Positions 1 through 64,000 of a DNA stretch of 64,000 bases are shown here, one piece after another. The stretch lies in assembly GCA_030272155.1 (NCBI GenBank), contig CP126194.1, positions 4,331,501 to 4,395,500 on the forward strand, read 5' to 3'. Below the pieces are notes generated by a model. The model had not been told where the DNA came from. It ran no database searches and was given only the letters and a program-made list of their open reading frames with translations. The translations under genes and the position numbers were made by a program. This DNA comes from Tetradesmus obliquus. Lineage: Eukaryota; Chlorophyta; Chlorophyceae; Sphaeropleales; Scenedesmaceae. Position 1 is the first letter of the stretch. Every line of letters begins with the position of its first letter.

Positions 1-1595
1 ATGCTGCAGCGCATATATTTCATTGATGAGTGCAAATTCTGGATGTCAGACCTGGCAGGCGGCTCCGTCAAAGTCTATTGTGATGCACACGATGAAAACG
101 TGCATGCTGTGCTGCCATGCAAATGGATGCGCAAGGGCAAGGACGCAGAGCCGGTCAAGTTGCACTTTGTCTGCGCCGTCAACGCTGTGCACGGGCCCGT
201 CTACTGCACGTTTGTCACCGGCACAACAGACAACAAGGACCATGCTGGCAACCTCAATGTACCGTACATGGTGAGTGTGCGCTGCTACTGCGCAGGCGCC
301 TGCCATTGAAAGACATGCCAGCCCTGCTGTACTATGTAGTAACAGTCCCGCAGTGCTTTTTTTAGTGCTGTAGTGAAGCTGCAGCGCTGCCCGTCCTCTG
401 CTGTGAACATAACAGCAGAGTAACTTGGTGACAGTACAATGACACCACCTGCAGCAGCAAGCTGGAAACCAATGTGCAAGGATTGGTGCATGTCACATCC
501 GCGCGTGCTCACGCGCAGCACACTGCCCCCTGGCTGCAGCCAGTTGTCATATGCTGCAGCGCAGAACTCAAAGTCGCGCTCCAGCACCTGCTGCCTGCTG
601 CTGCTGTAATAACCCTTGTCATGACATGAGCCATCAGCTTGAATCAGCATGTTGTGCTGTGCATGGATGAAATCAATCCGCCCATCCCACCAGTCCACTG
701 CTACCTGAGCACACATACTGCTGCTGATGCCTAACCAGTACAGCATGTGCACCAGCTGCTCCTCGCTTGTGTGCATGTAGCCCATGCATGTGCCAACCAT
801 ATCAGCCAGCACACATGCACACATCTTGCACTGAAGCGCTGCTGCTGTGGCGACTGCACGCGGCGCGCAGAACTTGAAGTGCTGCACACCTGGCAAGCAG
901 CCAGTCAAGCCCCAGAACAATCTCTGCCCCCTCATAGACTTGGTGATGTATCTGACCTTGTCTGCACTGAGCCTGATGTAGAAGCGTCCCATCGCATCCA
1001 TCCACACCGCTGCGTTGCGCTCCTGCGCTGCTAACAAGGCTGCGCGCTGCCAATCCGGCAATTCTTGCACCTGCAGTTGAAGGACAAACCAACCCAGCAG
1101 GCCAAGAGCATGACTCAGCTGGAGTTTGTTCACTGCATGATTGAGATCAAAGACATAGCCAACCAACAGCAGGCGCAGCGCGGCACTACGCCGCTGTACA
1201 TCTTTGACAACCCAAGTGTTCACCTGGGGAAGGATGGCCTACAGATGTTAGTTGCAGGCGGCATCAATGAAGATCAACTGCTGCACATTGCACCCTACTC
1301 CCCAGATTTCAACAAGCCCATTGAACATGCATTTGGCAGCCTCAAAGCAGCCTTCCGCAACTACTTGTATAACAGCTGCCAGCTGGGTGGTGCTGATGTG
1401 AAGCCGCGAGACCTGCAGCACGGCCTGAACAACACCTTCATGAAGATCACAGCTGCATCTGTCATGGCTGATGTATTGAAGCTGCCAGATTTGTGGAATA
1501 TGGTGCGCAGTCGCAAGAGGAGTCTTTGTGTGTGCCGAGACGGGAAGCAGCGCAGCGGCACTGCTGGTGACTACCCCAGGAAGGACCAACGCTGA
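1..1595 (+). mobile_element. DDE transposase (Tc1/mariner / IS630-like), 5' end outside window
   Basis: Two exons encode the catalytic core of a DDE-superfamily transposase, which cuts and joins transposon ends. Exon 1 (1-270) holds the first acidic motif FIDEC near residue 9. Exon 2 (1077-1595) holds IFDNPSVH (second Asp) and YSPDFNKPIEH (Glu). Spacing between the second Asp and the Glu is 38 residues, so the class is DD38E-like. The two exons join in phase 0 across a clean GTGAGT...CTGCAG intron (271-1076, 806 nt). The N-terminal DNA-binding part is missing because the window starts inside the gene; the ATG at base 1 is probably an internal Met. The end is a TGA near 1595. I could not find terminal inverted repeats. 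The family is clear from the FDN.S.H and PIEH motifs; whether the copy is active is unknown. Confidence 0.75.
285..1001 (-). CDS. Antisense ORF in the transposase intron, possible PD-(D/E)XK/Vsr-like nuclease
   Basis: A long open frame on the opposite strand fills the transposase intron. It stays open from 1223 to 285 (312 codons); the first Met inside the intron is at 1001, giving about 238 residues. The middle reads RIDFIHAQHNMLIQADG followed by SCH, then RDFEFC and SVLRV. This order (DF, x-DG, H, RD, VLR) resembles DUF559/very-short-patch-repair type nucleases, whose core is DF...l.iE-DG..H...RD...vlR. Here the usual Glu before DG is Gln-Ala, so catalysis is uncertain. A Cys cluster (CKMCAC) precedes it. 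Intron-located nucleases are often homing enzymes. The alternative is a chance open frame in GC-rich DNA. I favour a real or recently real gene because motif order and spacing fit. Confidence 0.4.
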   Translation of the reverse strand: MDAMGRFYIRLSADKVRYITKSMRGQRLFWGLTGCLPGVQHFKFCAPRAVATAAALQCKMCACVLADMVGTCMGYMHTSEEQLVHMLYWLGISSSMCAQVAVDWWDGRIDFIHAQHNMLIQADGSCHDKGYYSSSRQQVLERDFEFCAAAYDNWLQPGGSVLRVSTRGCDMHQSLHIGFQLAAAGGVIVLSPSYSAVMFTAEDGQRCSFTTALKKALRDCYYIVQQGWHVFQWQAPAQ

Positions 1596-4500
1596 GTCTG
1601 CTGTTGTGCTGCTGCATGGCATGTTGTGCATGTGGCTGTCAGCTGCATGCAAGATGGCTGGCAGCAGTGCACAGGCTGACTTTCAGAGAGCCCTTGAGCT
1701 CACCTGTTTGAAGGCACCTGCGCTTGCCGCCGTCCTGCATGTTCGCACCGCCCGGGGCTTGGGAGGTGCTGGCACCATGCTGCTGTAGGGTGGTTACTTC
1801 CTGGTGTTCACCTGAGAGCGAGTGTGGGAAGGAAATGGCATGTTCAGAAGCTTATTGTATGAGTAAAATATATTTGGATGTTGAGCTTTGGTGCTTAGAC
1901 TTGTCAGGAGTGGTTTCTGCTTTGAACGACTGCTGCCAGGCAGCAAGGCACTTGGTGGCCATTTCACATACAGGCATTTGCAGTCATGCTGAATTGCCGA
2001 TTGTAATGGTAAAACGATTGGTATAATTCAATTACGCTCGTAGCTATGGAACATGGCTCCTGCTGCTGTCACTCGCGTTGGTTGTGACAACTGTTGGCCT
2101 GCCAAGCGATATGCACGGAGCCTGCAAGAAACATTGCGGTTGATTTTTTTCTATATTTGACGATTGCTTTAAGCATGGCGTGAGCCGAAATAAGCTGCGG
2201 TATGGTGAAGAACTTCAAGACGGAATGTGCCGTGAAACAAGCCTGCTCCAGGCCACACAGCTTCCACGCTGCTCACTAATTAACGTCGACACATTATGTA
2301 ACGTACCTTTGGTTGAGGTAGAAAACCAACTGCGAAGGGCCCTCGCAAGCCCACCGTGCAGGTGAGCCTGACGGGTCAACACGGATGTCCAGAGCACTGC
2401 AGCTCGATCGTGTTGCTGCAGCACCTGCAAACAATTGGTATTGAACATTAAACGACGTTAAACACAGCGCTGTGCCGAAAGCCTTCGCCAATAAATTTGG
2501 TGGCAGCAGTGAGGCACCTGCTGGCACATGCTGCTGCTGTCACGCCCACCAACGACTGCAGTTGAAAAACACATGCCACCGTGATTCAAAGCACACATAG
2601 CTGTAACGTTTCCTGCTGTTTGCTGCTGCTGCTGCTCCTGCCCAGGCAGATATCATGTATTGCAAACAGCACTACTGCCGCAGAAAAATCAGCTGCATAC
2701 CCAGCAGCAGCAGGAGCACATCAGCCATAGCATAAAAAGGTAGGTGTGCACTTCAGGCACCAAGTCCAGGAACAGCAACAGAAGGGATGCAGTGCAGGCT
2801 AAGAACTGCTGCAGCAAAGGCTGGCATGCATTGACAGTCTCAGCTAGGTATGGTACAAACGTAGCATCTGCATTTTGCAACAAATCAACACAGCTTGCAA
2901 GCAGACAGCCATGCTGGCATAGCAACCTGCTGTATGTGGCAGGCACAGTAAGGCACAGCTGCCAGTGCTGCTGCTTTGGTTTGCTTGCATCCCAGTTGCA
3001 CAGCAGGGCCCTCACCTGCCAGCAGCAGCAGCTCCAAACTGCTAGTGATTTTGAGCTCCAGAATTCGCCTTGATCACACAGCATGGATGTTTGCAGGAAA
3101 CTGTGTAGAATACTAGTACTCAACAAACTCTGTGCAGCCACACTAGCTGCACGCGCGCAGCAGCTGCCGGTGGGCCTGAAGCGGTGTTGAGCAGTATGTA
3201 ACAGATATGACAGTTGAAATGGCATGTGCAGCGCACAGCGCAAAGCAGCAGAGCGCAACCGCAGCGGCAGGGCACTTGGCACACCAGAACTGCAGTGCCT
3301 GATCAGCCAGCAAGGGAAGGCCAGAAGTATTACAATACACATCAAAACACGTTGCAGGCAGCAGCACCCACAGCAACACTCTACAGCGCAAGTTAACATA
3401 TGTAACAGCCGAGTCGGGGCACTTCAGGGCAACGTGTTTTCAGCACTTTTCTTGCAGCACACTGTGCCACTGCTAACAGCTCAAATTGATTTAGATTCGT
3501 CGTTGAAAGCTTGACATTTATATGTAGGCCACTTGTTCGCTACGTTTGTACCATGCCCAGCTGGCTGTCGGCAATCACACCAAAGCAAATGTCGCCCCAG
3601 CACAGCAAGAGCCTGGGTTCACCTGCACCTATGCATTGGTATATCCGTGACATTCTGCAGCCACAACCACAGCTACATTGCTCAAGGCCTCACATGACAC
3701 CTGAAAGGCAGATAATAACAAGACCGGCATGAGATTGTGCACGTGCCAGTGTACAAATGACCACAAGCCATGTGCGGGCCAGGCACCATCTACACACATG
3801 TCCACCAGAGGACATTGCTACATTACGGCCCTGCAGCCTTATGCAATCACCCGGTCCACTCATCACCCAATGTATACCTAGCACATCTATTGGCTATTCA
3901 GCCTCAAGAAACATTGATATCTGATTATCTGCCTATGCAAACATATCAGCAATGCACTGCCAAGCTAGCACACCACACGTGCGGAGCCCCCTGACAAAGC
4001 AATGACAAGTGGACTCACTGCTCGGAGCAAAGAGTGCCAACTGATTGAGCCCCAGCACAGGCACAAAGACAGCCAACTGCCGTTTTTGCCATTGCCTACT
4101 CGACCTTCACCATATTTTGTGAAGGCAGTGCTCCCTGCTGCCCTGAGAGGGAGCTGGTAGCACACACGTGAACCAAACACCTGCCGCCACACTTGTGGAG
4201 ACTGACACCGGTCAGAGCAGTAGCTGTTGGTGAGCTGTATGACTGTGGTATGTGTCTATCATATGCCTCACCCTGGCTTGGTTTTACCCAGCTCACCCAG
4301 CTCATGCAACGTGTCGATGATCACGTGCATCACCAAAGAGGGCATGTAGCGCCCAGAGGATATTCCCTGACACACATTGTGCATGGCAGCCCGCCATATT
4401 CAGCAGCCACATATACCCGGCTCTGCAAACGGCGGTACCCACCTTGATGCATGGCGGTATTGCACTGATGAAACACGACGTCACAAGAAGTAACAAATGA

Positions 4501-4611
4501 GGACAGTGACCATCACAAAATACTCAGGCAGCGCTGGCGTCCAGCAGCCAATCTTTTGTATCACGTGCAACATTGTGCAGGTGATGGTGGTACCGGTGGG
4601 GCTGCTGATGG
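1596..4611. other. Intergenic, no gene recognised
   Basis: About 3 kb between the transposase and the first peptidase gene. It presumably includes the 3' end of the transposon, but no inverted repeat or target duplication was recognised. The only long frame is on the minus strand at 2689-3399 (236 codons); it is Cys- and Leu-rich and CTG-driven, and its most protein-like part is at 2690-3020. It matches no family I know and could be an exon of an unknown gene or noise. Smaller frames look like shadows. Confidence 0.4.
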
Positions 4612-7115
4612 CTATGGGCTTGGAGACGGCAGTGCTGGAGTCAGCAACTCAGCCAGCAGCGGCACTGTTTTGCCACACAGCCTGAAAGGGCCCCTGCTGG
4701 CAGCTGCCAGGTCACGCACATACCCCAGGTTCGACATGACAACGTCAACAAGGATGTCTGGGTATGTTAAATACACGGACTCTAGTACAACGTCTGCCAG
4801 TGCAAGAAGATCATCTATAAGCTTCACCAGGCGGAGCGGCTGTTTGGGTGTAAGCAGTATGCAGCCAGGCTTGGAGGTGTCATTCCTCAAACCTGGCTTC
4901 AGCTGTGCCTTGATTGCTGCTGCTCTGGCCTCTCTGCTGTCCTGGCGGAACTGCAGTGCAAAGGTGTTGTCGGGCTGCATGACGTAGGCCGCGCCATATG
5001 CTATCTTGATATTGCCATTGTTGCCCCAGTTTGGTGACCAGCTGAAAGCAGCACAGCACAACATGGATTTGGTGAAATGAACAGCAGCTTTGTAGGGAAA
5101 ATTTTCTGCGGACCGCATTTTGTACAATACCATAAATTGCCAAATCCCTACCTACTTGATGGTGCATTGACTAACACTACACATGGCTCAGGCTGTAGAG
5201 GTTGTGCTGGCAATTATCCCAGTGGCGTGCATGACACTGTCCTGCTCTCAGATCTATCTGTGAGCCTTATGCGCATGTCAAATGGGTCAATGCGCTGTTC
5301 TCAATGCTGCTGCTGTCTCAAAACATGTCGCACACGACTGTTTCTGTTGCTGCCTCTGCTGTGATCACACCTGTTCTTGCACAGCCAGTGGCCTTGTCCA
5401 TTGACCGTATCGCGCCAACCGTAGCAGAACAGGGCATGCATGGTGTGTAATTCCACACCCAGGGACAAGTCTTCTGATGTGTCAAACACAGCAAATGTGT
5501 TGTCGTATGCTTTCAAGCGCTCAAATCCAGCGTCCGACATGGCAATGGATGTGATGACCCCACCATTGAGCATTATCTGGCTCTTGACCATGCTGATGGT
5601 GCTGAGGGCGTTGGACTCGTATGCCATTGAAAACCTTCCACCTGCAGCCACAACAGAAAGCAGTCAACATGACATACATGATGATCATGTGCTGCTGGCC
5701 ACCTGCTTTGATCAATCTGTTTTTCTGCTGCTTGTGAAAGCCAAGCTGTTTAGCCATAGGGTGACAGCTTTTGGCTTGCAAAAGCAGAGAACATTGGCAC
5801 AGTGCATCAAGTTTGTGAATCATGGGCGCAGGTTCTGTGCTTGTACCCATTACACAACTCTGAAGAGATTGAAGCAGCAAGATCTAGACACGTCTGCCAA
5901 GAGTCCAGAGAAATCACCAGCACAAGCAGTGCTGCTCCTCTCTGGGCCAAGCCCATGCTTGACCAGTGAGTGGCACTCACCCTCTGGCAGCTGGGAGGGA
6001 CAAAAGGCAGCACGCCTGCAGTCCCTGCTGTCACCCTCATATGGGAAGCAAGCACGCGAGGCCCAATTCTTCACGTAGTCCGCGGCCACGTACTGTAACA
6101 AGTCGCTAAAGCTTAATCCTGTCATGCAGTTGACCCGGGGTAGCAACCTGCAGAGCAACATAATCGCAGCTGTGTGGCCTGCAGCCAATCTTCCTAGTGC
6201 AGACAGCTGTCAATGTTCCATTCTTGTCAAAAGCATATCGTCTAGCTTTGATTATGGTGTAAGTATGTGCTGGAGAAAAAACCGGCTGAAACACCAACCA
6301 TGCCCACATCAGCCGGCAGATGACAGGCTTTCATGCAGTATAGATTTGCCTACTTGCAGAAGCTGATGTCCTGCTCTGACAGGCTGAGCTTGTTCCAGCT
6401 TTGCTGCAAATACACGTTGACAGCAGCCTCAGCAGTTGCAGTGAACACAAAGCCCACACACGCGGAGCAAACGCCCTGGTCCTGCACAGGCAACAACCAT
6501 ATCAACAACAGAGGGCCATGAATGCGGGGGGAGCCATGTGCCGTGCGGCAAAATACAAAACCTGCTTAAATGTTGTCAAGCACGACAGGCAGTGTTTGAA
6601 TTACTTGACACCAGGAGCAGCACGGACACTTGCTGACAGGGACAACGTTGCTGGCAGGCTGAGCAAGGCACGCATAGTGAGCAGCCCAAGAACAAACGCT
6701 GCCCGTTGCTGGTGGTGTCTTCCACGTCTCAGCTGCGACTTGCAGCAACCTCCTGCTCAGTGTTACTCAGCCCCATATGCCGCACAACGTGGCGCACCTG
6801 TGCAGGGCTGATGAAGGCGCGGCGCCCAGGCGTGTCTGCTGTGCTGTTGGACGAATAGGCTGCAGGGGTGAGCCCCAGCAGCAGCCAGTCGAAGCATTCA
6901 GGGCCTTCTATGTATTTTGTCCCACACACTGCCTGTGCAACTTCAGCTTCAGAAGATGCACTAAGGTTGCGCAGTCTGTCTGCCCGGACTTTGCTGCTTT
7001 TGTGAATTCGGCGTGTGACATTGGGCGGTGTTCCCAGGCCTCTCTCAAACACCAGGCCGGTTGTGCGGCTGCCAACGCAACACACAGCAAGCAACAGCAG
7101 CAGCAGCAGCAGCAT
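4612..7115 (-). CDS. Papain-family (C1A-like) cysteine peptidase, copy A
   Basis: Secreted or vacuolar thiol peptidase. Five exons join in phase: 7115-6798, 6481-6354, 6147-5981, 5641-5371 and 5041-4612, giving about 437 residues. A poly-Leu signal peptide (residues 1-15, coded by a CTG run) is followed by a propeptide-like region. The active site is QDQGVCSACVGF with oxyanion Gln108 and nucleophile Cys114. A Cys-rich segment follows (ACFPYEGDSRDC). His273 lies in MHALFCYGW and Asn294 in CKNSWSPNWGNNG; the KNSW motif is formed only after splicing. LSLSEQDISFC is also classic for the family. The C-terminal extension ends at a TAG just inside a Ser-Pro stretch. Copy B follows upstream in the same direction, so the pair is a tandem duplication. 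Family call is firm; substrate unknown. Confidence 0.85.
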
Positions 7116-7597
7116 GTGCTCAAAATTGTGCCTCAGCTAACTTTGCAACATGAAGCTGGTGCGCAATGGTGGCTCCACCGTTGGATATGCATCTTGCTGA
7201 AGTGACACATCACTGTGCCTTGAGCTACAGCTGCAGCTACAGCAAACATGGAAAAAAAGCACATGGCTGCAGCCCTGCCCCAGGCTCTGATAGGGTTGCC
7301 CTGCACTTTGACAACAGCAATGTGCGAGATGTGTGTGCAGGCTTTCGTTGCAGCTGCTGCCCAGTGCATATGCCGCAATGTCATACGCCTCACAACGACG
7401 ATGGAGGCTCGGTTGGCGGTGATGGTACGGGACTGGGAGATGGCGATGGGGTTGGGGCTGGCGTGGGTGATGGGCGCGGCGGTGGGCTTGGAGACGGCAA
7501 AGTTGGTGGCGGCACGCCACCCAGGAGTTGCACTGAACTGCCACACAACCTGAAGGGGCCTTTGCTGGCAGCTGCCAGATCACTGACATACCCCAGG

Positions 7598-9910
7598 TTA
7601 GAAGTGACGACGTCTGCATAGATACGTGCGTCTGTGTACTAAGGGCGTTGAAGGATCCGCTGTGTCTGCAAGTGCAACCAGGTTGTCGACTAGCTTCACC
7701 AGTCGCAATGGTTGTTTGGGTGTGAGAAGCATGCATCCGGGCTTGGTGGTATCATTCTTCAGGTCCGGCTGCAGTTGTGCCCTGATTGCTGCTGCTCTGG
7801 CTGCACTGCTGGCCTGGCCGAACTGCACTGCAAAGGTGTAGTCGCGCTGCATGATGTAAGCTGCGCCATATGCCAATTTGATGTTGCCGTTGTCGCCCCA
7901 GTTTGACGACCAGCTGCATAAGCAGCGCAGCACCACGTGAACAGTTGCTGGTGACGTGAGTGGCATGCACGCAATTCAAGCGTTGGTGCAATGGCAACAT
8001 GCTACACATGCCATGTGTACAGTGTCGCAGGACAGCTTGAACAAGGTGATCAAATGAAAACGCCTGTGCATTTGCAGGTGGCACAAGCATGTGATTCGCT
8101 ACAGCTGCTGCTGCTATCACAGCACTCACTGCAGGCCTGTCCTAAGATACTGTTGCTACTGTTGTTGCCGCTGCTGCTGCTGTTGTGTCATTCATCCTCA
8201 CCTGTTCTTGCACAGCCAATACCCGTCACCATTTGCCGTGTCCTGCCAACCGTAGCAGAACAGGGCATGCATGTAAGCAGCAGCCTCTGGGCCACCAGTG
8301 CTGCCCTCTTGGGACAAATCATCTGTTGAGTCAAACACAGCATTGGTGTTGTACACCTCAAATCGCTTGAAAACAGCCTGCGACATGGCTATGGAGGTCA
8401 GGACGCCACCATTGAGCATGATTTGGCTCTTGACCTTGCCGATGGAGTTGAGGGCACTGCCTCCATATGCCATAGAGAAAGCACCACCTACAGTTGCAGA
8501 CAAGGTAGCACACAAAGCTGCACCGTTGTCAAGGACCAGAATGTGCTCTGTGTTATGAGACTGACGTATTTGTTACTGCAGCTGACGCAATCTATCATCA
8601 ATGGAGGTTGGCAGTGTGCCACCACAGGTGTGCACAGTACGAGTGTGTTGTATCTCCATGGTGTTGAATCATACGCCAACCTTTCTGATACTGCAACACA
8701 AGCACCTTGACTTGCCTGGAAACTGCCAGCAAGGAATGTTACCTGCTTTACAGACGAGATAATTGCACTCACCCTTCGGCAGCTGCGAAGGACACGCGTT
8801 AGCGCGCGCACATGATGTGGTGGCATAACCCTGATATGGCCAGCATTCACGCGAAGCCCACTGCTCCACCGTTCTATTAACCACATTCTTTGTCAGATCC
8901 TCGTATGACATTCCTGATCCGCAGTCAACCCGGGGCAGTAGCCTGCAAGGGCAAAGCAACAGCAGTTGTTCCATACACCATGCAACCATGCTACAGCGCT
9001 AGCGCTGTACTAGTTTTAACACAGCAGTCACTGCATGCTGCTACTCTGTGCCACTATGCTTGCAGTTGACAAACACCATCACGCCCATAGCAGCTAGCAA
9101 CTGCTATAAGGTTGAGCAGCAGAACCCAGAAGTTGCTCACCTGCAAAAGCTGATGTCCTGCTCTGACAGGCTAAGGTCATTCCAGCTCTGCTTCAGATGC
9201 ACGTTGACAGCAGCCTCAGCAGCTGCAGTGAAGGCAAAGCCCACACATGCAGCGCATTGCATTTGGTCCTGCGCGGCACCACCATCATCACCAATGAAAG
9301 GAGATTGGTTCACGCAGACACAAGTAAACAGCTTTGACGCTGTTTCTGCACAGGGATTAGACTGGCAGAGGGATGTTGCAGGCACAGCTAACAGTAATCG
9401 GGGATCACGACATCAGCTGCCGCACAGCGGTCACAAAAAATGCATGCGGCTTCTCGCACACAGCACGCAACGCAGTACTACTGCTAGTTGCTGCTACAGT
9501 TGTTGTGCCTTCAGTGCTTTTACGTGTCCGGCTGGCAGCACGCCAGTCTCTGCATGTGCTGGGTATGCAGCGCTGCTCCGCGCACCTGTGCAGGGCTGAT
9601 GAAAGGCTTTGCCGCCAGGCGTGTCTGTTGTGCTGTTGGACGAATAGGCTGCAGGAGTGAGCCCCAGCAGCAGCCAGTCCAAGCAATTCGTACTTGCTAC
9701 ATTGTTCTGCCCGCACACAGCCTGCGCAACATCAGCTTCAGATGACGCGCCGAGGCAACGCAGTAAGTCTGCCTTGCCTCTGCTGAACATGTAACCGCGC
9801 AGCGTAGCATTGCGCGTGGACCCCAGCGCCTTTGTCGCATTGTATAACAGACCGGTACTGCGGCTGCCAGACCAAGGGGCAGCAGGCGACAGCAGCAGCA
9901 GCAGCAGCAC
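7598..9910 (-). pseudogene. Papain-family cysteine peptidase, copy B (two frameshifts)
   Basis: Tandem paralogue of the downstream copy A with the same exon order: 9910-9586, 9268-9141, 8942-8773, 8487-8202 and 7913 onwards. The signal peptide is again Leu-rich. The active site reads DQMQCAACVGF, the His motif MHALFCYGW, and the Asn motif again becomes KNSW after splicing. Compared with copy A there is one extra base in exon 1 (A run at 9602-9604), so exon 1 ends in the wrong phase for exon 2. There is also a 4-base excess near 7625-7665 in the last exon, which stops the frame at 7598. Past that point another frame still reads an intact SNLGY...GPFRLCG tail into a Pro-Ser-rich extension down to about 7400. 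Other differences are in-frame. It is probably a decaying copy; sequencing errors could mimic this. Confidence 0.7.
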
Positions 9911-11517
9911 AGCTGAACACGCTTAGCCTGTTTGAAGCTGAAGTGCATGTCACACGCGTACGCGTGGGGCACTACAGTAGGGAATGTTAAAACTAGTAGG
10001 CAAACAGCAGCTGTGTCCAGGGCTCTGATCGCAGGGTTGCCTAAACACAATTGTACTGCTGCTAGCTAACGGTGTTCACATCGCAAGATGGTGCTTGTGT
10101 GCATTCTGCTGCCAGCACAGCAAGCTGCACGTCTGGCAGCACCGCAAGCTAACAGCATGTGACTTTGCGAGCATAGCACCACACGCCACAATGATACACA
10201 ATTACCAACGGAGAGCAAGCTATGTATGCCCAACAACCGTGGTTCAAAGCCGGCCAGGCAGGCAACTGTCAAGCTCACCGGCGCCCAGAGGCCTGCTGCA
10301 GCAGCCTGTGGTGCAGTCCTGCGGGTGTGCACAGCATGAGCAGGTTGTGTCCAAGTGCTGCTGCGCAACAGTACTGGATGCTGCTGCACAAGTGCAACTG
10401 TAGTTCATGTCTGCGCTGTGGGTAGAAGTGTGTGCATGCGTTGTCACTTGTACTGTACAGGTAGTAGCTGCACCACCTGCTGCTTTTGCTTGAAGCTGGC
10501 GTGGTGGAAGCCCATTTGCTTGATGTACAGCGGAACACAACTTCGTGGTTTTGAAAGAATCAGTGTTTCAGCGCACCGCAACAGCACAGGCAGCGCCAAC
10601 CGTATCATGAAGTCAACCTGTGAGCAGGTCAGGTGATACATGCCATGCTTGATGGTGCACCAAGCGCATCTGCAGCGAGCAGCCTAGGCCCACCTGGCGC
10701 ATTAAGCCCGTCTGCAGCTGTCACTGGTATACTTCCAGCGGCCAGGACCCACGTCGTGGCCAGCAGTACGCCTGCAACGGTGAACACGCGTCTATGCAAC
10801 CCGCCAACACCAACAGGCTGCACACACAGGGATCGCAGAGCGAGCTGCACCGGTCTCACCCAACGTGCATATCTGCATGTGATCTCCGATCAGTGAATAT
10901 TGACAGCCAGCTGGACGGGCCGTGTGCGCTGAAGCTCCTGGCGTGCCCAGCCGAAATCCGAGTCCTGAGTTTTTCTTTTAATTTATTCTGCATCGCATTG
11001 GAAGCTCGCTTACATGGGATCAACATTTTAACGGTGTAGCAAGCAGGCAACTTGTTTGGGTTGCTCTCAGGAAGTGACACCCTTCATAGGTGGGAACCGT
11101 CACGGAAGCACTGCTCAGTGACGTGGCGTGTGGTGAGCCGGAGCCGGCATAGAAGAGCCAAACACAATTCCCTGCTGAATGCTTGCGATTCTGCCCCGGC
11201 ACCTGGCCAAAGACATCGCTCGGCCTGCCTGTGCAAAGTACAGGGGCCCTGTACCTCAGTGGTTTGTTCCAGGCTGAAAAGTCGCCAAGCAGGCGTGGCA
11301 AGAAACCATAGTATTCAAGGGTTATAACGTGCAAGCAGGTCAACCATACACAGACATGATGGTAGTAACCACCACAGCCTCAACGGCAGCGCATCAATGT
11401 CAGCAGCATCGACAGCAACAGTGTTGGCCCCTTCTGTGAGTGTATAAAGCAAGTGGCAAGACTGCCCACTGTGGAAACAGGGGTGACATCGGCGTCCCCA
11501 TGGCAAGCTGCACGCTG
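9911..11517. other. Intergenic, no gene recognised
   Basis: About 1.6 kb between peptidase copy B and the 3' end of the prolyl-4-hydroxylase-like gene. A short minus-strand frame at 10629-10859 carries a hydrophobic stretch (VFTVAGVLLATTWVLAAG) like a signal peptide or membrane span and might be a first exon, but nothing recognisable follows. Otherwise I see nothing. Confidence 0.4.
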
Positions 11518-13815
11518 TCACCGCCTGCTGAACCCCTTCTTGCTGCCAGACTTCTTCCTGGCCTTCTTCGCTGTACCACCGCCACCACTGCTGCTGCTGA
11601 TGCTGCTGACAGGCACGCGGAACACCTCACGCACCGGCTCCGCTGCTCCGTCAGCAGCGCTGGCTGCTGCTTCAACTTCTGGCCCAGCTAATGCTGCCAC
11701 CTTGACTGCTTTGAGCACTGCCTTGGGCACTGGGTAGCCGCGCGCCACCCACTGCTGCATCACCCACTTTTCGTCCACTGCATCTTGGGCTGTGTGCAGG
11801 CTCCTGCAATGCAGCGGCAGCAGGGGGGCAAGGTTTGAACGAGTCTCAGCTGAGTCATATTGCAGTGTGCTGCAGCATGCCGGGACAGCCCTGCATGAAG
11901 AACATGGACATTCAAGCGCATAACGCTAGTGCATTACCCATGTTGTTCAGTAAGTTTCACAGCTACGGCCCGCGCCCCGCCGCGCCCCGCCCCGCCCCGC
12001 CCCGCCCAAATGCCCCGCCCTGGCACACTAGCCCTTTACCAGCACCATGACCAGCAGAAGAAACAGCAGCAGCAGCAGCAGCAGCAGGCACGCGCGCACC
12101 TTGGGTCTGCTGTGCCATTCGCATACGAGGGGAAGAACAGCAGCGCCATGCCCTGCCGCGGCTGCACTGAGATGCCCAGGTGGTCAAAGTGCGTGGCACC
12201 TCCCTGCAGCCAGCCAGCAGCACAGTAGCAGAAACCAACAGGTGAGACGGCAGGGTAGATAGTACAATGTTGCAGTTCTGCGCTGCCGTGCATGGCTTCG
12301 CCTGTCTGACCTTGCTGGTTGCACAAACCCATATACAGCAGAGGAGCCGCAGCACGCATGCACAGGCAGGCGCTTCAGCATCACGCCGCGCACACCTGCT
12401 GCACGTCGTTGAGGTACAGCAGCAGCGTGGCGTGGCGCTGGAAGCCGTTGGCAGTGGCCAGCAGCGCAGGGAAGGCGTCCTCGTGAGACAGGAAGTGCTG
12501 CCCAGGCAGATACCTGCAGCAGCAGCAGGCACTCCACGTCAACACACAGGAACACACAATGATGACAACTCGGTCATGCTCACAGAAGCTGGTGCCCGCC
12601 TGCTGAATTGCAGTGCATACAAACTGCTGATGCTATGCGGCAAGCATACAAGCGTCTGCTGCTGCTGCTGCTGCTGCTCACCGCGCGACCTGCGGGCTCT
12701 CGTAGCAGTACTGCCCCCCTGCAGGCAGCTTGCCGGGTGGCCCCCAGCTGCGGGCACTGTCCAGGTGAGCCAGCAGCTTGTGGCCGCGTGCCTGCATCTG
12801 CTGCATCAGCGCGGTGAGCCCAGCAGACTTGGCCTGCCAGCAGCAGCAGCAGCAGTAGCAGCAGCAGCAAGGACACAGAGAGCGTCCGACATTGAGCGCT
12901 TATGTTGGCATGATGCAGACATGCGCGTGCAGATTGTAGCAGGTCTCACTGCCGAGAACTCCGCGCGGCTGCGTGGGCTGATCCAAGCAACATCACCGCC
13001 TGAGGTACAGCCATTGCTGCTGCTGCTGCTTCCTGGCTGCTGCCGTTGCCCTGCTGCCGGTACTGCCAGCTGCATTTGCGGCAGCTGCTCTTGTGCACGC
13101 TCTCGCTGACTCAGCAGGCAACAGCACGATACTATGATTACCAATAGCAGCAGCAGCAGTGGCATGAAGCCGCACCTGTGTGGGTGGGTCCATCAGCAGT
13201 GAGCTTGACGTGCGGCGGGAGCCATACGCGTTGACGCCGCCACCAGCTGCAGCCGCAGCATTGCCGCCGCCAATCTTGCTCTGCTGCAGGCAGCCTGGCA
13301 GTCGCATGGACCAGCAAAGAGGCAGCAGGTGGTTGTGTTGATTTGAGGCGCTGCTCACAGCACGTGCATACAAGCAAACGAGCAGTTGCAGTCAGTTGCT
13401 GCAACAGAGCATACAGCAGTTGCAGTGATTGTCCCCTTTGCCAATTAAATCTGCTTCAGGGCAAATTCTCTACCATCAAGGCAGCAGCAACTTGCAAAAC
13501 AGCACCTTGCAGAGCAAACACACACTGTCCAAACACGGCACACAGCGCACCTGACTCCACTGCATGCTGCTGCCAGCTGGCACACTCCTCCGGCGTCATG
13601 AAGCCCTCCACTGTGAACACAGCTGGGTCAAAGTTCACGATGCGGAGTCCTGAGAAGTCCAGGTCGATGGGTATGAACTTCTCAGCGAGCTTCGCTAGAA
13701 AGGCTGGCCTGTCATATGCTGATGTGTCAGCTGCTGGGATGCCTCCTTGGGTTAGCCATTTGGCTGGGATGCGCTCATAAGGGTCCTTAGGAACAAACAC
13801 TGCTGGCGCTGCAGG

Positions 13816-13850
<35 letters not shown>

Positions 13851-14001
13851 TGGCTGCTGCTGGTGCTGCTGCTGTTTGTTCAGGTGCTGCTGCTGGCTGC
13901 GCCATGCCAGCTGGCGCTTCAGCTGCGGCTGCTGCAGGCGCCGACGTGGCTGCCGCTGGCGTGTTCTGCTGCTGTTGTTGCTGCTGTTGGGGCTGCTGTG
14001 T

Positions 14002-14044
<43 letters not shown>

Positions 14045-14716
14045 AACTGCTGCGCCTGCTGCTGCTCCTCCTGTGTGCGCACTGCTTGGCTGTATGCAGC
14101 TGCTGCAGGATGCTGCTCGCTACTGCCAGCATCTGCTGCTGCTGCTGCTGCTGCTGCTACATCCGGTGACTGCTGCTGCTGCTGCTGCCGCTGCCGTGCC
14201 CTTCTAGCAAAGTGGTCGGTGGTGCCAACTGCCTCTAGCGGCGGCAGTATTCCTGCAGGGTCCTGATAGCAGCATGAGGGGCAGGGTGCGCACACGTTGT
14301 GCAAAGACGGACCAGTAAATGTCAGGAGATGAATCAGGCTGCCATGCTACACTAGGGGTTTGTTGCTGTTTCAGATGCTACACAAGACCTGCATGTAATC
14401 TCACAGGCCTGGTGTACATCTGGCCAGGATAGTAGCGAGCTGCTGCGCTTGAAAAGTGCCTCACCCATCCTACACGGGCCTTTGTCTCGGCCTGAACTTC
14501 ATCTACGTCCTGCTTTGACTCATCTACTGCTGCATAGGCTATGTGCTGTGCCTGTTTGTGTGGCCATCTACTGCCAATCTGCCCTGCCTTCAGTGCTGCT
14601 GCTGGTGCTGCTGAAGCTCGCCGTGTCGTGTGCAAGCCATGTCCCCGAGCTACTCTGTGGCAAGAAAACGCGGACGTATGCATCTGGTTTCGACTTCCGC
14701 TATGATGTGGCCGCAC
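11518..14716 (-). CDS. Prolyl 4-hydroxylase-like 2-oxoglutarate/Fe(II) oxygenase
   Basis: Fe(II)/2-oxoglutarate dioxygenase of the P4H alpha type, likely hydroxylating proline in proteins. Predicted exons: 14716-14405, 14262 to about 13537, 13283-13176, 12833-12682, 12513-12396, 12203-12100, 11803-11518; about 600 residues. The N-terminus (about 130 residues) could be a targeting region. A long Gln/Ala-rich linker follows. The catalytic part starts at FDPAVFTVEGFMTPEEC, then RRTSSSLLMD, YESPQVARYLPGQ, the iron motif HED in HFLSHEDAF, YLNDVQQGGATHF, and a final His (SLHTAQ) with the 2OG-binding Lys 9 residues later (DEKW). All are in family order. The exon 2/3 junction is uncertain: the obvious donor at 13550 gives the wrong phase. 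The C-terminal basic tail is KKARKKSGSKK. Family firm; substrate and compartment unknown. Confidence 0.85.
11968..12007. repeat. C-rich CCCGC-type tandem tract
   Basis: About 40 bases of near-perfect C4G-type repeats lie inside the intron between the last two exons of the P4H-like gene. On the transcribed sense strand this is a run of G3-G4 blocks separated by C, so the pre-mRNA could form a G-quadruplex. Confidence 0.8.
13800..14200. repeat. CTG/CAG trinucleotide-rich coding tract
   Basis: Runs of CTG (read as CAG/GCA on the coding minus strand) encode a poly-Gln block of about 16 residues and several poly-Ala blocks in the P4H-like protein. The longest pure run is about 14002-14043. Such tracts are length-unstable, so this linker probably varies between strains. 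Confidence 0.85.
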
Positions 14717-15142
14717 TGCTTTCGGGTAGATGTTCAGCAGTCCAGATCGACAACAGTACTTTCTTTGTTAACCGCTTAACAACCAAACACATTGGCGACA
14801 GGGAGCTTTCAACGATAGGTCAGGACAGACAGGACTTGCTCAAGTCTATACCGTGGCAGTGGACGGGTGTGGGTGTTAGAACGGGCTTCAGGACTCAAAC
14901 AGCTCGCTGACACACCTCCCGATCGTGTACTTTACTTCGTACTCGCCAATGTGTCATGGACGTGAATGGGTGTTGGCTGCAATGCCACATCAGCATCCAC
15001 AGTAGCAGTCCCAGCAGCAGGCACCAGCACCAGAGGACGACCAGTAATCCATCAGCCACACACACTTGCACTCTGCGACTCCCGTTCTCATCCCAATCTC
15101 ATATAGTACCTTGAAGCATCGTTTTCAAGTCGTTGCACTGGC
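14717..15142. promoter_or_regulatory. Divergent intergenic region (P4H-like / NFACT)
   Basis: About 425 bases separate two start codons facing away from each other, so both promoters must fit here if the starts are right. An AT-rich CATATAGTA lies about 45 bases before the NFACT ATG and could be a weak TATA element. No other motif was recognised. Confidence 0.4.
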
Positions 15143-18100
15143 ATGATCGGGGCCTCGGGCCCCTGCAGGGCCACCCTGCTGTCAGGCTGCAGCAGGATGC
15201 TGAGCAGCAGCACTTGCCCGGCAGCATCCCTAGCATGGAGCTGCCAGCCGGCTAGGGTCAAAGTGCTGCAGCTCAGGCAATTGCTGAGCAGAGCGCAGCT
15301 GTCAAGGTGCAGCAGTCAGCACGCTCGCAGCCAGCTGCTTCCGCCAGCAGCTGCAGTGCAGCAGGGAGCAGCTGCACACGTCCGGCAGGCAGCAACGGAC
15401 GCTAGCCGCAGCGATGTTGTAACACCACAGGTGCAGCAACCAAAGCAGCAGCAGCAGCGGAGTTCAGATGGCAGCCGTACCAAGCAGCAGACGCTGGACT
15501 ACACGGTGCTTGCAGCATGCTGCCATGAGCTATCAGGGTCCTGGGTGCCTTCGAAAGTTGAAGAGGTGCGGCAGGCTGACCTGGCAGGCCCTGGCAGCAG
15601 CAGAAGCAATCCAAGGCAACATTTTAGACTGCTACAACAGTTGGTCCCGACAGCAATGCTGTGCATGTTGCTATGTTCGACTTGTGCATACACTTGCACC
15701 AACACCTTGCAGCCACAAGGACCCGCGCATTGCACCTGCATGCCTTCCCCACCTTCGAACATGTATGTCATATCTTCCTTGCCTCCTTTATCTGACCCAA
15801 TGATCTGCAGGTGGTGCAGCCCGACAAGTTCACGCTGTCGCTGCGGCTGCGCACGCCGCTGGCCCAGGGCTGGCTGCACCTCAGCTGGCACCCCACAGCA
15901 GCACGCGTGGCCATGGGCCAGCCGCCATACAGGGGAGACGTGTCAGAAGCCTTCTCCTTCGCAGCACAGGTGCGGTGGGCAAGAAAGCACATCAAACATG
16001 CAGCATGCAGTGTCCTTTGCAGCACAAATGGGGAAGGGCGTGCATGGCTTGGCGTCGACGCTGCAGTGTGGGTTGCATGCAACAGACTCTGGAATGCAGT
16101 AGGAGTGCAAGCCATTAGTGTATGTGCGCCACATGTTCCTATGTGTGCCTGTGGTCGCTTGTATAACAGCATGTACATGACTGCTGCTGTGCAGGCCTCT
16201 GCCCAGCTGAAGGGCCTGGTGCTGCTGTCAGCGCGGCTGCCTGCCCCCTGGGAGCGCGTGGTGCAGCTGGACTTTGGTGCCAGGCCCGGGGAGGCACCCA
16301 GCAAGCGTGTGTTCTGTGAGGTCATGGCCAAGTGAGTCACGTGTAGCACTCAGTATAGTGCTGCTATGTGTGCTGCCAGTGCTGTGTGATGTTGCCTGCC
16401 CGTATACCAGGGCTGACAACAGGAAGTGTTAGCCACTGTCAACGTTCAATGCAGCAAGCAATAAGTGAAGTGTGTTAGGCAGGAAGCAGCTTCTGACACA
16501 CATTCTGCTGGTGTGCTTTTGCGGCAGGTACAGCAACGTGGTGGTGACTTCTGGTGACGGCTCTGTGCTGCATTGCGCATACCAGGTGCGCTGGGCTGGC
16601 TGGCTGGCTGGCTGGCCTAATTGCACAGTGGCTTGATGGCAAGCAAAGCCGTGTGTGTCCTGCTGCATGCTGCATACCTGGCACAAATCAGATTGTTCGT
16701 GTGTTTGCACGCCACGATACTACTTTCAGCACACTCACATGCCGTACACGTGTACTGTGTTGCTAGCTGTGCTGGCAGGTGCAGCCTGTCTCTGACGACA
16801 TTTGCTGTCAAGCTGCACTGCACACGCACTGTGTTGACCACACGGAGCATTAACTCACACTACTCTGCTGCTGTTGCTGTCCTGCTGCACTGTACACACA
16901 CACTCACCGCAGGTTGGCGGTGCTATGTCCAGCCTGCGTCAGGTGCAAGCAGGCCGGCAGTACCAGCTGCCGCCGCCAGTGAACGGTGTACCGCCCTCAC
17001 CCCAGGAGCCCCTAGACACCTGGCGGGACAACATCACCCGTGCAGCAGCACTGGCAGCAGCAGAGCAGGCGGCAGCACCCTCAAAAAAGGCAGCAGCAGC
17101 AGCAGCAGCAGGCATGTTTGCACCGGCCCCACGTGAGACTGTGCTCGCAGGTGCCACGCGTGCTTACATGGGTGTCAGCCCCGCACTAGTAGAGGACCTA
17201 TGCACAACAGCCGGCATCTCTCCTGCTGCTAGCCCTGACAGCCTAACCCCTGAATCCTGGCAAGCGCTCCACGCAGCCTGGCAGGCCTGGCTGGGCAGAC
17301 TTCACAGCGGGAACTTCGCACCCAGCAGCTGCCCAGCCACCGGGAAGTTCTCGGTCATCGGCAGCTACAGCCAGCCGCATGATTCAGCGCATGACATGGT
17401 TGAGGGATACTACCGCAGCTTGCAGGCAGGCGAGGTGTATGCAGGGCTGCACACACGGCTGAGTACTGCTGTGAAGGCGGCACTGAAGAAGGCCCGTGGC
17501 AGGGTCAAGGCGTTTGAGCAGCAGCTGCAGGCGGCTGATGAGGTGGCTGCAGTGCAGAAGCAGGCCGACATCATCGTGGCAAACATGTACAGGTGAGTAC
17601 GTCACATTTGGGATATGCAACCTTTGCAACAGTAATGCCTCTAATTGGTGTACCGCCCATGCTCACCTATACGCTCAGCACAGCAGCTGCAACCTTGTCC
17701 CTGCATGATCACCCAGCAGCTGCTGCTGTCTGCACCCCTCCTGCTCAAATAGGCACCAACATTCAGAAATGCGCTACGGAGTATACAGCTGGTAGCTGAG
17801 GCAGCTCTTGCGCAGTGCTGGCATGGCTGGCGACAACTGGCTGTCATCTACAGGCCCTTAACCCAGCTGCACACTGCCTTCTCTGTCACCCTCCCCCTCA
17901 CCCGCACACACAGGCTGCGGCCGAATGCAGCACAGCTGGAAGCGGAGGACTGGGACACAGGCAAGCCAGTGGTCATTGCACTGGACCCGCTCAAAACTCC
18001 CATGGAGCAGGCGGAGGGCCTGTTCAAGCGCGCCCGCAAGCTGCGGCGCGCTGTTGATGCTGTGGCCCCGCTGCTGGAGGCGGCGCAGCAGGAGGCAGAG

Positions 18101-18419
18101 TACCTGGAGACGGTGAGGCCTACTGTTGTTTTATGACAGTTTTAGGCATGGTCAATGCACAACTGCGCACCTTCAAGCAACGCTGGTCCAGAAGCCCCCC
18201 TGCCCGAAGGCTTGCCGTCGTGTGCTAATACCAAACCTATCTTGCCAGCAGCCAGCTTCGCTCCCTGCTCCGGGAATGCTGCAGACACTGCTGTGCTGCT
18301 CCTTTCGGCTGCTGCCGGCATGTAAAGCACGGCATCCTCACAGCGCTACGCCATCTAACTACAATGGTCGCCTGGGCCTGAAAGGGGTGACACTGCATTC
18401 GCTTCCCAGGTGTTGACTC

Positions 18420-18469
<50 letters not shown>

Positions 18470-18701
18470 TGGAGCTGGAGCTGGCGCAGATGCCGCCCGG
18501 CGGCTCAGAGCAGCAGCTGGCAGCACTACGAGAAGTGCAGGTGGGTGGGCTGCTGCACGCGTGTCACATGGTGTGGCAGCAAGCACTCTGTGAGAGATGC
18601 AAGCTGCTATCGCCTGTTGTGTTTGCGGCTGTAACGTCATCTGCATCCTTGACAAGCTTATGCTCTTCTGGTCCAGTGGTACTGCTGTTCATGAGCGCCT
18701 C

Positions 18702-18752
<51 letters not shown>

Positions 18753-19343
18753 CAGGATGAGCTGGTGGAGTCAAAGGTCATCAAGCCGCCACCAGAGGCG
18801 GCACTGTCAGCCAAAGCAGCAGCCAAGGGCCGCAAGGCGCAGAAGCAGCAGCAGAAGTCAGCAGCAGCAAGAGCTGGCGGCAGCAGCAAGGCAGGCGTCA
18901 ACTCCTCGCTGGCAGCAGCAGCAGCAGTTGCCGCCGGCGGCGCAGGCCTGCGGCAGTACGAGAGCCCCGGCGGCTTCACCGTGTTAGTCGGCAGGAATAA
19001 CAAGCAAAATGACGTGCTGAGTCATCAGGTGGCGAAGCCAGGTGACATCTGGATGCATGTGAGGGGCATGCCTGGCAGTCACACTGTGATTCGGGTTGAG
19101 GCTGGCAGAGAGCCAGATCAGAAAGATCTGCAGTTTGCAGCTGACCTGGCAGCGTGGTTCAGCAAAGCCAGGGATGCCGGCAAAGCAGATGTTATTGTGG
19201 CACATGCTGAGCACTTGAAGAAGTTCAAGGGGGCTAAGCCGGGGCAGGTGCTGGTGAGCAAGGAGGAGAGCAACATTGTGGCGAGGCCGGACAACAGCGT
19301 TGCTGCACAAGCAGCCAGCGTGTCGGGCAGCAGGGATGAGTGA
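15143..19343 (+). CDS. NFACT-domain protein, bacterial-type RqcH/FbpA homologue, probably organellar
   Basis: Ribosome quality control factor family (bacterial RqcH, eukaryotic NEMF/Rqc2) that binds split 50S subunits carrying peptidyl-tRNA. Eight exons join in phase (15143-15565, 15811-15969, 16195-16331, 16528-16585, 16913-17592, 17914-18112, 18469-18540, 18756-19343), about 771 residues. The first ~110 residues are Ser/Arg/Ala-rich like a transit peptide. NFACT-N follows: LDYTVLAACCHEL, WLHLSWHPTAARV, PWERVVQLDFGAR, VMAKYSNVVV. Then a helical middle, and the C-terminal NFACT-R domain: GGFTVLVGRNNKQND, DIWMHVRGMPGSHTV, and VIVAHAEHLKKFKG. The lack of the long eukaryotic NFACT-C and the compact size favour the bacterial/plastid type. 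A TGTAA polyadenylation-like signal lies at 19494. Family firm; plastid location inferred. Confidence 0.88.
18703..18752 (+). repeat. CTG repeat at an intron 3' end
   Basis: An almost uninterrupted (CTG)n run of about 16 units ends a few bases before the TTCAG acceptor of the last NFACT exon (18756). The preceding intron ends the same way (18422-18463, before the acceptor at 18468). Confidence 0.9.
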
Positions 19344-20615
19344 TGTTGTGGGGCGGCAGGAAAGCGGCTGTTGTGACGCAAATGATCAGAGAGGGCTGGG
19401 TCAACATGGCTGGAAGAATGCAGCCAGGCGTGTGGCATGCTTCGCTTAGCGCGAGTGGCGTACCACAACTGCAAAGCAATCAAGCCAAGTTGCTGTAAGC
19501 TGGTGTATCAAACTGCCAGATGATTACGAGTTGCTGGAGTTCCAGCCGGCTGCACATGCCTAGGTACAAGGCAGCTGCAGCCTGTTTTTGAAGTTGATGT
19601 AATTTACAATGCATTGCACAGTTCAATCTCTGTCTGTTTTGCTACACGATTCATTTAAGGAACCAGTGAGAAAAGCTTGTTACACTTTGGCCCCTGAGTT
19701 TCCTGGCATGCACAGGTCTTTCCGTTGACCCTACTGCTGCCGCTGTAACCCTAGCTGAACAATATGATCCTGCAAGCAATGCAAAATACTGCCGCAGTTG
19801 CCACAGCAAGGGCTGCTCACCAGCCAACAAACGTGGCTGTGTGAGCCACAGAAAAGAGAGCCACAGCCTGCAAAATGCAGCCTGCACCAAGCCGGCCATG
19901 ATGTGCCTCTACTGGCTGATCTGAAAAGCAGTCACCATGCACAACACCGCGGCGTGCATGCCAGCCTGCTGAGTCAATAGTCAATTGGATGTACACGCTA
20001 CATGATGTGCACATGATGGGGCGCAAGCAGCAGTGCTCTTGATGCTGTGTGAAGGCTGCTGTTCGACCACCGCCGATCAGCACAACACTCCAGCAGCAGC
20101 AGCACACCAAAATTACGGCACTGTGCAATATGCAACATCTGCCACATCCTGCCGAGCAATATGCCCCACATCTGCGCGAGTCAAAGATACATTCCGTCAA
20201 GACACCAGAGTGGTGCACAACTCCTGGGAGAGCTCAGTAATGCGGTCAACATTTGTCATGAACCGCGTCTGCTGCCATAGACATGCTGTTCTGTGCGAGC
20301 ACACCATCACAAACTCGAAGATGCAGTAGCATCCTCATTTCCCCTGACGCAGTGCAGAGTAATGCACATGCCACCGCTGCGCACAGCTGCGCAGCCACCA
20401 CAACCCAGAACAAGAAACAGAAAGAGAGACCCTGACCCAACTGAAGGCAGCGTTGAAACACTGCAGCGCATTTGCTATGCGCAGCTGCAGAGCTATCTCT
20501 GCCACCAGCACCAGCTTGCAGTGGCAAGCAGCACTACCAGACCTACGCTAGAGCAGCACACCAAGACCTAGCGGCAAACCGTTATAACAGCACTTGTAAC
20601 ACATGTTATAACAGA
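19344..20615. other. Convergent intergenic region (NFACT / GME)
   Basis: 3' ends of two convergent genes. No gene recognised. A short direct repeat built on the palindrome GTTATAAC occurs at about 20580 and 20604, just past the GME stop codon; it might mark a small insertion or a processing site. Nothing else was seen. Confidence 0.45.
19494..19498 (+). terminator. Possible TGTAA polyadenylation signal
   Basis: TGTAA is the usual polyadenylation signal of green algal nuclear genes. This copy lies about 150 bases after the NFACT stop codon. A second TGTAA occurs near 19599. A pentamer is common by chance. Confidence 0.35.
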
Positions 20616-23437
20616 TCACGCCTCGGCCTTGCCCGCAGACGCGTCAAAGCCCTCATCGCCGTCTGCCTTCCGCAGCGTTCCGAGCTCTGTCGGCGCGCCC
20701 GTCTTCACGATCGTGCTCTGCGCGTATGCTGCTGCTGCGTCTGCACCGCGTGCTGACACCTCTTGCTCTATCTGCTCCTTGATCCAGAAGTAGGTGCGCT
20801 GCAGGCCGTCGCGCAGTGACACGGTGGGCGCCCAGCCCAGCTTCTCCAGGATGAGCTCGTTGTCGCTGTTGCGGCCACGCACGCCCTCCGGGCCTGGGAT
20901 GTGCTTGATGGGCAAGTCCTGCGGGGCGCAAAGAGGACAGCGGGCAAGAGCTTGAGCCGGCAGCCTGATAAGGCATATTGAGAACGTTGTTGGTGAATGC
21001 ATGGCCATCCTTGGTGTCACAACACACCAGCTCGCCTGCACCACATGTCCTGCGTCCACACATCCTACTGCTGTAACCCCAGCAAGCACTGCCTGACACT
21101 GCCATTCATTCTACGCATCACATGACATCAACTAACATGAGCATCCCGAGCACGCTGCACAAACACCCCATCCTATGCCCATCACGCACACCAGCATCAT
21201 CCTCACCTTGCCCTCGAAGCTCATGGCCATGGCCATCATCTCGTTCATGGACACCATCTCATCACTGCCCAGGTTGAGCGGCTCGCGGTAGTCCGACTTG
21301 GTCACGCGCAGGATGCCCTCCACGCAGTCGTCGATGAAGGTGAAGCTGCGCGTCTGCTTGCCGTCACCCCACATCTCAATCTCGTTGGTGCTGCTCAGCA
21401 CCTGCAGAGAGGCACAGTCAGCAGATGGCAGTCAGTTTTCAGCGGCTGAAGTCTGGTGCAAGCCGATCTCAGCTGTTCAACAGCTGCAGTGCAGAACTGG
21501 ATGCGCGGGCCCTGCAAATCCTGCATGTTCTCGAGGCCCAAACCTAGCATGACGGCTGCAGAAGACAGAGCAGCACACTGCAGCACATGCCCCAGGCCTG
21601 CATCACACGCATCCTTGACAGCAGCCTCTGCTCACCTTGCGGCAGAAGGCTGCTGGGGCCTTCTCGCGGCCGCCCTTCCAGGTGCCGTGCGGGCCGTAGA
21701 TGTTGTGGAAGCGTGCGATGCGGCACTCGATGCCAAAGTCGCGGTTGTAGTGCATGCACAGCTCCTCACTGGCCAGCTTCTCCAGGCCATACGAGTCCTG
21801 GGGCTGCGGGTGACAAGAAGACAAACAGACAGCGTGAGTACAATTGTGAAACAGCTGATGCTGCTACAAGGTGGTTGGGGAGCGCCGTGCCAGCAGGGCA
21901 GTGGCACCCAACATGGACAAGCATGCATAACTTGCTGCGTTGGTATGTGGTGCTGCGACATATGTTGCTCCTGGCACATATCCCCAGCCACCTTTTTGAA
22001 TAGCATCCACATAACCGCACGCCATAGCTGGAAGCATGGTTCTGCAGGCACGCTGCACCTCTCTGTCCCCTTCATCTGCCCCACACCGACCCACTCATCT
22101 AACCACACCAAGCAGCAGGGCAGCATGTGTCATTAGAGTGATGCGTAAGGCTGCATTTAAGTTGCATGTGTGCAAAGCATGTGTGCAAAGCATGTGTGGA
22201 AAGCATATGTGGGAAGAAAGGAGCCTCACCTGTGCGGGCCATGCGTCTCCCTCCTTGAGGCCGCCTCCCTCCACCTTGGTCTCCAGCTGCTTGTGCTCCG
22301 GGTAAATGCACGCGGATGAGGCGTAGAAGAACCTGCAGCAGCAGCAGCAGCAGCAGGGGAGTGAGATGGAGTGAGAACAAAGCGGTTTCACTGATGATCA
22401 GTTGCGGTACACCAACAAATGGCTGGCATTAAGCCACCTCTTCGATGCAAGTGAGCATGCGAGTGCTGGTTGTGAATAAACTGGTTGTGGATGTAAGCGG
22501 CAGATGGGGGTGGGGTGGGGACGGCAATGACAGCACTGCGCAGCTAAAGACTGCTCTGCACATGCATGCCTCTGTCCGCTTCACAGCAGCCGCCAGTGCA
22601 GCAAACTGTAATAAAACCACAAACTCGGTGTGATAGGCATGCATGGAAGCCACCAGCAGCACCAGCTGTGCGCAAAAAGCTTCTGAAAACTTGTCAGGCC
22701 TGTAATGCTCAGCAGCCGCCAGCAGTATCCATGAACGCTACAAAAACACAATTGTGCCAGGACAAGCAACTGCTGGCCAGCAGGCAAGCATGCAATATTC
22801 AAATCAACGTAATCACTGTACAATTGCTGCAGTTGCTTTCAGGGTAGCAGCTGCAGCAGCGCAATAGCGCTGTGAGCACCTGGTGACGCCGTTCTGGCGG
22901 GCTGCCTCCACCATGTTGTAGCTGATCATGGTGTTGTTGTACAGGATAACTGAGTGGTTGGACTGGATGAAGCCCATGCCTCCCATGTCTGCTGCCAGGT
23001 TAAAAACGTGGTCACAGCCCTCGCAGACCTTCTTGCAGTTCTCAAAGAGCCTGAGGTCCACCAGGTGGAACTCGTCGCAGAACTGGTCCTCCTGCAATCA
23101 CAGATTCCACGCACGGCATTTCAATTATTAATGCATTATTATTTGGCGCATAGAACGGAACCACAGACGCCAAGCAGGGCATCTTCTATGGCTGGGTCCT
23201 GAGGGCAACCCGGCACAGGCGTCCTGAGCTTACCGAGAAGTGCTCATTGCGCTTCCAGTCACAGGCTATCACATAGTGTCCCTCGCTCTTGAGGCGCTTG
23301 GCCAAATGGCTAGCAATAAAGCCACCAGCGCCCGTGATGCAGACGCGCAGTTTCTTCTCTGGCCAGTAAGGCTCGAAGGGGTACTTTGCAAGCTTCGACA
23401 CCCCAGCGTACTCCTCGGCAACTCCTTGGCTAGCCAT
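20616..23437 (-). CDS. GME: GDP-mannose 3,5-epimerase
   Basis: Converts GDP-D-mannose to GDP-L-galactose, the entry step of the plant/algal ascorbate (and cell-wall galactose) pathway; cytosolic. Six exons in phase: 23437-23234, 23091-22880, 22333-22240, 21803-21636, 21401-21207, 20918-20616; 391 residues, close to the family length. Short-chain dehydrogenase fold with the NAD motif ITGAGGFIASHLAKRL, NLAADMGGMGF, the catalytic Cys in ASSACIYPE, the Tyr/Lys pair in SYGLEKLASEE, Lys in GGREKAP, and Arg in GKQTRSFTF. The C-terminus has the conserved GPEGVRGRNSDN. Start chosen at MASQGVAEEY, since upstream in-frame residues are not conserved. An Ala-rich tail of about 40 residues follows the core. 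Stands alone on this strand next to RRP1 with about 1 kb between. Identification is very strong. Confidence 0.97.
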
Positions 23438-24475
23438 GCTGATCGGCTGGCTGGAAAGCGTAAGATAGGGTGGTGGGAGTTGCTTTGAGTGCCTGAGTGC
23501 TATCAATGCAAGACAGCCAGTCACAACACAACTTACAAAGGTACTAGCGCTGTGGAGGGGTTCCGCTATAAAATCCAAGCTTGTGGTGGCCGAGCGAGAA
23601 GAACACTCAGGTATGTAACAGTCACACTGTATGATGGCCTAAAAAGATGCATGAACGCTTCTTAAATACGAGTCAGTATTACAAAGCATGTTTTTGTTGG
23701 TGGAGTGCCTGGAGAAGCTCTATTGGCTTCGATGGCAGGCGGAAGTTCCGAAGCTTCTTTGGGCAAGACGCGACGCTTTTTTATGACTTCTGGGCATCTA
23801 AAAACAAATGATTGACATAAGCTACGCAGCTGTGGCTGAATTGACTAGGGTACGACGTCACCCGCCATAGGAGAGCTTGGCCGTGCGCTGATTGTGGTCG
23901 GAATCCAAGTGCGACGATCAATTGGCAGAACGGCTAAAGTACACACAAGCAATTATGTCAAGGATTTTCAACAACAACTGACTGGAGAAATTAGCCCGTT
24001 CACCCTGCAACGAAAGCGCAGTCATCCCAATGCGCCCTTACCACATGATGCACATGCAAGCAGCGACCCACGACTGCTGAACGAACAGCCTCGATCAAAA
24101 CACTCGTTGCACATTCATGGAAAGGATTGATCAAGAGCACGCAGGCTATGGCGTCAGTGCCTTGACTATCCAGGCAGCCAGCATGATGCCCGGCAGGCCC
24201 TGACCTTGCAGCTGACAGCATGCCACCTGGCACCTCCCAACGTGCTTCAAGCATCAGCAACAAGCCGTAAATGACAAAGCTAGGCATAACATCATGCTGT
24301 GTCACCATTGCTGAGCTGCGTATCACGCTTTGCAAGAGCATCACAACCGCCAAGGCAACCACACAGTATGCACTATGCAGTTGCAACCAGGTGAGACCCT
24401 GCAGCAAGCTACGCGCAGGAATGCCTCTCTGTCTCTGCACTGCACGACAGTTACCACACACAGGGGCAAACTATA
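23438..24475. other. GME upstream region
   Basis: About 1 kb containing the GME promoter and the 3' flank of RRP1. It is more AT-rich than the surroundings at 23600-23720 and 23810-23960. TATAAAA occurs at about 23568 on the plus strand, but GME is on the minus strand, so its role is unclear. No gene was recognised. Confidence 0.45.
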
Positions 24476-26750
24476 TCAGAAGAAGGCAGACGCCTTCACA
24501 CGCGGCACACTGTTCGGCGTAACCGCCTTGCGCGCACTGCCAGGCTGCTGCTGCTGCTGCTGTGGCAGCCTGCTGCCCTGCTGCTGCTTCGCTGGTGCCG
24601 TCGCCGGCGCATGCGGGCTGCCGCCTGACCTACTGCTGCTGCTCAGCCTGCCGAGCACTGAGCCACCACTCTTCTTGAGTGCACTGCCCTTCGGCTTAGT
24701 GGCTGGAGGGGACCTGAGGTCAGCTGGGGGCACTGGCGCGCCATGCGCAAAGTAGATGTTCTTCTTCAAGTCAATCACCACTCCCTTCTTGGCGGTGCTC
24801 AGCGAGCCAGCCCCGCCGGGCGTCTTGGCTGCTGCTGCTGCTGCCGGCGGCGGCGTCATGACGTCTGCTGCTGCTGGGGTTGATTCGCCATGCTTGCGCT
24901 TCTTCTTGCTGCTGCTGGGCTTTGCTGCCGGCTGCGGAGTCTCTGCTGCTGCTGCTGCTGCTGCTGCCACAGGTGTTGACACTGCAGCTTGACCATTCTG
25001 CAGCAACTCCTGCTGCTGCTTGTGCTTCTTCTTGCTCTTGGGCGTTACGCCATTGGCAGCCGCCGGCTGCTGCTGCTGCTGCTGCTCAGGCTGCAGGTGC
25101 AGCTCCTGCAGCGGCTGCTGCTGCTCCTGCTGCTCCTGCTTCTTCTTTTTCTTCTTGCTAGACGGTGTTTGGTGCTGCTGCTCCTGCTCAACCTCTAGTA
25201 GCTGCTGCTGCTGCTGCTCGGCCTCTTGCTGCTGCTGCCGCATCTTCTTCTTCTTCTTTTCGCTTGCTGGCTGCTGCTGCTGCTGCTGCTCTTCATCTGC
25301 TACTGCTGCTGCTGCAGCCAGCTTCCTGCGCTTGCCTGCTGCCCTCTCCAGCTCCTTGCTGATGCTGTACAGCACCTGCCTGTTGCGAGACCGCACACCA
25401 TCCGCAGCGCCGCGCTCGAACAGCAGCGCTGCCAGCTGTGCAGCGTCCAGCTGCGCACAGTAAGCTAAGCTGTCCTGTTCCTCATCGTCACTGTCACTAT
25501 CATCACCTGCTCCTGCTGCTGCAGCTGCTGCTTTGATGTCACTGACCAGCACATCGAAGACAGCCTCCCTGCAACACAACAGTAAGGCACACAGATTACG
25601 TGCACAGCAACAACATGAGCACAATCGCTGCTGCAAAGAATACAGAAAGAACAGCAAGCAACAAGCTGGAAAGTTGACTGCCCACCCAGCCACCTGATGG
25701 TGACCCAGCCCTGCCACATCATCCCTAGCTCCCTACACAAACTGAAGGTCACAGTCACCCTGCTCTATACACATGGGTTATCTTGCAGGAAACTTCCCTG
25801 CTGCCTGCTCTGCACTCACTTGATGCGCGCCAGCAGCGGCTGCTCGCCAGCAGCCTCCAGCACAGCCACAAACGGCTCCAGCAGCTGCAGCAGCGCCTGC
25901 TGACTCAGCGCCGCCTGCTGCTGAGCTGGCAGCCGCTTCAACTCCTGCAGCCACACGTCAGCCAGGTGGTAGGACAGCCCCAGGCTCTTGCTGCTGCTGC
26001 ATGGGATGAGCTGCTGCTGCAGCGGCAGCTGCAAGGTGAGGCTGGAGATGGCTGCGGGGTCCCTGCAGGATGAGGGTGGGCAAGGGTGGTGGCAAGTACA
26101 GCGGGGGGCAGGCAGAGGATATGTCTGACTTCCAGAACTACGAATTCTGTCAGCAAGTTACGGCGGGGTCATGGGAACGCATACAGCAGCAGCACTGCTC
26201 AGCATGCAGATGTCACTAGCAGCACGGCTCAGCACTGGTGCCAGCTCAGAAGCTGCACCACATGTGGGTGGTCCTTGAATGCTTGCTGATGCCACTGCTG
26301 GTGCATGGTGAAAAGCGACAAGCTTCCAGGACCAGGCAACAGCTGAAGCACTGCCTGTGCTGCCTAGCACGCAGTGCTGCGGCTGCTGGCAGCTGCTTGA
26401 TCTGCGTGTTTGCGCCTCCCCAGCACCCATAGCCCCACTGGCAGCAGCTGCAACTGCTCCTCCACAAGCACAGCTGCCCGCATCGTTTGCCGCTGACGAC
26501 AACAGCACTGCTGCTCAACTCTGTGCCTGCTGCTGTTCACAACCGAACCTAACTCACCACTGGCCATCAGCCAGGCGAGCCAGCAGCGCGGCCACAAACT
26601 TGCGCGTGAGCATCAGGAACTTGTCCAGCCTGTGCCTGTCCATGGCAAACCACTCGCGCCGCAGCGTGGCCAGCAGGCCAGCCCAGTACAGCTGTGCCAT
26701 GGCTGGCCGCATCTGCTGCAGCAGCCCTGCCAGCCGCTCCGCAAGCTCAG

Positions 26751-26782
<32 letters not shown>

Positions 26783-27437
26783 AAAAAGCACAAGCAGCGG
26801 CTGTCAGCTTGAGGCTTCATGTGTGGCAGCACTGCAGGAACGCTAGCCAGCAGCTGGTTGTGGCTTTTCAGATACTTTGTTTGTTACGATGTACCCTGTC
26901 AGGCAGGCCAGCTGTGGCTGCTACTACTCTGTTGACGGCACTCGCGCAAGCTGCCACAAGCATATCTACCCAGCAGTGGTACAGCGACAGCTGCGCCGCG
27001 CGCGTTGACCATTGCATGACTGAGCAAACTGGCACTGCACCTTGTGCAAGTGCGCGCTGAGACTGTGTAGCTACAAGCAGCACCAGCAGCTGCGTACCAG
27101 GCTCAGGCTAGACAAGCAACATACAGGCGCTGAAACCGCTCGTGCATACCTGCACAGGCGCTTTGTCAGAGTGCCAGAAGCAGAAGAACAGCCCCTTCCA
27201 CAGCTTCATCATGTCAAGCTCTGACATGCTGTCCTTGTGCACCAGGAAGCGTGATAACGCCTGCAGGCCTTTCTCGCGCGTGGCATAGTCTGTGGAGCCG
27301 AGGGCACGAGCAAACTTGCTGTTGCCGTCCTCCTCCTGCTGCTGTTGTTGAACGGCGGGCACCTGCTCCAACACCGGCTTCTGCTTGATCTTCCGCTTTT
27401 TATGAGGCTTTCCGCCATCATGTGGCTGTGTAGACAT
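24476..27437 (-). CDS. RRP1: RRP1/Nop52-family nucleolar ribosomal RNA processing protein
   Basis: Nucleolar factor for maturation of 60S pre-rRNA. Four exons in phase: 27437-27150, 26751-26558, 26062-25820, 25568-24476; 605 residues. After a basic N-terminus (KPHKKRKIKQK) comes the Nop52 domain: KFARALGSTDYATREKGL, KLWKGLFFCFWHSDKAPVQ, then MAQLYWAGLLATLRREWFAMDR, LDKFLMLTRKF, and ESYHLAD-like GLSYHLADVWLQEL. An acidic stretch DDSDSDDEEQD follows, then about 250 residues of Lys blocks alternating with poly-Gln/Ala, typical of nucleolar tails. The end has KNIYFAHGAPVPP. Start chosen at MSTQPHDGGK; a further in-frame Met at 27524 is less likely. The acceptor before exon 2 is preceded by a CTG run. 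It faces the dehydrogenase gene across about 400 bases. Confidence 0.9.
24900..25340. repeat. CTG/CAG-rich coding tract in RRP1
   Basis: Interrupted CTG runs, read as CAG or GCA on the coding strand, encode the alternating Gln/Ala and Lys blocks of the RRP1 tail. The pattern is low complexity with no single unit conserved. Confidence 0.8.
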
Positions 27438-27843
27438 GTTATTCCTATCTGGTAGTGTCTGGTAAGCGACCTGGAGACCGTGTGCCGCCCAAGTTGCGAC
27501 AGGGCTGTGCCTGCAGCTCTGCACAGCTGTTAACCGGAACTTGTGAAGCTTGTGAACAGAGTTGAATGCTGTGTGGGGATTAGCAATGCTTTGTTACCGG
27601 TGATACACACCGCCGCACCGGCATAACAGTGAGTGCAGTAGCATAACACCTTGTCATGCCAACTGCATGGTGATAAGCAGCGTCTGGTGCATCCCAGTAC
27701 GCAAGCTGACGTTGAATCTCCTGTCCTTAGGATTGGTCGTTGCAGCGTTATAAGGGTGCCTGCAGCAGTACGAAGTCCCTGCTGCTGTCCAACCCTCTGA
27801 AACACCCTCAAAGAAGCAGCTCAATCAGGCCGACGCAAGCGGC
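27438..27843. promoter_or_regulatory. Divergent intergenic region (RRP1 / dehydrogenase)
   Basis: About 406 bases between two head-to-head start codons. No clear TATA box was seen; the region must hold both promoters if the starts are right. Confidence 0.4.
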
Positions 27844-30717
27844 ATGGGATCTTTAGGTGCAGAGGAAGAGATATGGGAGATATGGTGGTGAGTGCTGCGT
27901 TGGGTCTGAGCACTCTGCTGGCGCTGTGGCAATCAGGCAGCGGGCCTGACAGATCTGCTGCCGTGCACGCATGCCATGATGGCGAGGCATGTGACTCAAA
28001 TACCTTGTCAAATACATACAGCAGCAAACTGACACACCTGCACAACTATGCTGTGTGATTCTAGGTGCTATGATGGGTGGCATGCGCCGGGAGACAAGTG
28101 AGCTGGCACCTTCTTCCAGCACATACCAGCGCTCATGAGCGCTGATCAATTGCCATCTGGCATGCAGCATGCAGCTGTGATATCAAGCAGCAGCTGCCAG
28201 TGCAGTCAGCAGCATAGTGTTTGCGCAGGCGCTGACAGCTGCCATCAATGCTGACCTGCAGGCTTGAGAGGATGCTGCCGCCTTGGGCCAAGCTGCACAG
28301 GATGGACCCTGGCAGGCCCCTAGCTGAGCAGGTGAGCTAAAGCACAGCTGGCAGAGCCTTTTGCTCTTGAATGCCAGCCAGCCACCAATCCTGGCAGCTG
28401 GCTGAGCAGGTGAGATCAGGGCGCAGCTGGCAGGGCCTGCTGCTGATGAGCACACTGATGCCAGTCAGTCACCTTTTCGTGCAGCTGGCCGATGAGTGTG
28501 CGTGTGGCAGCAGGGTTGCAGGGCTGCTGGATACAACAGTGCACACACAATGCTTGCACTGGATGCACTCGCCAGGATCATGTGTGCAGGAGTCAGCAGC
28601 TGGGCGTCCGTGAACTGGCTGCTGCTGACAAGCGCTGCATGTGGTTGGCCTCTTGTGATGCTGTTCAGCATTGTCAGGCTGCAATTGTCAGGCCATGTCT
28701 GGCAACTGACAGCAAGGATGTCTGAGGTAGCTTTGGCGCATCAACCACACTGCTCCATACATGTGTTTCCACAGTCGCTGGGATTCGTGCTGCCGCTGTA
28801 CTGCGCAGGTTGCCAACGCCAAGGTGCTGGTGCCAACAACTGGCTTGGTGGATGCTGCTGCCATCGCTGCTGCGCATGACCTGCGCTTGATCGCGCAGCC
28901 TGCAGCTGGCTACGCCAACATAGACCTGGAGGCAGCAAAGCAGCGAGGCATACCAGTCACCATCGCACCAGGTGGGTGGCCCATGCTTGATGCTCTGCCA
29001 GCTAGCTTCAGCAGCATGCGCAGCAGCAGTTGAGGCCGGCCCTGGTATTGATCTGTGAATAATTGCGCGGTATCCCTGCATACGAAACTGCTGTGGTATT
29101 GGCAAGCATAGTTGACTCATCCAGCTGCAGCATGCTCTTGTTTCATGGCCAGATGCCATGTATGCTGATGGTAGGTAATCATGGCATACTTCTAGACAAC
29201 CATCGTCACCACAGTCAATTACCATCACCCAAGGTCTGCTGCTGCTGTCTGCTTCTCTGGACCCACGGACAGGCTACAATGACAATGCAACTGCTGAGGT
29301 GGCGCTGATGATGATGCTGATGCTGCTGCGGCGCGTGGACGAGGCCCTGGTCGCTTTTCAGCAGCGCATCATTGGAGACCCTGTTGGGCACGAGCTGGCT
29401 GGCAAGACACTTGGCATCATTGGCATGGGCAGAGTGGGCAAGTGGGTGTGGTGTACGGCATAAACGCTGCGGACACTTTCTAGCTTCGCACTGAGCTCAA
29501 GTGGCTCAGTTCCTGGCTCGCTGTCGCCATTTTCACTGCCACTCCAATGCACTGGCTGCCTGCTGTTGGTTGCCAGGCATTTCACTCTTGCATCTTGAGA
29601 TTCAGCTGGCGAGTGCATCTGCGCATGTTGTTTGCTGCCAGGCATCTCACTCTTGCACCATGGGTGAATGAATGGCTATCTCTTCCTCGTCACAGCGTCT
29701 AACCAAATTCTGTGGCGTTTCAAGTACGACATCCATACATCAGCTGACTGGTGTTGATGCACTGCATGCTGGCTGCTGCGCCAGGTGCCTAGCAGCAGCA
29801 GCGCAGGGCCTGGGCATGAAGCTGCTGTCCACAGACTCTGGCAGCAGCAGGCAGCAGTTGGAGCAGCTGCTGCAGCAGAGCGACGTGGTGTCGCTGCACT
29901 GCCCGCTCAACCAGCAAACAACGGTGGGTGATAGAGCTGGGTCGAAAGCGGAAGTGTGTGTTAGTGCTGAATGGCGTGCGTTTGCTACTGTTGCTTGCAC
30001 TAATGCCGTGCGTGTGCAGATGACAGGGCGCAACAGACATGGGTCTGCTTGTGCCATGCACGTACATATTGTGATGTACATGCACATGAGTGGGCAAGAG
30101 GGCTCAACAACAACTAGCATGCTCCCTGTGCTGGCGCCTTGCAGGGCATGATAGGCCAGGCGGAGCTATCCATGATGAAGCCAGGAGCAGTGCTGATCAA
30201 CACAGCACGAGGCCCTGTGATAGACAAAGCAGCGCTGCTGCAGGCGCTGCAGCAGGGGCGCCTGGGTGGTGTGGGGCTGGATGTGCATTGGGTGGAGCCG
30301 GCTGACCCGCAGGAGGAGCTGTACAGGTGATCGACCGTTGTGTAACATTCTTACAGTCGTGTGATGCGGTGTTGTATATTGTAGGCGTGTTCATCATGGT
30401 TGTGCAAGTAGCTGGGGCGCTCCGTGCACACAGGGTTGTTGCGGCTGCATGCATTCACAAGGGTGCTTGATGCTTCCAATTGGCAGCGTGGTGCGACCGT
30501 TGCTTGCCTTCAAAAGCCTGCAAAAGTATATGCCTAATCAGCTGCTGCTGCTGTCTCATGTGTGCTACTCTGTGCGCCCTGCAGGCACCCTCGCGTGCTG
30601 GCCCTGCCACACATGGGCTCCGCAACTGACGAGGTGTACGAGCGCTTTGCACACATCCTGTGTGAAAACATAACTCGGGTGCGCGAGGGCCGGGAGCTGC
30701 TGCACAGGCTGTGCTGA
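27844..30717 (+). CDS. D-isomer-specific 2-hydroxyacid dehydrogenase
   Basis: NAD(P)-dependent oxidoreductase acting on D-2-hydroxyacids (family of phosphoglycerate, hydroxypyruvate and glyoxylate reductases). Eight exons in phase: 27844-27887, 28065-28097, 28262-28331, 28809-28971, 29273-29441, 29785-29923, 30145-30326, 30585-30717; 310 residues. Reads MGSLGAEEEIWEIWW, then RMDPGRPLAEQ joined to VANAKVLVPTTGLVD, QPAAGYANIDLEAAKQRGI, the nucleotide motif GIIGMGRVGK, and DVVSLHCPL. Catalytic Arg is in NTARGPVID, Glu in DVHWVEPAD, and His in LPHMGSATDE. No targeting peptide is obvious, so cytosolic is likely. The first three exons are tiny and rest on phase and splice sites. Exact substrate cannot be told. 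Intron 3 carries a partial copy of the exon 3 end. Confidence 0.88.
28320..28430 (+). repeat. Tandem duplication of an exon/intron junction
   Basis: The junction GCTGAGCAG|GTGAG at the end of exon 3 (28322-28360) recurs at about 28396-28435, followed in both copies by CAGCTGGCAGRGCCT (R = A or G). The second copy lies in the intron and keeps a usable donor. Confidence 0.7.
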
Positions 30718-33145
30718 AGCAGCAAGGCCTTGAATCATTGAGCGGTGCCATCCAAACAGAAGCAGGCACAAGCATGCTGCTTGAAGTTGTGGGAAAGCCT
30801 GCCGGCCTTACTGTCAGCAGTGCTGTGCATGCCCGCAAGGCGGCACATGTGGGTGGCATCATTGAACATTGCATTATGCTTGTGTGGGTCTTATGACTTG
30901 ATCCACTTGCGTACGCTGCATGAAGCATTGCGTTACAAAGCCGGCGACCTTGCAGCCTATGGCTGCTTGTGTGCATGGTGGAACATTCTTTCCCAGCGCA
31001 TTAGAGTGTTGCTTGCACTGACGACCGTTTGATGCGCAGCAGCTGAGACTGTGAACCGTGTTGCTTGCGCCGATCCTTGTGTTGTGTGTTGTTTCAGGGG
31101 CATGTGTGTCTGTGCGAGCATGCCGGTTGGCATTTTGTGTGTGCGTGCATCAGATTGCAACAATGCAGACAATCACTGGCTGTGCTGCCTATGGCAGCAT
31201 GGCGCGTGCGCATCAGTGCGCACCGCAGCAGGACTGAAGTTGGTTTGATCTGCACGTGTTTGACCCTTGCTAGCAATAGCTTTGGTGATTGCATATGCAC
31301 AGCTCGTGTTGTAGTCATCGGTCCCCTCTCACGCTCCCCAGTCTGTTGCTAGCGTGACAGCAACAGTGGGACGGTGCCACTCCAGCAGCGTAACACCAGT
31401 CTGTTCGATGAACGACTCACCAGTTTGGTGTTTTTCAGCACGCGTAATTGATTCAGGCTGCAGGCGTGATGGTGGAGAGAGCAAGGTCTCCCGTACTCTG
31501 TCCTGGCAAGCCTGGCATCATCGTACCACGAGTGCAGAGTACTACAGAGCACTGCATGCATTGGCAGCAGCGCTTTCAATGGAATCGCCACAACCAATAC
31601 CTCATGCTACTCCTGCAGCTTCCCAGAGGTGGCTCAGATTTGAAGGCCCATTGTAACCCATCTGCTTGCGCTTGGTAGCGTGTTGCAACACTGGCGGGGG
31701 CCGCGGCAATGTGAAGCGTGTGTGGGCATGCCATTCATAGTGCCTGCACATGCCCACCTGTCTATGATCAGCTGCAGGTGCTGTACCTGATAGCATCAGC
31801 TGGGAGTCAACCAACAACGTGAGTCCCTCAACAGCTGCTGCTGCTGTGGAGCTACATGCTACATTCAACAAACTTGTCACAATCTGGATGTTACAGGGCA
31901 AGAACATCGCTTGTTGTCAAGCAGATACAGCTCAAATGAGAACCGCCAATTCCCATCAGCCCTTGGCAGGAGCCGGCCAGTACAAACTAGCCATAGTACT
32001 GTCGCTGTCACTAGTGACTGCAGCGATTTCGCAAGGCTTAAGCCTGCAAGCTTGCAGCTGAGCTGCACTGGCCCAGTGCAGGCGGCCTGCATCCTGGTCC
32101 TGGGTACACGCGCAGCAGGCCTCCACCACATTCGCAGCATGCAGCACCAAGAGAGATCGGCGTCAATGGTGGTTCCACTGACCAAGATGCTGCTGCACAC
32201 TGCCGCGGATTGCGGCAACCCATCATCAACATGGCTGGCTTGATGCCAGTGGTCACGGCAGCGGCTTTACAGCGGCCGCGATCTGCTTCATCACACCTTA
32301 CTCAGCATGTACTGCATGCTGTACAGCAAACCATGGTACGCAGACAGTACTGTGCCAGTGTGCGCAGTAACAGCAGTTCAGCAAGTGCAGAAATTATCCA
32401 CACACAGCAGCATGTCCAACAGCAAATCAATCCTGCAAAGAGGACAGTCTAGCATGAAATTGGAAATCTGTGTTGCACAGCAATTAGAAGACATCCAACT
32501 TCAGCCAAAAGTGCGTACCACGATTGTGTTAGCAACGCATGCATACAGACATGCAGCTGACCGTGCTTCAGCGATAAGCCATCTGTACACATCACTTGAC
32601 GCAGCTGCTCAGCTACTGCCAACCCAGCTCTGACCCAAGTCCTGTAACACAGTCGACTGACGTCAAGCTGCACTGTTCTGGGGGTTCCCTCCAACACAAC
32701 CAATCACTGCCTTCAGGTGACCAACACTTTAAGTGATGGATGACCATCACAAGCCAAAGAACAAGCATACGTGCCATGCTGGCGCTTGTGCTGTTGGTGC
32801 TCGAGTCCTATTTGGACATGTCATGACTGCTGGCGTAAGACACACAGATGACCACAGAAGACACACAGATGACCACAGCACAAGCCCACACACAAACTGG
32901 AATCCTTGATGGTGGTGAGCTCAAGCCTTCCACCCACTCAGCAGCAGGCTTCGCAACCACACCAACCTCACAACCAACTAAATTCAGGAACCTACGCACC
33001 CTTCATCACCACACACTCTGCAGCCTCGATGCAATACAGTGCACCCTCTCACTCATCTGGCTTGGCCAGCAACCAGCCCTGCTGGTGGCAAGCAAGCAAT
33101 ACCATCACCACAATTGGGTTGCAACCCAGGCAGACGCGCTCATGT
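30718..33145. other. Convergent intergenic region, no gene recognised
   Basis: 2.4 kb between two convergent genes. Only short frames without family resemblance occur (for example 31354-31656 plus, 31877-32218 minus). It includes TG-rich sequence at 31060-31150. Long for 3' flanks here, so a non-coding or unrecognised gene is possible; nothing can be supported. Confidence 0.4.
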
Positions 33146-34641
33146 TCACACTGTGTTGGGGCCATCAAACCACTTCCTAGCAGACAGCACCCACCACCCA
33201 ATGCTAACCAGCAGAACGCCCGCCACTGTCACGCCAGCGTAGTTCAGGTTGACGTGGGTGACGGGGTATGCTGTCGGCAGCACAAACAGCACCGTGAGGA
33301 AGGCCACCCACAGCAGCGCAATGACAGCCACTGGCACACCTGCCCTGCCCAGGTGCACTGGGCCTGGCATGAACGTGTTGGAGCCGTTGACCAGCCTGAA
33401 GAAGATTGGGATGGCATAACCTGCAGGGCACAGCAGGGCATGTGTGGTACGCAGCAGGCACTGTGAAGAGCAGTACTCTTACTGCAGGTGTTGCGAGGCG
33501 CAGCAGCTTGTTCAAGCTGCCGTTGCTGGGTCACTGGCCAGATGTCGTCATGTGCCCGCAACACTATGCAAGTCGGGGTGCCCTCTGTAACAGACATGTG
33601 TTTTGGAGATCTCCGGGCATTCCAGGCATGCTCACTTATGTAGAGTCCAATGGTGGCCAGGCTGGTGATGGCTGCAAAGGCCGCTGTGATCCACGCACAT
33701 AAAGCTTTTGGCAGACGCATTTACAACAAAACTGCTTCCAGGTGCATGCGCGCGCTCACTTATGTACAGCCCAATGGTGGCCAGGCTGGTGATGGCTGCA
33801 AAGGCCACGGTTGAGCCCAGCATGGGCAGGCCCAGCAGGAAGGCGGCAGCCACCATAACCCAGGTGGAGGCCACGGGCGTGTCAGAGATGCCGCTCACGC
33901 GCGCCAGCCACCTGCAATAGTGCAGCAGATGTACACAGCAGCAGCAGCTGTCGCCGACTCAGTGACTGAAAGGCAAGCAGGCGAAGGGGTGTACAGCAAG
34001 GGCCAGGCTCCCTAGCAACAGCTGCGCTGGTAAGCATACCAAAACCTTGTCTACCATCTTTCCAGAAGCCGTGATCCTGGAAGCTTGACATCACACATGA
34101 AGCCAGCATCCTGCGCACCTGTGGCCCGGCACAGCCTTGTCGCGTGCAAAGGACCACAGCGTGCGGCTGTTGCCGGTGACGCTGCTCATGCTGCAGAAGA
34201 GCTGCGCCACCAGCGGCACGCACAGCAGCGCGGCAGCGCTCGCGCGCGCAAACGCCTCATTGCCGCTGCCGCTGCGCGCCATGAATGCGTCCAGCACGAC
34301 TTGGCCGACTACGAAGGTGCCTCCTGTGGCGTTGGCTGGGTCGAGGAGTGTCGAGGGGTCTTGGATGCTGAAGGTGATGGCCAGCAGGTAGATAAAGCCC
34401 ACCACGCCTGCAGAATCATGCACATGTGTTTGTTGTGTGTGTGTAAGGCAATGCGCGCAGTATGGTGTACAGTGGCTTTCAAGACACCAGGGCTGGGGCA
34501 ATGACTGCACGTTTGCGGGGATGACACAGCCAGGCTGTTGTCAAAACTGCATGCCATTGCTGGCCGGCATCAGGCAGCCATGGGCGCTCACGGCGGAACG
34601 CACGTACCAAGTTTGAATAACTGGTCAAGGGCCATTGCCCC

Positions 34642-34678
<37 letters not shown>

Positions 34679-37301
34679 CTGCAGCTGCAGCTGCTGCTGC
34701 TGCTGGCGCTGTAGCTGCTGCCCCTCACCTGAGATCACCACTGTCATGAAGATGCCGAATGGCGCCACCTTGGCTGCATTCCTGCTCTCCTCTGCCATCT
34801 TGCCGGATGCATCGTAGCCTGCACAGCGCCATACCAAGCAGCGCAAGGCAGCAGCTGAGGAGGCGCAGCGCGGGGATCTGGTGATGCGTGCGTGCTGCTT
34901 GCGCTGCAGAGCATTGCCCTGCAATATGAAGTGTGGGATGAATGGTACAATCCCCTCTGCCAGCAAGTGCTTTATATGTGCTTCAACACGTTGTGTGTAC
35001 AGCATTAAAAAAACACTGCCGGCTGCCAGCCAGGCACAGCATGCAGCATGGTGGCACCCAAAACCGCAATGAAGCATCAGACTGCACTGCCTGTCCATCG
35101 CGCGAGCCCCATCTAACTCCAAAAGTCTTCCTCAGCCTCACCTGTGAGCGTGAACATGCTCATGAGCAGACCCAGCAGGTACACGTACGCGTGGCCAGGC
35201 ACGCCGGAGCTCTCGGCTGCATTGAACGCGCCAAACACGTAGCTGCCGCTCTGGCGCGTCGGCGCAACTGCCAGCAGCACGATTGCAAACACCACCGTGC
35301 CCAGGCAGTGCCATGCCACACTGATTCCATCCAGGAATGAAACCACGCGCACGGTGCAGGTATTAACCACGCCAGCCCACAGCAGGGTGAGGCCGTAATA
35401 CAGCAGTAGCATCTTAGGGCTGGCTGCAGGGAAGGTGCTGCCAGGTGGCATTGCAATCAGGATTACGTTTGCAAGCGTTGTGGCAAATGTGTATACGATG
35501 CCTGCGGTTACAGCTGCCTCTCCTGTCAGGTTGAGCCAGCCCGCAAGCCATGAGGCGAAGGCCCTGTGCTTGGGGCCGGCCAGCTGGTAGGTGTAGAGGT
35601 AGACACCGCCGGCGCTGGGGAAGGCAGAGCAGATCTCAGCCAGGCTGCAGCAACAGCAGCAGCAGCAGCAGCAGCGTCGTCAGCATGCAGGTAGAAAAGC
35701 TGGTGGCGCTGAGGTACAGTCAACTGCTTGCCGGCTGGCCGCAGGCTGCAGTTGCTTGCTGCTACGTTGCACGGCTTGCTGCGATGGTTTCAGCACAAGC
35801 TGTTGTACTGCTGGCAACCAATTGCAAGAGCCAGTCATCACTTGCTGCTGGCCCGTCAGGCAATCTGCCAAGTTGCAGCTACCCCTGCTGCCTCATCTCA
35901 CCTAGCAGCCACGGCGCATGTGAACAGCACGCTGACGCTCTTCGTACTGCAGCAGGCCAACACACAGTCATCCCTTGCTGTTGCCCCGTCAGGCCGCTGC
36001 TGACTTACCTGGCTGCCACTGCGCATGTGAACAGCACGCTGACGAGCCAGCCCCATGTGATGACCACGGGGCCGCCGTAGGTGAAGCCCAGCGTGTACAG
36101 CCCAGTGAGGCCCGTGAGGATGCTCACAATGGTGAAGGCCATGCCTGCGGGACACACACAGGCACCGTTGGTGTTTGTTGAGAGACATGAAGACTGGGTT
36201 GTTGCATGAAGACTGGGTTGTTGCATGAAGACTGGGTTGTTGCATGAAGACTGGGTTGTTGCATGAAGACTGGGTTGTTGCATGAAGACTGGGTTGTTGC
36301 ATGAAGACTGGGTTGTTGCATGAAGACTGGGTTGTTGCATGAAGACTGGGTTGTTGCATGAAGACTGGGTTGTTGCATGAAGACTGGGTTGTTGCATGAA
36401 GACTGGGTTGTTGCATGAAGACTGGGTTGTTGCATGAAGACTGGGTTGTTGCATGAAGACTGGGTTGTTGCATGAAGACTGGGTTGTTGCATGAAGACTG
36501 GGTTGTTGCATGAAGACTGGGTTGTTGCATGAAGACTGGGTTGTTGCATGAAGACTGGGTTGTTGCATGTGTGGGGGCGGTGAAGGGCAGCTGCTGCTTC
36601 ATTGTGAGTAATGCAGTTTCGAGCCACGACCTGACATGGTGACGCTGTGTTGACTACTGGCAGAGCTGCCCGCCTTCAGCTGCAGCCACTTGCTGCATGC
36701 TACTCAAATGCTGGAAAAGGCTACTGCTGGCCTGCATGCAGAGCTGCCACAGCATGGCATTTCTCTTTCTCATCACGCACCGAAGTTTGTGTAGTAGCCC
36801 ATGACACGCTTGAGCTGCGGTGGTGACACAGGCAAGTTCATCAGTGCTTGCTCGCTCTGCAACACTCTGCAAGCCTTTAAACATTGCTGATGCAGTTTTC
36901 ATGGAATGGTTGTATTACTACATGCTGCAGTCTGCTGCAACTGGTTTTTTCCATTGAACTCGCTACCACTGGCAGGTGGCACCTGCTTGCCCTGGCCAGG
37001 CTGGTACTGGCACGGCATGAGTGGGGCAGCTATGTGTTCGTGCACGGTCTGAGTAAAAGAAAGAAATTGGCTTGATTACCTCTCGTTTGTAACCGAGTGC
37101 TTCCAGCCTGGCATCATCCTGTGCATCGATGTCAGAGCCTTTGGCCCTGCTGCTTTGTGAGTCGAACCGAATGGCCGCATCACCAGACCAAGCCTGAGAG
37201 GCATGACCACTGACATCCTGCAAGCATTGTTGATCGGTCAACGTGTGCCGCAATCTCTGTGCATACGTCCACGGGGGCCCCGTCGCACCATCATGCAGCA
37301 A
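33146..37301 (-). CDS. APC-superfamily amino acid permease (BAT1/GABA permease type)
   Basis: Multi-span membrane carrier for amino acids or related amines. Eight exons in phase: 37301-37080, 36814-36781, 36144-36009, 35644-35142, 34818-34729, 34407-34119, 33911-33760, 33420-33146; 566 residues, as usual for about 12 spans. Order: LGYKRELKRVMGYYTNFG before span 1, YTLGFTYGGPVVITWGW, SLAEICSAFPSAGGVYLYT, the YDASGKMAEESRNAA motif, VTGNSRTLWSFARDKAVPGH, and the C-terminal YAIPIFFRLVNG, MPGPVHLGRAG, NLNYAGVTV, GWWVLSARKWFDGP. All are typical of the GABA/BAT1 branch. The start is uncertain because exon 1 has a single Met. Intron 2 carries a minisatellite and the last intron a duplicated mini-exon. 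The acceptor at 35644 follows a CTG run. Substrate not predictable. Confidence 0.9.
33630..33808 (-). repeat. Duplicated 48-nt mini-exon with splice sites
   Basis: Bases 33630-33682 nearly repeat 33754-33806, the 3' end of an authentic permease exon plus its donor. The extra copy (33683-33636) has a CACAG acceptor, the same ATAA|GTGAGC donor and a length of 48, so inclusion would keep the frame and repeat 16 residues (AFAAITSLATIGLYIS). Confidence 0.8.
36187..36566. repeat. Minisatellite, 20 copies of a 19-bp unit
   Basis: The unit ATGAAGACTGGGTTGTTGC repeats 20 times without visible change. It lies in permease intron 2. Because 19 is not a multiple of 3 and no stop is formed, all minus-strand frames stay open through it; those frames are not genes. 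Confidence 0.97.
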
Positions 37302-37635
37302 ACCCTACAGGCGTCTTGGCTGGCATTGCGTGCTCAAACGGGTAGATCCGTGTTTGTTTCTGAGTCTCACCAATGCCTTTTCATAGTCCACTGCTGTTGG
37401 GGCCATGTCAAGCAACCCGGCAAAGCCTTTCAAATGGAGGCCGCGTCTTCAGTCGCGAGAGCACAGCAGCTGTTAAGAACCTCTTGCTCTGCAAAAATAA
37501 CGGTAAAAACCCACATCAACCTCTTCCACCGGAGGGTTATGCTAGGGTTACCAGAATCCTGTCACTTTGAGGGGCTGACAAGCCAGTGCTCTGGCGCACA
37601 GGCATCGTCCCAAAGGCGGGCCGCACTCGGCCAGC
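37302..37635. other. Short intergenic region (AFG1-like 3' / permease 5')
   Basis: About 330 bases holding the permease promoter and the AFG1-like 3' flank. No motif was recognised. Confidence 0.4.
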
Positions 37636-39447
37636 TTATAACTCGACGACAGCACACAGCTCTGCGAGCCGAGAGCTGGCTCGGTGGTACATCAGGACCT
37701 CCTCTGGCAGCAGCGCCGAAGGCAGCTGAACAGCAGGCTTGCTGCTGCTGCCCCCGCTTTCACCAGCAGATGCACTCAGGTCATCCTTACCAATCTTGCT
37801 CCCTCCAGTTGCATCTCCATACTCCTGCAGCAGCGCATGATCAGCAGCATCTGATTGACTTTCCAAGTCAACTATATCGAGATGACAGTGATGCCAACCG
37901 ACAGCTCATCACCCACATCAGCATCATGCAGCAATGGTGATGCATCATCACTCAGACTCCAGCAGCAGTAAACATCATGCCAAGCATGCCCAGCGACTAC
38001 TGTAACAGCACATGCTTGCACACCGTACCTGAACCAGCTGCTGCACGTCCAGCTGTGCCTCTTTTGCCTTGCCCAGGTTGGGGTTGACTCCTTGCGCTGC
38101 TGCTGCCCCCAGCAGCGGCAGGAACACCTCGTGCGGCGTCACCTGCGCTGACACAAACAGCTTGAACGAGCCAGGCCTCACCGTGTGTGCCTCATACCTG
38201 CAAGGAAACAGACAGCAGTCACATCTGCCGGGGGGGGGGGGCGCACATGATGCAGGACGGTCGCAGCGATTCACAGGCACAGGCACAGGCCTGGACACTG
38301 GGTGAACAGCAAGCATGTTGCGCATCATTGCACGGCAGATGACCATTGCAGTTGCTGACGTCTGAGCCACCTCACTGCAAAGATGGACAGTCTAGCATGA
38401 AAGTAAAGCTGCGCATCTTCAAGCATTGCTTGGTCACTGTGCCACCTGACGCTCAGGCAAGGTACCAAGCTGGCATTGATGCAAGTGCATCCTCTTCTCA
38501 CAGCAGCTGTACATCTGCTGCAGCTCTAGCCAGGCCACAAACATCCTGTGTGCCGCTGTACTCACGCGACGTCCACAAACGTGACGAGCCGCCTCGCCTC
38601 ATCCCGCTGCTGCAGCTGCAGCTGCGGTAGCCCCGACAGCAGCAGCACAGGGCAGGCGCGCACCAGCGCCAGATAATCATTGGCCGACAGCGCCCCTGCT
38701 TGCTCCAGAGACTGCCTGCTGCCGCCGTTGCCGCAAAGCTGTTCAAATGTGAACAGCGCTGCCTCAATCTGCCTCTGCTGCTGAATCTGGCCAGCACTGT
38801 CTGCTGTGGTGCCTCCTTGTGACACACTACCTACACTGCCCGCAGGTGGTGGCAGCAGCGCCTGTGGCACCCACAGCTGGCGTCCAAATGGCAGCTGGAC
38901 ACTGCCAGGCCTGCTGCCTGCCTCTGCAGCAGCACCAACAGCAGCATGGAGCTCCGCAAGCTGCCCTGCAAGCTGCTGCCAGTGCTGCTGCAGCTGCTGC
39001 TCAGCGCCTGCCCCGACCCACCAAGCTCCTGCACCTGCTGCTGCAGCTGGGAGTGGCGTCTTTGTATTGCTGCCGCCGCTGCTGCTGAGCTGCTGCTGTG
39101 AATGCTGGCTTCCACCTTGCTGCTGCTGCACCGCGTGTTGCACAGCGTGCTGTGCGCGGTAATCCCTGCCGCCTGCTACCTTCAGCTGCAGCACCCGCTC
39201 GTCTATCAGCCTGATAAACGGCTCAAAGTACTTCCTGCTCAGGCCCCCTTTGTACAAGTCCCTTGCCGGCCTATTGCTGGTAAAGCAAACCATGCAACCG
39301 TGTGCCAAGATCTCTCCAAACAGCCTCGAAAGTAACATGGCGTCTGCCACGTCAGTGACGTGCAGCTCATCCAGGCACAGCAGGTCGCTGCCTGCTGCTG
39401 CGTCGCGTGCAATGACCAGCAGGGGGTCCTCTGGCGGCGTGGCATAT

Positions 39448-39485
<38 letters not shown>

Positions 39486-41026
39486 GTGCCGGCATACGCT
39501 GACAAGTGGTGTAAGCCGTGCAGCACAGTTGTACACGGTGTCCTGCTGCATTCCGCAGCTTCCATCTGCAGCTTCCATCCGCTCCTGTTCCAAGCACAAT
39601 ACTGGAAGTGAGCAAGCTGCTTCTATCATCGACAACATCATACTGAGGCATGGCTTGCATGCAGCACCAAGATGCACAAAAGTACTGTGTTCAACAGAGA
39701 AGTGTGCAGGTTGTTGGGCCTCAGCTGTTAGCTGCCTGCTCACCTATACACTGGCAGGCCAGCACGGCTGTATGTGACAACCTTTGGCAGCGACTGCATC
39801 AGCAGCAAACAACACCAGCGTAAGAACGCCAGGCCCGGGGCAGCAGCAGGAGCAGCATGGGTGGAAACGACGCACCAATCTCTGAGCAATGCAAAAGCAA
39901 TAAGACAAAGCACAGCCATGCAGCCCCACCTACGCATGGTGCCCAGCTGCATTGCAGGGCATCTGCATTGCGACAGCTTAACACTGCATGCACCGCCTGA
40001 CATTGCACATCACAAGCACCACATCCTGACACCACCTTCCAAACTTTTGAACAACCCATGGAGGACCTTCTTCACAGCAATGCGCGCATCATGCACCATC
40101 AGCACCACACAAACAACAAACATGCAGCTCCCACCTGCTGCAGCTGGTGCAGCCGCTCATGCACGGCCAGCATGAACTCATGGTAGTGCAGCCGGTGGCT
40201 GCGCAGCGGCACCTCAAGCTGCTGCTGCTGCTGCTGCTGCTGCTGCGATATTGCCTCCACACAGCTGCTGCTGCTGCTGTGCTCCGGCACTGTTGCTGTG
40301 ACGCTGCCTGGCAGTGTGTGCATGAACATGTCCATGAGCATCGTCTTGCCTGAGCCGACAGGGCCCCACAGGTATGCACCCTGCACCACAGGCTTGCTGA
40401 TTGCAGGAGATGCTGCTGCTGCTGCTGCTGGGTCATGCCCAGGGCTACTGCCACTGCTAGTACTACTAGTAGCGGACGGCGCAGTTGTGTCAGCTGTGGG
40501 TCCGCCAGCGCTACTGTTGGCAGAGGCATGTGCTGCTGCTGCTGCTGCTGCTTCATGAGGTGCTACTGATTGAGTGTTGGCCGCTGCTGCTGCTGCTGCT
40601 GCCCTGGCTGCTTGTGCCGCTGCTGCTGCCCGTGCTGCAGCTGTGAGTGCCAGGCTCTCCTGCAAGAGCTGCAGCGCTTGTACTGCTGCAAGCTGGGTGC
40701 CATCAGGCTGCAGCCGGCCAGCAGCCAGCAACCTGCAAGGTGCATAAACAACACATACCAGGACCAGAGGTGCTGAACAATTGCTGTTGTGCAGTGGTCT
40801 GTAGCTGGATGGTACGTGTGGCCTGGAAACGCGCAACAGAGAAGCAAGGCATGCATGTCTACACAGCATGTACTGCATTGTCTCACCTGAGGTACTCTGC
40901 TAGTATGCCCTCAGATGGTTGTGATGTGAAGGAAGCTACGTGGGGTGATGAAAAACAAGCCCGCTGTAGGTGCTGGCCTAGTTTGCTGCCAGCAGCAACA
41001 GCTTGGACAAGGGACCTAATTTGCAT
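37636..41026 (-). CDS. AFG1/LACE1-like (ZapE family) AAA ATPase
   Basis: Mitochondrial-type ATPase family linked to quality control of respiratory-chain proteins. Exons: 41026-40887, 40732-40135, 39793-39744, 39447-38566, 38197-38029 and about 37871-37636. The start MQIRSLVQAVAAGSK gives a presequence-like N-terminus; an in-frame Met at 41212 is the alternative. After an Ala-rich insert comes the Walker A motif YLWGPVGSGKTMLMDMF (about residues 167-183), RLHYHEFMLAVHERLH, then YATPPEDPLLVIARD, Walker B LLCLDELHVTDVADAM, FTSNRPARDLYKGG, ANDYLALV, and EARRLVTFVDVAYEAHT. The end, HRASSRLAELCAV, matches the family tail. The last intron junction is not resolved: the obvious donor at 38028 and acceptor at 37872 disagree in phase. 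Poly-Ala and Gln inserts enlarge the protein. Confidence 0.88.
38230..38241 (+). repeat. G12 homopolymer
   Basis: Twelve consecutive G within an AFG1-like intron; likely length-variable and error-prone in sequencing. Confidence 0.85.
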
Positions 41027-41387
41027 GTTCGTAGTGCAGGGTCCTTGATACTCAGAGACCACACCTGCTGTAAAAGCGCTGCGGTGACATTTGCATGGAA
41101 TCTGGCTGCTGAGCCGCGCTCTTAGCTCACAAATGCACGTCAAGGGTTCTGGTGACCAGCAGTCCCAGGTAACACAGTTACTTCCGCGAGCAGGACCTGA
41201 CTTCGCACACAAGAAGCCACCTGAAACGGCGCATGTGACCAGTAGGAGCCGCTTCTACAACTTGAAGTGTTGTTGATCGACCAGCACGCCACCTGTGCAC
41301 TGTTTCGTGTCACGGTACACCTTGGTGGGCCGTTCGGCACAGCTGGAAGGGCACCTGTATAAAAGCAAGCAACAAAACAAAACAGAT
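41027..41387. promoter_or_regulatory. Divergent promoter region with TATA box
   Basis: About 360 bases between the AFG1-like gene and the CxxC protein gene. TATAAAAG at 41358-41365 lies 23 bases before the ATG at 41388 and suits the plus-strand gene, implying a very short 5' leader or a slightly later start. No equivalent was seen for the minus strand. Confidence 0.5.
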
Positions 41388-42824
41388 ATGGCAACCGCAG
41401 CATCGCTGCAGGGTCACTTTGATGAAATATCGTCCCAGGCAGCAGTGCTGCCCCTGGCAGCAGCCCCCAAGGGCTTTGCACAGCTCGACGTAGCTAGCCT
41501 AGCTGACGGCCCGGAAGCAGCAAGCAAAGTGTCCAGTACCCTCAGCAAAGCCGCAGCAGGCTTGCAGGAGTGCCAGATATGCGGCTGCAGCTGCAGCACT
41601 GGCCAGCTGGGCTTCCTGGTGATTACTCAGCTGGACTTTGCTGCCAGGAGTGTGATAGCAGCAGCTGGGCAGTTTGCCTGCGAGCTGTGCAGGGCGCTGA
41701 GCAGCCCTGCACTGTTGCTGGAGCTGTCTATGCCAGTGCCGCAGTCGGAAGACTTCACAAGGTGGGCAGCAATGGGTGCAGTGCAATGAAATATGGCCAT
41801 GTATGCTGCCGGCATCAGCAGCATGCCTGCATGCTGAGCGTACCTACAAAGCACGGTGGCACACATTGTCCAACATGTACACAGCTGCCTTGCAGTCGCA
41901 ACTGCCAGGCTAGCCGACCGTGCGAATCCCAGCTGTGTCAGGCTATGGCTAGGGTGGTGCCTGCTTATCCACTCGGCTCGCAACCACACTGCTCGTGTCT
42001 GCTGCCGCAGGGCTGATCAGCTGCGGGAGTTGTACATGCACTTTGCTGCAGTCAACGCAGCGCCAGCAGCCATCACGCGCAACCCAGAGGCACTGTCTCT
42101 CTGGGTGCAGGAGCTCGCCACGCGGGGCTACAGCATGCACATAGTAGCTAGCAGTCTCAAAGGCTGGCAGCTGCATAGCCCGAGTGGGCAGCTGGTGCAG
42201 CCTGGTGCTGCAGGTGCTGCGCTGCAGCTGCTGCAGGAGCTGCTGCATAAGCAGGACCCCAGCAGCAGCAAGGCTGCGAAGGCCTCAGCTGGCAAGCGGC
42301 AGCAGCAGCAGCAGCTGGTGGCATCAGCATCCAAGCCTGCAAAGCGCAAGTCACTAGAGACAGACCCTGCTGCAGCTGCAGGCAGCAGCAAGAAGAAGGT
42401 TAAGAAGCAGCAGGCCACGCCAGCAGCAGGCACACCTGCAGGAAAGCACGCTGCTGTGCAGCAGGGGGAGCTTGCCCCCAAGCAGGCAAAGACACCAAAG
42501 CAGCAGAAGCAGCAGCAACAGCAGCAGCCATCTGCAACCCCCAAGCAGCAGCAGCAGCCTGAGCGGACACCACAGGTCCAGAAGCAGTCTGAGGGGACGC
42601 CCAAGGCAAAGACTCCACAACAGTCAGCAGCAGCAGCGACAGTGCACAAGCAGCAGCAGCAGCAGCAGCAGCAGGCAGGCGGCAGCAGCAGTAAGAAGGC
42701 TAAGCCCAGCAGCAAGCTGCAGGCAAGCCGCATCGCTGGCGGGAAGGCAGCAGCCGCAGTGCCTTTTAAGACGCCACAGGCAGCTAAAGCAAAGAAGGCA
42801 AAGCGGCGGTTGTCGGCTGAGTGA
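41388..42824 (+). CDS. Unknown protein with CxxC motifs and a Lys/Gln-rich basic tail
   Basis: Two exons (41388-41761, 42011-42824) join in phase; 395 residues. I do not recognise the family. The N-terminal 190 residues look globular. CQICGCSC (about 64-71) and CELC (about 104-107) could bind zinc. After the intron comes LRELYMHFAAVNAA and LWVQELATRGYSMHIV. From about residue 220 the protein turns into KKKVKKQQ-type basic blocks with poly-Gln runs and ends KKAKRRLSAE. This tail resembles that of the RRP1 protein in this window, which hints at a nuclear or nucleolar role, but composition alone is weak evidence. A TATA box precedes the start. The splice site and continuous codon bias make a real gene likely. 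Confidence 0.7.
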
Positions 42825-44530
42825 ATATGAGTTTCGCACTCATGAGTCGTGTTGCAGCTGTTGACGGTGTGATTGCATTTTGCATCTAAGCAGTCTACAT
42901 GCAAGCCAGCCAGCATGGCGGTAGGTAAACCAAGTCGGCAAGCTTGATTGACTTGGTTGTTGCTAACAGCGTTACGTTGGGTAACATCATTGTGGCTGAG
43001 TATGCGGCCCTACCAATAGCTGCTGTGAGTGCTGCTGGACAAGCAGTTTGAGCAAGTGTGCATCAGGTCACCTGATCCCAGTGGGGGACCAGTATGTCTG
43101 TACCACCATTATAAAGAATTGCATGGAACCATGATGCTGGATCAGCAGTGGATTAGAAGTGTAACACAAGAATGGGATAAAGATATTACAATGTTTGGAT
43201 GTGATGATGCATGAATAGCGCCTGCCGGCTGCTTGCCTGCTGCAGCAGAGAGGCAAGAAGCAGGCAGGGCACGGTCGGACGGTTGACCAGGACATCCGTG
43301 CCAACAGCTTCTCAAGAATTGGTGCATATGGCATGCCCATGAGCTGCTCATGAGCTGCCCACCGTGGACACTCTGCAGCAAGTTGGCACAGATCTGTCCT
43401 CTAGAGGAGACATGAATACTGATACAAGGCGAGCAGGGCACGCACCTAGAGACGCCAACACAACGGCATGTACGCCTGCAACTCTTTGGACAAACTCCAG
43501 CCATTGTTGACCACAGCAATGAGAAACAAGAACCTATCTGTGCAATGTGAGTGGACTGGTGCAATCTGCAGAATAGCTGTGCAATGGGCTTCTGCAGAAA
43601 CGCATCAGCAATTCGGCTGTTGCTGCTATTGGCCATCAATGCCAGCCCCAGCCACCGCTGCTGGCACGCTCACACGCCAAAGCAGTCAATCAAGCAGTGC
43701 AACACCGTGCCTCTGCCTTCATCAAGCATGCTCTTTGCTAGTTTAAGCAGAAGCGCTGGCCATGCATGCGTGCCAATGCCTATGCCAATGGGCCGCGCAC
43801 AGTTGTGCCAATAGTGACGCTGCCAGCAGCATCAGCATTGAAGCCAGCACATCATCAACATCATGCTACCCATCAAGCCATAGCACCGATGCCATCGGCC
43901 CGCATTGAAGCCAGCACCATGAAACAAAGGCAACCTGCCAGAAGCACACATTGCGCAGCACAGAACTGGCGTGCAGACAATACATGTGTCTTTGCAACTC
44001 GCGCCACCCAGAGCGTGAAGACAGACACCAACAGTACACACACAACAATCGTGAGTGTGTGAGCGTACACGCTGCACACTGCATACTACATACAACACAA
44101 CTCGGCACTGCGCATGTGCGCAGCGCTGCGCAACCCCTGCAACACCCCCCTCTACACCAGCCAGCTCTGCTCCTGGCCTGGACGCTGCATCCACACCACC
44201 CATTGGCACCGCCCAGAAACACCACAACGTCGGCATCTGCCATGACCAGTATGAAGCCGCAGATGCACCTCGCCAGCATCAGACTGTGCTGAGCAGGGCG
44301 ACATTCACTCCAGCTGTAGTTCCATGTAATGTGGCTCACAACAGCAAGCATGCGCGCGAGCTGGCTACCGCGCCGCTGCTCTGCTGCTGCAACATGCCTC
44401 AACAAATCAATCGCAGGTCACAGCCGCAGCCGCGCCGCCATGCCGCACCAGCAGCTCATGGTGACGAGCATACACTTCACAGCCGCAGCCGCGCCGCTGT
44501 TGTTTCAACGACGTTTTAACCAATCGAGCC
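42825..44530. other. Convergent intergenic region
   Basis: 1.7 kb between two convergent genes. Apart from the AT-richer ORF at 43029-43214, only shadow-like frames occur. A GCCGCAGCCGCGCCGC-like motif is repeated three times at about 44419, 44480 and 44534, near the end of the next gene. Confidence 0.4.
43029..43214 (+). other. Small ORF with unusual AT-rich codon use
   Basis: 61 codons starting MLLDKQFEQVC and ending WDKDITMFGCDDA. Third positions are often A or T (for example AATGGGATAAAGATATTACA), unlike neighbouring genes, and the residue mix (Trp, Asp, Tyr, His) is protein-like. It could be a remnant of a transferred gene or mobile element. No family was recognised. Confidence 0.3.
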
Positions 44531-46005
44531 TCACAGCCGCAGGCGCGCCGCCATGCCTCGCCAGCAGCTCATGGTGATGAGCAGCGCCACGCTGATCTCC
44601 AGCTGCGGCGACAGCTGCCCGTCACGCGCCACCTCCAGCACCAGCTCCGGCTCCACCACATAGTTGGACACCAGCCAGCTGAAGCCGCCAATACTCAGGA
44701 CCTGCAAGCCGGCAGCAGCAGCAGCAGCAGCAGGTGTGTAAAGGCAGGATCAGTGACAAGTCACCAGCTCCGGCTCCACCACGTAGTTGGACACCAGCCA
44801 GCTGAAGCCGCCGATGCTCAGGACCTGCGGCAGCAGCAGCAGGGGCAGGAGGCATTGGCCGCACATCAGCAAGCAACACACAGATCTGCAGCAGCAGCAA
44901 TGGTGTATTGCATTGTAGGTCTATCCAGCACTGCCCTTTGTGCGTCCTACTCTACTGCATTCTGCAGGATCTTCAGCAGCTCACCAAAGCCACTGCCAAC
45001 GCAGTAATTGGCCATGCATCAGCAAGCAGCACAGATTTAGGTTCATTGAACACTGCCCTGTATGCTTTCAACAGGCTCACCAAGGCCACCGCCCATGTGA
45101 TCATGGCATTGACCACCGCCTGGAAAATTGGCCAGCCCATTGCATTAGACAGCGGGTTTTCATCCGGGTCCCGCAGCATGGCATAATCCCCCAGGATGGC
45201 GCCTGCAGCAATCCAGCTGAGAATGGCCACACTGGCCAATGCAGGCACCTGCAGCCGCAAGGACAGAGGAGCCAGCAGGAGTCAAAGGTGGGATGCCATG
45301 CAGCGCAGCAGCAGCGCCGGGGAGCAGGTGAGCGGGCGCAGGGTCTGAGAGAGGATGCCGCTGACAGCGCTGTGCTGTGGAGCTGCTGCCAGCCTGCTGG
45401 TAGCCGTGTCGCAGCCAGGGCTGCATGCAGATTGTACACAGATGTTGTGTTGTGCAGCTGCGCTCGAAGACCTGAGCACATGCAGCACAATGCAGGACAG
45501 CAGGCGACATCAAGCTCCATCACCACTTCAAGCCGCGCAACACGCAGCAGATCAGCACACCCACCTGCTCTAGTGGTATCCGCTCTGACGACAGCTCAGT
45601 GGCCAGCAGCATCACTGCATCGCCTAAGATGAGCAGGCCATCCAAAAAGCGGTTGGCCACTGGTGTGTTGCGGATGAAGGTCTCGATTCCACTAATGCCT
45701 TCCTGCTTGCCACCCTGTCCAGAGGGCGGCCTGCTGTTGCTGCTGCTGCTAGTTTTGCTGGGCCTGGCGCCAGTGATTTGGCTGCTGTTGCTGCTGCTTT
45801 TGGTGGGGCTAGGGCTTTTGCGGTCTCGCTCGCCGCCGCCGCTTTTGGTGCGGCGTGCTACGACCGCAACTGTGCTGCGCCTGCTGCACAACCGCCTTGC
45901 TAGAGGGGCACTTGCTGCTGTCAGCTGCGCATACTGAGGCTGCTGCACATGCGCAAGCCTAGGTAGGGCTGGCGAGGAGCAGCACCGCAGCGCTGTGTGT
46001 TGCAT
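44531..46005 (-). CDS. Putative plastid multi-span membrane protein (DUF3054-like)
   Basis: Three exons (46005-45565, 45248-45081, 44701-44531) join in phase 0; about 259 residues. The N-terminus (MQHTALRCCSS, then Arg/Ala/Ser-rich) looks like a chloroplast transit peptide, followed by a Ser/Lys/Pro-rich linker. Then four hydrophobic segments: FLDGLLILGDAVMLLATE, VPALASVAILSWIAAGAIL, IFQAVVNAMITWAVAL, and LEISVALLITMSCWRGMAARL. The spacing and the final CWRGMAARL recall DUF3054 small membrane proteins (which end in a WR-containing last span), but I rate this match moderate. Function unknown. The gene has extra in-frame splice options: a second donor at 44985 and a duplicated 60-nt exon at 44824-44765. 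It is head to head with the large membrane protein gene. Confidence 0.65.
44639..45112 (-). repeat. Tandem duplications across splice junctions
   Basis: 44639-44732 (start of the last exon plus its acceptor and CTG run) is copied at 44762-44845. Separately, the exon 2 end at 45075-45112 resembles 44979-45017. Both extra copies keep splice signals and frame. Confidence 0.75.
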
Positions 46006-46877
46006 TGGCCTGGCGGTACCCACGTCCGGGCCAAAGACGGGCTGCAACAGGATAACAAACAACCCATATCACTGGCCATACCTTATTGTGTGCATGTTGC
46101 TGACTGAGATCCTAGGTGTCAGCAGGCAGTAATGCCAATCCCTCTGTACACCTGGCACAGCAGCTGCAGCGCTGCTGTTGAGCCTGGCACTGCATCAACA
46201 AGGCACCTAACTTACCTTTAGGCGCACTGTGGATGGGCGCCCTCCGCTGCTTCCTTGGGATCGCAGTAGTCCAAGCTCCGTGAGTCTGCTTTAGGTCAGC
46301 AGCCTACAGCAGCACCAGGTTCGCCTTTGCTCGATTCCAAATGACAGGATCTTTGACAAAGTGAACAAATAATCTAAGTGAACGTGGAGTTGCGGCGGAA
46401 CGCTCGGGCACTTGTGGGCGGGTCAGTACCTTGGAGACGCGTGAAGCGACCCAAACAGCAAGCAGATTCAATTCAGTGCAATGCCTTGGAGATCGGGTAG
46501 GCAGAGGCGTCTTCAAAGCAGTGATGTTAATTGTGTTGTTGTTGTCAGCTTTCGAATTCATGTTCTCTTGGAATTCGGGCTGCACCAACCGTGCAATCAC
46601 TTCTTCTTACACTGAAGAGTGCTAGCTTCCGCTCTTATTCGTGTAGTTGCTGCTGAGCAGCTCAATCACCAACACCCAACCTACCGTCGCTGTTCATGCT
46701 GGAAATCGTTATTTAATTCATCAATCGTGCACAACATTCTAACTACGTTTCTGGTCAGGCTTTGACCATCACGCTGCGTATCGACCTGGTTGTTGGCAGC
46801 TGGTCTACCTTGCAGGGACGCACAACCTGATGTTCGCGCCAGCGTTCAATATTAGCAACAGATAACTGCAACAACCA
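46006..46877. promoter_or_regulatory. Divergent intergenic region
   Basis: About 870 bases between head-to-head genes, AT-richer from 46480 to 46870. It probably holds both promoters and 5' leaders. No TATA box stands out, and no gene was recognised. Confidence 0.4.
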
Positions 46878-49800
46878 ATGGCGTCCGCCAACTCGGGCAG
46901 GTGCGTCAGGCGGACGCCCAGCAGTTCTGGGCCCCTAACAACAGCTGCTGCTGCGTGTCTGCATCAGGCCCATCATGATCACCCACACACCCGTCCAAGG
47001 GATCCAAAACGAATATTATGCCAAATTTGCATGTATGTAGGCGCCCTGAAGACGTTAACAGCCCGCTCAGCAGCGCCACTGAGTCTGCCCAACAGGGCTT
47101 GACATCACACCCAGTAGATGACATCTCTGTGACACCAGGCACCATGACGCCCGCCTCTGGCCTCAGCCAGAACGGCAGCCCAACCTCAGAAGACAGCTCA
47201 CGCTACTCTCCCCTATCGCAGCCCTATGGCGAGCGCCCACTGGCCCGCACGTCTGCAGGAGCAGCGGTACAGCAGTCCATCTCAAACCTGCCCTCCCCGC
47301 CGCCCTTTACCCCTGAGCACACCAGCGGCTTCTCAATGGCCAGCCCAGAGACCGTGCAGCAGCAGCCTGCAGGAACAGCAGCAGCTGCAGCAGCAGTGTC
47401 TCCTGTGCCCTTCAGTCCGGATGGTGGCATGTCTGCAGCAGCAAGCTGCGGCTCAAGCAGGCCAGCAGCAGGTGCTGACACACCAGGCGTGTCATCGGGC
47501 TGGGGCTTTGGCAGCAGCACCAAGCCCTCAGCGTCTGAAGGCTTTGCCTTCGCCAGGCACCCAGCAGCAGCCACTGATGGCGGCTCGCCTGACGTGCAGC
47601 CATTTGCTGGCAATGTGGCACCAGGCGCAAACGTAAGCGCACAACAAGTCTGGACAACTGGCCTGGCATGCTCGCTGTTGCTGCTCAACCGATAGTCTAT
47701 GTCTCCTGCCATCCACTTATATCAGGGCGGTGCTGATGCCTTTGGATGACGTGCCGTGCGCTGTCATGATGCATGCACCACGTGTGTCTGTGATACCAGC
47801 CACGCCGCATGTCCCAATCCTGCAACTGTCACACATGCTCCCGGAACGGGATGAGACACTCACTGCATGCTTTCTGCATCTTGTGTCTCAACATCCCTCA
47901 CCATCCCTGTTTCCTGCATGCAGGCCCCAGCAGCATCAGCCGACCCCAGCCCGCTGCTGCTGCAGGCCGCCAGGAACATGGCCGCCTCCCACGAGGCCGA
48001 CACAGCCTCTGAGCGCTCCTCAGTGAGCGGCGCCAGCCGCAGCAGCAGCATGCGCGACAGCTACCACGGCCCGCACGGCAGCCCGGCCATGCTGCTGCGC
48101 AAGGCCAAGGCCATGATTGACCGCCAGGTGGCAGTGGGTGAGTTGTCTGCTGGACGGCCCTTGCTGTTGCTGCTGCTGATGGTGTAAGATTGAGTGTGCA
48201 ATCTAGGTTGTAGGATGGAGGCTGCATGAAACCAGCAGCGCACATGCAGGCGTGATGAATGTCCTTGGGGTTCAACCCACCTGTGATGTTTGTTGCGCGT
48301 GCAAGCATAAGCCTGTCTTGCTAGCTGCTGGCCTCACCACAGGCACATCAACTCCAGTTCGTGCATACAGCACCTCAGGTTAAAAAAATCACATCACAGG
48401 TGCCCGTGCTGATCCATCCACGCATTGCCTGCAGGTGGTACTGCCAGGCTGTCCCGCGGCAGCAAGGGCAGCAGGCACAGCAACGCGCTACAGACGCCTG
48501 CAGACAAGGGCATCCCTGCAGCCACCACGCCCCAGAATACCCCTCTGGATGTGGAGGCAGAACACTGCGGGGACCAGCAGCCGCTGCCTACATCGCCTGT
48601 CATTGTGGCACCTGTCATTGCTGTGGGCAGCCCAATCAGCAGCACACCAGCCAGTGTGTCCTTTGCTGGCAGGGGCAGCCCTGCGGCTGCAGCAGCAGCA
48701 GCTGCTGCCGCAACAACGCTAGGGGCAGCAGAACGGGTGACAACGCATGTGCAGGTGAGGCAGTGGAAAGCCAGAAAAGTGTTGATTTTGAATAAATTAT
48801 CAAAAAAGTATGAAGTGATGACCACAGCCACTGATCTGTCTGCAGAGGCTTCATGTTACATTGCTGTTCAAAAGTGTGTGTTATAACAACTTGATGGTTA
48901 CAAGAGCATTTTTACTTGCATTTGGCACAGGACTACTTAGTTTTCGCAATGAATAGTGTAGCCACTCACAATTTTTGAATCAGCACATCTGGATCACTCA
49001 CCTGCTGGCGTACTTGCGATGCTTGATGCAACTGCTGCTGCAGCAGTTGGCCTCCCCAGCTGACAGCCACACCAGTGTGGTGTCCATTGGCAGTGTGTGC
49101 ACTCCTGCAAGCGTGCTCACAGCAGCCAACGTATCAGCAAGGCGGCTGGACTTCACTGGTGAGCGCAGCATGCAGCAGCAGCAGCCAGTCACAACAGCAG
49201 CACCAGAGCAGCGCCAGCAGCAGCAGCAGTGGACCCGGTTCATCAGATGCATGCAACAGCTTGCCGGTCCGAAATGGCGCAAGGTCTGGAAAGATAAACA
49301 AAATAATCACCAATACATATACCTGCGTACATGCATGCACCTGTCATGTCTCTTTCATCATCTCCCAGTCACAGCCACTGAGCTGCTGCTCGCCCTTGTG
49401 CTGACTGTGCTGCTTCATCAACTGCAGAGGCTGCCGGCGAGATGGAGGCAGCAGCTGGCAGCACTGCAGCGACGCCAGCCGCCAGCCCGCAGCGCCCACA
49501 GCAGCAGCAGCAGCAGGGCATCTACAGCCCAGGCCTTACCAATGACCTGCTGCCTGCCTCTCCACTTCCAATCGAGGAGCTCGAGGCCAAGATGCTGTCC
49601 TCGGAGGTGAAGAAGTTCTTTGCCAAGGAGATGCCAGACATTGATGTGGGCGATGACGGCGAGATCAACTTTGACAGCATCAAGTTTGCTGACAACATAG
49701 GTGAGGGGTGCTCTGCTGGAGAGCAGCACACTTGGGCTAGCCATTGGCACCTGTGCAATTGCAGCATGATGAGTTGCCATACTACTTTTCATTTACAGCA

Positions 49801-52800
49801 CCGACTGTCAGTGTCTGCGCTCAAACAGCCATCAGGTGCAATGCTAATGCTCACAATGTGCGTGCCACACGTACCTCACTGCATGCTTGCCATGCTGCTG
49901 CTGTCTGCTGCTGATCCCTGCTGTCTCGCACAGATGGTGCTGCTGTGGTAGAGGCGTTCTCGCTACCAGATGCAGAGGCGGCAGCAGCAGCAGCAGCTCC
50001 CAAGCGCCGCGGCCTGCTGGGCAAGTCCGGCAGCACGCTGCTGTGGCTGCTGGCCGGCGTTGCGCTGGTTGCTACATCCTTTGTGGCGGTTGAGATGCTG
50101 CCCCAAACCCTGGCGCCCCCAGGCTGCTTCTGCACAGAGAACAACCTGGAGGCATGCCTCAAAGCAGACCAGGCACTCAACAGGGAGCTCAGCAACCAGC
50201 CAACAGGCTGGCGGCTGGCTGCAAAGCAGGCAGGCTGGTACCTGCAGGATGCAGCAGACGTGCTGCTGCGCCGGCGGCTGCCTAGAGGCGTCACCGCAGA
50301 GGACTTCTCGCGCGTGTGGATCAGCTCATTGAGCGAGGAGCAGTGGCGCAGCGTGCCGGTTGAGAAGGCTGCAGCGCTGTTTGCGGCTGTGCCGCAGCAC
50401 CTGTGGCCGCAGGCCATTGTGGACAAGCTGCAAAGTCCTGAGGGTGCGGCTGCGCTGTTGAAGCAGCAGCAGCAAGCACCGCCTGAGGACCTCGTGGCAG
50501 CAAGTGGCGCTGAAGCTGCTGCTGCTGCAGATCCTGCTGCCTCTGCAACCGAAGACGCTGCTCCTGCAGACACCACAGCAGCCGCCACAGATCTGCCTGC
50601 AGCAGCAAGTCCTGCCGACCAGCAGCCGCCAGCAGCGCAGCAGGCAGAGGGCGTGCCAGCAGCTGAGGAAGCAGTCACACCAGAGCCAGTGGTCCTGCAG
50701 GAGCCAGCTATTGCTGAGGAGCAGCAGCCCACAGCAACCGAGCAGGCTGCGGAGCCAAAACCCGCACCAGCACAGGCGCAGGCAGCAGCTGAGCCGGCAC
50801 AAGACAGCGCAGAGCCGGAGCAGCCAGTCGTTGTGGCTGAGACAGCGCCAGAGCAAGCCGCTGTGCCTGAGGCCACAGAGGCCAGCGATACAGCTGCGGT
50901 GGAGCCAGCAGCTGTCGCAGACGAGCCAGTGCAGCAGGAGGCTGTTGCAGAGCCAGCAGTGGAGCAGGCAGTGACTGAGCCAGAGGCCAGTGACTGTGCT
51001 CCAGCAGCCACAACGCAGCAGGACCAGCAGCAGCAGCAAGCTGAGGCGGTTGTTGAGGCAGCACCAGAGGAGTCACAGCAGCAGCAGCAGCAGAAAGAGG
51101 AGGAGGTGGTTGAGCCAGCAGCTCCAGCTCCTGTGGCTGAGCCAGAGGCAGCAACCCTGGCTGATACTGCTGCAGACTCACAGGATGCAGCAGCAACAAC
51201 AGACAGCGACTTGCAGGCGCCAGCAGCACTGCAGAAGGAAGAGCAGCCGCAGGAGCTGGTGTCGGAGGCGGCTGTGTCCACAACAGAGCAGCAGCAGAAG
51301 GTGCAGGATGCTGCGCCTGCTGTTGACGCTGCTGCTGCTGAGCCAGTCGCCAGAGCCACCGTGAGTATTGCTGGCTGCTGCTACATTTGCAGCTTGTGCA
51401 ACGCTGTTCTTTGCTGCTTGCCAACTGCAATGCTGCTTGACCGCCGGCCCATCGCCTGCACTATTTCATGCTGTACTAATGCTACTTGTTTCTGTGTACC
51501 TCGGCACATGTCCCCCCGCCTCACCCACAGGCGCTGCAGACTGCCACTGGTGCCATCCTGGCCTTCATCAGCGCATGTGCTGCCATGTTCTTCCTGCCAG
51601 CCATCAAGGGCTGGCTGCTGGGCAGCCAGCAGGAGCCCGAGGAAGAGGAGCAGCAGGATGAGGCAGCAGGAGACGAGGCAGCAGCAGAGGAGGAGGCAGC
51701 AGCAGCAGCAGCTGAGGAGGCGGAGGCTGCTGCAGCAGCCGCAGCAACAGCAGCGGAGCAGGAGGACCCGCATGCCGGCCTGCTGAGTGATGAGGAGGAG
51801 GTGCCACGCCGCAGGCGCAGGTCCGCTGCTGCTGCTGCCAAGTCGCCCATGCAGGCGCTGCTCGGTGGCGTGGGTGATGTTGCCGGCATGGCTGCTACCA
51901 TCCTTACGCCGAAGGGCAAGGTGCGGGGTGTTGCCTGTGGCAGAGTGCGTGCAGGCAGGGCTGCATGTACACTGATGCTGCTGGTTGTCTGGTGCATAGA
52001 TACATCTGAAGTGCTGCATACAAGGATCATAGCTGCTGGTGCATAATGCACTGCAGCTTGCTCTACATGGATGGTTTGTATAGGTATAGGTGCCTGCAGC
52101 CACGTCAATGATCTCACGCACTTGGCATGTGTGTCGCTTGCTGCCGCTCTGCAACGTAGCCCCCACTGCCGCCAGCAGCCGCCGCTGCTGCAGAGGCTGG
52201 CGCCGGCCCCTCAGCTGCCGCAGCAGCAGCAGGCGGCCGCACCCCCAGGGCAGCCAGGAGTGCTGGGGCAGCAGCAGCTGCAACAGGCGGCCGCCGCACT
52301 ACGCGCTCTGCGTCAGGAGCAGCAGGCGCAGCAGCAGCAGGCGCTGAGAGTGATGGGGAGGAGGTGGCGCAGCCGGCAAGCGCTGGCCGCAGCAGGCGCG
52401 CAGCAGCAGCCACACCACGCGGTGAGCAGTATGGAGAGAGTTATGTGTGCTCATTCAGTCACCCTGTATTTACCAAGCATATGTTCGGCACCATATAGTA
52501 TCTGCTGTGGTGATGCATGGGTCGAGCGCAACTGCATGCACAACTGGCAGCACAATGCTGCATTGCTGAGCATCACTCGCCTGCACTCTGGCCACAAAGA
52601 GCGGCCACCAGTCAGCATGCCCCAGCAGTTGATGTCGTGCACGGCCCCTCACAAAGCTGCCTGCCAACCCACAGCACACTATCATATACGCCTACCACTC
52701 ACGCTAGCACTGCTGCTGCTGCTGCAGGGCGCCGTGCCAGTGTGCTGCCGGCTGTGCTGGAGGACGTGCAGGGGGCAGCAGAAGACCCTGAGGCTGGCCT

Positions 52801-53011
52801 GCTGTCAGATGAGGAGGCAGCAGCACCTGCAGCAGCACGCGGCCGCGGCCGCCGCCAGTCAGCACCCGCAGCAGGCGCTGCTGCTGCGCCAGCGGCATCT
52901 GGCGGCCGCCGCAGGTCTGCAGCAGCAGCAGCCGCTGCTGCTGCTTCTGGCGGCAGCGAGCAGCCTGCTGTGTCAGGGCGCGCGACACGCAGGAGCTCGC
53001 GGCTGGAGTAA
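46878..53011 (+). CDS. Large two-span membrane protein of unknown function, acidic/basic and Ala/Glu/Pro-rich
   Basis: Ten exons join in phase: 46878-46900, 47041-47632, 47924-48137, 48435-48754, 49047-49158, 49428-49700, 49934-51360, 51531-51920, 52160-52421, 52728-53011; 1298 residues. I do not recognise a family. Residues 1-510 are Ser/Pro-rich with a semi-globular part (SSEVKKFFAKEMPDIDV). Span 1 is TLLWLLAGVALVATSFVAVEML (about 545-567). Next comes a Cys-containing segment (PPGCFCTENNLEACLK) and about 400 residues of Ala/Glu/Pro/Gln low complexity. Span 2 is AILAFISACAAMFFLPAIKGWLL (about 995-1017). The C-terminus alternates acidic and Arg-rich blocks, with DPHAGLLSDEEE and DPEAGLLSDEEA repeated and RGRGRRQS, GRATRRSSRLE like AT-hook/nuclear sequences. 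A nuclear-envelope protein is one idea; this is inference. Confidence 0.75.
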
Positions 53012-54472
53012 GCGTTTGATGGCAGCTGGTGCGACCGTTGAAGGGCTTTGATATGCGTGACCTGTGATGCTGGGGTGGGCAATAGGCCAGGCGGTTGGGG
53101 ATGAGGGTGCAGTGCTAGGCCTGGGATAGAGATGGCTTGTGGCTGGCATGGTTATGCATGACACTGTGTCCAGTCTGGGTTGATTGTGTATCATGCATGG
53201 TGGTGCGTTTGCACATGTGAACGAGTAGGTGGTGGCACACGCCGATGCCTGCTGGGGCGGTTCCAGCACTGTGAATGGACACAGCACTGTGGTTTTGTCT
53301 GTGATTGACCAACAGCACTGCTGGCAGTCGAGAATGTGTACACTTGCCAGTGAGTCCAAACTTGTGTGCTCGGCAGGCCATTGCTGCACCTTGCCATTGC
53401 CAGTGGCAGCTGCAAAGCCACAACTCCTGTGATGCCATATGCCTCTGCTCAAAGAGTAATCGTGATCACGGCTGCCACACCGGTGGGGTACCCCATGACT
53501 ATTGATGGTGCGAGTGAGTGGTGCTGTTGTGCACTGTGGTGTGCTATTTTCAGCTCGCAAAGGACGCCCCTAATGGTCCTTACTAGAAGGGTAGAAGCTG
53601 TAAGCAAATGTGTGCACGCTTTCAGGCACCGCTGTGTAATCTCTTGTGCTGCATCAGTTGTCGCCTGATTCGCTGTGAAGTCCTCTATGCTTGTGAGTTC
53701 AGTTGGAGCAGTGAGCTTGCCTTCCGCTCCTTTAGGGCAGATGATGCTGTTTGCTATAGCTTGATGGGTAAACATGGCAACGTTGATGATCATCATGATG
53801 GCAATCAGCTTCCCTGGGTTTAAACAGCTGTCACAGTAACGGTTACTGAGCTGCAGCTGATTTCAGACCTTAGTTACGTGCTGGTCAGTGTAACAAACTT
53901 TGCATGTGTACTCACGGCTGGCAGTACCACTTTGAGCAAAGCAGCAGTAGTTGGGTCTCTGCAGACTCGACATCCAAAGTCATAGCTGTAGACAGCATTA
54001 CCACTCGCTCTCCATGCATGCATCGCTGGCAAAAGACATGACGGCCATGTTACCACAGCAGCAGAGCATGCACAGCCTGTGGAGGTCGGTCCTCCAAGAG
54101 CTCTGGCAGCAGTGCTGGCATCCACATTTGTACGCTTCAAGGCACGCACTAGCGCCAGTCTCTGACACTCCATTGAAAACCATTGCATGCAGCAGGTGAA
54201 GCAGGATGAACACCGTCAACTCCACAAGCACCATGCCTTGGTGTTGCAAAACAGAGAGACCATGATGAACATGGCGACAGCCAAAGAGCCTGGATGGATG
54301 CTAGAACAGTTGATTCAAGTATCAGTTGCCGCCCAGCATGCTCTGCGCAGACCGGCGACTTAGTTGGCAGCTGCTCAGCAACTACACAGCCAACCACCGC
54401 ACCAGGGCAGCCAACTACCGCATAACTACGCCAACCACCTCAGACGCACGACATAAGCACCAGGGAAGCCCA
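53012..54472. other. Convergent intergenic region with a weak minus-strand gene candidate
   Basis: 1.46 kb. A minus-strand stretch at 53449-53796 (KLIAIMMIINVAMFTHQAI, then TELTSIEDFTANQATTDAA) looks protein-like and has an acceptor near 53830 and a donor near 53916 upstream. It could be part of an unrecognised small membrane protein gene. Evidence is too thin for a gene call. Confidence 0.3.
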
Positions 54473-55036
54473 TCACATACTGCCGATGCCGCCACTACTG
54501 CGGCTGCTGCTGAAGCATGCCAACGGCACCGCCAGGCCCAACAGGCTGCACGCCCGGCATGCCGTATGGCGGCTGCTGCAGCTGCTGACACACTCCCAAC
54601 ATGGCACCGGCCAGCCCAGCCAGCCCCCTCCCGACGCCATGCCAAACAGCTGCTGCAGCTGGCCTGCACCAGCCATGGCACCACCAGGCGCAGCTGGCGG
54701 CACGCCTGGCATGCCGTATGGCTGCTGCTGCAGCTGGCCTGCACCAGCCATAGCACCACCAGTCCCAGCTGGCGGCACGCCTGGCATGCCGTAATGCTGC
54801 TGCAGCTGGCCTGCACGGAACATGGCACCACCAGGCGCGGCTGGCACGCCTGGCATGCCGTATGGCTGCTGCTGACCACCTGCACCGAACATGGCAATGC
54901 CGCCACCCATCACACCGCCAGGCCAACCTGCGCCCATGCCTTGCATGCCATGCTGCTGCTGCTGCGGCTGCGGCTGCTGCTGCCACAGCTGCTGCTGCCA
55001 CAGCTGCTGCTGCCACTGTTGCGGCTGCTGCTGCCA

Positions 55037-55067
<31 letters not shown>

Positions 55068-57426
55068 TGCTGTTGCTGCTGCTGCCACTCCTGCTGCTGC
55101 TGCTGCTGCTGCAGGCGCATGCCCATATTTTGTTCCAGCTTGCGCAGCTCAGCAATGCAGCGCTCATCGCTGCCCTGCTTCACAGCAGCTTCTACCAGCT
55201 GCTCCACCTGCTGATGGGCGAGCTGTCCCAGCACCACTCCGGGCAGGCACTCCACCAGCGCCCTCATGGTCCAACGACAGCCGCGCTTTGCAGCTGCGCC
55301 TAGCAGCGCGACTACTGCCGCGCTGCTGAGCTTCGCCACTGCCGGTGCAGCACACAGTGCTGCTGTGTTGCTGCAAGAGCCCTTGCCCACTGCGGCCTGC
55401 AGCAGCGGCAGCACTGCCTCACTGTCACTGCTGGCTGCTGGCAGCAGCTTGAGCAGGTGTTCACAATCCCTGCCTCCCTCCACAGCTGCTCGCAGCAGCT
55501 GCAGCGCTGCCTTGCTGCTGATGCCGGCTGCTGCTGGCAGTTTGCACAGCTCCTCAATGCAGCGCTCATCGCTGCCCTGCTCCACAGCTGCTGTTATCAG
55601 CCGCGCCACCTGCTCACTGTTGAGCTACTCAGCCATCACTGGCAGCAGGGACTCCGACAGCGCCTTTATTGCCCAAGAGCAGCTGCCCTGCACAGCTGCT
55701 GTGAGCAGCTCAAGTGCTGCTTCACCTCCAATGCCCTCTGCTGCCGATAGCTCGCAGAGCGCTGCCATGTAAGCAGTCCACTCCACTCTGATGGTCAGCT
55801 CCACAGGTGCTGCCAGCAGCTGCTGTATCTGCAGACTGGTCAGCTGCTCAAGCAGCACCGCCGGCAGGTGATCTAACAACAACTGCATGACCCAGTGCCT
55901 GCTGCGCTTCAAAGCTGAGTCGAGCAGCTGCAGCACTGCGTCGCTGCTGATGCCCGCTGCTGCTGGCAGCTGGCAGAGTGGTTCTATGCACTCGGAGTCG
56001 TTGTCATGCTTCACTGCTGTTTCCAGCAGCTGCGCCACCTGCTGACTGCCGAGCTGCTCGTGCACAACTGGCAGCAGGCGATGTAACATCTCGTTCAAGG
56101 ACTCAGACAAGTGGTGCTCCACAGCTACGCTAAGCAGTGCAACTACTGCCTCGCTACTAATCTGGGCTACTGCTGGTATAGCGCACAGAGGTTCTGCAAC
56201 CTCTGGAAATGACTCGGAGCCCGCCCAAGCCTGCAGCTGCTGCAGCACTGCCTCACTGCTGATGCCTGCTGCTGCTGGCAGCTGGTACAGTTGCAGCAGG
56301 ACGTCGTGATGAGGTCCCCACTCTCCGTCCAGATCTGTGCCCCCATCAGGACCGACCAGCTGTGCACAAACTGCTTCTAATGTGGCTGCGTCTACGTGCT
56401 GCTGCATGCCTGGCAAGCCCACCATACGCTGCACTGCTGCTGTGTGCTGCCGCACTGCTGCTGTCAGCAGCAACTTGCGAGCCATGACAGGCTCAAGTGG
56501 CGCTGCTTCTGCAGCTGCAGCTGTAGCTGGCAGGCAGCGTAGTGCTGCTGCCACTGCACTTGGGTTGTTGCAGTTCATGGCCAGCTGCAGCAGGTCAGGG
56601 CCGTGGCCATGGCCGTGTCTGATGGCCCATGCAATGTCGTCCTAGTAAGCAGCAGAGGCAGCAGCAGCAGATGCAGCATCAGCATCAGCAACAGCAACAG
56701 CAACAGGGTTGATCAGGCACTGTTGAACTGCCAAAGCAAGCTGTCTTCCAAGGCAATATGTATCTGTATGCCAGGATGCATGTTCTGGCAATACAAAAAG
56801 TTTCAATCAAAGCCACGCCAGTGTCTGGCTGCATGTGCACCGACCCAAGGCTGGCCGACATGTGTAGACAACGAAGGTACACATGTACCTGTTGCTCAGC
56901 GTTCAAAGCCAACACCTACCTCGTCATCACCACAGCAGACAGCCAGTGCTGCTGCAGGAATGTCAGTCTGCACTCCCAGCTGCTGCTGCACCCGCACCCA
57001 CACCTCCACTCCTGCCACCATGCTGTCAGCTGCAGCCAGCAGCTGCGCATAGCTGATGCGCGCGTTAGCTTTGATCAGCTTGACGGCCACTGCACGAGGC
57101 ACTGCAGGAAAGTTGAGCAGCTGTGTTGTGATGTCTTCTGCATTTACAGGTGCTTTGCGCAGCAGCAGTGCTGCCAGCCACGCTACTGCCTGTATGTGCT
57201 TTGGCACTCTGCTGCTCCGTGCTGTGTTTAGAGCAGGGTCCAGGAAGACAAGCAGGTCGCTGCATTCGATGTCATCGACGGCTTGAAGACAGCTAGTAGT
57301 GCTTGCTGCCAGGCGAGCCAGGCCCTGCAGATCCAGCGCTGCGCGCAGCGGGGGCACGGTGTGCAAGGCGTCCAGCAAAGCCCCTAGGTGCTGCAAGCTC
57401 TCCCGCTGGCCACGCGTCAGAACCAT
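54473..57426 (-). pseudogene. Helical tandem-repeat protein with prion-like tail, interrupted by in-frame TAG
   Basis: Exon 1 (57426-56920) starts MVLTRGQRESLQHLG and joins in phase to 56641-54473. From about residue 190 the protein consists of related segments of roughly 35-45 residues: QLPAAAGISSEAVLQ, then LLP-V-EQL-S-QQVAQLLE-AV and CIE-LC. The pattern suggests an alpha-solenoid; no family recognised. At 55625-55627 a TAG falls exactly where sister repeats have Gln (PVMAE*LNSEQV against PVVHEQLGSQQV), and the frame continues for about 380 more codons. These include a poly-Gln block and repeats of QQQPYGMPGVPPA type. A second lesion near 54620 shifts the last PYGMPGV repeat into another frame. 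It may be a pseudogene, a readthrough gene, or a shortened protein ending at the TAG. Confidence 0.6.
54540..55120 (-). repeat. Poly-Gln tract and ~75-bp repeats coding PYGMPGVP units
   Basis: From 55120 to 54950 interrupted CAG runs encode poly-Gln with Trp spacers. From 54870 to 54540 about five copies of a 25-residue unit with PYGMPGVP and GGAM-AGQLQQ follow. Low-complexity, aggregation-prone composition. Confidence 0.8.
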
Positions 57427-58329
57427 CTTCCTCGTAAGAAACAGACAAACCAAGTTGCGAGTTTAGCCAGGTACACAACATTGGCTAGCGTCTTCCACCA
57501 TGAAGCCGTATCCTGGCAGTGGCACAAGCTTCCGCTTCCTCAGTACCGTCGAACCCTGAACAACACTAACAATGGGCACCTCGGTAGCTCAAAAAACAAG
57601 TAATCTTGTGGACGTCTAGCATTTCAGTTTCAATGCCATCAGGCATGCGGAAAGCCACGGCCCATGACAGCAGCACTACTGCAACCTTGGATTCAATGAA
57701 AGTGAAGCCAGCGATTACCCTGCTTACCGCCATCTTGCTTGACTGACGGAACCGAACTTGTTTGTTCCAGGCCTCCAACCTCAATAGTCGCCAAGTATCT
57801 GCTCCACATTCAGCCTGCTGCTGCTCAGCCGTGTGCACCACAGCAGACACCTGCTGGGCAGCTGTTGCATCTGCTGAGGAAGCAGGCGCGGATGGCGCCC
57901 TGACTAGCACAACAGCTGGCTGTACCAAGAGTTGCAGCTGGCTGTCAACGTCAACGTCAAAACGATGTGACTATGATCCCTGTATACCGTTACTGTGCTG
58001 TGCTCGCAGCATCAGCTGCAACTGCTGTTTGCCAACCAGTAACCTTGCCAGCCTTGCTGCCTCTGCCTGCCAGGGTTTATGGCAGGGTGCCAAAATCGGC
58101 TGACAGGGCGACGTGCCTAATGACACACAACATCACCACAACAGAGAGCCCCGGTGTACTCCAGCTGCACCTCTGTTGCAAAAGCGACACCCACTGCTGT
58201 CTTGAAACAGTCAGGCCTGCACAGCCAGAACAAGCTTGCTGGCGCGCTCTTGGTGACGAATCTCATGCTGCTGCGTGTCACTCATGCGGCAGCTACCTCT
58301 CCCCACTCAAGCCTTCAGCTGCTGGCAAC
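57427..58329. other. Intergenic region (bL9 3' / repeat protein 5')
   Basis: About 900 bases. A minus-strand frame at 57566-57928 has some protein-like sequence (RLLRLEAWNKQVRFRQ) but no start context or family. Nothing else was seen. Confidence 0.35.
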
Positions 58330-59876
58330 CTAAGCTGCAGGCTGCACTCCTGCTGCTGCTGCTGCGCCTGCCCCCGCCTTCTCCTGCTGCCCGCCAAACA
58401 GCCGCAGCTTGTGCTGCCGCACCCTGCTGCTGCGCCGCGTGCGGTTCACCTCAACCTCCAGCTCCACCTGCTGCCCCTCAGCATCTTTCAGATTCAGCGG
58501 CACTTTGAAGCTGCCAAAGGCCTTGATCGGGCTGTGGCTGTGCATCAGGATGAGCTCCGGCGGTAGTGAGACGTGCAGCTGCTTGGCTGCGCATGCAGCC
58601 AGGTGCTGTGCGGTGACCTCGCCCAGCATTGGCTGCTCAGGGTGCTGCTGGTTGAAGCGGCGGCCGATTACCTGCGAAAAATGCAGTTGTGTGTAGCAGT
58701 TGGCAGTGTGGCACAGAGCAGGGTCAGTCTGTGGGTCGTCATCATCATCGTGTTACCCATCATCAGCAGGGTCACTTTGTGGGTCGTGTGCAGAACAGCA
58801 GCTTGCAGGACACATGGCGAGTCGCACCGCACAGTTGAAGTAGTGTGACTGACGTTTTGGTTATGTTGACCAACTGGCTGACGCAGACACCAGAAGGCTG
58901 CAGGGTCGCAGCAAGCAGCATGAGTCACAGCCAGCAGCAGTTATGGTTGCTGCGCAGCCCGCCGCGCTCACCACGTGCTTGCTGTGCAGCAGCTCGATGA
59001 TCTGCGGCAGCTGCTGCTCAGGCGGCAGCTTGGCCGCGTCCACGGCTGCTGCTGCTGCTGCCTGCTTGCCGCCACCCTGCAGCTTCAGCAGCCCCTGCTC
59101 AGTCAGCAGCCCGCGCGCCTGCACAGTGGCAGCAGCAGCAGCAGCAGGTGTGAGAGGGGTGAGGAGTATGTTTGACAAAATGAGCCTGCCTCTGCTGCTG
59201 GTTACGATACCCAGCCCCAAATGTTGCCGTCTTTCTCCAGGGTATGTGCTCGCGGCACTTTCCTGGGTGGTGAACGATTCTGCTTCTGCTTCTGCTGCTG
59301 CTGCTGCTGCGCTCACCTTCATATCACGCACAACTGAAGGTATGGCATAGTCGGCAATGCCCTGCGGGAAGAGTGTGTATCTTGCGTGGCCTGCTTTTAC
59401 TGAGACAATGTCGCCCTGCTTGCCCAGCTTCTCATGGTCCTGCAGCAACGGCAGCAGCAGCAGAAAACAAAGCAGCAGTGTAACAAACAGCAGATACTAC
59501 AGTAGCATGAAGGAGAGTGCCAATGTACATGTGATACTGCTGCAGCTGGTTGTGTGTTGCTGCTGCTGCCAACCCTATGCCTTGCTTGTCTGCTCCTTGC
59601 ACAACCTCAAGGCGGCAACTCCTTTACACAGCAATCGTTCAACTGCTTAGACACGATGCCAACTTGAAATGGCCTCACCTGCAGCAGAACCATTCGCACA
59701 GTGTGCTTGTGCCTGTGCTGCTGCTGCAGCGCACCAGCAGTGGCAGCTAGAGGCAGCAGTTGCTCCTGCAGTGCTGCTCCACGAATTCCAGCACATGAAG
59801 CTGACGTGACTGCATTATGTAGAGCTTTGCACGCTGACAGCAGTAGCAGAGCGCCGCTGTGCCCCTGCTGCAGCAT
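58330..59876 (-). CDS. Organellar ribosomal protein bL9
   Basis: Large-subunit ribosomal protein bound near the L1 stalk. Four exons in phase: 59876-59679, 59439-59317, 59118-58972, 58671-58330; 269 residues, long for bL9 (about 150) because of a targeting-like N-terminus (about 60 residues) and a C-terminal extension. The N-terminal RNA-binding domain reads VLLQDHEKLGKQGDIVSVKAG joined to HARYTLFPQGIADYAIP. The C-terminal domain has KQLHVSLPPELI, SPIKAFGSFKVPLNL and VELEVEVNRTRR. The tail is basic (RVRQHKLRLFG). It ends at TAG; four codons later there is also a TGA in frame. Two acceptors follow CTG-rich sequence. Mitochondrial or plastid cannot be decided. Head to head with the SfsA-like gene. 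Confidence 0.9.
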
Positions 59877-60457
59877 TGTGTGCCAGATCGTGCTGACAGG
59901 CTCTGGATCAAGAAATTTATCGTGTTATTTCAGCTCAGTACTACAATAACAAACTGCGACAGCAACGTCGACTGCTCTACAGCGCGATGCAAAAGTACAG
60001 GTGACTCGGAGGTCACTACAGGCCTGTACGTAGAGGCCAGGCGAAGCACTAGATCGCTCGAAGGGTTCTTCAAGGCAACGACCGAATCTAACGCACCAGT
60101 ACCTGCTGCTTTGCGTTGGCCACCGGTGCCAAGCAACAGCTGAACTGTAACAGTAACAGTGTGGTGTCAAACCACTGGTCTGAGCCCTGATGAATGTCAA
60201 GCACCACGACAGACAGCCCCAGTTGTTCTGTAACAGAGTAGCTTCTGCATCACGTTACCAAACTCTGCACCACATGTCTGTATATGCGTCCATACATGTC
60301 CCAAGCAGTCAAACAGACGCCCACCACACATGACCAGCCAGCAATCCCAATGACCTGACACAACAGCTCAGCTGGTTGATACGCAGTGGTCCTACATCTC
60401 AATTTTTTGCTAAGTCTCAGAATCACCCAGTGTCAGTGCTGAGGCCAGGCATGTGTA
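59877..60457. promoter_or_regulatory. Divergent intergenic region (bL9 / SfsA-like)
   Basis: About 580 bases between two head-to-head genes. No TATA box is clear. No gene was recognised. Confidence 0.4.
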
Positions 60458-62500
60458 ATGCTCTGGCAAAGAGCCTGCCATCAGTCTAGCCTGGCCACCT
60501 GGTGTGCTGTGCTGCCAGCAGCATATAGGCACTTATTTGCAGCAGGCAGCCGCCACATAGCTGTCAGTACTGCTGCAATGCGTACACGCGCAGCAACAGG
60601 CGGTCTCAAGGCTCCTGCTGGCAGCAGCATGGCTGGCGTGCAGCAGCAGGTGGCTCTGTCAGCCACTGGCATGGGAGCAGCTGTCAAAGTTGTGGCCTCT
60701 GCTGTGCCTGGCAGTAGTGCAGCAGCAGCAGCAGCAGCAGTAGCAGCAGCGCCTGAGATGCAGCCGGCTGACGGCAAGAACTTGAGCAGTAGCATAGACG
60801 GCAGGAAGAGGCAGCGCACATCCAGAAGGAGGACTGCAGCTGCCACAGACAGTGACGGGCAAGAAGCAGCAGCAGCAGCACTCCAAAGTGAAGTGCCTGC
60901 AGACGAACCGCAGGTTTCAAGACGGCGTCGCAAGCGTAGTGCAGCAGCAAGCACAGGTGCTGGTACAGCTGCTGCGACCCTGGCAGCTGCAGCAGAAGCA
61001 CAAGCACTACCACCATCGCCACTTGTCGAGCAGCTCGGTGCAGCAGCAGGGTCATCATCTGGAGCTGCTGCTGCTGCTGCTGCTGCCAATTCTGCTGCGG
61101 CTGCTGCTGCTGCTGCTGCTGGTGGTGGTGTTCAGCTGCTGGACCTAGGCGAGCTCGTGGTAGGGCAGGTGAGACATAATCAGGCCCCTGAGACAGCTGC
61201 CTGTTAGTACTTCTGGCTACATCACACATCAGACAGTGGTTTGCTTGCTTAGGAGCAACTGGCAGCAGGATGCGAAGCCAAATGTGCTGCAGGGTGCTCG
61301 GCAGTGCCATGCAGCAACGCCAGCATCATGCTGCCAGCTGGTGTGCCAAGTTGTGATCACCATGGTGTAGCTGTGCCTCGGCAGTTGGACGCTGACAGCT
61401 CCGCTTGCTGTGGGCTACCTGCTGGCACCGGCTGGTTATAGGCACACTGCTTGGCCGTTTCGGCTGCTGTGCCGTGCTCAGCCAAGACGTGTTTTGCATT
61501 GCACTTCTGCAGCCAGCGTGTGCAGCCAGTGAATGAGCAGTTGCTGGTGGTCAAGCTAGTGGCCATACTTCCGGCTGGCTTCAACAAACTCGTCCATTTG
61601 CTGCTGCTTCTGCTGCTGCTGCTGCTGCTGCTGCAGGTGGTGAAGCGACCATCTGCCACAGTGCGCACGCCATATGTGGCAGACGTGCAGCTGCTGCCGC
61701 AGGGCAGTGACAGTGCTGCCTCAGTGCTGGCACACACGCCTGCACTGGACTCTGGTGGCATGATTGTGCCTGGCGCGCGTGTATACATGACTGCTAATGC
61801 GGTGAAAGCGGGGCAGAAGACCACCCACGCGGTGCAGGTGAGGCCAGGGTGCAAGCTGGAACCCCTCAAGAGACTGCCCTCGTGCGTTGGTGCTTGTATC
61901 CTGTCAGCTGGTGCTCAGTGCATCAGCGGTTACTCGGCACCAAGTACCTGGGCACTGCACCCTGCGCTGCTTACACTTCTGAGCTGCTGGTGTGCTGGAA
62001 TTGTGGTACTGCACAGCTTGCAGAGGACCTGCGAGAGGGAGGGCAGACAGCACTTGTGGGAGCCCACCCTTTCCTAGCAGAGCGCATCGCAGAGGCAGCA
62101 GTGCAGCAGCGCCTGCTGCCGCTGCTGGCAGAGCTGCAGGGCTACAGCAGCGTGCTGAAGCAGCAGACAGAAGGCAGCGGCCGCTTTGACTTTGCGCTGT
62201 GTTATGAGGACGGCAGCAGGCTGCTGCTTGAGGTGAAGAATGTGGTGGCGGCTGACTTCCCTGCGGGGGGCGTGCCAGCTCAGCGCAGCAAGGTGAGCTG
62301 CAGTATGTATATGAACAAATTCAGACATCCACCGAATCCTGAGGACTATAAGTTGGATGCGTATGTGACCACAGTGCGAATGCACATACTCATAGCAAGT
62401 TCTGGCCGAAATTGCGGCACGAATAAGGCTGGCTACTGGACAAGTTGTCAGCTTTGTGGTGTTTCTGCGCTTGACCTGCATGCACACATTGTGTGGCCGC

Positions 62501-62537
<37 letters not shown>

Positions 62538-63324
62538 AATGCAGGTGGGAGTGTACACATCCGCTGCTGAGCCCTACACGCGCTCAGCCATCTTCCCCAT
62601 TGGCTCCGCTGGCAGCAGCGGCAAGAAGAATGGCGTGAAGGGTGTGGTGTCAGACAGGGCCATCAAGCACTTGAATGAGCTCACGCAGCTGCAGCAGGCG
62701 GGCACTGACAGCCAAGGCCGGCGGCTACGCTGTGCAGTGCTGTTTGTGGTTAACAGGTGAGACTTCGCCTGTAAACATGTCATCCGCATGTATCGGTTGA
62801 ATGCACTGCGCGCTGTGATGGTCAGCTCGCATGGCAGGTCACTAGCATGAGAGCGCATGCGGAGGAATGGGCGGTTGGTAGTTGAACTTGCAGTTGCACA
62901 TGCCTGTTACTTGCAGCAGGGAGAGGCTATCAGCAAACCACTTGACGCTGCTGAAGCAGCACCAGATGCAGAACAACCCTGCACGTCACAGATCACGCTG
63001 CCGTTCACCGCCTGGCGGCTGACATGCTCTGTGTGCAACTGCACCTGCAGGTCTGATTGTGCTTCCTTCAGGCCCTGCCATGAGGCAGACATGATGTTTG
63101 CACGCATGCTGCTGCGCGCACAGCAGCAGGGCGTGCTCATCATGGCGCATGACGTGCATTGGCAGGGCAGCTGTGCGCTGTGGGGCAAGCCGCTGCCAGT
63201 TGTGTATGACCCGGCAGTGGCAGCAGCAGCAGTGGATGAGGCGCAACTTGCTGCTGTGCTGGAGTTCAACGCAACCAACCCTAGGACAAACTGGAAGAAG
63301 CAGAAGAAGGAGGCCAACTCCTGA
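60458..63324 (+). CDS. SfsA-family protein with long N-terminal extension
   Basis: Homologue of bacterial sugar fermentation stimulation protein SfsA, a nucleic-acid-binding protein with an OB-fold and a PD-(D/E)XK nuclease-like domain. Five exons in phase: 60458-61168, 61637-61837, 62017-62292, 62545-62756, 63051-63324; 557 residues against about 235 in bacteria. The extra 230 residues are Ala-rich with two basic clusters, GRKRQRTSRRR (115-125) and SRRRRKR (154-160), which look like nuclear signals; the first 40 residues could instead be a targeting peptide. The SfsA part reads RTPYVADVQLL, LDSGGMIVPGARV, VGAHPFLAERIAEAAV, then the nuclease-like core RFDFALCYEDG and LLLEVKNVV (Asp362, Glu376, Lys378), CAVLFVVNR, and a D..FAR.L..A...GV pattern at the end. 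Three introns end in CTG runs. Family firm; role in algae unknown. Confidence 0.88.
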
Positions 63325-64000
63325 GTGCTAGCTAGCCTGCCGCGCTCAACGCGCCGCGCTAGCAGTGTAGCAGCCGCTGCAGCGCCAGCCTCCGGCTGGC
63401 CAGCCGCAGCGCTACGTTGCTCTTGATGTAGCTGCAGGCGTCCGGCTGGCAGTGCGTGCTGCGCAGCATGCTGGTGCTGATTTGTCAGTGTGCTGATGCT
63501 AGCAGCCCCTGCTATTGACATACAGTTGAGCGCCGGGCGCTTCCAGCGCTGGATCCAATTGGTTTGTCATTGAGCCTGTCTTGCAAGCTCGCATGTGGTA
63601 GCCAGGATGCTATGTCGGCGTTGTTGAGCCTGTCAGCGCTTAGCTGTAGTGCTGTTGCCGAGGTGGTGTCAGTGTTCTATGGCTTGCAGCAGTGCCAGAA
63701 GGAACTATGCTGCCACAACTATGATGGCTTGTGCACGACGTCGTGTTGTTGTCGACAAGCTGCCAGGTCACGGCGACCCGCCTGACAACTCTTAGTGCAT
63801 GGTGATGAACTCTCAGTGCATGCAAAGGTTGGCTGTGTACAGCTGATCTAAACGGCCAGTGTTGCTGATACCTTTTCTAGTTTTTTTGGTATCTTGCGAG
63901 ACAGTGAGTGTACAATGAGCAAGGCCCTACGTACGGTACTTGGAACGCATGTGCACAGCTACCCAGATCCCTGGTGCACATTCTGTACGTCCATGATACA
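63325..64000. other. Downstream flank, no gene recognised
   Basis: 3' flank of the SfsA-like gene up to the window edge. A GC-rich, hairpin-prone stretch (63327-63365, GCTAGC and GCGCG repeats) follows the stop. No gene was recognised. Confidence 0.4.

Follow-up and report, generated by a model that had tools for sequence, protein, structure and literature searches.

What is a nuclease gene doing inside the intron of a transposase? This question is raised by a stretch of 64,000 nucleotides, here called the window, from the alga Tetradesmus obliquus (contig CP126194.1; G+C 57%). At its left edge, a transposase intron is occupied by an open reading frame on the opposite strand. An initial annotation offered two answers: the nuclease could be a homing element that parasitises a transposon, or the two genes could belong to a single two-enzyme transposon with opposed genes. 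It is the second answer that the evidence favours. The same gene order is conserved in two families of the element within one genome, family A, which includes the window's copy, and family B.

The transposase gene runs on the plus strand. The C-terminal part of its first exon occupies positions 1..270, an open frame that continues leftward beyond the window, carries the motifs FIDECK, DAHD and TGTTD, and ends at GTGAGT. Exon 2 (1077..1595; coding 1077-1592, stop 1593-1595) supplies the second D and the E of a triad that reads FIDECK / IFDNPSVH / APYSPDFNKPIE, with 38 residues separating the second D and the E (DD38E). The only transposase family shown by Pfam is DDE_3, which exon 2 matches weakly, under the curated cut-off (E=8e-5); a domain test of the transposase gave E=1e-4 and 22.6 bits, compared with a cut-off of 28.6. 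The best solved match to a profile of the exon-1 relatives is the Mos1 mariner transposase (E=0.0017). With respect to the Kolobok superfamily, DDE_3 and Mos1 are again the best matches among the models compared.

These matches, the DD38E spacing and the motif APYSPDFN(K)PIE liken the protein to the IS630/Tc1/mariner (ITm) group, and from its sequence it is a mariner-like (DDE_3-like, DD38E) transposase. No firmer name is given because the TA duplication of Tc1/mariner elements is not found. The alga element instead has variable 3-bp duplications, a composite direct-repeat layout and a second gene.

The transposase intron (271..1076, plus strand, phase 0) was placed correctly by the initial annotation. 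It runs from the donor ATG|GTGAGT at 271 to the acceptor CTGCAG|TTG ending at 1076, and the predicted splicing is supported by comparison. Donor GTGAGT, acceptor CACCTGCAG and phase are alike in families A and B, whose transposases share 67% identity in exon 1 (312 amino acids, including the part outside the window) and 71% in exon 2 (161 amino acids). The corresponding dN/dS values are 0.27 (735 bp compared) and 0.35. All 13 aligned sequences have the identical CTGCAG acceptor. When databases were queried with the spliced protein, 18 relatives were obtained, one of which, P0023, is family A itself; they cover at most 63% of the query. In all 18 the frame reads through the conserved donor, with V and then S, R or G, and stops some tens of residues further on; none aligns into exon 2.

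The nuclease gene lies on the minus strand. The initial annotation had it fill the intron as a frame from 1001 to 285. The frame is present, with its stop codon at 287-285, but its start has to be moved. The frame is open up to 1238, with a methionine at 1001. Since the alignment with relatives extends beyond that methionine, into a part that the structure prediction models with confidence, conserved coding is taken to 1070 at least. The main coding exon is accordingly given as 1070-288, inside the transposase intron, and comprises a Cys/His cluster and a Vsr/DUF559-like domain.

A protein search gave 21 homologues at E <= 0.01, of which 20 entered a first alignment (A1). A profile search, limited to the 7996 candidates with the most words in common, added 25 more, all with E below 1e-24, making 46 in all. 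A later alignment (A3) combines 42 of these with the window's protein; P0020, P0058, P0059 and P0064 were omitted as misjoined or short. Relatives were also looked for in viral and prokaryote contigs, where none was confirmed.

Could the frame arise from composition or from the opposite strand, and be no gene at all? Frames antisense to coding exons are often open, and positions 1077-1238 of this one are indeed antisense to exon 2. The conserved part, however, lies in an intron, and it has distant relatives, a confident Vsr-like model and constraint specific to its frame. Family B keeps the intron, its splice signals and, in the same antisense position, a nuclease 57% identical to that of family A. 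Between the two families the nuclease frame is under purifying selection: its dN/dS of 0.53 is the lowest of the six frames and it has no stops in either family, whereas the other five frames range from 0.66 to 1.04 and contain 2 to 14 stops. Judged by these sequences the frame is a gene, and the idea of a chance product is hardly credible.

The initial annotation had also proposed a likeness to Vsr/DUF559 nucleases, and both profile and predicted fold support it. The best match of the predicted fold (pLDDT 88.7) is to Vsr/DUF559 nucleases; the profile match is to DUF559 and the fold match to Vsr, whose alpha/beta fold is present in the model. The DUF559 profile finds 17 of 43 family members at E <= 0.1 (best E=1.3e-6), while the window's own nuclease reaches E=0.057 and 13.7 bits, compared with a cut-off of 20.6. 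In the alignment, D133 is found in 43 of 43 sequences, H150 in 42 of 43 and E103 in 37 of 39, and the D, H and Cys/His residues are nearly invariant. At an acidic position, all 43 carry Q144. Thus, compared with Vsr/DUF559 endonucleases of the PD-(D/E)XK superfamily, the alga gene has Q for E in the (E)xDG motif; it also adds the N-terminal Cys/His cluster and is carried by a eukaryotic transposon. The antisense product is a predicted Vsr/DUF559-like nuclease, supported by sequence and model.

An earlier model from 21 sequences was too weak to be used (pLDDT 51.8), the first nuclease profile matched no solved structure, and NCBIfam gave nothing useful for the nuclease. Middling structure matches to mitoribosome chains of Toxoplasma and Tetrahymena (which we take to be RAP-domain proteins), to Card1/Can2, to SfsA and to receiver domains were taken as a shared fold only.

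The nuclease probably does not begin in the intron. Upstream of 1070, the family A frame meets a stop before any ATG. In family B such an in-frame ATG does occur, antisense to transposase exon 2, and an unspliced start is possible there. Scanning for exons that run from ATG to GT in the required phase yielded 9 candidates for A and 8 for B; two of the ATG positions, 1328 and 1778, are homologous between the families. Conservation of the ATG at 1328 can be explained by sense coding, because it lies inside the transposase coding sequence, whereas 1778 lies outside. The candidate 5' exon starting there (1704..1778, minus strand) consists of an ATG and 24 codons, encodes a basic N terminus and ends at the donor CAG|GTGAGC. 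It would be joined to the main exon by removal of a putative intron GTGAGC...CTGCAG (1071..1703, minus strand), which holds transposase exon 2 in antisense.

In family B the candidate exon has the same length and position, with the donor AAG|GTGAGC; a shorter reading with the donor GTGCG is available in both families. ATG, open frame, length, phase and donor are kept in families A and B and in the C6 lineage. The exon is found in 10 of 10 aligned family-A sequences as well as in the C6 lineage, and the donor GTGAG is kept in all 12 sequences covering the site. A pyrimidine-rich stretch, striking in B, precedes CTGCAG on the minus strand. In a control with resampled and mutated sequence, restricted to the 245-bp stretch, an exon conserved in this way arose in two lineages in 0.17% of trials and in three lineages in 0.04%. 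A codon test of the exon gave p=0.27 between A and B and p=0.034 between B and C6, yet one reverse-strand frame reached 0.027. A further 5' exon at 1778-1704 is likely but still a candidate. If it is real, each gene houses part of the other in its intron, transposase exon 2 within that of the nuclease (1703-1071) and the nuclease exon within that of the transposase, and the palindromic CTGCAG at 1071..1076, readable on both strands as a 3' splice site, is an acceptor common to both genes.

This arrangement bears on the homing proposal, in which the nuclease would cut intron-less transposase genes and the intron would spread by gene conversion. The gene does sit in an intron, and Vsr-like folds occur in some homing enzymes. 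The intron, however, has GT-AG signals, and its donor is kept in all 18 transposase relatives. A joined exon1-exon2 query against the alga's own genome (17 contigs, 104.7 Mb) revealed no intron-less copy among the best 40 of 538 candidates. In addition, the nuclease gene runs antisense to the intron that hosts it, and a second exon of the gene probably lies outside that intron. A homing element is, on these grounds, very improbable.

The two genes belong to a larger element with the layout S-E-S, in which a coding module, E, of about 3557 bp is flanked on both sides by S, a direct repeat of 723 bp that has inverted ends of its own. Self-comparison of the array gives a unit of 4280 bp, corresponding to E plus S, and where the window's array overlaps itself, for 9283 bp, its units are 100% identical. 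The right-hand S of this array lies at 2841..3563 and has the ends CAGCTRGGYATGGTACAAACG, a motif with 2 matches in the window compared with 0.02 expected. It is followed by a 3-bp target duplication, GCT (3564..3566), matched on the left of the array by GCT at C4:4321498-4321500, outside the window. In family B the inverted ends of S read, from outside, CAGTGGGG and CACTAGGC. Membership of the CACTA/EnSpm group was considered, since the right end of family B reads CACTAGG beside a 3-bp duplication. It was set aside. The ends of family A read CAGCT, the left end of B reads CAGTG, and the Pfam transposase family is DDE_3 alone.

Elsewhere in the genome, single insertions have the form S-E-S, the two S pointing the same way, and S also occurs alone (best 40 of 293 candidates scored). 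Among 13 sites read at both ends, copies read at one end being excluded, 12 have matching 3-bp flanks. These are all seven arrays (C4-A GCT, C14-A AAT, C12-A CCG, C5-A ATC, C4-B ATG, C10-B AAA and C13-B TAA), all three single S-E-S insertions (C15 AAC, C16 CAC and C6 AGC) and two of three solo S copies (GTG and TAT); the third, on C6, has the mismatched flanks ACA/AGA. Since a single matching duplication surrounds each of the seven arrays, each most simply began as one insertion.

Such arrays can be very long. The longest, on C13, has at least 51 nuclease copies over 212 kb, a few of them inverted. The C4-B array has at least 38 nuclease copies over 145 kb, the C12 array at least 24 over 92 kb, and the C5 array at least 27 copies of transposase exon 2 over 106 kb. 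Copies are spaced mainly by E plus S or by E alone. Where E joins E without S, the E ends are separated by CTG (family A) or CAG (family B), as would be expected if S had been excised leaving a 3-base scar. Two arrays, C3:7158670-7213833 and C5:4680915-4710876, have units in both orientations, pointing to inversions within arrays or insertions into them. Among the relatives in public data, 14 of the 46 nuclease and 4 of the 18 transposase proteins have a longest contig of 4150-4500 bases; for 5 and 2 it is longer. These sizes fit, indirectly, tandem or circular units of about 4.3 kb.

The right part of the unit (2400-3560) is 70% conserved between the families, more than 1815-2400, and six-frame comparison found no convincingly coding frame in it (lowest p 0.011, with 5 and 10 stops). 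Binding sites for the transposase, promoters or the target of the nuclease may lie there. A 244-codon open frame (2689-3423, minus strand) crosses the E/S boundary. Beside the array, the minus-strand regions 4612-5151 and 7390-7975 have in common the peptide strings NGNIK.AYGAAY.MQ.D.TFA.QF and P/S-rich tails; they look like a host gene pair that may be duplicated and pherophorin-like.

Is the nuclease still of use to the element? It might be a passenger that was once useful and now drifts, its frame open because intact units have recently been amplified in arrays. In family A, 11 distinct sequences show 5 synonymous and 32 nonsynonymous changes in the nuclease (288-1070), compared with 21 and 19 for both transposase exons together, and recent constraint on the nuclease is not detectable in this sample; the binomial value for 32:5 is 0.04, assuming a neutral synonymous fraction of 0.27. 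Such an excess could reflect relaxed or diversifying selection. Stops occur in 14 of at least 125 scored family-A copies, 11 of the 14 in one C17 group. Against a passenger stand the purifying selection between the families, the near-invariance of the D, H and Cys/His residues, and family B, where a stop interrupts the matched stretch in a single copy and 104 of at least 105 scored copies are free of one. In total, 215 of at least 230 scored copies are free of stops, so the frame is far from broken in all other copies, and the passenger reading is improbable.

Three transposase copies (L028-L030) beyond the scored nuclease list also carry the nuclease. In the copy at C6:5868484, which also has a stop in the nuclease, E breaks off at window position 1248 and continues into an inverted S. 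When P0007, P0022 and P0036 were searched against the own genome for further families, none nearer than A and B was found among the best 146 of 280, 142 of 275 and 122 of 355 candidates, respectively.

The initial annotation knew of no described system like this one. A search of the open-access literature, PMC4528330 included, likewise found no description of the alga element, of eukaryotic transposon-borne DUF559/Vsr genes, or of such interlocked genes. The layout itself, however, does have a counterpart built from other proteins. KolobokP is a composite-like DNA transposon of animals, known from shellfish, with the structure LTDR-INT-LTDR, for which nuclease-induced unequal crossover is proposed by Kojima and Bao 2022 (PMC9587614). 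As described there, it has an internal region between long direct repeats with their own short inverted ends, and it encodes a DDE transposase and, from the complementary strand, a nuclease. It also forms solo repeats and (LTDR-INT)n multimers with common repeats, INT-INT joints and one target duplication at the outer ends. All of these features recur in the alga element.

The differences lie in the parts. KolobokP duplicates TTAA, in contrast to the variable 3-bp sequences listed above, and its nuclease is a His-Me finger enzyme encoded downstream of the transposase, whereas that of the alga is Vsr/DUF559-like and encoded within the transposase intron; the alga transposase is mariner-like. 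The hosts are animals in one case and an alga in the other, and the alga arrays reach at least 51 units. Because the TTAA and His-Me finger features are absent, the alga element is not a KolobokP; it works like one. A second parallel, described in PMC9587614, is the translocatable-unit array of IS26 type, in which a unit and one repeat are added beside an existing repeat, a possible route here too. Those arrays are bacterial, and the likeness concerns unit addition.

The best explanation, and a fairly probable one, is that S-E-S is a two-enzyme composite-like DNA transposon whose nuclease probably promotes array growth by repair between units. In this model, the transposase would act on S ends, and could therefore move S alone, S-E-S or larger blocks; removal of S inside an array would leave the 3-bp scars at E-E joints. 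The nuclease would make nicks or cuts in the DNA of the element, with S, the E-S joints or their close surroundings as the most likely sites. The lesion would then be repaired from an adjacent unit of the sister chromatid, and E-S units would be added in place. With the nuclease in the transposase intron, and probably a transposase exon in the nuclease intron, the two genes would be hard to separate. IS26-type arrays, to our knowledge, carry no nuclease gene. The analogy with KolobokP is the strongest argument for nuclease-provoked repair between units. The strongest arguments against it are the Q at an acidic position, the failure to detect recent constraint and the fact that plain unequal crossover would suffice.

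Alternatively, the nuclease may take part in transposition itself, by second-strand cutting at S ends or circle resolution, and the arrays may be a by-product of ordinary unequal crossover between S repeats. TnsA, which partners TnsB in transposition, provides a model. It is in keeping with this that the gene pair stays together in both families and that target duplications sit at S-bounded units. Mariner-type transposases, however, need no partner nuclease as far as we know, and KolobokP, with a homing-type enzyme as its second part, points to recombination and not to end cutting. A role in transposition is on balance rather unlikely.

A bolder form of array growth by repair between units joins two claims. 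The genes would be truly interlocked, the main exon of each lying in the intron of the other on opposite strands around one palindromic CTGCAG, and in this pair the KolobokP life cycle would have been invented a second time, independently, with a Vsr-like repair-type nuclease driving the in-place growth of single insertions into satellite-sized arrays. Taken together these claims are tentative, and call for slightly more doubt than belief. If the first is true, it would be unusual, as gene arrangements go, for two opposed genes to have one palindromic splice acceptor in common. If the comparison is right, two transposons with different transposases and nucleases, in animals and in an alga, follow the same plan of direct-repeat ends, opposed-strand genes and multimers within a single target duplication. 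The proposed connection of the nuclease with array growth would thereby become open to test, and the parallel suggests that long satellite-like arrays may arise by way of a transposon.
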